DNA from: Melieria omissa
Taxonomy: Eukaryota; Arthropoda; Insecta; Diptera; Ulidiidae
Length of the DNA stretch: 64,000 nucleotides
Direction of reading: 5' to 3'
Assembly (NCBI GenBank): GCA_963971225.1
Contig: OZ020269.1
Location: 15,560,421 to 15,624,420 of the forward strand
Positions 1-64,000 of this stretch are shown here, piece by piece. A program made the position numbers and the translations under genes. The notes beneath the pieces were generated by a model. The model was given only the letters and a program-made list of their open reading frames with translations. It searched no databases and had not been told where the DNA came from. Within the stretch, counting starts at the first letter, position 1, and each line of letters starts with the position of its first letter.

Positions 1-114
1 GACTACGAAAAGGCGCCACCACGCGGTCGCCTGGAGGGCACCAGAGACTTTACGCACGGCGAAACGTACATCAAATATCACGAGGATGGCAAGGACCAGC
101 CATTTGCTGTGTAG
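1..114 (+). CDS. C-terminal end of an unidentified protein (partial)
   Basis: The window opens inside an open plus-strand frame of 37 codons ending in TAG at 112-114. Third codon positions are G/C-rich, unlike the AT-rich DNA that follows, so this reads as a real 3' coding end. The peptide is hydrophilic, contains GRLEGTRDFTHGETYIKYHE, and ends DQPFAV. I do not recognise the family from so short a piece and assign no function. The gene is convergent with the minus-strand Myrf gene, whose stop codon is at 927. A polyadenylation signal lies about 55 bp downstream of the stop. The 5' part lies outside the window. Confidence 0.7.
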   Translation, partial: DYEKAPPRGRLEGTRDFTHGETYIKYHEDGKDQPFAV

Positions 115-167
115 ATCACGTGATGTGGTATGTTGTCGTCTTTTTTTTAGTTTTTAGTACAATTGTG

Positions 168-173
168 AATAAA
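168..173 (+). terminator. AATAAA polyadenylation signal of the left-edge gene
   Basis: AATAAA lies 54 bp after the TAG stop of the partial plus-strand gene, in the usual place for a short insect 3' UTR. A second AATAAA occurs near 335-342 and could serve a longer UTR. Confidence 0.5.
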
Positions 174-179
174 GCCTTA

Positions 180-926
180 CATGCAAATTTAAAATGGCTT
201 TCTTTATGAAGCAGCCATGAACGAATTAAAGTTCATAGAGCCGTGAGTAGATAAAACTACGGAGTGTCCTGTTTGCCGCGTATAATCGACATTGCGTTTA
301 CTGTGACAGAGCTGGACTTACCTCTTCACTTGAGTAAATAAAAACAATGCAATTCAGCTGCTACATACATATATGTAACTCTTGTAGTTGGGTTTGTTGT
401 TTTTTTTTTTTAATATTTTCTTTATTAAAATTTAAATAATTGCTTTTAGGGTTTTAGCAGTGAATGGGTAAGTTCGTCGCTAAGTTATGTAAATTCAAGC
501 AATTTCCATGGGTTTTCCCTCTTTCATGTACGGTTTTATTTACATTATCCTTTGTTGGTTCCTGCTACATGTCGCGCTGCACGCCTGCATCTTTGCTTAT
601 AATGTCTGTACGTAATACGTATTGTTTGCATAGTTTCTCCATACATATTCGTGTCGTAAATATTTGTATTATAAAATAATAATTTACTGTAGTAAAGTTT
701 GCGCTTCAATCCTGATACGATGAGTAATCAAAGGTTGTCAGCATTGTGCCTTGAATTTGTTTAATTTATCACTAATCACAATCTCTTACGATGCTAAAGT
801 TGTACTGCAGTAAAGTGTTTGCTTCGTGCGCTGTCTCCTGGCAAATGTTTTGCTAAAATTATAGAAAAAACATACATAGTCCAGTTGTGAGCGTTTTGAA
901 TTCAAAGAAATTGTTAACACGAAATT
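180..926. other. Intergenic spacer between two convergent genes
   Basis: AT-rich DNA between the end of the plus-strand gene and the Myrf stop codon. It must hold the Myrf 3' UTR on the minus strand. TTTATT (AATAAA on the minus strand) near 536-541 and near 424-429 are candidate Myrf polyadenylation signals. A 71-codon open frame at 464-679 has no recognisable domain and AT-rich codons, so I read it as chance. Confidence 0.4.
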
Positions 927-9018
<8,092 letters not shown>

Positions 9019-9516
9019 CTGAAAAACAGTAAATTATTATATAAATACAATAAATATATAAATATTGAATCTTAATAAAGATTAATAAAATAGTTTAAAT
9101 GGAATGGAAATTAGGTGACCAAAATATTTAGTTTTGAGTGGCTGAAGTTGAAATTGCTTAAGATTTGGAAATTATTTAAAATCTTGCGAATTTCTTATAG
9201 TCAAATTGGTCCACAATCCGTTTTAGTATAACTTATATCCGGAATATGTCTGTGGCACAGGCGGATTCAGAAAAATATTTGGGGAGTTCCAAAAAGTAAT
9301 CCTTTAATATTCATAAATGTTTATGTATACAGTTTGTCAAGTAAATGTTTGCAAATTTAAAAAAGGTAGAAAATTATTTTGAAAAGCTTATAATATAACA
9401 AAAATTGCAATATTTTGAAATTATTTGAAAAAGATTAAAACCCTAATTGTAACACCCTGATTGTTAAGTGAATTATTCACTCTCATATAATATCAAAGTA
9501 ATATCGAATTGATTTG

Positions 9517-9720
9517 AAAGTATCTCCTGGCCAAGCCAGAAAACTGTCTGACAAAGAAGAAAGAAAAATCATCCGAAAAGTTCGTGAAAACCCCCGTATC
9601 TCAATTAGGGAAATGGCTTTGGAAATATTAAATATTAAAATATTAATATTAAAAATTAAAAAATAGAAAAATTAAAAATAGAATGCGGAACTGATGTGTC
9701 TCATGAAACTGTTGCAATGC
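9517..9720 (+). pseudogene. Tc1-type transposase fragment
   Basis: The frame starting near 9525 reads SPGQARKLSDKEERKIIRKV followed by RENPRISIREMALE, the first DNA-binding helix region of Tc1-like transposases. After an AT-rich break, GTDVSHETVA near 9684-9712 matches the next conserved block. The rest of the transposase is absent. It lies inside the hAT-type element. Confidence 0.7.
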
Positions 9721-9816
9721 AGTCTTGGTTTTGAAAAAAGACGAATTTTTTACAGTTTGATATAGCTTCAATTTCTTACTATTAATCTAATATATATTTA
9801 AAAAAATTTCAAAATA

Positions 9817-10036
9817 CAGTCGTGTCTGGGTATAGTAAACACCCGATATAGTGAACACCAAAATTTTGATATGAAGCCTCTAAATATTAAAAAAAATTTT
9901 AATCAAAAAACAAAAAGTGTTTTTTGGGCAAATAAAACGAGTTTTTGAACAAAAATGTCAACCTTGATATAGTGAACAACCTCGATACTGTGAACAGGCC
10001 TTGCAATAATTAGTTCACTATATCCAGACATGACTG
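9817..10036 (+). mobile_element. TA-flanked MITE, copy 1
   Basis: Element of 220 bp with ends CAGTCGTGTCTGGGTATAGT and, reversed, CAGTCATGTCTGGATATAGT. TA dinucleotides flank both sides (9815-9816, 10037-10038). The motif TATAGTGAAC recurs inside. Tc1/mariner-superfamily non-autonomous element; a second copy is at 13416-13652 in the opposite orientation. Confidence 0.85.
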
Positions 10037-10422
10037 TATTGCAATTTCTGTTATTTTTTAAAGCTTTTCAAAATAATTTTTCTACCTTATTTAAGTTTGC
10101 AAACATTTACTTGACAAACTGTATATTCCTTTTAATTTGCATGTAGTTTTAAAGTCGATGCTAATAATTCCGGGGGTGGGTGGGAGCGGTTTCAACCCCC
10201 AAAACCACCCCCTGAATCCGCCATTGGCCTGTGGTCATATGGAAGTTAAGCTTAGGTTGAAAGGTAAAGTTTGAAATCTATGTGCATTGTTGTTTAAAAA
10301 AATTGAAGCTAAAAATATTGTTAGAAAAACAGGATTTTTCAAAACGCATGAAATACTTTTAACCACCTTGACTTCTAAAGGGTTCCAACGCAACAACTCA
10401 CTTCTCTCTAATGTCGACTTAA

Positions 10423-10662
10423 CACTAGAAAGACCGCAAGTTTTCCATACCTACAAAGACAACATATCATATCTGCTGATATCTTGAAAAGTTCACATCG
10501 GATTTGGCTAATTGTAATTGTAAAACCCCAGTTGCAGAACTAATTTTAGAACCCCATAAAAAAATAAAAGTAATCAAAGTAAAAGTTGATAGAAATTTTA
10601 CAGAAAATACAGATATTTAAAAATGAAAAACCGTCGAAATTACTGCATTGGTCTTTCTAGTG
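10423..10662. mobile_element. TTAA-flanked MITE (piggyBac-type)
   Basis: Perfect 13-bp inverted ends CACTAGAAAGACC / GGTCTTTCTAGTG, flanked on both sides by TTAA (10419-10422, 10663-10666), the piggyBac target. The 240-bp interior is non-coding. Confidence 0.8.
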
Positions 10663-11032
10663 TTAAACTACTTTGACCATACTATATGACTACAGATTTA
10701 AAACTGCTTGTATTTGAATTATTTGGTGAGACTTAAGAACAAAAATGAACCAGCTATAAACATCACACATTGATTAAAAAATCAAAAATTTTTTGTTCAA
10801 TACTTTCGTAATTTACGAATATTTTCCTTCTTAATCTTTGCATTAAACTTTTGTTAAATCTTACTTTCAACTAAAAAGAAAAAGAGCTCTCTTCATGCTA
10901 ACCAAAAGAAAAAACGAGATAATCAGCAGAAATCAACATTGGAATAACCAACCAGAACTATGTAGAGCATTCCAATTTTTACATTATTAGATGAAATAAT
11001 AGGAAAATATGCGGGAAATTCATGAGTCTAAC

Positions 11033-11176
11033 CAGTGGCGCATACAGGATTTCATTTTACGGGGGGTTTCCGTATAATTTTTGAGCCGATTACCATTCAA
11101 AACCATATTTTGTACCAGGAACTTATGTGTTTGGAAGGGTTTGAACCCCAAAAACCCCTCCCTGTGTGTGCCACTG
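11033..11176. mobile_element. hAT-type MITE with 8-bp target duplication
   Basis: 144 bp with ends CAGTGGCGCATACAGG and, reversed, CAGTGGCACACACAGG. Flanks AGTCTAAC (11025-11032) and AGTTTAAC (11177-11184) agree at 7 of 8 bases. A related worn copy in the other orientation is at about 12783-12903. Confidence 0.8.
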
Positions 11177-11216
11177 AGTTTAACGAAGAATAATCTGAGT
11201 ATTATTACAGCCATTT

Positions 11217-11350
11217 TGACAGGGCATATTGAACTATGAGCTGACTAAGCTAGGAATTCGTGAAGACAAATGTTGCAGGTTCTGTTTGCAGGAAGATTAA
11301 ACTGCAATAAAGAAGTTCCTGTACTTTTGCATGGTCCAAAGAAATATATG
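11217..11350 (+). pseudogene. Non-LTR retrotransposon C-terminal fragment
   Basis: The plus strand reads ELTKLGIREDKCCRFCLQED before a stop. This is the zinc-knuckle-like CxFC segment that follows RNase H in several fly non-LTR elements (compare the VCRLCES and WRFCIED versions elsewhere in this window). Only this scrap is visible. Confidence 0.55.
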
Positions 11351-12782
11351 GGGGTTTATCTCATAACACGTGCTAATTGAAAGTCCAGGGCCTTGATAAA
11401 ATTCTTGACCATTAGGTTCATTGTGATACCAAAGAAACTTGTCTGTTCCCTTATTTTTTTCGATGCAAAACACAGGCTTTTTGTAAGAATATCATAAATT
11501 TCTGGAAGAATAATTTCTGGGAAACTTTTGCTAACCTAGTTGAACTTATGAATTAGTCGTCCTTGAGATAGATAGACGGAAGTGGTCGCTCTGAAGTCAG
11601 AGTTTTAGCCAATTAAGTCCATTCTGATACTACGGGAGCCCGTTCGTCTCCTTAGGTACTTAGGTCATTATTTCTCAAACCAATTGGAACAAGCGATGAA
11701 ACTTTTAAGCTTGATGTCAATATTTAAAATTTGAGCGTTGTTAGTAGCGTGAAAAATACATTCACTTCTTACGATGGATAATTTATTTAAAATAATTTTT
11801 TATTTTTGATTATTAATTCCTCTAAATTATGTAGTTTATTAAAAGTTTATTAATTAATGTATAATAATCTTATTAAAATATGTTGCTGGTTGCGCAAAGT
11901 TTTTTTATTTGAAAGTAAATACAAATTTGGCCCAACTTTTGGCTTGCGAAACCCGTAAAACCAGCAATGTCAGATATTGAATGGAATTAAAAAACCAATT
12001 ATGATAAAAAAAATTTGCGAAATTGTTATTATTGATAAAATTCCTCGAATGCCAAAGTCCGAAGTTATAAAAATTTATTTCACATCTGTTTTTTTTTAAT
12101 AAATTTCCCTTGATTATTTCAAAATTGATAAATCTATGACGAAGAAGGGTGAAAAAAACACGTGTCCCCGCAAGCAAAAAGCATGAGTTCTATATTTCAC
12201 TCATTTCATTATAATTAATTGCTGAAATCGAGCTAATTTGAAACCATTTTCGTTTTTAATACCAATTAAGAAAATAACAGATAGAAAATTGAAGTGAATG
12301 CATTTTTAGTTATCTAAATTTTAGTGAACTGAATGAAAATTCGTTTTCACTTCTGAGTCAACATGTCGATGAGTCTATAATCGAGAACAGTTATTGTATA
12401 TAAATGATGATGATCGATGATCCTCGGCTATCCTATACAAGTTTCTGATCCTATCCTATACAAGTGCTGATTTCTGTAAGGAACTCAACTTCGCCAAACC
12501 ATTCAGTTTCTGTGTACAATTTTACCCATTAATTGAAGAGACTTTCAAGGGGTAAATTACTTAAGTAGAAGCAGCCTTTTTACTCTATAAGGTCGGTTAT
12601 TTTCAGGTGCAGCTTAAAGTGTCTGTCTGGGTCTGGACTTAGACAGACATTGTGATAAGTTTCAGGCGTAAGGGAAACTTTATATATTTGGTGTTGATTG
12701 AAATACTTACAATTTAAACCAAAAACTCTCTGACTTATAACTGCATACATGGCCACCTTCATATCTTTACGTACTTATAGTA

Positions 12783-12903
12783 CAGTAGCACATTAAAGGG
12801 GGGTTTTAAGTATTCAGAACCCCTCAAATATCCTTAGCTGTAGGAATTAGGCTCAAAAATTGTATGCGAAACCTCCCAAAATGAAATCCTATGTGCGTCA
12901 CAA
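12783..12903. mobile_element. Degenerate copy of the 11033-type MITE
   Basis: Read on the minus strand, the segment GTGACGCACATAGGATTTCA...TTTTTGAGCC matches the left half of the element at 11033-11176. The other end reads CAGTAGCACA. No target duplication is recognisable. Confidence 0.6.
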
Positions 12904-13415
12904 AATATTATGAGCATCGTTTCATGTACTCAATGTTAAGTTTTGCACTGAACTAGCAGCGGCAAATATTATTTCTCGTATTTGATTTTCAAGCAAAGCA
13001 ATGGCCTCTGGCAGATGGCATTGACATGGCATAAAGCCACCTGATAGTGAAGACCCAAATTACTTTCATGCTAGTCGAATATTTACCCCCTTTCAGTGTT
13101 CAAGGTCACTAATTTTAATGCAACATTTTGCAATGCTTTAGAAAGTGGGATATAAACAAAGTTATTTGGTTTTTGTTTATTGAAATAACAATTTTTTTAA
13201 GTAGGCAGTTGTTGCTGAAATCAATTTGATTAATGGAACTAATGGCAAATAAAGTGCAGTTAAGCCTAAAAACTTGAAGGTGGAGCCTTGAAGAAAAATA
13301 AATGGTTTATTTTTACAGTACAAGAGTTCAGGGAAGTATAAGCAATCAGAAAAAGTATGCAACATAAAGTAATAATATACAATTTGATTCATATGCACTG
13401 AGTTCTTTCGAATTA

Positions 13416-13652
13416 CAGTGGTGTCTGGATATAGTGAACTAATTATTGCAAGACCTGTGCACTGTATTGAGGTTGTTCACTATATCAAGGTTAACATTTT
13501 TGTTCAAAAACTCGTTTTATTTGCTCAAAATACACTTTTTGTTTTTGCTTGTAAATGTGTTTCTATATTTAGAGGCTCGATGTCAAAATTTGGGTGTTCA
13601 CTATATCGAGGTGTTCACTATATAGGGGGTTCACTAAACCCAGACACGACTG
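13416..13652 (-). mobile_element. TA-flanked MITE, copy 2
   Basis: 237 bp with ends CAGTGGTGTCTGGATATAGT and, reversed, CAGTCGTGTCTGGGTTTAGT. TA flanks lie at 13414-13415 and 13653-13654. Its reverse complement aligns along the whole length of copy 1 at 9817-10036. Confidence 0.85.
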
Positions 13653-14639
13653 TACTTAGTTATTTTTGAAAATTTCTGAAAAAACTACTACAGGTTGCAC
13701 CAGGACCAGACTTCATATCGTCCAATGCCTTCAAGTTGCTTATTCTATATTAACTGATTCATATAAATAGTTCAACTATTCAAAAACTTGTTGATATCAC
13801 GACACTACCACTTCATCATTACATCCCTTCACGTATAATAGAACCTTTCATTTTATAACAATTTTGTATTTTTTGTTATATAGTTTAAAAGTTACGTGCA
13901 TAATTGCCATGTAAAATTACACACTTTGTATATAATTTTATTTGTAATAAAATTACTTGCTTTGATATTCAATTACAATCAATCATTACATATTATCCCA
14001 CCAACTAAATGCATTCCACATATACTATATAGACATTTGTTGAATCGTGTGTATGTTCTGGTATTCGTTGGAAAAAGATTGCTTATCAAGAAATTATGTG
14101 AAAATTCCGTACGAACGAATTTACACCCATTTACATACCGCCACACGCCGCTATTCGCGTGAACTTGTTGGCTTGCAAAAGCTTAAATGTAAAAACAGAA
14201 CGAAAAATAATGTGAGGAGTAAATTATAATGATAGTGAAACAATAACTAAACAATCACCACAAACTAGCGAGCGACAATGGCTGCATGAATAGCTGTCGC
14301 GTTCGGAGCGTCAAATATCAATTAACATCGAAAGTTGTTTCCCAAACATCACGTGAATGTCTAATTTATTGAATGTCGAAGTATTTAAGTAAAAGACAAA
14401 TGTTGTCTTTTAATTAACAATGAAGGAGGAGGGCTTTGAGCTTTGAGAGGAGTTTGTTGAATTAAGCAGAAAAATGGATTAAAGTGAACAAAGGAGAGAA
14501 TAGAAAGCTAAAGGATGACTTTGGATAGTTTGGCATGGTGCAAAGATAATATGCAACTCAAATGAAGCTATATAAAAGTACAGAAAGAGTATCATAAAAA
14601 CATCGAAAATGTAGTTGTAGACAAAGAAGGGAACTTGCT

Positions 14640-15240
14640 GAAGAACTTTCGCTCTTTAATAGCTGCTACTATTAGGTAGGTAGGTGTGGATGCCTCAAGA
14701 AAAAGAGTCCATGAGAAGAAGTAGCCCAAAGAGAAGTAGTCCAGAAGTTGAGTAAGGTCATGAAGGCCCATTGTAATTACCACATGGAATCAATCATAAA
14801 CTCCTCACTCATTGAATTAATTGGAGCTTCTTACGAAGCTTAGTAGACAGGGAATGGTCTTATCAGCTAGGTCTCCTAGACTATTGAAGAAGAGGTTGCC
14901 TAGATAGGTCATTCTTTCTCTGGATAGAGTAGGACAGTTGCATAATAGGTGAGTTTTTTTGTCCTCCTACTCATCCATGGAGCTGCGACAGAAGTCGTTT
15001 GAAAGCAGACCCAGCTTTCTTTCGTGGGTGCCTCTACAAATTTTTAGGGAACATCCCCTAGACCAACCGACCTAATTAAGCTTAGTAACTCACGGGGGTT
15101 TAAGTGCTTGATTATCTCTTCTGTAAGCAAGAACTGGCCCACGTTCCGGCCCAGTGATCCGTTAGAACGCCGATCATGGTTCTGATTTAGATAGATAGAT
15201 TTGAAAGGGGAAATGTGCACTGAGACCAAAGTTGATCTAT
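14640..15240 (-). pseudogene. Degenerate non-LTR retrotransposon 3' end
   Basis: The minus strand at 15229-15044 encodes a second worn copy of the C-terminus of the neighbouring RNase H frame (PRELLSLIRSVGLGDV, compared with PRELLSFIRSVGLKDV). The DNA to its left (about 14680-15020) is shared with 56283-56950, so it marks a dispersed 3' region of one family. Confidence 0.6.
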
Positions 15241-15256
15241 TGTGCCCTCTACAACT

Positions 15257-16093
15257 TTAGAGAACGTCCTTCAATCCCACCGACCTAATGAAGCTTAGTA
15301 ACTCACGTGGGAGAAGGTGTTTGACGTTCTCTTCTGCAAACCAGTACTGGCCCAGGTGCTGTCTCTTACTGCAGCATACCGCATCGCATTGCATTATGAC
15401 GTGCTCAGGAGTCTCGTCCGCTGATTCGCAGAGTCTGCAGACGCTTACCTGTTCTAACCCGATTGTGTGCATGTGTTTCTTCGTTCTGCAGTGCCCGGTT
15501 AACAGCCCGGTCACCAGTCTAAGCTGGGTTTTCCTCAGCCTGAGGCATTCTTCACTCCATCTGGAGTTAAAACCTTTGATGAAGATTTTCGATTGCCTAA
15601 GACATGTGCCATTTGACCAGTGTTCTGAGTTCCTGGTTCTTTCCTCAAGTCTTAGTGACTCTGCTAGAGTGCTTTTGCCCAACCCAATGAAACTTGGTGG
15701 TGCAATTGGGATCGTAACTGCCCCAGTTCTAGCAATACTATCAGCCTCCTCATTCCCCTCTATTCCTCTGTGTCCCGGAACCCAGAGGATTTTAACCTGG
15801 TTATATGTACCCAGTTTATTCAATGCTTCTATGCATTCCAGCACCAACCCTGAGGTAATCTCATACGAGATTAGTGCTTTGATGGCTACTTGACTGTCAG
15901 AACAAATGACTATGTCTTGCCCCCTGTACAAACGCTTGAGGTTAATCCTGATGGCATATAACTCTGCTTGAAATATGCTGGGTGTATTCCCCATGGGCTC
16001 ATAGTGCGTGAAGCGAGGCCCCTGTTCCCTCGTGCGTTTTGGATAAGCCCTGTTTAGTGAGAGGTATTCTTTAGAACGTGGAAGGTTAGCCAA
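15257..16093 (-). pseudogene. Non-LTR retrotransposon RNase H and C-terminal domain fragment
   Basis: An open minus-strand frame of 278 codons. It carries RNase H signatures in order: FQAELYAI (about residue 42), ICSDSQVAIKAL (about 63), and ILWVPGHRGIEGNEEADSIA (about 101-120). A C-terminal CRLCESADETPEHVIMQC zinc-type motif and ...RELLSFIRSVGLKDVL end follow. This order is typical of the 3' part of the pol ORF in RNase H-bearing non-LTR elements. The reverse transcriptase is not present upstream; instead another RNase H fragment abuts at 16094-16330. 5'-truncated or broken copy. Confidence 0.85.
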
Positions 16094-16330
16094 AATTAGC
16101 GTTCAAGGGCCCTTGTGTTACTTTCAGCCCATCTTAAATCGTCTGCTCTACAGTTCCCTGGAATACCCCTAAGTCCCAGGATCCTACATAGGCGAATTTG
16201 GAGCTGCCTGACAGTCTCGTTGAGAGATTTGCTGCAGCTGAGGATGGTTTGATGTAATTACGACCGCATCCAGAGCCCTTAGAGCGGATTGGCTGCCCAA
16301 TAGTATCAGGATATCTTTTGACGATATATA
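16094..16330 (-). pseudogene. Second RNase H fragment of a non-LTR element
   Basis: Minus strand in broken frames: GSQSALRALDAVVITS from about 16310 and GIPGNCRADDLRWAESN from about 16165. Both are RNase H motifs (the serine/asparagine-rich second Asp block and the C-terminal Asp block). It is a different copy from the adjoining 278-codon frame. Confidence 0.6.
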
Positions 16331-19022
16331 TTACTGTGACCCAAGCTATGAGGACACTAAAGTAATCTGGCAGCCAGAGCTTTAAATTTCACTAATCTAA
16401 TCCTTTGGAATAGATACCACAACCCAAACAATTAAGCAGTTTCGATCCGTCCAGTTATATATGGATATATCCGCTAGCAGGAAGCTCATCCAGTTCCCAT
16501 TCGGCTCTTGATGCCCACGACCCGATGGCCTTCCACGTTTAACTAACCAACATTTCTGGTTACTGGACTCAGTACTTCACCCGCTTAGGTAATTAAAAAG
16601 ATTCTTAAGCGGGTTTTAGTGCAAGGGTACTTAGGCAAAGCAGCCATAAGTGGGGCTAAGACCGTGTTGACCCTGTTCTGTGTGACTATAAGTATCTCAA
16701 GTCAATTGCAAGGTTATCGCCGATTCTGAGCGGCATTTTGAAAGCTTTTCATAACAAATTAAATATTGCGCTCTCAAAGTGTTGAGGGGCCAATTGCTGT
16801 ACAAATTTTGTTTGTGTCTGCTCAAGGTTGGTTGAATCGAGTTTCAGACCTACGATTCTCTGAGTTCAACACGCAGTGTCGCTGCAGACAAATGTAGTTT
16901 ACTTTCATACTGTAAATATAACTCGAAAACGCTCGGAAGTATGCTACGAAGACCACAGAAATATTCGGTGTCTTTCATTTGGATGTAATTAAAACTTTTC
17001 ATACGCCGATTGTAGCGGCAATTCGATGCGTTCCAGTTCAAGCTTAAGAAAATTGAGAGCTACACACCAAAATAAGCGGAACTGCAAGCAAATGTAAAGT
17101 GGAATCACAACAAATAAACACAACATTAACGCGTCGTAGCGTGGCTGAAGGACCAGCAATAGCGACAGTGGCAGCGGCAATGGAATGAAGACATTCGGCT
17201 GGTGCGGGCGGCATGACGTGACCGCTTCTCCCCCGCCAGCGTAATTGAGGCTAACAAAGAAGTTGCGACTTAAACGACGAACTCTCGTCAATTTATGCAA
17301 AGATACATCAAACCTGTACACATGCAATTTCCACTCACACACTCGCACACACCAACTTGTCAATTCGCATGGCCGCAAAGTCGTCTGTCCACACTACATA
17401 CATAAATAGTAGATATGTATGTTATGTCTGTCCGCATAGGCAGACGTTGTGTTTGGCTTTAAGTAAGTCAGCGCGGTGCGCTGATGATTTGGATTTTGAT
17501 TGAAAGTAAGTGACAGAGAGCGGCGCACATCTCGTGTACGATTCGGCGGCGGCGGCGGCGTTATGGAAATGTGACAAATCGGCGTTACCGTGATTTAGGC
17601 TGTGCTTTCGTTTCTGCTTTAATATTTTCTTCTCTTCCGCCGCTGACGTTTTTCTGCGCGATTGCGAGCGTCGCGATCGTTGTACGTTCGTTCGTCTTGG
17701 GCGTTTGGATTTGCCTTATAATTGAATTAGCGCTTAGATACATTGTGTGAACGACAACAACAACAACAACTAGCTGCATTTGTTTGTTGTAATTTAAATA
17801 AATTTAATAGCTGTTTGGTGAACATGCCAGACGATTGCAACATTTTGATTTCATTTGAGAGTTGAGCTGAAGTTTTTCGCTTCCGAAGAAGCGAGAAAAA
17901 ATGAGCAGCGTTGTCCTTGAGTGGAGCGCGAGAGACTTGTCCAAAGTTTTCGATGTCAATAGTAAACAATTTGAATAATTTCTAGTTTGTTTGCGCGCTT
18001 TGCATCTGCAATTCGATTGCAAGTTGTAAGATCAGCAACGCTTTTCAAGCGCCGTCTGGTCTTTGGTCAACAGGTTAGCCAAATGTTCAAATGTTAGTTA
18101 TGGCTTAAGTTTGCCTTGAACAAGGCATCTAATTTCATTTATTTAACGCTTCTCCCAATCTTTAACTTTTCACACACACACATGCACACATACGTAAGCA
18201 ATCTATATTTGAATTACATTCACATTTTATTTCGTGGAATTTGCATTAATATTGAATTGTTTTGTTATCAAGTTGTATTTTAGTTTTTTTGTATATTTTT
18301 TTATCCAGTGTAGAGTTGCGCGCTCGCGCTTGAAAGAGGCTTTGCTAAAACTACGAATTAACTAGATGCACGACACGAGTATCTCCGGCACCAACACCAG
18401 CGCACAATTGCCGATAGATGCGAGTAGTTGAAAAACACGCTTTTACGCCAGTGTTGCCCGTGCGTGTTCATCTACTCGGGTCGGCTATAGTATTTTTAAT
18501 ATTTTTGATCTTTTTACTACCGCAATGCTTCTCCACTCTCTTTCGCATATATAGTTATGGCTATAGAGAGCGAGCTGAGACGAAAACTCAAATGCCTCAA
18601 ACGGCATAGAGAATAATGCTAATGACTTTAATTCGGCATAGCTGTGAGTCTACTTAGATTAAAAAATTTGATAAAAAGAGGGTTTTGAGATATTTTTAAA
18701 GATATTTTGATTTTTGATGAGATAAATTTCTTGAAGATGTGGTACTTTAAAGTGATTCAAAACGATATATGGTTTATGCTAAAAAATTTTTAATTATTAC
18801 AGATTTAGATAGTGAAAGTATAAGAGTAAACATAGATTTAAATGCTTCTTAGAGATATGAGAAGAAAATTGAAAATAATGAGGAATTATTTTTTAATAAC
18901 TTTTGTGTTGAGACTTGGTAAACCAATGGACATGGGCGACCTACCCAAACAATATTAATTGCTTTAGTCCATAGTCAATGATAGTCCATAGTGATTCTAA
19001 GAATTAAGTAGTTGAGCTTTAA

Positions 19023-19733
19023 GGGGGGGCACCCCATGAAATGGTTTAAAAAAATCGATTTTTTTTTTGCTTTAATCGAAAGATATATTATCCGAGAACA
19101 TTATTGCAAAGTTTCAAAGTCGAACTCTGAAAACTTTCGGAGACACAGTTCTTTTCATCGACGCGCGCTCAGCCACACCAGGTGTTCCGAATAACTTTGG
19201 AACGCGTTTTCTCATAAACGAGTTTTTGTAGTCCGTCCATATGATTAAAAAAACTACTAAACCGATCTACACGAATATATACTCATTTTGTAGGATATTG
19301 AACAGAGAAGCATGAACCTCTGAAATCTGTTAAAAAAAATTTTTTACTGTTTTTTTAATAAAGAAAAGTAAGAAAAAACTAACTTTTTTGTAGTTTATAT
19401 GGCTTTGTTGCTAAATATTGCAAAATTTTATAGTTTTTGAGTTTCACGCACTTGCGACAAGCCTGCTGATTAATTTGATATATAATTTGTATGTTTCAGA
19501 CTTTAACTTCGGACGGCATCGTGTGGACGGGAAGACGTCTTTTTTTAAACCAAGCCTCGGAAGATGTTCAATATGTTTGCCATTTTTAATTTTTTGTATG
19601 TATAACTTTTTTTTTTAACTTTTAACTAATACCTACAGATGTTCCAAATGGATTGTTCCTGTCTCTTTCTTTTTTTGTACAGTAAAATAAAGAAAATTGG
19701 TCATTTTTTTTTAGGGTTTCATGGAGTGCCCCC
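19023..19733. mobile_element. TTAA-flanked inverted-repeat element, about 0.7 kb
   Basis: Left end GGGGGGGCACCCCATGAAAT and reversed right end GGGGGCACTCCATGAAACCC form an inverted repeat of about 18-20 bp. TTAA borders both ends (19019-19022, 19734-19737), as for piggyBac-type elements. No transposase is recognisable in the AT-rich interior; the 66-codon frame inside (19418-19618) has no motif. Confidence 0.75.
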
Positions 19734-19799
19734 TTAACAGAACAGTCATGACAGCTCTTTAAAAGACTAAGGCCTTGAATTCTGTTATTTCCTGATATT

Positions 19800-20090
19800 T
19801 TTTAGAATGAAAGACATAAACTAACGTTGGATTTACCATTTTTGAAGTCGGCGAAGGTCGCCAAAGGAAAAATTTACTCAGTGCTGCTGAAGTCGGGAAT
19901 AGAACCTACGATTCCCTGATTCAGTAGTAGTTGATGATGATGTCAGGATGAACAGGAAGGTTACAAGTCTTGCATAGCACTCAGTTCATTCGAAGCATTG
20001 TGCTATGCCCAAAGGAGGTAGAAAGGTAGGGGAAAGGAAGGGATTGTAGAAAATAGTAGTAGTACCTTCCATATCTTCCAGATCTCTCTT
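19800..20090 (+). repeat. Dispersed repeat, copy 1
   Basis: Starts near AATGAAAGACATAAACTAA and includes GAAGTCGGGAATAGAACCTA, TTGATGATGATGTCAGGATG and GTGCTATGCCCAAAGGAGG. The same order occurs at 21785-22260. The junction sense of GTCGGGAxTAGAACCTACG resembles a tRNA-like or tRNA-derived repeat motif, but no cloverleaf was found. Confidence 0.7.
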
Positions 20091-21784
20091 ATGCGTACAA
20101 AACACACATACTTACAATTAAATTTATTATTTATCATCATCAGACAATAATATCAGCTACAAGTTATGAGTGGGAATGAAAACTATTTGTGATTAATTGA
20201 TTCAAATTTTTTTTTACTAAACAGTTAAGGAATACTTTGAATTTTTTGTGGTACTTTATGTGTTTGGCAATTGTTTGGCTTACATTTAATTTGCGCAACA
20301 GCCGGATCTAGCCAGTCAAGTAATAAAAACATGTAAACATTTATCATCTATTTGAGTTTGTTGTCTTTTTGTGTTCTTAAGGTATTTGTAGAAAAAATCC
20401 CCAATTGATTGCCCAAATAATTCATGAATGCCACTACTCGTGATTTCTGCGCACAATTGGTTGCTATTTCTGAAAATTGAAGGTGATTTTAGATTCTAAA
20501 AATATTATGATACATTCTGGAGAAATTGATAGAGGAAAGAAGAAAAGCATGGTTTTTGAATAACAAAAAACCCCAAAATTTGTAACAACTCTAATGTAAA
20601 CAGTTGAAAAGAAAAGCAGGATCCCATGCAAGTTTAAAGTCAATGGACCCAATAAATCACGATTCTTCACAACATAGGTTAACCCCTGGTTGGGTCCTTT
20701 AGCCTCCGAATTTAAAAAAGCTCCGCCTAAATTTTTTCAACTACGTAGATTAAAAAGTATTAATGTTTAAAAGGGACACATATAGTGATGTGGTTTGATT
20801 GTATCTAAAAATCTATATGTTTTTTAAGTCTCCAATGATTGACAGCTCACTTATTTATGTAGTTAAGTTTGCCATAGAGAAACATATTTTCCCTTTCATT
20901 TCCATTCGTGCAGCTGTGACAGTATACAATAATCTTTCAACATATCAAGTTTCTTATCGCTTTATGACCGTCTTTAATCGGTGTTGTTGAATAGGTAATA
21001 GGATTTTTGTTATTCTCTGAAAAAATCCAACATCTAAACTCTGGTTCTAACTAATATTCTTTCATTTTATTTCGTGATATATACTCACAAGTAGATTCAT
21101 CTGTCTCATCGTAAGTATTTATGTGATAAGCCTTGAATTGTTCAAATTCTCCTACATGCATATATTTATTTGTACAAACATACATAGTTCCCTAATACGC
21201 ATTTTAAATAGATTGTTTTTATTTTTTTTTATCAAAATGTGTCATTAATTTAAAAAAGAAAAATATCATAATGCGCATTTTGTTTACATACTAATCTCAG
21301 TATACAACTATAACAACTATTCGTGTCCCGTGGTGCCAGGAGGCTTGCAACGGCAAGAAGAAGCCGCAGTATAGCAAAGCAAGGTACCTATGTATGTATG
21401 AATGTGTGTGTTTGTGTGTGTTTGTAATGATCATCAGGAGAATTGAGAATTGATTTAGCCATCTGTCTAACTATCAGCCATGTGTCCATTACAAATAACT
21501 TTTGAAAGATGTTACTTAATTTTTCGCTTCAACCAGACTGCATTGCATTAGAAATATTGAAAACTTTGACAGTTATAGCCTAAAAAACCTAAAACCCTTT
21601 AAATTTTTAACAATGGCCTTCAAAATTTCAGTTAGGCATAATTATTAGGCTGCGGAATGATCAAAAAATTAGTTAAACTAAATATTAGCTTCAAATTTGC
21701 TGAAGAGAGCATTAAAAAAATGTTGGAAATTTTATGACACGAGAGCCCTTTCATAGGCCTTAAATCCCCCACCTGTGTGTGTGA

Positions 21785-22290
21785 TATTTTTTATGAATGA
21801 AAGACATAAACTAAAATCGATTTACCATTCCTAAAGTCGGTAAAAGTTGCCAAAAGAAAAGTTTACTTAGTGTTTCTGGTGTCGGGACTAGAACCTAGAA
21901 CCTCTGATCAGTAGAAATAAGTTGATGATGATGTCAGGATGGTTACAAGTCTTGTATAGCACTCAGTCCATTCGAACCGTTCAAGTTTGGAGTCGGGACT
22001 AGAACCTACAATTCTCTGATCAGTAGAAGTTAATTGATGATGATGTCAGGATGGTTAAAAAGTCTTGTATAGCACTCAGTCCATTCGAACCTTTCAAGTT
22101 TGGAGTCGGGACTAGAACCTACGATTCTCTGATCAGTAGAAGTTAGTTGATGATGATGTCAGGATGGTTACAAGTCTTTTATAGCACTCAGTCCGTTCAA
22201 ACCATTTTGCTATGCCCAAAGGAGTTAGGTGGGTAGGACAAAGGAAGAAGTTGGAGGGTGAGGAGAGTTGTGGAAGAGACGGAAGGTAGT
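21785..22290 (+). repeat. Dispersed repeat, copy 2, with an internal triplication
   Basis: Same repeat as 19800-20090. Its central part, starting GTCGGGACTAGAACCTA, is present three times in tandem, beginning at 21881, 21992 and 22105 (units of 111-113 bp). Confidence 0.85.
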
Positions 22291-25200
22291 AGAAGTTCCT
22301 ACGTACACTTCTAAAGGAAAAGCTTATTCCGAAAATACACTAACACACAAAAGCTCTAGTGGGCTGTAACTTTTCAAAGGATCTTTGCAAAACCCACCTA
22401 GACTTTTCTATCTTTTCTATACCAACATTACCGACCAGTTGTGACCGATTTTAGGGCAGAAAAAGCTGTTGCACTGTGTAATAGATATTTGAGTATAAAT
22501 TGATTAAATAATAAATTTGCTTGTTAAGCTATTGAATCACTTGTTCAGCGCTTTTTGTGGCTCAAGTGTATCTTTCGACAAGCTCCCATGCCCAGACAGC
22601 CTTATTAACCTAACCACACCTAACCCAATTATCAATCAAAACCTACTATTTATTGCTCTTTGGTAGATTGTGGATCATTGACATCTAATATATCATTCAT
22701 TACCAATATCAATTCATATATCTTTTAACTGATCTTAACAGAGGGAAAGCGCTGAGTGGACTCTCCAAAGTCTCCCATCAATCACGCTCGACTGAAACCT
22801 TTCAACTTATCTTTCAACCATCTGTAAATTGTGGTTATGTTTTTAAATGCATAGAAAATGTGCCAATAGCTAATGTTATGCAGATTTCATCTGCTTAGAG
22901 CTAAGAAAAAGAATCAAATTCTAATGACATATGTTAATGAGTACAGGGTCAAGTCAGCAGACTAGATTAGTACAACAAAATGGATATGGTACATCTGACA
23001 CCAAACGAGCAAACGATGCGTGTTGGCAAGCGGCTAAAACAAAGACGCAAAGACCCACGACAATGCTGAAGAAGCAGAAATCAATTGCAACACTGGCTAT
23101 CGCACAGATCGCCAAGCTGTATCCGTGTCTGTGGCGGATACGCTGGATACGTGGTATTCCAATTCAACGACTACTAACTATTTCGACTTTTATTACTATT
23201 TTTCTCGCTATATTTTAAATTTATTGATTTGGTGTTTTTTGGGACTTAACCGGCCATAACCCATCCCCACATTCAACTCCCAACTGCTCGCAAGTGCCGG
23301 CTCTCTCGCATTGTTTGTGCTCCGAGTTGTTGAATAGTTTTGTTGTTCCTCCTGGCTGGATTGTTGTCGTTGGTGCTGTTGCTATTTGTTTTTGTTGTTA
23401 TTTGAGATGTTGTTTCTGCGAACCTATCCAACCGGTTGCTTAGCCTTTTTGTTGTTATTGTTGTTGTGAGTATTTCTTGTTGGGCTGTGATTTGGTGCGT
23501 TTGCGAGTTGGCGACACGTTTTCAAAGCGTTTGCAAAAACAAAATACAGAAACAGACTCGTGTGTAGTGCAAGACGGTACCATGAGGTCTCGCAAAGTGT
23601 CTACCGAATGACCACAAGGGGACTCACAGATCTATTAGACTACTACAATTTTTTGTTGTTTTTGTTTTGTTGTTTGTGTTTGTTTTTTGCAAAGAAATAT
23701 AAAATCGATAAGAATTAACGTAAATGGTATGCAAATTCCAAAGACAGCTTGAAGATGCGATCGCAGAACACAGCGCGGCAATTTAGTATTTCAACACAAC
23801 AACAACAAACATTACCGCAACACCAACAACAACCACATGAATTGTATTGCTTTCGGTTGTCTTCTGGCGTTTCTTGTTTTTTGTGTGTTTCAAGCTCGAA
23901 GATGTCGATAGAAATCTCAAAAACAACAACAACAACAATGCCAGCACGAGTCACAAACTCAATAGCAAAAAAATCGGTAATAAAACTACTGGCACGCAGA
24001 ATGCGGCACAGGTGGGCGGGGCGCCCGTTTGCATACGTAGTGATAGTCGTTGTAGTTGTAGGACTTTTACCCTACACTGGACACAAGACCCCCCTCCCCC
24101 CACTCGAATATGATTCAAACCTGTGATTACACCGTCAGCACGTTTCGCTTTGGAAGTTGGGCTGTCGCCATGCTGCTGCAGCATTGTTTTTGTATTCACT
24201 ATTTGATCTTCGGTTTTTCACAGTGTATGCACCTTATATTTGGAATTTCCACACTAAAACTGCTTGTGATTTATCCGCTTTTAGCAACCAGTCGCAAATT
24301 GCGCGAGGCGAGTTTTCTGCTTTTCTGCGTTTCTTTCCAGCGAGAGGCGCCGATCTCGCAACCGTCGATTGTTTTGCCTTCAAGCTTCGCTTTATGCGAA
24401 ATTCATTTGTTTTGCGATTATTTTTTTGTTATGTGCCGCAATCTCGATTGCAAGTTGAAAATTTGCGCGCAATTCAATTTGCTTATCAATGACGTTGCTG
24501 GGCGCCACGGCAGCGGCGACAACGACGACGACGGCAACGCGTGTTGGGTGGAAAAGGGCAACGCTTTGCCAGAAACCGAAATCTGCACTCCGATTTTACG
24601 CACATTCGAATTTCAGACCGACTATCGCACACGAGCTGCGCGCAAAGCAGCAATTTCAGATATGCTCTCGCGGCCACATTCACATCCACATCGACAACGG
24701 CAACAACCACAGCCAATGCCACTAACAATGGCAGCAAAAAATAAATAAAATAAAGAGCCGAAAAAACAAATCACCACAGCGTTCACGAAACGACACAAAA
24801 CGGAAAGAAAGGCAGGCAGCCAGCAACAACAATGGTAAATGAAACAAAATAGAAACAAAATCAAAATCCAGACGCGTTCGCCTCTATGGCGTTCGATCGA
24901 TCGCTGGCGGCTGCTGGTTGAGCGTTGGTATCCAAATCGGTCAGCGTATTGTCAGCAACTGGCCAGTTGTTGTCGCTGTCGTCGCTGGCTGGACGCGGCT
25001 GGCGTAGCCGAAGCGCCAAGCGATCGCAGCTGGGCCGGCGACGAGCGCTGCGGACGGCTGATCAAGCGCGAGCGTGATCAAGCGGCAAGAGTAGCTTGAA
25101 TTATGTGTGTTGTTGTTGTGGTTATAGGCCGTTTGCAGTCAGAAATCTCGTTTGTTCGCTCGATTCTAGCTATGCGCAGCGATCGTCATCAATAGAGTCC

Positions 25201-25568
25201 ACAACAACAACAAGAAGCGCGTCAGTAAATTCCAGCACGTCAACGACGCTCATGCATTGTGAACCAACTAGTTGAAGCGTCGCATTCGACTCCAGGCCAG
25301 ACTTTTCAGTTGTTACAAAAGTGTCTGTTTTTCGTGACTCTCGATTGGCAGCTACACGCCAGAGCGTTGCTCTTTCTCTCTGGTCGCAATTTGTTGCAAT
25401 TATTGTGCTCCATTCAGCGCTTTCCATTCGATTGGACACTTGACGCTGCGCTTCTAAATTGAATTTTACATGTGTAAAGTTGGCTTTGCGGTTTCTTTGT
25501 GCGCAGCCCAACTGAAATGAAGTTCATGAGAACAAAGAGACCCTTCACGCACACAAGCAGCGACTCAC

Positions 25569-25655
25569 CACGGCGTGTGAGATGGCGACTGTTGAAGCAA
25601 TGTCCACCCCCATTTCGTTGACAATGTCGGCAATATTGAAATTAATCCGATTTAA
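25569..25655 (-). other. Candidate unassigned coding exon
   Basis: 87 nt on the minus strand between a good acceptor (CATTATCTTCAG|TTAAATCGG) and a strong donor (GCCGTG|GTGAGTCGC). It is open in exactly one frame, 29 codons, phase 0 at both ends, containing FNIADIVNEMGVDIASTVAI. It lies between the Myrf exons and the spag gene, on the same strand. Its phase does not fit directly onto the 9018 Myrf exon, so an intermediate exon or another gene is needed. Could be an N-terminal Myrf exon starting at the internal ATG, or chance. Confidence 0.35.
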
Positions 25656-26171
25656 CTGAAGATAATGTAAATATTAATATCTCACACACACACGCACTTA
25701 GTCGCACTTCGGTGCATGTGTGTTGGTGGATACAGCGAAAAATTGCAGCTGAGTGTTGCACGAATTATGCTGCACCAGTCTTTACAATTGTTGTTTACTT
25801 CACTACTTTACGGTCGACTCACTTGTGCAATGATGTCATATTATGAAATCTCCATTTAATACATAAATTACATGCTACAACTTTGTTATGGAAATTTTCC
25901 AACAAGTCTTTGCGGAGAGTTTCAAGTAGGAATTTTGTGCATTCACTTTTCCAAATTAATTATAATTGTTATAATAATAAATTTTAATTATTTTTACTAC
26001 TAAAATCCATAACTGAGTTGTTTTTGTATTTAACATATTTATTAAGTTTAGAGAAAATTTTTGTATACTAGCGCAACAACAAAATAATCTCAAAAAACTC
26101 GATTTTTAGTGTAAGTTAAAATTCCTCGCAATTTGTTCCGCAACTGAGGTATTTGGCTGGCTTTCTCTGAT

Positions 26172-26177
26172 TTTATT
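26172..26177 (-). terminator. Polyadenylation signal of spag
   Basis: TTTATT on the plus strand, i.e. AATAAA on the minus strand, about 80 bp past the spag stop codon at 26257. Confidence 0.5.
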
Positions 26178-26256
26178 TAAAATTTCCGAAAGTACTGAAA
26201 GAAAAAGAAATCAATTAAACATATAATTATTAATTTTAGTCAATATCATTTGATTT

Positions 26257-28333
26257 TCAGTTGTAAGCGACATTGTTACCTTTGCGCTCTTCTGCTGACA
26301 TTAACAGCGATAAAATTGCAACTTGATTATTCTTGCTGACTTCGAGTAAGGTGGCCGCAATGTTGCTCTCATTGTTGGGCAAATAGTAATCGTGTAGCGT
26401 GCGCAATACATCTGTAAGCGTGTCCGAGTCGAAACCGGCGCCCAATACTTTACCCAAATGAGGCAGTTCAATGGACTAACAGGTAAAGAAATCATAAAAA
26501 ATTTTAGTAAATGAAAACTTGTAGCACATTTTACTGCATTGTACCTTGAAATAGTGATATTTTTGTGCCGGCGACAATTCTTTCCAGTTTGAGTAGAATT
26601 GCGCTGTGGATACGGGAGCAGGCGGCAATGGTCGCTAAGGGGGAAAAATGGGTTAGTAATGGCTTTTAATATTTGGCTACATGTATTCTGCAGCTTACTG
26701 TAGATTACAAAAATTTTTAAGAATACTAAATGTTGAAATTACATTTGATTTAAGTTGCAGCACCTCATTGTTGACAGCGTTTGTCTTTTTCGTTTCTGTG
26801 AATGCTGGCTTTACTTCACTTGAATCTCCAATTGAAATTTTGGCTTTCGCTGCTGCATTGACACTGTTCTGTTGTACTTTTTCTACTTTATTTGTCTTCG
26901 CCTTGACCGTCGTGGGCTCTGTAGCTTCAAGATTCTGCTGCTTTTCGTTTGTCTTGGCCACTGCATTTTGTTGCGTTGTTTTTGTGGATAATTTGTTCGT
27001 ATCTACTGCCACTTCGCTATTCTTTTCAACGGCCGGTGTGTTGTTTGCTGCAGATTTTTCCAAATCCTTTTTGGCCGGTGTGCTCTTTACTGCAGATTTT
27101 TCCAAATCTTTTTTGGTCGCCGTACTCACTGATGTTTCGGAGCTTTTCTTCACCTCTACAAATGGTCCACAATTGCTGTTGAAAAGCTTGTCGATATCGT
27201 CATCGGATATTTTCAAATTATCTCCATTGTTTTTGGGGCCAACAATATCCACAACGGGCACCCGCTGCAGCGGCTTATTTGAACGTTTGTAGGGCGGCTT
27301 ATCTATGGGCAGAATGTCGATCAAGTTGTCGCGCAATGCTGTGAAATTGGGACCTTTGATCGATTTGACTATAATGCAAAGCTATTTTCATTAGTACTGC
27401 ATTCAGTTGTCACTGCATTCAATTGTTCACTTACCATTCCTACGCAAACGCTCATTGATGCGCTCCAAGCTCTTCTTCGCTTCACTGTTTTTCGGCTCCA
27501 TCATCAGCACTGAGGTGCAATCCTTCAGCGCATCCAGATTATTGCCCAAGCACTCATTTGCCTGCATGCGCCTGTAGTAGGCCTTCACTGCAAGACTATC
27601 GATTTCAATGGCACGTTCACAATCCTCAATGCATTCATTGTATCTGCAAGCAACAAAGAATAAAACGACAGTTACAGTCATTAATGCGACTTGCGATGTG
27701 CCCAAAAAACGGTTGATACCTTTCCAGCTTCAAGTAGCACAGCGCTCGATTGCTGTAGAATATGGGATCTTCGGGAAACACATCTATCGCGCTCGTGTAC
27801 TCATTGATGGCCTCTTCGTATTCGCCCAGTTTGACGTACTGGTTGCCGCGGTCCTTGATTTCATTGGCCTGCTTGCGCTTCTCTTCGTTTGCATCGAGCG
27901 GCGTCTCGCGCTTCTCGGTTGGCGTTGTGGCTGCAAGCACAATTGTCAGATAACAAATCAATACATTTAAAACCTGTGCTGTCATGTTTACCGGGCGTGG
28001 TGCTGCTAGACGTCGCCGGTTCGACCATAGCGACGGCTGAAGCCACTGGCGTTTCTTGTTTATTTACTTGCTGCGCCGCTTGAATGTGGCTTCGCACAGG
28101 CAATGTTTTTAGTTGCTGCAGAAAAGTTCTTGTTGAAAAAAAGTAAACTCTTGGCGAGATGAGGCGCTTACCTCGTCTTCCGTAGCTGAGGCCGCACGCT
28201 GTTGCAAATGTTGTTCCTTGCCTTTGATTTCCTTTTCCCAATTGTAAAGATCGTTGAGCGTGTTGCGAAACTCATCGGCGTTGTGGCGCACTTGTGCTTG
28301 AATCTCATAAGATCTTTTCGCTGACGCATCCAT
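26257..28333 (-). CDS. spag: RPAP3 / spaghetti, HSP90 co-chaperone of the R2TP complex
   Basis: Exons on the minus strand: 28333-28172, 28115-27992, 27930-27720, 27643-27435, 27368-26743, 26634-26545, 26475-26257. Phases agree and give 546 residues, close to the fly protein's usual length. Starts MDASAKRSYEIQAQ. Residues about 115-230 are a three-repeat TPR domain (GNQYVKLGEYEEAINEYTSA, then YSNRALCYLKLERYNECIED, then YYRRMQANECLGNNLDALKD). Residues about 450-540 form the RPAP3_C helical domain (QFYSNWKEL ... LHDYYLPNN ... LLEVSKNNQ). Known role: the TPR binds HSP70/HSP90 tails and the C-terminal domain binds RUVBL ATPases, helping assemble RNA polymerases, snoRNPs and PIKK kinases in the cytoplasm. 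The Lys/Glu-rich linker holds a 14-residue direct repeat. The exon 5 donor (AAT|GTAATT) is the least certain junction. Confidence 0.9.
27034..27117 (-). repeat. In-frame 14-codon duplication in spag
   Basis: The linker encodes KKDLEKSAVKSTPA followed at once by KKDLEKSAANNTPA, a 42-bp tandem repeat with a few differences. It keeps frame, so it changes only linker length. Confidence 0.75.
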
Positions 28334-29520
28334 TGGCTTTTGTTATTTTAGGGGCTTTTTTTTGGTTATGTGCTGTATTTCTGTGAATTGCTCTTACTTT
28401 TTTATGTTCTGTTTAAATTTCTCGAATGTTTCCGATGCAGGAAAGCGCCTTTTTCGAGTTTAATTTCCAATAGTGACATCTCATGCTGTTCTGCTGCTTC
28501 TTGATATGTCATGTTTTGGCTGTTCACAATAGCGAATCAGCTGTTGTTAGCCAAGACACAGGGTGGTTGTTAGAAGTTGGAATAAAATGTTTATCAAAGC
28601 CACAAACCACTAGACTATGTGGATATTGCAAGCGCATTGGTGGCTAATGCAGTTGTAAAAAAGCTGTGAAGTCAGCAGATGTCAAAAATATGAGAAAAGC
28701 AGATTTAAAATATTGGAAATTATATAAAAACTTTGAACTATTGTATGATTATATTACTTCAAAAAGCGCCAACGTATTTACGATTCAACATTGCAAACAA
28801 GACGCCCTCTTCAAACACCTAACACTCGCTACAACCGTCGAATAAATTTACACAACTGTGTTGTTTATGTTTGGGCTAATTGAATTTTTAGTTTACGGTT
28901 AGTAGCCGTTTAGCATTTTTCTCTTTACTTGCGTGAAGAAGCCATCTAATGGACGAACTTGTACATTGTTGCTTGTTGCACATTTGCACACACACACGCA
29001 CACAATTCCTGGCTTCTGTAATTAATGCGAATTTGATTAGTTTTTCCCTTTTTGGTCGGTTCGCCGTTGAAGTTTTATGGCGGAAAAACTGCCTTAACAC
29101 CATCGAACGAGTTAATTGAGGTGCGCGCGCGGCTGATTAGAAAATTAATCGTGCCGCCGAAGCTGCTGAAAAGTGAAATTAATTAACAAAGAGAAATTGC
29201 AGTCATTAAGTTGGCTGTGCGAAAAGCACAACAAAATAACTTCATAACGTTGTGAAAATTCTAAATGTGCAGCTGCTAATGTGAATTGTTATGCACGGCT
29301 GGGCCGTTTCGTGCGTTGCAGTGCATTTGACAAATTCGATGAGCAAAGGGGGGCGCAACATTTTTTTTGTAAAACATTTGTTTTTGAAGTCTATTTTAAG
29401 CTAAGAAAAATTTAGTTATCGACAATTTATATCTATTACAAGGCGAAAGGACGAAAAAATGTTGTTGGAAAGTTGAATGAATGTAAAAATTGTGTCGCAG
29501 CTAAGCTTGCCAAATTTTAC
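28334..29520. other. Upstream region of spag and spacer
   Basis: Contains the presumed spag promoter and 5' UTR just right of 28333. No TATA box is obvious. The remainder to 29520 is AT-rich with a few CA runs and shows no coding or RNA gene. Confidence 0.4.
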
Positions 29521-29524
29521 CAAA

Positions 29525-31740
29525 AGAGGTTAGGTTGAGCTGGACAGCAAATTTAACTGGGAACCTTATGTCGATCGCACTATTAAGAGAACAGGTAATG
29601 TTCTCTGGTGCTGCTAAAGAATCTGTGGGAAAAACTGGGGACTGAGACCTTAATGGCTTCAGAGGCTACACTCCCTAGTAGCTCCGCCAACGATCACCTA
29701 TGGGGCTATGTGGTGGAAGAAGACCACGTAAATAACAACTCTGACTAAGCTGGAGAGACTACAAAGACTAGCGAATACCTGTATAACAGGGTGTCTCCGT
29801 GTGTGTGTGTGTGTGTGTGTGAGTATCTCAGGACTACTCTCCAACTGAAGCTCTGAATGTTATATTAGGGATGCTGCCTCTGGAACTGAACGTGCAAATG
29901 GCTACAACTATCAGCGCATACAGACTAGTACATAGTGGATTAATACCGAGGGATGCACATGCAATCGGTCAATTGTCTCTGTGAAAGGACAGAAGGCGAG
30001 ATGGAGGCTTGTGGATGCATCTGGATCTGATGCTTCTTCAGAAGAAACTACAATACGTATATATCGCACAGGGAAGACAGAAGACAGGGTTAATAGAATC
30101 AATCTCACGTGTGACAATATTGTCCATTACACCGATGGCTCTCAGATTGAGGGTGGGAGTATATTCAACACCAACTCCCAGCTGGCAGTCAGTCTGGGTG
30201 ATAAGGCCACAGTCTTTCAGGCTGAGGACTTTTCCATAAACAAGTGTGCCAGAAAATTACTGACTCTTAATGTCAGCAGGAAGAAGATAATCATAATATC
30301 CGACACTCAGGCTGCAATAAGGGCTCTGAGCTTGATGACGTTTGACTCCAAACTGGTCTGGGAGACAGCAAGTGTTCTTCAAGATATTTCAAAGGATAAC
30401 CGCGTGTTAACGGCGATGTTATGTTATTCCTACTTTGATTGTTTTACTATATATATTTGTTCAATTAAATTGCAATGAACTCTAGTTATAGAAAAAACAA
30501 TTTTGTCTAAATAAAAAAAAAAACATAGTTCAAACGAAACTCATCGCAACCGGATGCAAATTGAATATAAGAACCACTTCCAAGGTCCGTGTTGTCTTCA
30601 ACGCCTCTAGAACAACTGGCTCAGGATATTCATTGAATGTGATGTCCTACACATTGGTCCCACATTACAACCCGACATCATGACACTCATTCTTAGATGG
30701 CGACTGTACCAATTTGTGTTTAATTGTGAAGTGGAAAAAATGTACAGACAAATTCTTGTCCACCAAGACGGCCAAGAATTTAAACGAACCCTATTTTGCG
30801 AGTCCCGAAATTCCCCCATTCGAGATTTTAGATTGAATACAGTAACATTTGGAGTGAATTGCGCTCCCTTTTTAACCATTCGAACCCTTCGACAATTGGC
30901 TAACGATTCTAAGGACAAATTCCCACTAGCGGAACCGATCCTCCTCAAGGAGACATACGTTGATGACATTTTGTCTGGTGCTCACACTGTATCCAAAGCA
31001 GTTGAGTCACTCACACAAGTAATTATTGTATTAAAGTCCGCAGGCTTCCCCCTCAGGAAAATTACTTCCAATCACCCGAGGATCTTGGAAAACACCGAGT
31101 GATAATACACTGGGTCCCTGCGCACTGTGGGAAAAATGGTAATGAGAAGGCGGACAGATTGGCAAAGAATGGGACTGCAAGACGACTCTATGGACCTGAA
31201 CCGATCATAGGTGTCAGCAAAACTTACCATAGACATTGTGTCAAACTGGAATGCATAAATCAGCTAACCACAAATGGTCCAATACGATGAGACAGCGCTG
31301 TTCCAAGTTATTCCTTGCGGTCTATACGGTAAGCGAATCAAAATAATTTCTGGACTTAAGCAGAAAGGAGCTTAAGTTCATGACAGGGATCCTGAGCGGG
31401 CACTGTGTGCTAAATATGCACAGAGTGCGTCTGGAAATCACAGATAGTGAACTATGGAGATTCTGCATTGAAGATAAAGAAACATCCGGGCACATTATAA
31501 CTGAATGCCACGCCCCTTTACACGTAAGAAAACGGATATTGGGAAGGGAACTGATTCAGACGAAAGAACTGTCTGGAATCGATCTGGGAAAAATCAAGGA
31601 GTTCCTGGACGGCATGGGGGAAAAGATGAGCTCCTCCAATAAAGAATGGGGATTGGACACAGTAATTCTCATTCTAATTCTCCCATACCTAATCCAATCT
31701 AAGTTCCGCTGATTGGCCACGCATAGATCCTGTTGGGTCC
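29525..31740 (+). pseudogene. Degenerate non-LTR retrotransposon 3' half, interrupted
   Basis: Broken plus-strand frames follow the order of a pol ORF end. First, post-RT thumb motifs near 29740-29960 (LTKLERLQRLANTCITGC, ILGMLPLELNVQM, AYRLVHSGLIPRDA). Then RNase H: VHYTDGSQIEGG near 30120, FQAEDFSINKC, IIIISDTQAAIRAL near 30290. After the insert at 30403-31097: VIIHWVPAHCGKNGNEKADR from about 31102. Then a C-terminal WRFCIEDKETSGHIITEC motif near 31460. Stops, frame changes and a (GT)n run near 29803-29822 mark it as dead. The reading frame resumes at the same codon on both sides of the insert. Confidence 0.85.
30403..31097 (+). mobile_element. BEL/Pao LTR-element fragment nested in the non-LTR element
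   Basis: The plus strand encodes BEL/Pao reverse transcriptase blocks: KVRVVFNASRTTGSG near 30580 and EVEKMYRQILVHQDGQEFKR near 30735. These continue with LNTVTFGVNCAPFLTIRTL near 30833 and ETYVDDILSGAHT near 30950, the YVDD catalytic box. One frameshift lies near 30640-30680. The left edge TGTTAACGGCG looks like the start of an LTR. The flanks CCGCG (30400-30404) and CCGAG (31095-31099) differ at one base, compatible with a 5-bp target duplication. No right LTR is seen, so the insert is incomplete. Confidence 0.75.
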
Positions 31741-34630
31741 ATATCTGTGCCAGATGGAGTTCCTTAGACGTTAAATGCTCGCAAAGCAATGATCGCTTAG
31801 GAGGTTCATTCATTGCGAATTTAAGCGGTCATTTGATGTCGAACTTAGAGATCTCAACTTAGAGACCCAAATACGGGATTTCCAGTCATGTAAAGCGAGG
31901 CAGGAGCACAGAACTTCGTTTGTTAAATTGGAAAATAATCGATTTTTTGTACTGCCTTTAACTTCTGTCTATCTTTAGGAGCCCAATGGATCTTGACTAC
32001 TTCTGCATTGATCAAACTGTGGGTTTCGATTGGACTCTAGTATCTCTCTTGTTCCTCTTCTTTTCCCGAATATGCTTGAGAATCAAATTAACACTTTTTG
32101 AAATCGAATAGAGCGACTAGTGTCCCATCGATACTAATTGCTTGGACAATGCTAAAGCTAATGCGGAACGTTTTGAACATTCCAGCCCATTCGTTGCGGT
32201 CCTCTCACTCAACACACACACACACAGTGCTCAGCCCACGATGCCTCAATCTGCACCGACTTGCGCAGCTCTGCTCGAAACGCCATCACAAAACGCCCGT
32301 TAATGGCCCCTTAAGCCCTTCCTATGCCATTTAATCGGCGCGTACCTTATGACTCTATAATGACTTTCTTAAAGGCTAAACCTGAAAGAGTAATGCACAC
32401 GCATTAAAGCCAACTGAAAATTATCGCCTTCACACCAAGCGGCAATGCCAAAAATGGAGTGCGAAGGCAGCGACGCAGGACCAAAGGCCAGCGAAACAAA
32501 ATGGTTGTTGGTGGGTTGTCTGTTGCGCTTGCAGCGGGATGTTGCTGGTGTCGGAAACGGTGATATTCATATTTGCCTTTATTTGCTATTTACACACTGT
32601 TCTTATGCAGACGCAACAACTACAACAACAACAACACCAACGAAATTAAACGACATGGAAATCAGTGCGGCGCATGCGTCTTCTATATGTGCAGAATTTT
32701 TCAACTTTAATGGCAGCAATCAATTGCCGTAAATTGCGCCGCAACAGCAACAAGCGGCGCGCAATCAAGTGCTGCCACCACGTTGCCAACTGCAACGTCA
32801 ATCGAGCAACAGCAACAATGCAACAACTGTCGAAGGAGGATGTGCTGTCAGCTGTTGGTTGGCGCGCAGGCGCAAAGTTCACTGCGCGCAATCGACACAA
32901 AAGTCAAGCGGAAACTCAAGGTTTCTCTTGCATTTGCATTCATTTTATTGATTTGCATTTTCTTGTCGTCGTTGTTGTTGGTGTTGGTGTTGCTGCAATT
33001 TACTAATGTAAAATCATCCACATCCAGCTGCGCTGATTTTGCTACATTTTTTGCTTGGCACTTGATTGTTGCCATGGTTGTTGTTGTTGTTGTTGTTGTT
33101 ATAATATTATTGTTGTTGCTGTGTGGTGATTGCGTTGACCCAAAAACTTTGACATTCAGTTCCGCACCCAATCCAAACGCTGCCCCATCAATCGATCCAT
33201 GGATCGTGCGTTGGTGTTGGCTGCATTCGACATTCGTTGTTACCAATTGTTTTTATTGTTGTTGCTGTTTTTTCTTGTTTTTTGTGTGCTGTTCCATGGC
33301 TCAATGTATGCAGCGGAATCACTGCCAGGGCGGCACGTTTCGCTCATCATGAGATAATTTTGCAAAAAACAGCAACATTTCTCATGTTTTCTTTAAAGGA
33401 AATCAAAAGTTTCCAAGTGGCTTTAAAAATAATAACAACAAGCCATATGCTAAAAGCCCATAATTTGCGCTCAACTCAACCGCTAAATATTTTTGTTAAA
33501 CTTTATATATTTTTTGCGTATAAAATGCCAAATTAGAATTAAAACATGCCAACGTAAAATTAATTAAAAAAAAATATAAAATTAAAAAAAAATTGTATAT
33601 CATGAAATCCACAACGCAGCGCACGCAATTTTCTAACCTGAGCTTCTCACAAACTGTGGGTCAAGTTCACTTTCGTGTGGCTGCCAAAAAACTACAACAA
33701 AAAACAAATAACAACAACAAAAACAACAAGAGATCGCCAGCCACAAATCGACTTTAGCAAAAATGATAATAATACAAGAAAAAGTGATGTGTAATTACAG
33801 ACTTGCCCGATCAAGACCGAGAAGAAAGAGGAAGAAGAGGAAGCGGGCGCAAAGGACGAAGTGGAAGTGCAGAGTCTGGAGGGGGGAATTTATCAAACTT
33901 CCGAGAGGAGCACATAATTAGGGGCAATTTTCAAAGAACAAGCGTTTTCAGCTTGATTTGTTGGTTTTGTTGTTGTTGTTATTTTGATCTGAATTTGTGT
34001 AGTTGTTGCTGCTGTTGTGTACTTTTTTTGCTAACACATTGCGCGGCGCCCATTCTGTGCGTGTTTTCCTTGCACCCTTCTGCCGCACTCGGGATTTTAA
34101 CTTTTGCTTTATATTTTTTAAATGTTACTTTATTTTCTTTTCATTTTTGTGTTTTTTTGTGTGCTTTGCTGCAAATCCATTGCAGTTTGTGTGCAACTAT
34201 TCTAGTCCCGCCAACTGCTCCGTGTGGATTCGTGTGTTTCGATGTCGGCTTTCAAATCATTCCTGGAATACATTCATCGGCGCGTTCGGCGTCCGAACTG
34301 TTGAACAGTTGCAAATTATATGGTTGCAGCCTGTGCAGTTGTTTTCGATTTGTTTGTCTGTTGTTGCAGTTGTTGCCTGCTAGTTTTTAACACACATTTT
34401 TTTTGTAAAATGGATTGAATAGTTTAGGTAGAAATCGAAAAAAAGATGTTCAATGCAACATATGGTCAGGTGTTGTTGTTGTTAAGGGTTAAACAGTTTG
34501 TGATGCAAGCTTTAATGTTTCATTGATGTCTGTCATGACTAATACAACACAGCCGGAAATTGTGAGTTCTTATTAGAAATTGCATGCTTATCATTTCAAA
34601 TGACAATACGCTTCAGTCTTGAAAGAGAAA
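31741..34630. other. Spacer with CAA/GTT-rich low-complexity DNA
   Basis: Contains (CA)n near 32212-32226, GTT/CAA triplet runs (32610-32640, 32960-32995, 33075-33120, 33970-34020) and no recognisable domain in any frame. Long open frames here come from GTT and TTG repeats. A GA-rich patch at 33797-33915 follows an ATTACAG and is open in one frame, but nothing else supports an exon. Confidence 0.4.
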
Positions 34631-34635
34631 TATTA

Positions 34636-34782
34636 GTAGAGTTCACTCTTTATAGCATTTTAGGTGTAAAATTGCTATCGTAGCAATCTTTTGCTACAAC
34701 TGCCTTCGAAAAAATTCCAAAAATTCAAAAATTGCCACGATATCAACTTTACACCTGAAATGCTATAAAGACTGAACTCCAC
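34636..34782. mobile_element. TA-flanked MITE with long inverted repeats
   Basis: About 147 bp, nearly a hairpin. The left arm GTAGAGTTCACTCTTTATAG and reversed right arm GTGGAGTTCAGTCTTTATAG continue to match through AGGTGTAAA and TATCG, about 45 bp in all. TA borders both ends. Confidence 0.8.
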
Positions 34783-35062
34783 TAGTGTGTTTGTATAAAT
34801 TAGTTGTGAATCTTCCTAGTTTACCCTGTTTTGTCTTGTTTTTCTTATATAATTTGCATAGCTTGCGTAAAAGTATAGTAACTTTTGTCCATCAATGTTG
34901 CCTTCTTTCCATCGGCAGGATTTACAACGTCCATCTTTTTCATGGAGAACTAAGAAATGTTCTGCAAACAAATTTTCCAATCGGATCCAATTAGTCCAAT
35001 CTTATCTATCAATTTTCTTCTTCTTCTTCTTTACTGGCACGACAGCCCGATTACAAGACTAA

Positions 35063-35506
35063 AGGCTTGATTACACGTAACGAGTCGAGTGACGAGACAT
35101 CAAAATGGTACTAGGCCGAAAGAATTGGGATAGCGAGCAAAAGCGACGAGTTGTTCAAACGTATTTTGACACGTGGCGAGTCAGTTCGGTTTTACAATCC
35201 ACAAAATGAGCTAAGCAACTCGCGCAATTAAACTCAACCGAGCGAAAAGTGGTGTGTGACGCATTCCGCATGTTACGAGCGATTCCGCATGTGACGAGCG
35301 ATTCCGCGAATCGCTGCGAAAAAAAGACAAATATAACGGTAAAGTAGTGTTCGCTCGGCCTAGCAAACAAAATGTGATTCTAGTGACTCTCTCGCCACTT
35401 TCATCGGCCACTGACTCATTCAAGAACTCGCCTTACCGTTTAGACGAAACGAGTACTCGTTAGAGTTGATGTCCCGTCGCTCTACTCGTTACGTGTAATC
35501 AAGCCT
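35063..35506. mobile_element. MITE, 444 bp, with about 40-bp inverted repeats
   Basis: Both ends begin AGGCTTGATTACACGTAACG and stay alike through GACG...GACATCAA (3-4 mismatches). The interior is non-coding and contains a short tandem duplication of GCATGTkACGAGCGATTCC near 35267-35305. No clear target duplication was found, so the superfamily is open. Confidence 0.8.
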
Positions 35507-35689
35507 AGCTACCCGAAACCAACCGTGTTGTGCGTGTGAATTTTTTACAAGGTTGGAAGGGACCTACAGTTTTATGCCGATTCCGAACGGCGAGTTGGGA
35601 GCTTTTTCTTATGCAATTTTTACTCTCAGAGGTTTGTTGTTTTGTTGTTGTTTTTTCTTTTTTTGGTGTATCTATCAATCAATCTAATT

Positions 35690-36885
35690 AAATTCAATGA
35701 AATAAAATTTATTTTAATTCAACTAATTTTAATTAATTTCATTTGAATTCATATCAATTTCATGCAATTCAATTCATTTTGATTTAATCCAATCCAATTA
35801 AATTTAATTTAATTCAATTCAATAAACTCCAATCTAATTAAATTCAATTTGATTTATTTTAATTCAATTATTTGCAATGCAATTTTATTTTTTATTTAAT
35901 ACAATTTTATTTAATACAATATCGTCAAATCTAATTCCATCAAAACCAATCCAATCCAATTAATGTAACTCAATTCAATCCAATCCAATGTAGTTCAATT
36001 CAATTCAGTTGAATTCAATTCAATTCAAATTAATTAAATCCATTTTTATTCAATCTGATTCAATTCATTTTAGTTTAATTGAATCCAATTCAATTCATTT
36101 TAATTTAATTCAATTAAATCTTATCACATCCAGTTCAATTTTTTTCAATTCAATGCATTTCCATTCAGTTCGTTTTAAATTAATTGCATTCATTTTAATC
36201 TAATGTAATCCAATTCTTATTCAATCCAATACAATTAATTTTAGTTTAACTCATTTCAATCCAAACCAATTCAATCCAATAAAATCCAATCCAATTCAGT
36301 TTAAATCAATTCAATCCAATTCAATTCATTTCAAAACAATTCAATCCAATCTACTCAAATCCAGTTCAATTCAATTTATTATAATAATTCAATTCGTTTT
36401 AATTCAATTCATTTTAAGTCTTGACTGATTTTAAGTCTATTGATTAATCCAATCTAATCAAATCTGATTCATCTGGTCCAATCGAATTCATTCCGTTTTA
36501 ACTCGATCGAATTCAATTCATTTAATTTCCATTCAATTCAATTCAACTCAATCCAATTAAATTCATTTTATTGTAATTCTGTTCCATCCAGTTCAATTAA
36601 TTTGAATTCAATTCAATCCTATTCAATTAATTTAAATGCAATCCAATAAAATGCAATCCAAGACAATTAAATCAATTTCATTTCAAATTAATCCTATTCA
36701 ATTAATTAAAATTCAATCAAATCAAATCAAATGCAATCCAACCCATTTCAATTCCATTCAATTCGATTCATTTAAATTCAGTTCAATCTAATCAAATTTA
36801 TTGAATGAAATTTATTTCAATTTAATTCACTCATTTCAGTACTTCACTTTACTCAGATCATTCCAACAATGCAATTCAATTCAAT
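35690..36885. repeat. Degenerate pentanucleotide satellite (TTCAA-type)
   Basis: About 1.2 kb built from variants of AATTC and AATCC words (CAATTCAATTCAATCCAATC and similar), with no coding content. The 64-codon frame at 36009 is a product of the repeat. Confidence 0.9.
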
Positions 36886-37560
36886 TCTTCCCAAAGAAAG
36901 AAATTGCACAGCAATAAATTGCACGATAAACCCATAACAAGATGTATCCGATTTGGTAATTTAAGAAGTTCGCGTAAAAATTATATAAAAAAATTACATA
37001 TTGTTATGGGTTCATTATATCGTACGACTTATACGTAACACAAACGCTAATTTCTTAGATTTTAATATGAATTTTTTTCACTTGTGTAATTGGTCTTCTT
37101 TGTAAGAGAATTATTTCAAGACTAATTGGTAATCAAATAAATAAATAAAATAAATAAATATTGCTGACCGGGAAGTTATTGTTCCACTACTTACATCGAT
37201 AGTTTTCACAATAATAATGTGTCTTCTTCTTTGAAAATAAAATGGTACAATCTTCATACCTTATTTCATTCGAAACATAATCCCGTTTTTATGATTTCTT
37301 TGGCTGATTTTGAATTAAAACAAAATCAATCGCTGTCAGTGGAATTAGTGCTGCTTTGCAAGCGGCGCCTTGATTCTACTAAACAAATATTTTGAAATGC
37401 AGATATTTTACTTATAAATTACGTTTATTTAAAAATATTGTATTTCATGTTTCATTTTAATTTTTATTTAATTTTTTAATAATTTTTTACATAATTTTTT
37501 ACATAATTTTTTATATTTTATTTGTATAGTTCAGTGCTACTTTTAAAAATGCACTTATGT
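36886..37560. other. AT-rich spacer before the tRNA cluster
   Basis: No open frame, inverted repeat or RNA gene that I can support. AATTTTTTACAT words repeat near 37480-37520. Confidence 0.4.
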
Positions 37561-37633
37561 GCCGAAATAGCTCAGTTGGGAGAGCGTTAGACTGAAGATC
37601 TAAAGGTCCCCGGTTAAATCCCGGGTTTCGGCA
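37561..37633 (+). tRNA. tRNA-Phe(GAA), possibly defective
   Basis: A 73-nt cloverleaf: acceptor GCCGAAA/TTTCGGC, D-arm GCTC/GAGC, anticodon loop CTGAAGA (anticodon GAA), T-stem CCCGG/CCGGG. It differs from the two other copies only in the T loop, TTAAATC instead of TTCAATC. That puts A at position 56, normally an invariant C that pairs with G19 and also part of the pol III B box. A T8 terminator follows at 37646-37653. Stems are intact, so it may be transcribed poorly or be a young pseudogene. Confidence 0.85.
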
Positions 37634-37653
37634 AGGCAGCTACGATTTTTTTT

Positions 37654-39227
37654 AATAAATCAAAAAAGTATTTCCTATAAAAAATCTCACCTAAGCTTTG
37701 TTGATTGCATTCGCTCTTCCACTACGCATTTCAGTGCCGTCGGCTAAAAGTGCCGACGCCAATCGATGTCGTCTGCTGCCAATGCGGCAATGCGCATTGC
37801 CAATTTTCCTAATGCCGTGTTTTAACGCTTTTTCACTCATTCATCAAAACTTGCAAACTTAAAAATGTGTAGCGGTAAATGTGGCCGCCGAAGGGTTGCA
37901 GACTACAACTGGCCAAATGTTTGGCTTACACGAAAACATATTTCATAAATATTCAAACAAAAAACAATACAAGCAGCTTGTTGTTGTTGTTGTTGCAGTT
38001 TGTGTTGGCCAGTTGTTGCAAGTAAACTGCAACGCCAACAAGCTGCATCCTGCAAATATGCGCCGCCCAACATTTGTTTTTGCGTTGACGCAATTTGGTG
38101 GAGGGGGAGAGAGTTTCTTAGCGCTCAATATTTAATATTTCTATTTCGGTGAGGGTAACGAATGGAACATAAAATATAGGAGCTAACTGAGGCGGACAGC
38201 GATCAGAGTGGCGATAAAGTGGCTAAGTGAAAAAATGAGATATTTATGTTAATAAATTTTGCTGTTACCCAAACATGGGGCGAGTAGATATGCAAAATTT
38301 GGCGTTGTTCGTTGTTGGGGCATTGAATATATTTTGAAAATTTGTTGTTATAATAAGAACGATGTGGATTTATGAGCAGTAAATTCTTACAAATTTGGTT
38401 TATATTGCACGTTTTGACTAAAATAATTGAGTTGTACATTTGCCGAAACCCGGGATTGAACCGGGGACCTTTAGATCTTCAGTCTAACGCTCTCCCAACT
38501 GAGCTATTTCGGCACATAAACAAATCCCAACATAACTATATAGTTCAATACACAATTCAGGCAATATTCAACTGATTTCAAACTTATTAAAAAGTGATTG
38601 ATAAACAGGAGACTTGCATTTGAGCTGAATGAATATTTTTCATCATTTCTTTTGGCAATTAGTTTTAGAGACAACAGGTTTTTATTAATTAATACAAATA
38701 CAAAATTTGTTCTTTTTTTTGTTGTTGTCCCTACATAAATTTCAAAACCTACAAACGCTGCCAGGCATTGGCATTAAATTACAAAGAACTTTAGACATAT
38801 TTACCAACGCAGCTACCAAGTTACTGAATAATTTTTGAATTTCTTTGGTTGTATGAGGAGTGAAAATGTTTTTTTTGTTGTCACAGCCTCGAGCATTACA
38901 GCTGAAAAACGCATTGCATCGATATGAACGCATGGGGCGGAAGAAATTTCAATTTTGTTTACCTTCATAAAAGCATAAAAGCCGAAGAAACGAAAGACCA
39001 CAAAGTGTTCGAGCCGAAGAAGAAAGAATTTAAATGAAATTTGTTGACTGCGCAGAGAAGACAATAATGAAGTTACGAGTAGAATGCATTGTGTTAAAAA
39101 GTAATTAATTACAGTAAAGTTTTGCTGCGGTCAACTGTTTCAAGACAATTTGTCGAATTTGTAAACCTTTTCTAGGGTTCTTGCTACAAGAAAGTCGGTT
39201 TAAGTTAGATTGGTAACAAAGCTGGGT
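37654..39227. other. Spacer around the second tRNA
   Basis: Apart from the tRNA at 38441-38513 I see only a GTT run (37981-38000) and AT-rich DNA. Open frames here lack motifs. Confidence 0.4.
38441..38513 (-). tRNA. tRNA-Phe(GAA)
   Basis: Standard 73-nt tRNA-Phe on the minus strand with all four stems paired, anticodon GAA and canonical T loop TTCAATC. It lies about 0.8 kb from, and divergent to, the first copy. The 3' flank has only a short T run (T4, from 38423-38420 on the minus strand), a weak pol III stop. Confidence 0.95.
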
Positions 39228-39894
39228 TATGTTGTTGCATTTTCAATTGAACATCCGATTTGTGAGCATTTCTATTGATATTATAATCAATTTTAAAAAT
39301 TTATTTATCTATTTCTACAAATTTCATTCATTCATTTCTAAAAATTTCATTCATTTGCTGCAATCAACCAATTAAAAAATTTTCAAAATAAAATAATGAA
39401 CTTAAATTATGTTGTTGAATTTATCATTTAAAACTTGCAGATTTCCGAGCATCTTTATTGATACTACAGTCAATTCAAAAAATTCATTTATTATTTTATA
39501 AAAATTTCATACAATTGCTCCAACTGCGATCCACCAAATAAAAAATTTTTTTTAGTTAAATTTGTTGTTGCATTTTCCACTAAACACTCAGATTTGTTAG
39601 CATATTGATAGATTTTCATTATAATCAATTCTAAATTTTTTTTATTTATTTCTAAAATTTGCAGTCCTATTCTGCAACTGCAATCAATACACTGGTTAAC
39701 AAAACTTTAACTTTTTTTTGTCACATGAAAACTTATATCGAATTTTGAATGTACTAGGGCCACTAAAAAATAATATGTGAATGAAAAAAAATTGACACGT
39801 CAGGTTTCCTTGTGACATCAAAACATATATTCTCTTAAAAAGGACAAACATCAGCTACATTTAGAGAAATTATTGCTTAATATAGAAAAAATAC

Positions 39895-41433
39895 TTATGA
39901 TTTTCGTGAATATTTGGCTTCTGGAAGGTCTTTTTTAAGTCTCCTACAAAAATCTTCTAGCATTCCTGCGCTCCATTTCCCTTGATAGCGCTTCTCCATT
40001 AAGGAAATCTCCTGATGGAACCTCTCGCCTTGTTCGTCACTCACAGCACCCAAATGTGCGGGAAATAAATCCAGATAAGAGTCCAGCATATGTATTTTTA
40101 AGGACATATTACACCCCAAAGCTTGATATGACATTATAAGTTCATTTATTAAGTCTTTGTAATTTTCCGATTTATGGTTTCCTAGAAAATTTTGGACAAC
40201 GTTCACAAAACATTTCCAGGCGAGTTTTTCCTGATCATTCAGGTTTTCTTCAAAGCTCGTATACATTATCAGTTGCCGTATTTGTGAACCTACAAATATT
40301 CCCTCTTTAATTTTTGCCTCGCTGAGTTTAGGGAATTCCTCTTTAAGATAAACAAATCTCTAGGTATAGCTTTTACAAAATTTTTTATCAGGCCGAGCTT
40401 TATGTGCAATGGTGGTAAAAGAATGTCATCAGTGCTCACTAAAGGATCATTTTTAACATTTTTTTGGCTTGGAGTGAGTGATCCACCCTTGGACCACACT
40501 TTCTGTTTATAGTGATTTTTTCTTTCCCTACTGTCCCATTCGCAAATGAAACAGCAAAATTTTGTCCAAGCAGAAGTGCAATGACTTTAAAATCGCCACA
40601 AATTTTCCAAGCGTGTTTACTATATTCAATTTTTTCAAGAAGAAATCTCATATTTTCGTAAGTCTCTTTCATATCAGAACCACGAGCAACCGGCACTGAA
40701 GGAAGTTTATTCCCGTTTTGCAGCAACACTGCTTTCAAACTAGTTTTTGAGGAGTCAATGAAAAATCGCCAGTGATTTGGATCATATTCAATCAATAGAC
40801 TAAATCACGTGCTTTAGAAAAGTAAAGTCTTATTTCATCGTCACAATGTCGAATATAAGAAATTTTCGTATCAGGAGAAAGTAAATTCCAGTCGTTTAAT
40901 CTATACCCCAAAAGCTCAGCCTGTTTTTTAGACAGATTCAAATCACGTACTACATCGTTTAAATCACTTTGTGTCAATAAGTGCGGTTCTTTTGAAGTTG
41001 ACGGTTCATAACGTGGGTCACTATCTTCAGATACTTCCGGAGAAGAATCCTGATTTTCTGATCGATTTGGAGGCTTTGGCACATGCAGTTCGGCACTGGG
41101 CACTGGGTCTGTTGGCCGAAGACAAGTTTGGATACTAGGTAGTGTGTTTGTATTTGGTTGTAATGCCTTTTGTTTGGTTCGGTCCAAATCATTAGTAAAG
41201 CAAATGGCATATGTCTGGGTTCTTGTTTAGCCCAACCTAATAGCAGTCTCACACAAATGACAGAACATTTATGTGGAACCCAGGATTTATCTTGATTCCT
41301 CACAGGAAATCCAAAATAGTCTCAAAAAGCACTGTTCAATTAAGGACGTGTAATTTCGACGCTGAGATTTAAAAGTTAATTCTCCACACACATAACAAAA
41401 ACTGTCGGGGTCGTTAGAACACTTTCGTGGCAT
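39895..41433 (-). pseudogene. Decayed gene of a multi-copy uncharacterised arthropod family
   Basis: Starts at ATG 41433 (MPRKCSNDPDSFCYVCGELT) and ends at 39895 (...EAKYSRKS); about 513 codons including breaks. N-terminus: a Cys-rich module, CSNDPDSFCYVCGEL then HKCSVICVRLL. Middle: HLLTQSDLNDVVRDLNLSKK, then HWRFFIDSSKTSLKAVLLQN and WKICGDFKVIALLLGQ, then a Cys motif FCCFICEWDSRER in a shifted frame, and LLPPLHIKLGLIKNFVKA. C-terminus: GAVSDEQGERFHQEI and MEKRYQGKW. Frame breaks lie near 41300, 41190, 40550 and 40340, so it is dead. From memory, highly similar uncharacterised proteins occur in many copies in arthropod genomes. Function unknown; Asp/Asp/Glu spacing hints at an RNase H-fold transposase. 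Confidence 0.75.
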
Positions 41434-41549
41434 GTTTACGATGTAACAAACGTATATATGATGTTACTTAGTCGAATGCAAAGTTATATAATCGTATAAA
41501 TGAAGTTATTCAAAAAAAAAGACACGTATATAAGGTCCGAAATGAATAT

Positions 41550-41996
41550 TGTTACGAATACTAGTTCTAGTGGGCTGCTACGTATCACTGGATTGTGTAA
41601 TTTGAAAATGAAACAACTTTAATTATTCCAACGCAACCAATTCAAAACCAACAGTCACTTTATTATTCACATTTTTACACTTTACTGTTCGTACACTTAA
41701 GTATTTGCTTAATTACTCCGTGTGGCAACTTCACTTGCCAAAACCAGACTGACTCGCTGCGCCGCATCCGGCTGCCTTTTATACCTGTCAGGCCATCGCG
41801 CAGATCGTTCCCGCACATTCCGGAGTGGACTAAAAGTTTCCATCATTGCCAGGTTGGACTAAAAGTTATTATCGCGGCCGTCTTTGCCAGATTGGACTAA
41901 AAGTTGTTATCGCGGCCGTCGTTGCCAGATTGGATTATAGCATGGCACGTAGCGGCAGGGTTGCTTTGCACAGCGACAGACTGCCTTATCGTTACA
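41550..41996 (-). mobile_element. Solo LTR nested in the transposon
   Basis: 447 bp beginning TGTAACG and ending CGTAACA when read on the minus strand, flanked by ATAT on both sides (41546-41549, 41997-42000). In that orientation it has TATAAAAGGCAGCC (41783-41770) and AATAAAG (41664-41658), i.e. promoter and polyadenylation parts of an LTR. A unit containing TTGGACTAAAAGTTrTTATC and CGCGGCCGTCkTTGCCAG is tandemly repeated near its start. The 4-bp duplication suggests the Ty3/gypsy group. Confidence 0.85.
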
Positions 41997-42410
41997 ATAT
42001 GTAGCTGTCACAAAAAAACTGAACGTGATTGAAACAAAATTATTAGATATTGTTAATGAGGGTACATCAACAAAACCAAAAATCGTCAAAAAGTTCGTGT
42101 GACAAAAACAGTGTTTACCAGTGTAATCAATTACACAAATTTTTGAAATAAAATTTGAAACTTAAACTATTTTGTTGCATTTTTTATTGAATACTTTTAG
42201 ATTTTTTAGTATTTCTATTGATATCATAGACAACTCTTGAAATTCATTTCTAAAATTTTCATTCATTTGCTGCAACTGTCATCAACCAACTTCAAAAATT
42301 AGTTTCATAAAATATTCAACTTAGGTTGAATATTTGAACAACGCATTTCTAAAATGTTTCATTCATCTGCTGCAACCAGCCATCGACTAATGTCAAAAAT
42401 AAAAAAAAAA

Positions 42411-43353
42411 ATTAACTAACAAAAAAAAAACAACAGACAACATTAAGAAAGACATTCACAACACAACACAACATTTAAAAGCAAAAGCAAAATTATAAAA
42501 TTGTGTTTCAAGTTTTTCTGTTTTTTCGACAACTTCCTGCCCGTAGGCTGAAAAGCTGAAATCGTTGCGTTTGTTGTAGTAGCCACGCAACGCTCAACGG
42601 AGAGGCACAACCGCCGACGGTGCGTCGCTTACCGTCGCGTTTATAGTCGCCCGTACATGTCTACTATTTACTGTTGTTGTTGCTGTTTTAGTTGTTCTTG
42701 TATCTGTGTCGCTTTATGAGGCATGAGCTCTTTTTTTTGTCCAGATTTTGTTGGCTTTTAACTTGGCGCTCGGCAATAATTTCATAATTATGGGGTTTCG
42801 AGCGCGCCAACTGATTCTGGCCACAAATGCACAAAACCGTTTGCGATTCCGATACAATATTTCTTTTTGCCGTTCGTCGGCTCGACGACTTGTGAGCGAC
42901 GAAGCGGTTTCAATGTCGCTAATGGGCGTGGCATTCCAGTGAAATGTGGCGCGTTTTTAAATGCTGCTCCCGATTTTTTCTTATTGTTATTGGAATTGTT
43001 GCTGCCTTGCTTCGAAAGAAGAAGAACAGCGGCGCATTTTAATTGTGGCACAAATATTGCGGTGGCAACATTCTGCTCAATGTTTGCAGAAAAAAAAACG
43101 GATTTCATTTAGCGAACAAGAACGCATTGCGAACAGCAACAAGTGTAGCTAATTTGTTGTTTTTGTGAACTAATGAGGTGTGCGAGTATTTTAATGCGCG
43201 GCACTGATAAGCTCGACTTGCCTGAATGTCACTTATCGCAGACTTCTGCAACAAAAAATATTCAAAAAATATACAATAAAATATTCTAAAATATTTTGTT
43301 TTTGTACACATTAGAAACCAATCCATGACTAACATATTGTTCCATGTTAGTCA
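42411..43353. other. Spacer before the third tRNA
   Basis: A more GC-rich patch at 42530-42650 and a GTT run near 42672-42690. No supportable gene. Confidence 0.4.
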
Positions 43354-43426
43354 GCCGAAATAGCTCAGTTGGGAGAGCGTTAGACTGAAGATCTAAAGGT
43401 CCCCGGTTCAATCCCGGGTTTCGGCA
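43354..43426 (+). tRNA. tRNA-Phe(GAA)
   Basis: Identical in sequence to the minus-strand copy at 38441-38513. Anticodon GAA, canonical D and T loops. A T8 run starts six bases after the gene (43433-43440), followed by further T5 runs, a good pol III terminator. Confidence 0.96.
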
Positions 43427-43440
43427 ATAGCGTTTTTTTT

Positions 43441-44740
43441 GTTTTTGTTTTTAATATTTTCGCTTATTGTGTACTGTAACTTATGCAATCTTTAATTGTC
43501 ACAATTAACGTGCTCACTCGTATGCATTGATTATTCAGTTTGCCTTAAGTTATGCACTCATTGCTATGCAAACCATTTCGCTTGACACTATGAATATTGA
43601 AATGCATTCGCATCCGCATGATAGTCGCATTATTCAGCCGATAATTGCATCAAATGGCTCCGTTGTGTCGCAATCGGCCAAAGAAATCAAACGCTGGCTG
43701 ACTGTATTTGATTAAATTTTAATTGCCACTAGCGTTCACTCTCTCCGATCGATCGCCATAAATCTCATGAACGATCGCCGCTGATTGATGTCCGCGCTAC
43801 CATGCGAGCAGTCAGTCGAGTTGTGGTGCTCTCAATCTTGGTTGTCCGTCTGCCTGCCCCTTTGACGATCTGTCAATCAAACGAATGCTGAAAATCAAAA
43901 AGGTTTTATGAGCTTAGCTCGTGCCCAGCACGTACCACACACTTTTCGTGCCGTACACATTTTTCAGGCTGCACTTTCAACTCCTCCTCGCTCTTCACTG
44001 CTTCGCGCTACACTCCCCCAAAAACAAAGCATACCTTAAAAAAAAAATAAAGAAACAACTAAAAAATGTGGCGCGTTGCTACTCTGCTCGTCAAGTCGAA
44101 CCTTAAGCTGAACCTAATGTTGTCGGCATAATCATAACGCCATGATTCGCGCCATGATGAATGTGCTGCGGCTGCTCCGCTTCGGCCGCGGTGCGTCGTC
44201 GAGCTAAGTTGGCGCGCAGAATCGGAACATTTTGCCACATTTATGTCTGTGCTTAATTACCGCTCAGATGGCGGCGGCGACTGGGGCAGCGTCTGGCGAC
44301 GGCGGCGCTCAGCTTGAAAGCCCATTTCAGCGATTACGCGCACCAAAAGTGTGCGCAAATGGTGGCTCATTTCCGTTAGTGCTGCAGGCCATGCGGCGAG
44401 GAATTGGCCAACTTCAGTGAATATAGCGCACACTGTCTGAGTAGAATGTTGAACTGATTTTGTGGTCTTTTTTGGTGCAAACACTTTTCATAAAAATTCT
44501 GCACATGTGATTCACAGCTTATTTGAAATAAGCACTGACTAAGTAAAACTTAATGTTTCTAAGCAATTGAAAGTGTTATGAAGTGACCTTTCTAAAGTTC
44601 TGTCTTTAGTTTTTGTTCAAAAAATCATGGTTTATGCATTTAGCGTGTGTCTTCTTCGATGCAAGACTGCAGGTTTCATGCTGCGAGGGTTTTGAGAATA
44701 CTCTTCAGTCATCTCTGCTTTGCACACATCTTCTCTAGTT
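43441..44740. other. Spacer after the third tRNA
   Basis: Moderate GC from 43730 to 44420, including a CG-rich patch near 44160-44400. No domain in any frame and no clear inverted repeats. Confidence 0.35.
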
Positions 44741-44744
44741 AGTT

Positions 44745-45575
44745 AGTCGTACCAAGAGTTGATAGGACGTCTTGAACTTGGTCCTTCCACTGGAGACACG
44801 GTCCCCCTCTTTGCCGTCGAACCTTCAGTTGATCGCACCAAGAGATAATAGGACGATTTTAACTTGGTTCTTCCATTGCAGACACGGTGTTCCCCTTTCC
44901 CGTCGATCTCTTTGCTGTCGAATCTCCAGTTGATCGCACCAAGAGATGATAGGAAGTCTTCAAATTGGTCCTTCCACTGAAGACACAGTCTTCTTCTTTG
45001 CCGTCGATCTCTTTGCTGTCGAATCTCTAGTTGATCGCACCAAGAGATGATAGGAAGTCCTCAAATTGGTCCTTCCACTGAAGACACGGTCCTCCTCTTT
45101 GCCATCGATCTCTTTGTCGTCGAACCTTCAGTTGATCGCACCAAGAGTTGATAGAACGTCGTAAACTTGGTCCTTCCACTGGAGACATGGTCCCCCTTTT
45201 TGACGTCGAACCTCCAGTTGGTCGCACCAAGAAATGATAGAACGTCTTCAACTTGATCTTTCCACTGGATACACGGTAACCCTTTTTGACGTCGAACCTT
45301 CAGCTGGTCGTACCAAGAGATGATTGGACGTTTTCAACTTGGTCCTTCCACTGGAGACACGGTCTCCCTTTTTATCGTCGCATCAAGAGATGATAGGAAG
45401 TCTTCAAATTGGTCCTTCCACTGGAGAAACGGACTCCCTCTTTGCGGTCGATCTCTTTGTCGTCGAACCTCCAGTTGCTCGCACCAAGAGACGATAGAAA
45501 GTCTTAAACTTGGTCCTTCCACTGGAGACATGGTCCCCCTTTTTGACGTCGAACCTCTTTTAAAGTGAAGGTGAA
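44745..45575 (-). repeat. Minisatellite derived from retroelement coding sequence
   Basis: Nine imperfect units of about 70-105 bp, each with a GGTCCTTCCACTGGAGACAC-type core and a GATCGCACCAAGAG segment. Read on the minus strand the unit encodes CLQWKDQFEDFLSSLGAIN. This resembles the RWKDQVExDLxxLGxxNW segment at the C-terminal end of several non-LTR pol proteins. The expected upstream domain lies immediately to the right at 45585-45870. Confidence 0.75.
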
Positions 45576-45579
45576 CCTT

Positions 45580-45880
45580 TTTTATCGTTCACCTTCAGCT
45601 ACCACATCGAACAGCTTTTTTGTCGGCGCTTCATTGTCCATACAGGAGACATGGCCAAGCTAGTGTAGCCTCTGAATGTTAATTCGTTGTTCGTGCGCAT
45701 TCGATAGTAGTCGCCAATATGAACAGGGCCAACGATTTTGCAATGCCTCTTCCTCTCCAACATCCAAAGGGTCGCTTGAGAGTAATATTGAGCAATATTG
45801 TCGTTCGGAATCAATACAAACTGTAGGTTCATTTCTGTATAAATTCACTTTTCTCCCTTTTTGTCGGAACAATCTAGCAA
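45580..45880 (-). pseudogene. Retroelement C-terminal fragment
   Basis: Minus-strand frames between breaks include YYRMRTNNEL, INIQRLHWLGHVSCMDNEAP (across a shift) and KKLFDV. These match the RxRTNxEL...QRLRWLGHVxRMxxxxP...VF block that closes the pol ORF of RTE-like and related elements. The tandem units at 44745-45575 follow directly. Confidence 0.6.
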
Positions 45881-45949
45881 GTGCAGCACACAGACATTAC
45901 ATACGTCCATTGTACTACGACTTGATGTTCTCTGTTAATATGTTTTAAA

Positions 45950-46880
45950 ACTACCTCCAGAGAAATTTGGATAAAACCTGCAGTGCCAAAGAGCTAAAGT
46001 TCCCAACACATCGGTGCCATACGTCTTGAACCGCGGGGCAGACACACAGAAAGAGGTCCGCCTTCTCATTGTCCTCCTCTTAGTCTGGACATAGTATGCT
46101 GTCAGATATCCGTACCTTAGAAAATGGCTCGTCATCAACCCAGTTGTCGTTGGTGGCCTGCCGTCCCTCTGCATAGTGACAGAAGAAACTTTGAGCATTC
46201 ACGAGCGATGACAAGACGCATAAGTTTTGTCCACCTGCGGCCGTTCTCATGCTTGTCATGCTGGCTCCTGGGTCACAGTGGCCCATTTGTTAACAGTACT
46301 TTTGTTGGCGGCAGATGGGAGAGGCAAAACAGTATCAGGGCCAATAAACACAGTATCTGAGCCCATTCTAGCTAGCGAGTCTCGTTACCTGCAATTCCTG
46401 CCAAGGAGTCGACAAGCTTTTATGTCTGTCGACATAGTTTAGCCTGGATTTGCAGGACTTGAATACTGTAGAGGTGGTTGGAGAGCTGTCCAAGGCTACA
46501 GGCACAGATAGATGATAGATCTGATTCTCTACCTGCTCTCTACAACAAAGTTCATTGCCTCAAATATGACATGCACCTCTGCCTAAAATACAGAAGCGTG
46601 CGAGCCTGAAGCAAAGAATCGCGAGTCCCAGTTGGTTCGACGAAGACACCAGAACCCGAACCCGGTTCTGTTCTGAAGCCATCCGTGAATATACCAAAGC
46701 AGTGTTTGACGGGCTTATTCTCAGAGTCTGACCAAGAGTGAACCTCAGGAAGCCACATCGCATAGCGCTTTTTTAGTATGACACTTGGAGTTAAAGGGAC
46801 ATGACCGAAGGATCGAAGTCGGTGCACTAATATCCAATGTCGAACAAGTGCCAAGAGGCCTTCAGGGCCTCTCCTTGCAC
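45950..46880 (-). pseudogene. Non-LTR retrotransposon RNase H region, decayed
   Basis: Minus-strand frames read HCFGIFTDGFRTEPGSGSGV near 46710, the RNase H TDGS block. They go on to ADxLARMGSDTVFIGPDTVL near 46380-46330 and a C-terminal region with VRISDSILCPDEEDNEKADL near 46115. Several frameshifts and stops interrupt it. It belongs to a different family from the 15257-16093 copy. Confidence 0.65.
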
Positions 46881-49317
46881 GAAAAAATCAAGTGGCGGTA
46901 GATTCACCAGGGCATCTAGCGATGGGCCAGAAGTGGTAGGGAAAGGTTCCCTACAGATACAAATTCATTTACAGATTTTGGAAGGATTTCTGAAAGCTTA
47001 GACTAAGTTTCGTCATAGGGCCGACCAGTATCAGTTATGTATTTCTATGTTTTTACGGAAGCTATATATGGGAGCTGGAGGTTTAACTTTCCAACTTTTC
47101 CAACATCTTTCTCTGGATTTCTTCATGTCCATCTTCATCGACACTGCCCAACCATTGTTTAAATTCAACTGACCGACTATCTTTGGCTCAGCCATAGCAC
47201 CGCAACTGCCAATGCTTTGTCGGTCGCTTCGTTCTCAGTGCCAACTACATCTTTGTCTACAGCCTAAAGCGCTTCCTTGCATCAAGCGCCGCTCATTCGA
47301 AGGCTTAATTATTGGCCGGAGGCGTTCTAATTGACGTTTCAGATTGTGCGCCGCGCACAAGCCATTTTATTGAAGGAAGAAAGCATAGAAACCTAAAAAG
47401 CAGACTTCTTCTTGCCTTTTCCATTTTTTTCAATGTTAGTTTTGCCATTTTAAGGCTAAGACTCTGCTTTGTTGGAACCTAAAAACGCCACAACTATTTC
47501 CATGGAATCGCAAAAGGGTTTAAGGTGTTGCGCCCATAACGGTTTATGTTTTTGTATGAGTTAAGTTTGATAATTATAGCGCCATAATTATAGCATGTCA
47601 AAACAAAAGTTTCCAAAGTTTGTGTTTGAAAATCGTGCTTTATTTCCTTTTGAACTTCAAATGCAAACAAATTTAAAACAAAACCCATTTGCTGTTTTGC
47701 TGAAAGAGTCAATTTTTGAATTGTTTGATTGACTTCAACATTCAGGTTCAGTGCACCGAGTTCAAAACCTTCAACAGAGACACTCTACGAGTGTCTACGT
47801 TTCATAATTAGCGATTGCACCTGCAAAGCGACGCAGTCTGTTAGACAGCGAAAAAATTGACCGCTACTGCAATAACAATAACAATAACAATCGCCAAAAC
47901 AACAGTTGGTCGAACTAATGAAAGACACTTGAAAAGTCACGCTGAAATATTGTATTTTTGTGTCAAAATAACAGTCAGTCTACTTTTACCCAAAATAATT
48001 AATTAATATATTAAACAAAAAACCAAACGGCAACAACAACAAAAACACAAAACATGCTTGAAAGAAAAAAAACTGCCATAGAAAAAATAAAAACAAATAT
48101 TCGCTAATGAACTGTCAAATGTGTGACTGTACGGACGGACGGACGTTCGAACGTTTGGACAGATGGCTGAGTAGCAAAAAAAAAAACATTGAATTCGTAA
48201 ATTGCTGCTTAGAATTTATTTCGCAGTCGTTTGCTGCTTACACACATACATAGAAGAAATTCACAACAACAACAATGCCAATATTAATTAATCATGCAAC
48301 ATTTTCAATTTGTGTATTTTTGTTGTTGTTTTTGCTGCTTTTCGCTTGAATTTTGCTTGCTTGTGGTCGCAGCTTTGGAGTTCCGCTTTTTTTCGCAGAT
48401 CCCTAGCGAAAACCACTTGGAGGGAAATATGCAAAATTGTATGTATGTGTGTGTGAGTGTTTCACAAATGTTTTTTCCTTCATTCTAGTGGCCAAAGAAC
48501 GTTAAGAGTGCGGTTAACTTAAGCACAGTTAACTGAAAAAATATGCCAACAACACTTAGATTTCAATGTACCTACACGAACATACACACACACACATACA
48601 CGAAGCATTCATTTGGCTCGGAGTGATATTAACATATCATTATGATTGGCATTAGCACTTTTAATTAATGTGTAGTGGCCGCTGCTGCCATTCATTTGTC
48701 AGGCGAGTGCGCAAAACTAAAAACCATAAAACAACGCAAAGCAAAATAAAACGCGCACGCAAAACAGTCAAACAGACACACACACAAACACATAAATTTT
48801 GCCCTTTTCTAAGTGTGTGTGTGTGTGTTTGTCTACTTCGATTTTTCATTCAAAAGTACCAAGGTTCGATTTGTGTTGTTTGACCAACGGGCCGCCGCCG
48901 CCTGTGAAATCCGGCCAAGTGGACTCCCGCCGCGGTAGGTTGCTGTCGCCTAAACGAGCCGCCGTCGCGCAGACACGGAGTCCGAGTTGAAGAAGAGACG
49001 AAGAAGTCAGAGTTAGTGTGCAGCACAGGTGGCTGCTCTGACCCCGCTCACCGATTGGGGTTAAATTAATTAACCAACGTTAGCTGCTGTGACGTTGCTT
49101 CGCTCAACTCAAATGGGTCGCCGATGCCAGCATTTCATTCTTAACTTTGCCATATTTCTCGCTCATTGACAAATTGTTATTGGCTTAGGAAACAAAATGC
49201 CGCACTTCTTCGATTTTTCTGTGCAACTTCATTAATAACTAAACTACCAATTCGCTTCAAAGATGTAATTATTGAGTTGTATTTTTTTGTTTTTGTTTTT
49301 GTCCGTCTATTTGGTTG
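46881..49317. other. Spacer left of the gypsy-type element
   Basis: AT-rich with CAACAA runs and (CA)/(GT) tracts (48584-48598, 48774-48792, 48812-48830). A CG-rich patch lies near 48890-48990. No supportable gene. Confidence 0.4.
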
Positions 49318-49531
49318 TGTCACCGACCAACGAGTAAGTTGGCATTCGGCAAGCGTCGTGAGCGCACGCGCATAGTCGCCCAATCGCATAGTCGCGCAAT
49401 CGCATAGTCGCGCACTCGCATAGTCGCGCACTCCACATACTTTGTATTGTTTTTAGAAACTTAAGTTAACTTGCTTTGGACAATGAAATTAATAAAAGCT
49501 CAAAATCATCAATCAGAAACCGTGTGTTACA
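49318..49531 (+). repeat. 5' LTR
   Basis: 214 bp, TG...CA ends. Contains a 16-bp unit (CGCATAGTCGCscAmT) repeated four times in tandem at about 49369-49432, and an ATTAATAAAAGC polyadenylation-type signal near 49489-49500. No clear TATA box. Confidence 0.95.
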
Positions 49532-49533
49532 AC

Positions 49534-49546
49534 TCAGAAGTGGGAT
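49534..49546 (+). other. Probable primer-binding site
   Basis: TCAGAAGTGGGAT, starting two bases after the 5' LTR. From memory this matches the reverse complement of a tRNA-Leu 3' region, a primer used by some fly gypsy lineages (micropia/mdg3 type). The bases for the CCA end do not match well, so the primer call is tentative. Confidence 0.45.
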
Positions 49547-49995
49547 ACATTTGGCCAAAAACGGACAAACGATAAGGGGAAGAGACGCTTCCAAAACGGC
49601 ATCAAAAGGCACAACGGCCAACGAATAAGGGCACAACGGCACGACGAAAACGAAACGGGAAAGGAACGCTTCCAAAAAGCATAACGAGTAACGGAAAGCG
49701 CACGACGGCGAAACGGCAACGGTTGCGCAGTCGCTAACGCTGACTAAGGGCAGCGCAGCGGCAGCGAAAGCAAAACGAGGATAGAGGAGCACGCGAACAC
49801 GGAGAACGGGCAACATCGATAGTAGTGCGTGAAGCAGCGGTACAGTTGTCGAACTCGCAGCAAGAAAGGCGAGCCAGTGGAATTTTCCGCGCATAAAGAA
49901 AGAGAAACAAAGAAGCAGAAGGCGTCAGGTGAAGCCGTGAAGTAGCGAGGGGAGAACAGTTTGAACACTTTAAGCGGCTGGACGTGTCAGAAGCG

Positions 49996-52900
49996 ATGGT
50001 GAAAATTAAAATAAATAATTTGAAAGTAGAGCAGCTGAATAGGCTGCTGGCAAGCCAGAATGTTCAGATGTCTGGGAACAAGGCAGCAAAAATTGATAAA
50101 CTGGCGGACATTTTTGGAGCGGACGAAGTGGACATGGAGGAACTGGAAGTAAGCAACGACACCACGCACCAGCAGATAAACGAGTTGCGGCAGGCTTTGA
50201 TGGAACTGACGAAAACGGTAACTGAATTGGCTGCTATAAGAGCCGTGGGCATAGAGGACAGCACGGTGGTTGCGCAGGAACCGCCGAGGAGTACGTCGAC
50301 ACCAACAAACGAGGACAGGATGTCTGCAACAGCACGTCAAGCAACGGCAGCATCGCAGCGATTTTCCGGCGTTCACGAGATTACCGGGCTACTCCCGGAG
50401 TTTGATCCTCTAAGAGGCAGTGTCAGTTCGCAGGGCTTCATCGAGAAGACGGTACAGCTGCAAAGTGCGTATGGGTGGTCGGAGCAGGAAGTGTTGGTGG
50501 CTGCGCAGTCTAAGCTGCGCGGGGTGGCAAAACCGTGGTTGGATGCGCAACAAGTCTTCCAGACGTGGCAATCGTTTGTGAATGCGTTTACTCGGGATTT
50601 TCCAACAAGAACTACGTCGGCGCAGGTGCATCGAGACATGGCACAACGTAAGCGTCAACAACGGGAAACCTTGGAAGAGTATTATTATGTCATGCTGAAT
50701 ATGGGTAGGCGTGGCAGGGTGGACGAGGAGTCCATCAATGCATATGTCATAGCCGGGCTGAACGATGTCTATTTGTCGCGCACGTTAATGGCGCTAAAGC
50801 TGTCAACCTGCAATGATCTTTTACGCGCACTGGAGGGGATGACGGTTCCACCAGCACCAACGACGACACGCAACAGTACATCAGCTGAACGAACTACAAA
50901 CGAACCGGTACAGAAACCGCCGACGGACAAAAAGTCGATCAAGTGCTACAATTGCAGCGAAATGGGGCATATTTCATCGAAGTGTCCGCAGCCTCAACGA
51001 AAGCCGCGGTGCACGAAATGCAACAAAGTGGGTCATGACGCAAACGTCTGCCGTGCAGGTAGGCCAGCAGTGGCGGAAGTGCATAGCAACGACGAGGGAG
51101 CAGCGAATCCAGTGATGAAGGTGGTTGAGTGGAACGGTAGACGCTACGATGCGTTCATCGACACCGGCAGTGATGTGTCACTAGTCGCAGCATCCAAAGT
51201 TCCAAGTGAGGTGCCGCGTATAACGTCAGCAAAACGACTCCAAGGGTTTGGTGGGGCACTGATAAGCAGCACAGAAGCCGTCAACGCAGAGTTTGTCGTC
51301 GATGGAATTACGGTCCTGACAGCCTGTCAGATCGTCCCAGATAAGTTCATGTGTTACGATATTATTATCGGTCGAGACGTCTTATGCCGGGAAAATTGCA
51401 GACTTACAATCGACTCCGGGGTTATGCAAGTTCATGAGAAGAGTGCGAGCGAATTCCACGTCAACAACGCTGTGGGGGCAGAGGCGGTTCACGAAGTCCA
51501 GGACTTACTGGATAAGTACGGCAATTGTTTCACCGAAAATCTGGCCAAGCTGGGCAGATGCAAGACAACCGAAATGGAAATCGTTATCACCACCGATCAG
51601 CCGGTAGTGGGGAAACGATACCAGGTACCGCTTTCGCAGCGCTCGACATTGTCAAACATCATCGAAAACCTGCTCCAGCATGGAATTATACGACCAAGCT
51701 CATCACCCCATGCCGCACCGGTGCTCATCGTCAAGAAGTCGAACGGCGAAGACAGGATGTGCGTCGACTATAGGGCGCTCAACTCAGTCACCGTTAAGAA
51801 GCACTTTCCCATGCCGATAGTCGAAGAACAGCTGTCCAAGTTAGTAGGCAACAAATATTTTACATCGCTCGACATGACATCAGGGTATTACCAAATACCT
51901 TTGAAAGAAGACAGCAAGAAATTTACGGCATTCCTAACGCCCGACGGCTTATTCGAGCACAATGTGATGCCGTTTGGCTTACGCAACGCGCCTATGGTGT
52001 TCCAGGAAATGGTCGTGCAGCTGATACGAAGCTTGAAACGTCGCAGCCAAATCATCAGCTACGTAGACGAGGTAATCATCGCGACCAAGTCCGTCCAGGA
52101 AAGCATCGATGTACTAGCCGAGTTCCTGCAAGCAATAAGGGATGCTGGTCTCACCCTTAGACCATCGAAGTGTTGGTTCCTTGCTACCACCATAACGTTC
52201 TTGGGTCATATCGTGAGTGCAGACGGCATGCGACCAGGCGGGGAAAAGGTAAAGTGCATCGCCGAGTTTCCACAACCACGTACACCGACCGAGGTCAGGC
52301 AGTTTCTAGGGCTCACCGGGTTCTTCCGGAAATTCATCGAAGGATACGGCGTCATCGCAAAGCCGCTTGCGTCCTTGCTCAAACGTGAAGCTGTGTTCGA
52401 GTGGAGCCCTGACCATGAAAAGTCGTTCCGACGGTTGAAGGAGGCGCTGATCACGCAGCCAGTATTGGCCATGTACGATGCCGCAAAACAGCATGAAGTG
52501 CACACTGACGCCAGCGCAATCGGGCTATCGGGGGTGATGTTGCAGCAGGAGGACGAAGGTTGGAAGCCTGTCCAATATTATAGCCGGCAGTGCAGTTCCG
52601 CCGAAAGCCGATACCCGAGTCACGAACTGGAGGTGCTCGCAATTGTTGAGTGCCTTGAACGGTTCCGCAACTACTTATTGGGAACCCACTTCAAGGTGCG
52701 AACTGACTGCAACGCTGTTGTCACGACGAAGAATGTTACACCATTACGCCCTCGTATCGCAAGGTGGTGGCTACGGCTACAGGAATTCGACTTTATTTGT
52801 ATTCATCGACCTGGGAGCAAGATGCAGCACGTCGACACTTTAAGCAGGGCACCAGTCGGTCAAGCTACGGAACCTGAGACGGTAGCAGAGCGAGTTCTAC

Positions 52901-54246
52901 GAGTGAGTAAGGTAATGGAACCTGAGGACTGGGTATTTGCAATGCAGACACAGGACGCGAAGTTGCAGCAGATATGCGAAATCTGGAACGGCATCGGAAC
53001 GGCAGATGAGACTACTATAAAACAGGCTAAGGGCGATTACGAGATACGAAACGGACGACTCTTCCGCAAGGTGAACAACGAACTCAAGTTGGCGGTTCCT
53101 CAGGCGGTAAGATGGCGCATTACGAAGGCAAGCCACGATGACGTTGGGCATTTCGCGCTCGAGAAAACATTGCAGCGCATATCGAAACATTTTTGGTTCC
53201 CACGGATGCGTCGTTATGTCAAGTCGTACATCGCATCATGTGAGGAGTGCTGTTTAAACAAACTCAAAGGTGGACGGAAGGAAAGTCAAATGCACGTTAT
53301 GGAGGTGCTGCCAATCCCATTCAGACACGTCAACATCGATCATGTGGGGCCTTTTCCCAAGAGCAAATCAGGGTTCACGTACATTCTCGTGATGGTGTGT
53401 GCATTTTGTAAGTATGTGCTGCTCAAGGCCGTCAGAAACACAAAAACAGAACCAGTCATCAAGGCGTTAGAAGAGATGATGTCGATCTTCGGGCAGCCGC
53501 TGCGGATAACATCCGACCGTGGGACTGCCTTCACGTCGAAGCAGTTCCAGACGTTCGTGGAACGTCGAGGCATCCAACATGTAAAGACTGCGGTTAGAAC
53601 ACCAAGGGCAAATGGGCAAGCGGAGCGCGTCAATCGGTCGCTGTTGACCGCGCTTAGGTGCACCGTAGACGGAAACAAAAGCTGGGACACAACGTTGCCA
53701 ACAGTCCAGTGGAGCCTGAATTCACAAAAGAACGAAGTCACCAGGTATACTCCTAATGAGCTAGTCTTTTATTATAATCCTAGAGACGTGAGTTACAACC
53801 GAATGGTGCAAGCACTACACGACGAACAGAAAGACATGTCAGGTATCGACGTCAAACGAGAGCAAGCAGCTGCGAACATCCTGTCTGAGCGAGCTAAGTG
53901 GAAGGAGAGGTACGACCGCCGACACCAGACGCCGAAGAAATACGAAGTTGGAGACTTGGTGGTGGTCGACTATGTCCCCGCGGCTACCGGGGAGTCTCAT
54001 AAACTGGACCCATCCTACAAGGGCCCATATGTAGTGTCAAAGGTGCTCGAGTATGACCGCTATGTTGTCGATGATCTGCCGGATACGACCGTCACGCAGC
54101 GACGCTATTCCAACATATTGCCAGCAGACCATCTGAAGCCGTGGTGTGTGACCACTCCAGAGCTAGACGTCGACGGCGGCAGCGATGACTCGTCCGGTGA
54201 TGACGAGCCGTCAGGAGAGGCCGAGCTGTCACCGACCAACGAGTAA
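49996..54246 (+). CDS. gag-pol: Ty3/gypsy Gag-Pol polyprotein, single ORF
   Basis: 1,416 codons from the first ATG (an in-frame GTG lies 12 bp upstream). Order: Gag with capsid-like region; two CCHC zinc knuckles at about residues 316-352 (CYNCSEMGHISSKC, CTKCNKVGHDANVC); aspartic protease FIDTGSDVSLVA near 388; reverse transcriptase with LDMTSGYYQI, PFGLRNAPMVFQ and SYVDEVII near 690; RNase H with HTDASAIGLSG near 837; integrase HHCC zinc finger; DDE core (NIDHVGPF near 1114, SDRGTAF near 1173, NGQAERVN near 1209, 35 residues between the last Asp and Glu); C-terminal GPY-type module. Gag and Pol are fused in one frame with no shift. The catalytic YxDD is YVDE: GAG at 52069-52071 in place of an Asp codon, which family knowledge says should impair polymerisation. 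The last codons and stop lie inside the 3' LTR. Confidence 0.95.
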   Translation: MVKIKINNLKVEQLNRLLASQNVQMSGNKAAKIDKLADIFGADEVDMEELEVSNDTTHQQINELRQALMELTKTVTELAAIRAVGIEDSTVVAQEPPRSTSTPTNEDRMSATARQATAASQRFSGVHEITGLLPEFDPLRGSVSSQGFIEKTVQLQSAYGWSEQEVLVAAQSKLRGVAKPWLDAQQVFQTWQSFVNAFTRDFPTRTTSAQVHRDMAQRKRQQRETLEEYYYVMLNMGRRGRVDEESINAYVIAGLNDVYLSRTLMALKLSTCNDLLRALEGMTVPPAPTTTRNSTSAERTTNEPVQKPPTDKKSIKCYNCSEMGHISSKCPQPQRKPRCTKCNKVGHDANVCRAGRPAVAEVHSNDEGAANPVMKVVEWNGRRYDAFIDTGSDVSLVAASKVPSEVPRITSAKRLQGFGGALISSTEAVNAEFVVDGITVLTACQIVPDKFMCYDIIIGRDVLCRENCRLTIDSGVMQVHEKSASEFHVNNAVGAEAVHEVQDLLDKYGNCFTENLAKLGRCKTTEMEIVITTDQPVVGKRYQVPLSQRSTLSNIIENLLQHGIIRPSSSPHAAPVLIVKKSNGEDRMCVDYRALNSVTVKKHFPMPIVEEQLSKLVGNKYFTSLDMTSGYYQIPLKEDSKKFTAFLTPDGLFEHNVMPFGLRNAPMVFQEMVVQLIRSLKRRSQIISYVDEVIIATKSVQESIDVLAEFLQAIRDAGLTLRPSKCWFLATTITFLGHIVSADGMRPGGEKVKCIAEFPQPRTPTEVRQFLGLTGFFRKFIEGYGVIAKPLASLLKREAVFEWSPDHEKSFRRLKEALITQPVLAMYDAAKQHEVHTDASAIGLSGVMLQQEDEGWKPVQYYSRQCSSAESRYPSHELEVLAIVECLERFRNYLLGTHFKVRTDCNAVVTTKNVTPLRPRIARWWLRLQEFDFICIHRPGSKMQHVDTLSRAPVGQATEPETVAERVLRVSKVMEPEDWVFAMQTQDAKLQQICEIWNGIGTADETTIKQAKGDYEIRNGRLFRKVNNELKLAVPQAVRWRITKASHDDVGHFALEKTLQRISKHFWFPRMRRYVKSYIASCEECCLNKLKGGRKESQMHVMEVLPIPFRHVNIDHVGPFPKSKSGFTYILVMVCAFCKYVLLKAVRNTKTEPVIKALEEMMSIFGQPLRITSDRGTAFTSKQFQTFVERRGIQHVKTAVRTPRANGQAERVNRSLLTALRCTVDGNKSWDTTLPTVQWSLNSQKNEVTRYTPNELVFYYNPRDVSYNRMVQALHDEQKDMSGIDVKREQAAANILSERAKWKERYDRRHQTPKKYEVGDLVVVDYVPAATGESHKLDPSYKGPYVVSKVLEYDRYVVDDLPDTTVTQRRYSNILPADHLKPWCVTTPELDVDGGSDDSSGDDEPSGEAELSPTNE

Positions 54247-54440
54247 GTTGGCATTCGGCAAGCGTCGTGAGCGCACGCGCATAGTCGCCCAATCGCATAG
54301 TCGCGCAATCGCATAGTCGCGCACTCGCATAGTCGCGCACTCCACATACTTTGTATTGTTTTTAGAAACTTAAGTTAACTTGCTTTGGACAATGAAATTA
54401 ATAAAAGCTCAAAATCATCAATCAGAAACCGTGTGTTACA
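54227..54440 (+). repeat. 3' LTR
   Basis: 214 bp, reads identical to the 5' LTR. The Gag-Pol frame runs 20 bp into it before TAA (54244-54246). A purine-rich GGAGAGG just upstream (54214-54220) may be the polypurine tract and would be coding. Confidence 0.95.
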
Positions 54441-54444
54441 GTTG

Positions 54445-56280
54445 TTTATGTTGTTGCTGGTTGTTGTCATTTGGGAAATTTTTGCCAGGTTTCTTTGACT
54501 TTGGTCGAAGCGTAGTTGTGCTTGGTTGCCTACGAGTAGATAATGCAAGTAGATAACTTGTCTCTGATTATGAAAACTAATGAGAACATTCAAGAATAGA
54601 AAACTGTAAACTGTAATAGAAAACTGTATGGAAAACAGACTTCTGTAAGTTTCAGTTTTTCAATTCCAAAAAAACGAACACTGTTTGCTATGAGCTACTT
54701 TTACCATTTGATGTATCTGTAATTTTCTACATCTTCAATCCTTTCAACATGTTATCTACATAATTAAAAACCTCATATTTTTGCAATTTTTCCACACTAC
54801 TTTTCTTCCACTTGCAAAAAACGAACACTTTTTGCTATGAACTACTTTTACCATTTGATGTACTACTACAACTACAATATTTGTAATTTTCTACCTAATC
54901 TTCTACCCCTACAACATGTTATCTACATAGCTGAAAAACCTCATAATTTTTAAATTTTTCTTCACTACTTTTGTTCCACTTCCAAAAAAAGAATGAACTA
55001 CCTTCAAGATTTGATGGTCTATATGGATTATATTATTGATGGACTATATTTTTATCTTTAATTTTCTACATCTTCTACCCCTACAACATGTTATCTACAT
55101 ACTTTAAAAATCTCGTAATTTTGCATTTTTTCTACACTACTTTTGTTCCACTTGAAGATACTAATTTAGTCTTCGTTCTCTTGCTTGGCGGTGAAAGTCA
55201 AATTATTATTAATTTTTTTTTTTTGCCAAAACCAAATTTTTTGCACAACCAATGTGTTAAAATACACACAAATTTTTACCATACATTTTTTTGTCTACCA
55301 ATTGGTAATAACCATAATTTGTGTTTGGTATTTAAATTTTGATTGCATAGTGTGAGTACTTGTCGGTTAATGGATTGTAAAAAAAAGTTGTATATGAAAA
55401 ATGTGTCTGTTGGGACAAAAATGCGCAAAATGTGTTGAAATTTGTTCATAACAAAAAATTTTTTCGATAACAGCGCAAATATGCAATGACAGTACAGTGA
55501 ACCTGAAAATGTCTGAGTGCTACGCTTTGATGATTTTTCATAAAAAAAAGCCCTCCTACTGCTGATAATTATCAGCAAAAAAAATTATAATTTTTGAACA
55601 AAAAATTGCAAACTTGAGTGCTAAGTTTTTACTATCACAAGTTATTTTTACACCATTTCATCATTCAAATATTGGGTATATAAATGTGTTTTAAGGGATT
55701 TAAAAAATATGGCGTAGTTTAGGTTTAGGAAATGGGTTTAGGAAATGACTGTATATATCTTATTCTACACATAGGCCAAGAAGCACGTCCGTTGTAAAGC
55801 CATATGCCGATTTTTCTACTTATTTACTTTGTCTGAACCTGAACAGTTCTTTAACATCTACGTAGTATGTCTCCCCAAGAACTCGTTAAAATATTTGTCC
55901 TATTGTTTGTAGCCTTCTGCTGATCGCTGGCCGGTGGCAGAGGAGATGCTGTACCCTTCTTTTCTCTTCTGCTCACTTACGGACTACTGCAATCATCGCT
56001 TCGGTTGACACTAAGCCTGATGGCCTGTGATGTAATTAGCCATTGTCCAATGAGAGTCCTTGTGAGTTAGAAATCTCAGTCCTTTTAAGACCCAGACCAG
56101 GTACTGGCGTAGTTAGCATTTCATTACATAGGACCATCTTGTAGCTTTTCATGTTAAAGTTTCATCGTTTGCCTCTAAAAATCAGTATGTTTCATTTCGG
56201 AGAAGTCCAACTACAACAACATATTTTCCTTGTACTCCTACTATGTCAATCTTTGTGCCTACAAAACTCAATTTAGCAGA
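54445..56280. other. AT-rich spacer with local repeats
   Basis: Between 54650 and 55150 a unit containing ACTTTTxTTCCACTTxCAAAAA, TTTTACCATTTGATG and CTACxACATGTTATCTACAT is repeated about three times in worn form. No gene is supportable. Confidence 0.5.
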
Positions 56281-56282
56281 AG

Positions 56283-56960
56283 GTAGGTAGGTGTGGCTGC
56301 CCAAGAGAAGCACACTTAGTCCATGATGGCCCATTGTGTTTCAAAATGCGGTCAAGCAAAAACTGCTCACTCATTGAACCAATTGGAGTTTCTTACGAAG
56401 CTTAGTAGACAGCGAATGGTGTTATAGACAAGATCACTTAGACTACCGAAGAAGAACTTGCCTAGATAGGTCATCCTTCTTCTCAATAAAGATATGTCAT
56501 CCATCTTCCTCGTCTATGCAGCTGCGACAGAGGACGTTTGAAAACAGCCCTTTTTTCCTGGGTACCAACTAAGCAAGAACTGCTCACTCATTGAACCAAT
56601 TGGAGTTTCTTACGAAGCTTAGTAGATAGCGAATGGGCTTATCGACAAGATCTCTTTTCTCTTCTAGGAGAAAGAAGAAGTTGCCCAGATAGGTCATCCT
56701 TCTTCTCAATAAAGATATGTCATCCTTCTTCCTCGTCCATGCAGCTGCGACAGAGGACGTTTGAAAACAGCCCCAGCCTTTTTTCCTGGGTACCAACTAA
56801 GCAGTTAAAACGCCGATTATGGTTCTGATCTGGGCTCTAGCCCCAGTGTTTTTGCGTGGATGCCAACTAAGTAGTGACCCGTGAGAACACCGATCATGGT
56901 TCTGATCTGGGCTCTGTTTAGTGAGAGGAGTTCATTAGAACGTCGAAGGTTGGTGTATAT
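56283..56960 (-). repeat. Non-LTR retrotransposon 3' region, partly duplicated
   Basis: Shares long stretches with 14680-15020 (CTCACTCATTGAAxCAATTG, TTCTTACGAAGCTTAGTAGA, CTGCGACAGA). A block of about 210 bp is present twice here (about 56365-56565 and 56581-56790). The minus strand encodes scraps such as LVGTQEKRLGLF with a CRSC motif, like the C-terminal domain of RNase H-bearing non-LTR elements. Confidence 0.65.
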
Positions 56961-57308
56961 GTAGACCTTGTATGGTTACGAGGCTCACAGAGTGAGACCA
57001 AATGCTATAAGGGGTAACGCTGATATTTTTGAACAATAACATATGGTGCACAAAATGTCAATGAATTTTTGGAGTTGCTTCAATGGGATATTTTACCCCA
57101 TCCGCCGTATTCATCAGACATTGTTCCTTCCGACTATCACTTGCAGTCTATGGCACATAGCTCTTTCTATTTCATCAAGAAGCCTAAAAGTGGGTCCATT
57201 CTTTGATGGCCTCACAAGACGAAAATTTATTTTAATGCCAAATGCTATTGTTCCCTAAAAGATGAGCAAAGTCGTATCTAATGGTGGGACAGTTTATTGA
57301 ATAAACTA

Positions 57309-58189
57309 TCAGTGTACAACTTTGCTTCCGCCGTTTTTTTTCCAAAATTAAAAGCTTTATTGCGAAAAAGTGCTTACAGATGTATTATTCAAAGTATTGT
57401 CCGTCGCTAGCGACAACTTTCTCCCATCTTTCCGGCAATTTTCGGATCCCGGCTCGAAAAAAGGAGTCCTCTTTTGACGCTATCCATGAACCAATCCATT
57501 TTTCCAATTCTTCGAAGGATTGAAAATGTTGATCTGCCAGGCCGTGTGCCATCGAACGGAATAGGTGGAAGTCAGAAGGGGCGACATCTGGGGAATACGG
57601 CGGGTGGGGCAAGACTTCCGATTTCAGCGTTTCCAGGTACTTTTTGACCACTTTTGCTCGATGTCCCTCGGTTTCAACTCGTACGGCACCCAGTTTCCTT
57701 CTTTCTGAATCATGCCCAGGGCCTTGAGACGTTTTGAAATGGCTTGCTGACTCACTCCCAACGATTCGGCAAGCTCTTCTTGGGTTTGGCACGAATCTTC
57801 ATCAAGCAATGCTTCTAGTTGTTCATCTTTGAAAGTTTTTTCTCTTCCACCACCATGTTTGTCTTCGACATCGAAATCACCATTTTTAAAACGTTGAAAC
57901 CACTCCCGACACGTTCTGAGAGCATTCGATGCGCTTCAGCTGCATTTTTTTTCGAATTGTAACAGAAAAGTAAAACTTCCCGCAAATAGCGAGAATTGGG
58001 CACATAAACGGACATTTTCGAGCGTGAATAATACGAAAACAAGAACAACTGTCACTGAAACGGCGATGACAATTCGTTAGGCACTGTCCACACTCACTTT
58101 AAAGGCATTACCATCTATGTATTTCAACCAGCCTCAGCCGGTACAGCCACCTATCGGAAAACGGCGGAAGCAAAGTTGTACACACCTGA
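57309..58189 (-). mobile_element. Internally deleted mariner element
   Basis: Termini: left TCAGTGTACAACTTTGCTTC, and right, reversed, TCAGGTGTGTACAACTTTGC, the two aligning through CTTCCGCCGTTTT with a 3-base gap in the left end. TA flanks (57307-57308, 58190-58191). The start TCAGGTGT resembles mauritiana-subfamily mariners. Interior is a broken transposase. Length 881 bp against about 1.3 kb for full mariners. Confidence 0.9.
57385..58015 (-). pseudogene. mariner transposase remnant
   Basis: N-terminal part from MSVYVPNSRYLREVLLFCYN; then, after a frameshift near 57930, the second helix-turn-helix SCQTQEELAESLGVSQQAIS and GNWVPYELKPRDIE. At that point about 150 residues are missing, including the first two catalytic aspartates. 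The frame then resumes at VVKKYLETLKSEVLPHPPYS and SPDVAPSDFHLFRSM (third Asp region) and ends WEKVVASDGQYFE. Cannot make active transposase. Confidence 0.9.
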
Positions 58190-58795
58190 TACGTTCTACC
58201 AATTTCTTTGAAGAAAGCTTCAAAGTTGGATCAATAAAACACTCAAGACTTTTTGTATTAGAATCACATATATTGCACACTAACTACAAAAGAGTCCCAA
58301 CTCAAGAATGTGAAATTTTTAGTAAAGGCAAAAGTCTCGTTATCCTGCAGAGGCAACGCATTTAACATAAAAACAGACATACAGTATTTTTACAGTTAAA
58401 GATGATAGAGTGAGTTAGAGTTGAGGAATGAAGTTTTTGAAGTAGTCAGAGATGTGTGCTGTGTATTGATTTATGGAAATAAGTCGGTTTTGGAAAATTT
58501 GGAGTTGTGTCTCTTTTGTGTTTAATGTGAAGCATTCGGAAAATATTTTGTGACAACCCTAAAATTTGACATTTGTCTTTATAATCAAATCAAATAAATA
58601 AAAAATAATAAATATATTACAAAAAATCATAAATAAATAATAAATACATAAATAAAAAAATTCAAATTCAAAAACTCAATTCGAATCACATTCATGTTAC
58701 TTTATTTCTCTTAAAACATAAATTCAATTTATATTTTTATTCAATTTTTATTTTAAGAGAAATAAAGTATGAATTTGATTTGAATTGTTTATGTA

Positions 58796-59705
58796 TAGGG
58801 TTTTCCAAGAAGAGGTGTTATTTTGAATCACCCGGTATTTCGGTAGCTGTCACCTCTGAAGCTTTTATTCTTTGACATTTGACAAGTAGAAACTACGACA
58901 TTACTAAAAATGGAACGATGCACGCTTCTACAACGCATTGAAATTATTAAAATTCACTAAAAAAATGGTGAAAATCTTGCAGTCACAGTTCGCAAAACTA
59001 AAGCATTTTTAAGTCGTCGTGAAGCACCTTGTCGGACCGCAATACAGAAATTGGTGGAAAAATTCGAGCTGTTGGGACAAGTTAGTGATGTGAAGAATAA
59101 AACCCGTGCACGTCGCTCAAGAACAACTGAGAATATTGCTGCTGTAGCCCAAAGTGTTGAAGAAAACCCAGGTTTGTCGATTCCTCGTCGTTCTTTGGAA
59201 TTGGGCATTCCAAAAACGTCATTACACCGTATTTTGCATAAAGACTTGGGTCTTAAGGCTTATAAAGTTCAGTTAACAAAAGAACTCAAGCCGACCGATC
59301 ATCAACAATGTCGTGTCTTTGCTGATTGGGTCCTCTGGGTGTTATCTCTTGAAGAGGTGATCACAATTGGCCACCGAGATCTTGTGATTTAACACCTTGC
59401 GACTTCTTCCTTTGGATTCACGTGAAAGATAAGGTGTACGCCAACAGCCCAGCTTCGATTCAAGACCTCAAAGATAGAATTCGTGAGGCTATCGAGGACA
59501 TAGGGCAGCCACTTTGCGATTTGGTTATGGAAATTTTCATGAAAAGGATATGGTCCTGTAAGCGTGGTCGTGGTGGCCATTTGGCTGATGTTGTTTTTCA
59601 TTATTAACGGCATACCGTCCTCTTTATTATGAAATAAACATCCGATCATTTATCTCAAAAATTTTCTTTGAATACCAAAATAACACCTCTTGTTGGAAAA
59701 CCCTA
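58796..59705 (+). mobile_element. Internally deleted Tc1/mariner-superfamily element
   Basis: Inverted ends AGGGTTTTCCAAGAAGAGGT and AGGGTTTTCCAACAAGAGGT (reversed right end), 28 of 29 positions alike, continuing to TGTTATTTTG. TA on both sides (58794-58795, 59706-59707). Holds a broken transposase in the plus orientation. Confidence 0.88.
58910..59607 (+). pseudogene. Tc1/mariner-type transposase remnant
   Basis: Starts ATG 58910 (MERCTLLQRIEIIKIH) and meets an in-frame TAA at 58958-58960. It continues with a helix-turn-helix region (REAPCRTAIQKLVEKFELLG) and SLELGIPKTSLHRILHKDLG. The frame reaches FADWVLWV and then jumps, through a large deletion near 59340-59370, to the PPRSCDLTP-type block in another frame. 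It ends with the C-terminal SIQDLKDRIREAIEDIGQPL. The central catalytic domain is missing. Confidence 0.85.
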
Positions 59706-59829
59706 TATTATTTTGCTTTATTATATTTATTATTTTTTATTTATTTGATTTATAAAAAACGATTTTAAATTGAATTTATATTTTAAGAGAAATAAAGTAG
59801 CATGAATTTGATTTGAATTGAATTTATTA

Positions 59830-61540
59830 AATTCTGTTCCACATTCTCCACTTCCAAAATATCGTTGCATCGATTCGAAAATGAATGATGGCACTTTGTT
59901 CGAAACTTATGCATATGCAATATGGCCCCGAGGCCCTTTGAGCTTTAACTAAGCTAAAGCAAAAATAACCAAACATTGCTTTTTGATTTATGCCATGATT
60001 TGACCATAACACTCGCCGGCAAGCAAACAAATGTGCATATGCCGAGCTCAATCAGCTCAAAGTGTTCATCAGTGTTTGGCCCATGAAAAGGGCGCGCATG
60101 CGCTGAACTGAACCGGACCGCAGGAGTGAGACCTGAACGCACGCATTTTTCACAATTTGCAGATTGATACGTGATGGAATTTGGCTGTGATATATGAGAG
60201 ATTTCCTGTACGCTGAGCAGCGCACCAACGTGCAACGGCAACGGAGATTTGCAGCATGATCGCTGGTTAATCATTGGTTTGCCAACCATAACAACAACAA
60301 CAACAGCACAACACAGTAACAGCAGCAACAACGGCAGCAAGAGTTATTGATGCAGTTTGAACTTTGGCAATGGCGTTGGAGCGAAACGGAACGTCACTTG
60401 GTTTTTGTGTTGTTGTTGTGTTGGGCATTGCGGATTGGGGGGCTGTGCGCAGCGGCCATCACGTACGCGGCTATCAATCGTCCACTGTCATAGGGCTGAT
60501 GGCTAATGATAGGTGTGGGTATGCGCACAAGCGCAGAATGTGCTTGTGGGATTTCTTGAATTCGGGCTCGCGTACACACAGTCACAGCACAAACGGAGCA
60601 ACGGGGAAACGGCAGCGGGCCATAGCGAAAATTAACAGGCTTCCTCCATTGTGATGCATTGCTTTTATTATAGTTTTTGTTTGCTGCTGTTGCGGTGTCT
60701 GTGTTTGTGACTTTTGGCGGCGATAGTTTAATTGCCGAATTTTTGTTCTACTGTTTTTATTCTGTCTGGCGGCTGAGCTGTTTTGGACTTTTTCCGATTT
60801 CCCGCCTCGCCCTCAGTCAGTTTTCATTCGTTGCGTCCATTAGGGTTTCGCGTGCCGGCCACCCATCTGCATTTTCATGCGAAATTGGTTTCTCACATTG
60901 GCGCCGAAATTGCAGCCAATTGCAAAAAGTTTTGCTTTTGCCAATTTCTAATTTAAATTCCGCCACTGCGCAGCGCAAGTGTGAGGTGTTGGCAAGTGTT
61001 TGTTGCACAGTTTTCCTGCTTGCCGGATTTAATGTCTGCTGATTTAATGTTGGCGAGCGTGTTTCGAAAAGGGTGAAAAACGAGAAAATTTGTGTTTCCG
61101 GCATAGAGAAAATTTTACATTTCACTATCGGCATGAGTCGGTTTATATGTGTGTGTGTGTGTTTGTGCTGGTGTGGGTGTAAGTGGGCAGCATTTCCTTT
61201 CGTGGGCTGCTTTCGTACCTAAAAAAAACAAACAGCCCACAAATGTTTGTATTTTTGGCATATTGAGTTAACTTCGGTTGAACATGCAAACGTTTTGCAA
61301 CTTTTTTAGTGCCAAAAACTGTATTTTGCATGTTTCTTTGGGCATTTTTTTAACGATCTAGAACTTTTGTTGAAATGTGTTTGAAGTAAGTTTGTGGTCT
61401 AGGAAATTTAATGAGAATTATTTGGTTGATTTTTTTGGCATTTATTATAGTCAAAAGTTGAAAATGATATGAAACAGAAATGATTTCACTGTTATCACCA
61501 ATAATAGTTGTTAAAGAAGGATTAATTTTTTGTTACATGC
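59830..61540. other. Spacer, moderate GC, no recognisable gene
   Basis: Contains CAACAA/CAGCAA runs (60290-60335), (GT)n near 61148-61162, and non-repetitive sequence from 60340 to 61050 with open frames of up to 121 codons but no domain signal. Could be upstream regulatory DNA of a gene beyond the window. Confidence 0.35.
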
Positions 61541-61543
61541 CTA

Positions 61544-62270
61544 CGGTAGCTGTCTGAAAAGTTTCCGACCTCAACATGAAGATGACAGTTGCAATCATCA
61601 ATAAATTTAAGGCACCTGTTTGCGCCTCTTTTGAAAGTTACTTACCAAAATTTCATCCATTTTGGAGGAACAGTTTTTGTTTGACAATGGTTTAAGTAAG
61701 TCAACGTGAGTGGTTTTGTGAAAAGGGGAACAAATTAAGTATAGAGCAGTTAAAAAGATTGGTCTTTTGAAAGGAAAATAACAGACTAGTTTGATGCTGT
61801 GTACAGGGTCTCTGTATTATCATTTAACTCTGCGTTAGTCAAGTGAAAATTGTAACCTATGAACCTATTTTGAGCAGCCGAATTTAAAGTGTCCCGCTTG
61901 AGAGACCATGAACCTTGGGGACGTCCTTAAACTGCCACCACTGACAGTAACACAGCTAACGTTGTATGGTGCTGGACAAGCATTGAATTAAAGTAAGAAA
62001 GATAGATAGAATGAGTCCAAAGAATTTTTCTGTCATATATTGAATCATGATTAAGGTATGGAAAAGCTGTTCGCGACTTGTGTGAAACATTTCCTTTTGT
62101 TAGACCAAAAAAGTGCTTGAATTAATATTTCCAACGCTTTGTTAGTGCAATTAAGAAGCAACAGATCAGTATTGGGAGACTTAAAAGGCGGTTATCTAGT
62201 AATATAAAATAATTTAAAGAAAAAATGTCTTGTATCTTTGTGTGGACGGAAACTTTTCAGACGATTTCCG
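61544..62270 (+). mobile_element. TA-flanked inverted-repeat element, about 0.73 kb
   Basis: Ends CGGTAGCTGTCTGAAAAGTT and, reversed, CGGAAATCGTCTGAAAAGTT, matching on through TCCG. TA on both sides (61542-61543, 62271-62272). The interior has many stops; a transposase origin is possible but not shown. Tc1/mariner superfamily by termini and target. Confidence 0.7.
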
Positions 62271-62689
62271 TAAATACGTCATTGGTCAACCCTACAAAAT
62301 TTGCCATCAAAATATTTTTAAGCTGTTCTTATAAAAAATCAAATAATATAAAAATACTAAATATAGATTTTAAGACTCATTAACTAAAATAATTTACTTT
62401 GTTTGAATTATTTATTTTATTTGAATAAAAAAAAACTTACAATTAGTTGAAATAAATAATTGATAAAAATAAATTATGAAATAATTTCTTAAAGACATTT
62501 TTCCTTACATCCAGAGATCCATAAGTTTTAAGAATATTTGATAATAATTTGAAAAAATAATTGGTGCAAAATGTAATAAAATAAGAGAACAATTTCATGG
62601 TTTATGAACTTTAACTATTTGTACGTTCCACTGTAAGCAATAATTAATAGAAACTTCATTACATTACGTTCAGATTACAATTATGAATT

Positions 62690-64000
62690 ATTTCATCAAT
62701 GAATGAGTACTAAAATGTAATGAAATGAATTATATGTGAAATGCATGAATTATGAAATGTAATAAAAGTAATGAATAGGTAAATGTAACGAAAGAAATGA
62801 TGAATGAAAGAAAATGAAGTTAATGTCTAATGAAATGTAATGAAATAAACGATAAATGTAATGTAATGATTTAATGAAATGAAATGAGATGAATGAAGAA
62901 TTCAATATAATGAAATGAATTATGAATGAAACAAATGATGAAAGAAATGAATGTCTAATGAAATGTAATTAAATGAATTTTGAATGAAATGTAATGATTT
63001 AATGAAATGAAATTAATGAAGAATTCAATGTAATGAAATGAATTATGAATGAAAAAAATTATGAAAAAAATGAATGTCTAATGAAATGTAATGAAATGAA
63101 TGATACGTGAAATGAATGAAAAATGAAATGTAATGAAATTAGTGATAAAAGAATGAAATTAATGATGAATGTAATTAATGTCTAATGAAATGTAATGAAA
63201 TAAATTTTGAATGAAATGTAATGATTTAATGAAATGAAATGAATGAAGAAGTAATTGTAATGAAATGAATTATGAATGAAATAAATTATGAAAAAAATGA
63301 ATGTCTAATGAAATGATACGTGAAATGAATGAACAATGAAATGTAAGGAAATTAGTGATAAAAGAAATGAAATGAATGATGAAATGAATTATGAATGAAA
63401 TGTAATGATTTAGTGAAATGAAATTAATAAATGAAATGAATGTCTAATGAAATGTAATGAAATAAATTATGAATGAAATGTAATGATTTAATGAAATTAA
63501 GTGAAAATATAATTCAATGTAATGAAATGAATTATAATTGAAATAAATGATGAAAAAGATGAAATGTAATGAAATTAATGATAACAAATGAAATGAATGA
63601 GCAATGAAATGTAATGAAGTTAATGATAAAACAAATGAAATGAATGAAATTAATATTTAATGAAATGTAATGAAATAAATTAATAATGAAATGAATTATG
63701 AGTGTAATAAATGATCAAAGAAAGACATTCATTTCTGAAATGTAATGAAATGAATGATACGTGAAATGAATGAACAATGAAATGTTATGAAATTAATGAT
63801 AAAAAAAATGAATGATGAATGAAATGAATGAATAATGAAATAAATGAATAATAAAATGAATGAATAAGTAAATTTAATCAAATAAGTGATGAATGAACTG
63901 AATGAATAATTAAGTGTGATGAAATTAATGATGAATGAATTGAATGTCTAATGAAATATAATGAAATGAATGGTAATTCAAATGAAATTTAATGAAATAA
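62690..64000. repeat. Degenerate pentanucleotide satellite (ATGAA-type) with higher-order period
   Basis: About 1.3 kb to the window edge, made of ATGAA/TGAAATGAATG words. The marker AATGTCTAATGAAATG recurs at 62822, 62950, 63073, 63177, 63300 and 63439 (spacing 104-139 bp), so longer blocks have been copied. Non-coding. Confidence 0.9.

Follow-up and report, generated by a model that had tools for sequence, protein, structure and literature searches.

Chapaev transposons are described, in the parts of Zhang et al. 2014 available to us (PMC4079192), as elements with CAC/GTG termini and 3- to 4-bp target duplications, and CACTA and Chapaev are placed there in one CMC group. All the Chapaev3 elements in these parts of the paper have TWA duplications and are inserted between A and T, as confirmed by empty sites, and one of them, Garfield_BM (2,289 bp), encodes a 556-aa transposase with the C(2)C, LH and H(4)H motifs. 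In the available portion of PMC4411706, Transib, TransibSU, Chapaev and Chapaev3 are grouped together and Chapaev3 is given a zinc-finger 'Chapa' domain, while table entries of PMC3630058 list Chapaev3-1_CV and Chapaev3-2_CV for the blow fly Calliphora vicina.

We analyzed a stretch of 64,000 nucleotides (the window; G000:C3:15560421-15624420) and searched the assembly containing it (490 Mb, 164 contigs). The window almost certainly contains a decayed Chapaev3 element, a transposon of the cut-and-paste kind (CMC / Transib-RAG1 group), Chapaev3 being matched by published description. A first-pass annotation had already read this locus as a DNA transposon, which holds. The Chapaev3-type copy, with its gene on the minus strand, begins with CAC at 39690 and ends with GTG at 42123; it is 2434 bp long including a nested solo LTR and shares its ends with homologous copies; both ends proposed earlier are real, but the limits then given, 39689..42124, were off. 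The inverted termini that had been noticed, ACACTGGTTAACA (39689-39701, plus strand) and ACACTGGTAAACA (42112-42124, minus strand), are indeed the sole exact matches to the 13-mer within the window. When 2 mismatches were tolerated, the window gave 4 matches vs 3.58 expected, so that only the exact 13-mer pair is informative. Genome-wide, 31 matches were found vs 54 for a reversed control pattern, showing no enrichment, and the 13-mer end by itself was rejected as transposon evidence. Support for the element consists of spaced end pairs with homologous interiors.

The left terminus CACTGGTTAACA (39690..39701, plus strand) has an identical tip in L008, L039, L043 and L044, and the right terminus CACTGGTAAACA (42112..42123, inverted, minus strand) in L041, L043, L044 and L045. 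The second matched block reported before is also real: it reads TTTTTGTCACATGAA at 39715..39729 on the plus strand and, inverted, TTTTTGTCACACGAA at 42094..42108 on the minus strand of the window sequence. The same is true of the nested solo LTR (TGTTACG...CGTTACA, 447 bp, 41550..41996), which has ATAT flanking each side and without which the unit measures about 2.0 kb. A stretch resembling this solo LTR, as judged by eye, borders the insertion at L052. As annotated, the unit holds a single gene, on the minus strand at 39895..41434, and this gene is broken: it is a transposase pseudogene whose pieces lie across all three minus frames, retaining C(2)C and LH, while a Tyr stands at the second His of H(4)H. 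The protein pieces of the window matched no Pfam-A model above its cut-off. The window element is a decayed, dead copy.

We also searched this genome for related copies. With a 154-aa piece of the window protein as query, at least 151 genome places matched at E <= 0.001 (150 of the 718 first-look candidates were scored), and among the matches listed at least 10 of these places contain a stop-free open frame of 568-598 codons. Twenty loci were taken with their flanks (7 of group A and 13 of group B), together with shorter loci coming from the 13-mer and protein searches. Group A, to which the window copy belongs, shows 79-88% protein identity where the sequences match; it has the tips CACTGGTTAACA and CACTGGTAAACA, from which some copies differ by a single base. 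Group B, in which shortened relatives bearing group B tips are also counted, is about 57% identical to the window protein, has the tips CACTGATCAACAG and CACAGGGCAACAA, and includes an intact 571-aa frame in L046, whose element is 3,830 bp long; the other group B loci among the 13 taken with flanks, L055 left out, are 97.5-99.2% identical to L046 in their main aligned blocks. Group D is about 52% identical to the window protein, and its elements of about 2,065 bp have inverted ends of about 265 bp and the tip CACAGCCACACAA on both sides. The genome holds many related copies, some of them with intact frames, and the present activity of any copy is putative.

Some of these loci have features of their own. 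In group B (L046:2850-6679 and other loci within L047-L058), the elements have inner inverted arms of about 740 bp, with about 99% identity in L046, and despite these near-identical arms the outermost 19 and 29 bases of L046 differ between its two ends. Because the arms are homogenised and yet the tips are distinct, this suggests conversion inside the element and selection for asymmetric tips. L046 (G000:C4:5480600-5489000) and L055 (5387100-5395600) are 99.6% identical across 8.4 kb including the flanks; they are a segmental duplication, representing one insertion rather than two. At L051:1750-5556, a group B element lies within another gene for a Chapaev3-like transposase, interrupting its reading frame.

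The length of the target-site duplication was determined from 36 loci examined for ends (9 of group A, 21 of group B and 6 of group D), both ends being readable in 20 independent insertions. In 18 of these 20 insertions, the 3 bases outside CAC...GTG are equal on both sides, and all are TAA or TTA. Moreover, an A precedes the left duplication in 18/19 pairs and a T follows the right one in 16/19. Shuffling the right flanks among copies gave p 3e-5 when pooled and p 0.005 when shuffled within groups. One end was found in 12 uncounted loci (L039, L040, L041, L050, L056, L025, L026, L027, L028, L030, L031 and L036), and in all 12 ATWA precedes that end. Also uncounted were L011 and L032 (no end), L055 (the same insertion as L046) and L053, a group B locus in which the 5' tip occurs twice, at 2931 and 6657, face to face and with flanks that carry no matching duplication. 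L001, L009, L010 and L012-L024 overlap with other loci that had been counted or examined, and L029 was left out, as were L002-L007 (13-mer matches without a homologous interior). On later inspection of L002-L007 and L029, a spaced end pair was seen in L006 only: at L006:771-1512, a 742-bp unit is bounded by CACTGGTCAACA and CACTGGTAAACA with TAA on each side, and its interior is unlike the window element. This unit is probably a short non-autonomous relative.

Two insertions depart from the 3-bp duplication. In L042 the right tip is altered; the other is the window copy, which has ATA on the left (39687..39689) and TAA on the right (42124..42126), the latter followed by T. The first-pass annotation had proposed a 7-bp target duplication, and AATCAAT is in fact present on both flanks of the window copy, but such a 7-bp repeat was seen in a single pair out of 19, that of the window. 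At the left edge, group A copies that have the duplication read ATAA before CAC, whereas the window reads AATA. Taking L008, L043, L044 and L045 as reference, the ATA can be read as a TAA duplication minus one A; the simplest reading of the sequence is that the left edge of the window has probably lost one A, which would leave AATCAAT on both sides. The 7-bp repeat is a coincidence, next to the place where one base was probably lost; the real duplication is 3 bp.

Empty-site comparisons were also considered. The tandem repeat around the window element, formerly taken to show the pre-insertion site, is only 72% identical to the joined flanks, and the alignment is gapped close to the junction; it therefore cannot decide the length of the duplication. 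On the other hand, when the flanks of L048 are joined with one TWA kept, they align to a paralogous sequence in L041 at 75% identity, with no gap across the junction. Joining the flanks of L057 gives an open frame, which is compatible with 0 or 3 removed bases, and frame continuity alone was thus rejected as proof of 3 bp. As frame continuity is blind to this difference, the flanks of L051 were joined through either one or two copies of TWA: the joined peptide with one TWA is ungapped across the junction against 21/40 relatives, versus 0/40 when both copies are kept. A search of the genome for the L044 site in uninserted form found nothing beyond its own two flanks. The L048 and L051 comparisons fit a 3-bp duplication.

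Results on the protein family were in agreement with a transposase. In the 40 full-length relatives aligned, C332-x2-C335, L380, H381 and H489-x4-H494 are all invariant, and in the N-terminal part the Cys pairs 13/16, 57/60 and 93/96 are conserved in 36-39 of the 40. Named protein relatives come mostly from arthropods, also from a leech and a frog, and are deposited as 'uncharacterized' or 'hypothetical'. Pfam-A gave no model above its cut-off for the 40 relatives, none being matched by more than 2 of them even at E <= 1, so automatic annotation leaves members of the transposase family unnamed. In viral contigs, a pattern search gave 40 matching stretches, and none was confirmed as a relative. 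The catalytic core of the family is distantly related to that of Transib and of the immune recombinase RAG1 (PDB 6xnx and 6pqx, 13-14% identity), while the N-terminal part differs; for the predicted fold of a relative, Foldseek by itself gave no match at E <= 0.001. The Transib target duplication is 5 bp, whereas the window family has 3 bp.

These data also bear on two other assignments. EnSpm elements in outline have CACTG ends and a 3-bp duplication, which match what we found, and the element could accordingly be taken for CACTA/EnSpm instead of Chapaev3. We regard this as very unlikely, since all 18 duplications are TWA, with the preference for a preceding A and a following T given above, and since the C(2)C, LH, H(4)H set agrees with the Chapaev description; more weakly, 12 Pfam families were matched by at least one of the 40 relatives at E <= 1, none of them a CACTA model, and animal EnSpm may escape CACTA Pfam models. 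The earlier reading, in which ACACTGGT ends and 7-bp target duplications mark a new superfamily of DNA transposons, favored by the AATCAAT at both ends of the window copy, is highly improbable in view of the 3-bp TWA in 18/20 insertions against a 7-bp repeat in the window pair only, the L048 and L051 comparisons, and ends, target and motifs that agree with the published Chapaev group.

The preferred assignment, Chapaev3, draws on the ends, the duplications, the empty-site comparisons, the motifs, the copy number and the predicted fold of a relative. With it, a history of the window copy can be proposed. Its single gene encoded a putative DDE transposase of about 560-570 residues, in which a Cys-rich N-terminal part that probably binds zinc is joined to a catalytic core of the RAG1/Transib type. 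When intact, this enzyme is expected to bind CACTG-type ends and excise the element, and insertion at A-TWA-T with a 3-bp stagger would then produce the TWA duplications outside CAC...GTG, a chemistry that we infer. The window copy has since decayed: it probably lost one base at the left edge, its gene went out of frame at several places and it gained the solo LTR, in an order that is itself conjectural.

We also considered whether the N-terminal cysteine domain of Chapaev3 and the ZAD domain of insect ZAD zinc-finger transcription factors share an origin, in which case the domain would have passed from Chapaev3 transposons to this very large family of insect regulators, or in the opposite direction. 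Pfam zf-AD weakly matched 2/40 full proteins (best E 0.0017) and 2/10 N-termini (E 1.1e-4 and 0.0027), the best score of 22.9 bits being below the 28-bit cut-off; the weak matches cover residues 13-69 of relatives P0237 and P0239. No ZAD chain was found in the PDB with a profile of 15 N-termini at E <= 10, or with a single N-terminus, and none of the 12 titles listed by a literature search is about a Chapaev3-ZAD link. Such a common origin is therefore doubtful, and we consider it improbable.

The superfamily is a known one, Chapaev3, and the earlier suggestion that the many uncharacterised arthropod proteins are transposon-encoded was a good one, given the at least 151 genome places and the Chapaev motifs of the 40 full-length relatives. 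A large set of animal proteins thereby gains a name and a mechanism, as Chapaev3-type transposases without Pfam domains, and such 'uncharacterized' or 'hypothetical' proteins count as repeats rather than host genes. In addition, one decayed copy can mislead on the length of a target duplication.

In conclusion, the family shows each defining Chapaev3 feature that could be decided. CAC...GTG termini are present in the window copy and in groups A, B and D; the TWA duplication between A and T is found in the family, and in the window copy on its right side; and the C(2)C, LH, H(4)H set is found in the relatives. The termini had been thought to fit no superfamily that could be named, but CAC/GTG ends together with an A-TWA-T target form the Chapaev3 signature as published in the available parts of PMC4079192. 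Group B is unlike the Chapaev3 elements described in these parts in its 3,830 bp and its long inner inverted arms. The Calliphora vicina elements resemble ours as Chapaev3 in a fly, going by the table entries of PMC3630058. In size, Garfield_BM (2,289 bp, 556 aa) compares with the 571 aa of L046, the window unit of about 2.0 kb without its LTR and the group D elements of about 2.07 kb, and the likeness to the Chapaev3 elements Merrow, Garfield and Conan, as far as the available text of Zhang et al. 2014 (PMC4079192) describes them, extends to the CAC/GTG ends, the A-TWA-T target, the TWA duplication and the C(2)C/LH/H(4)H motifs.
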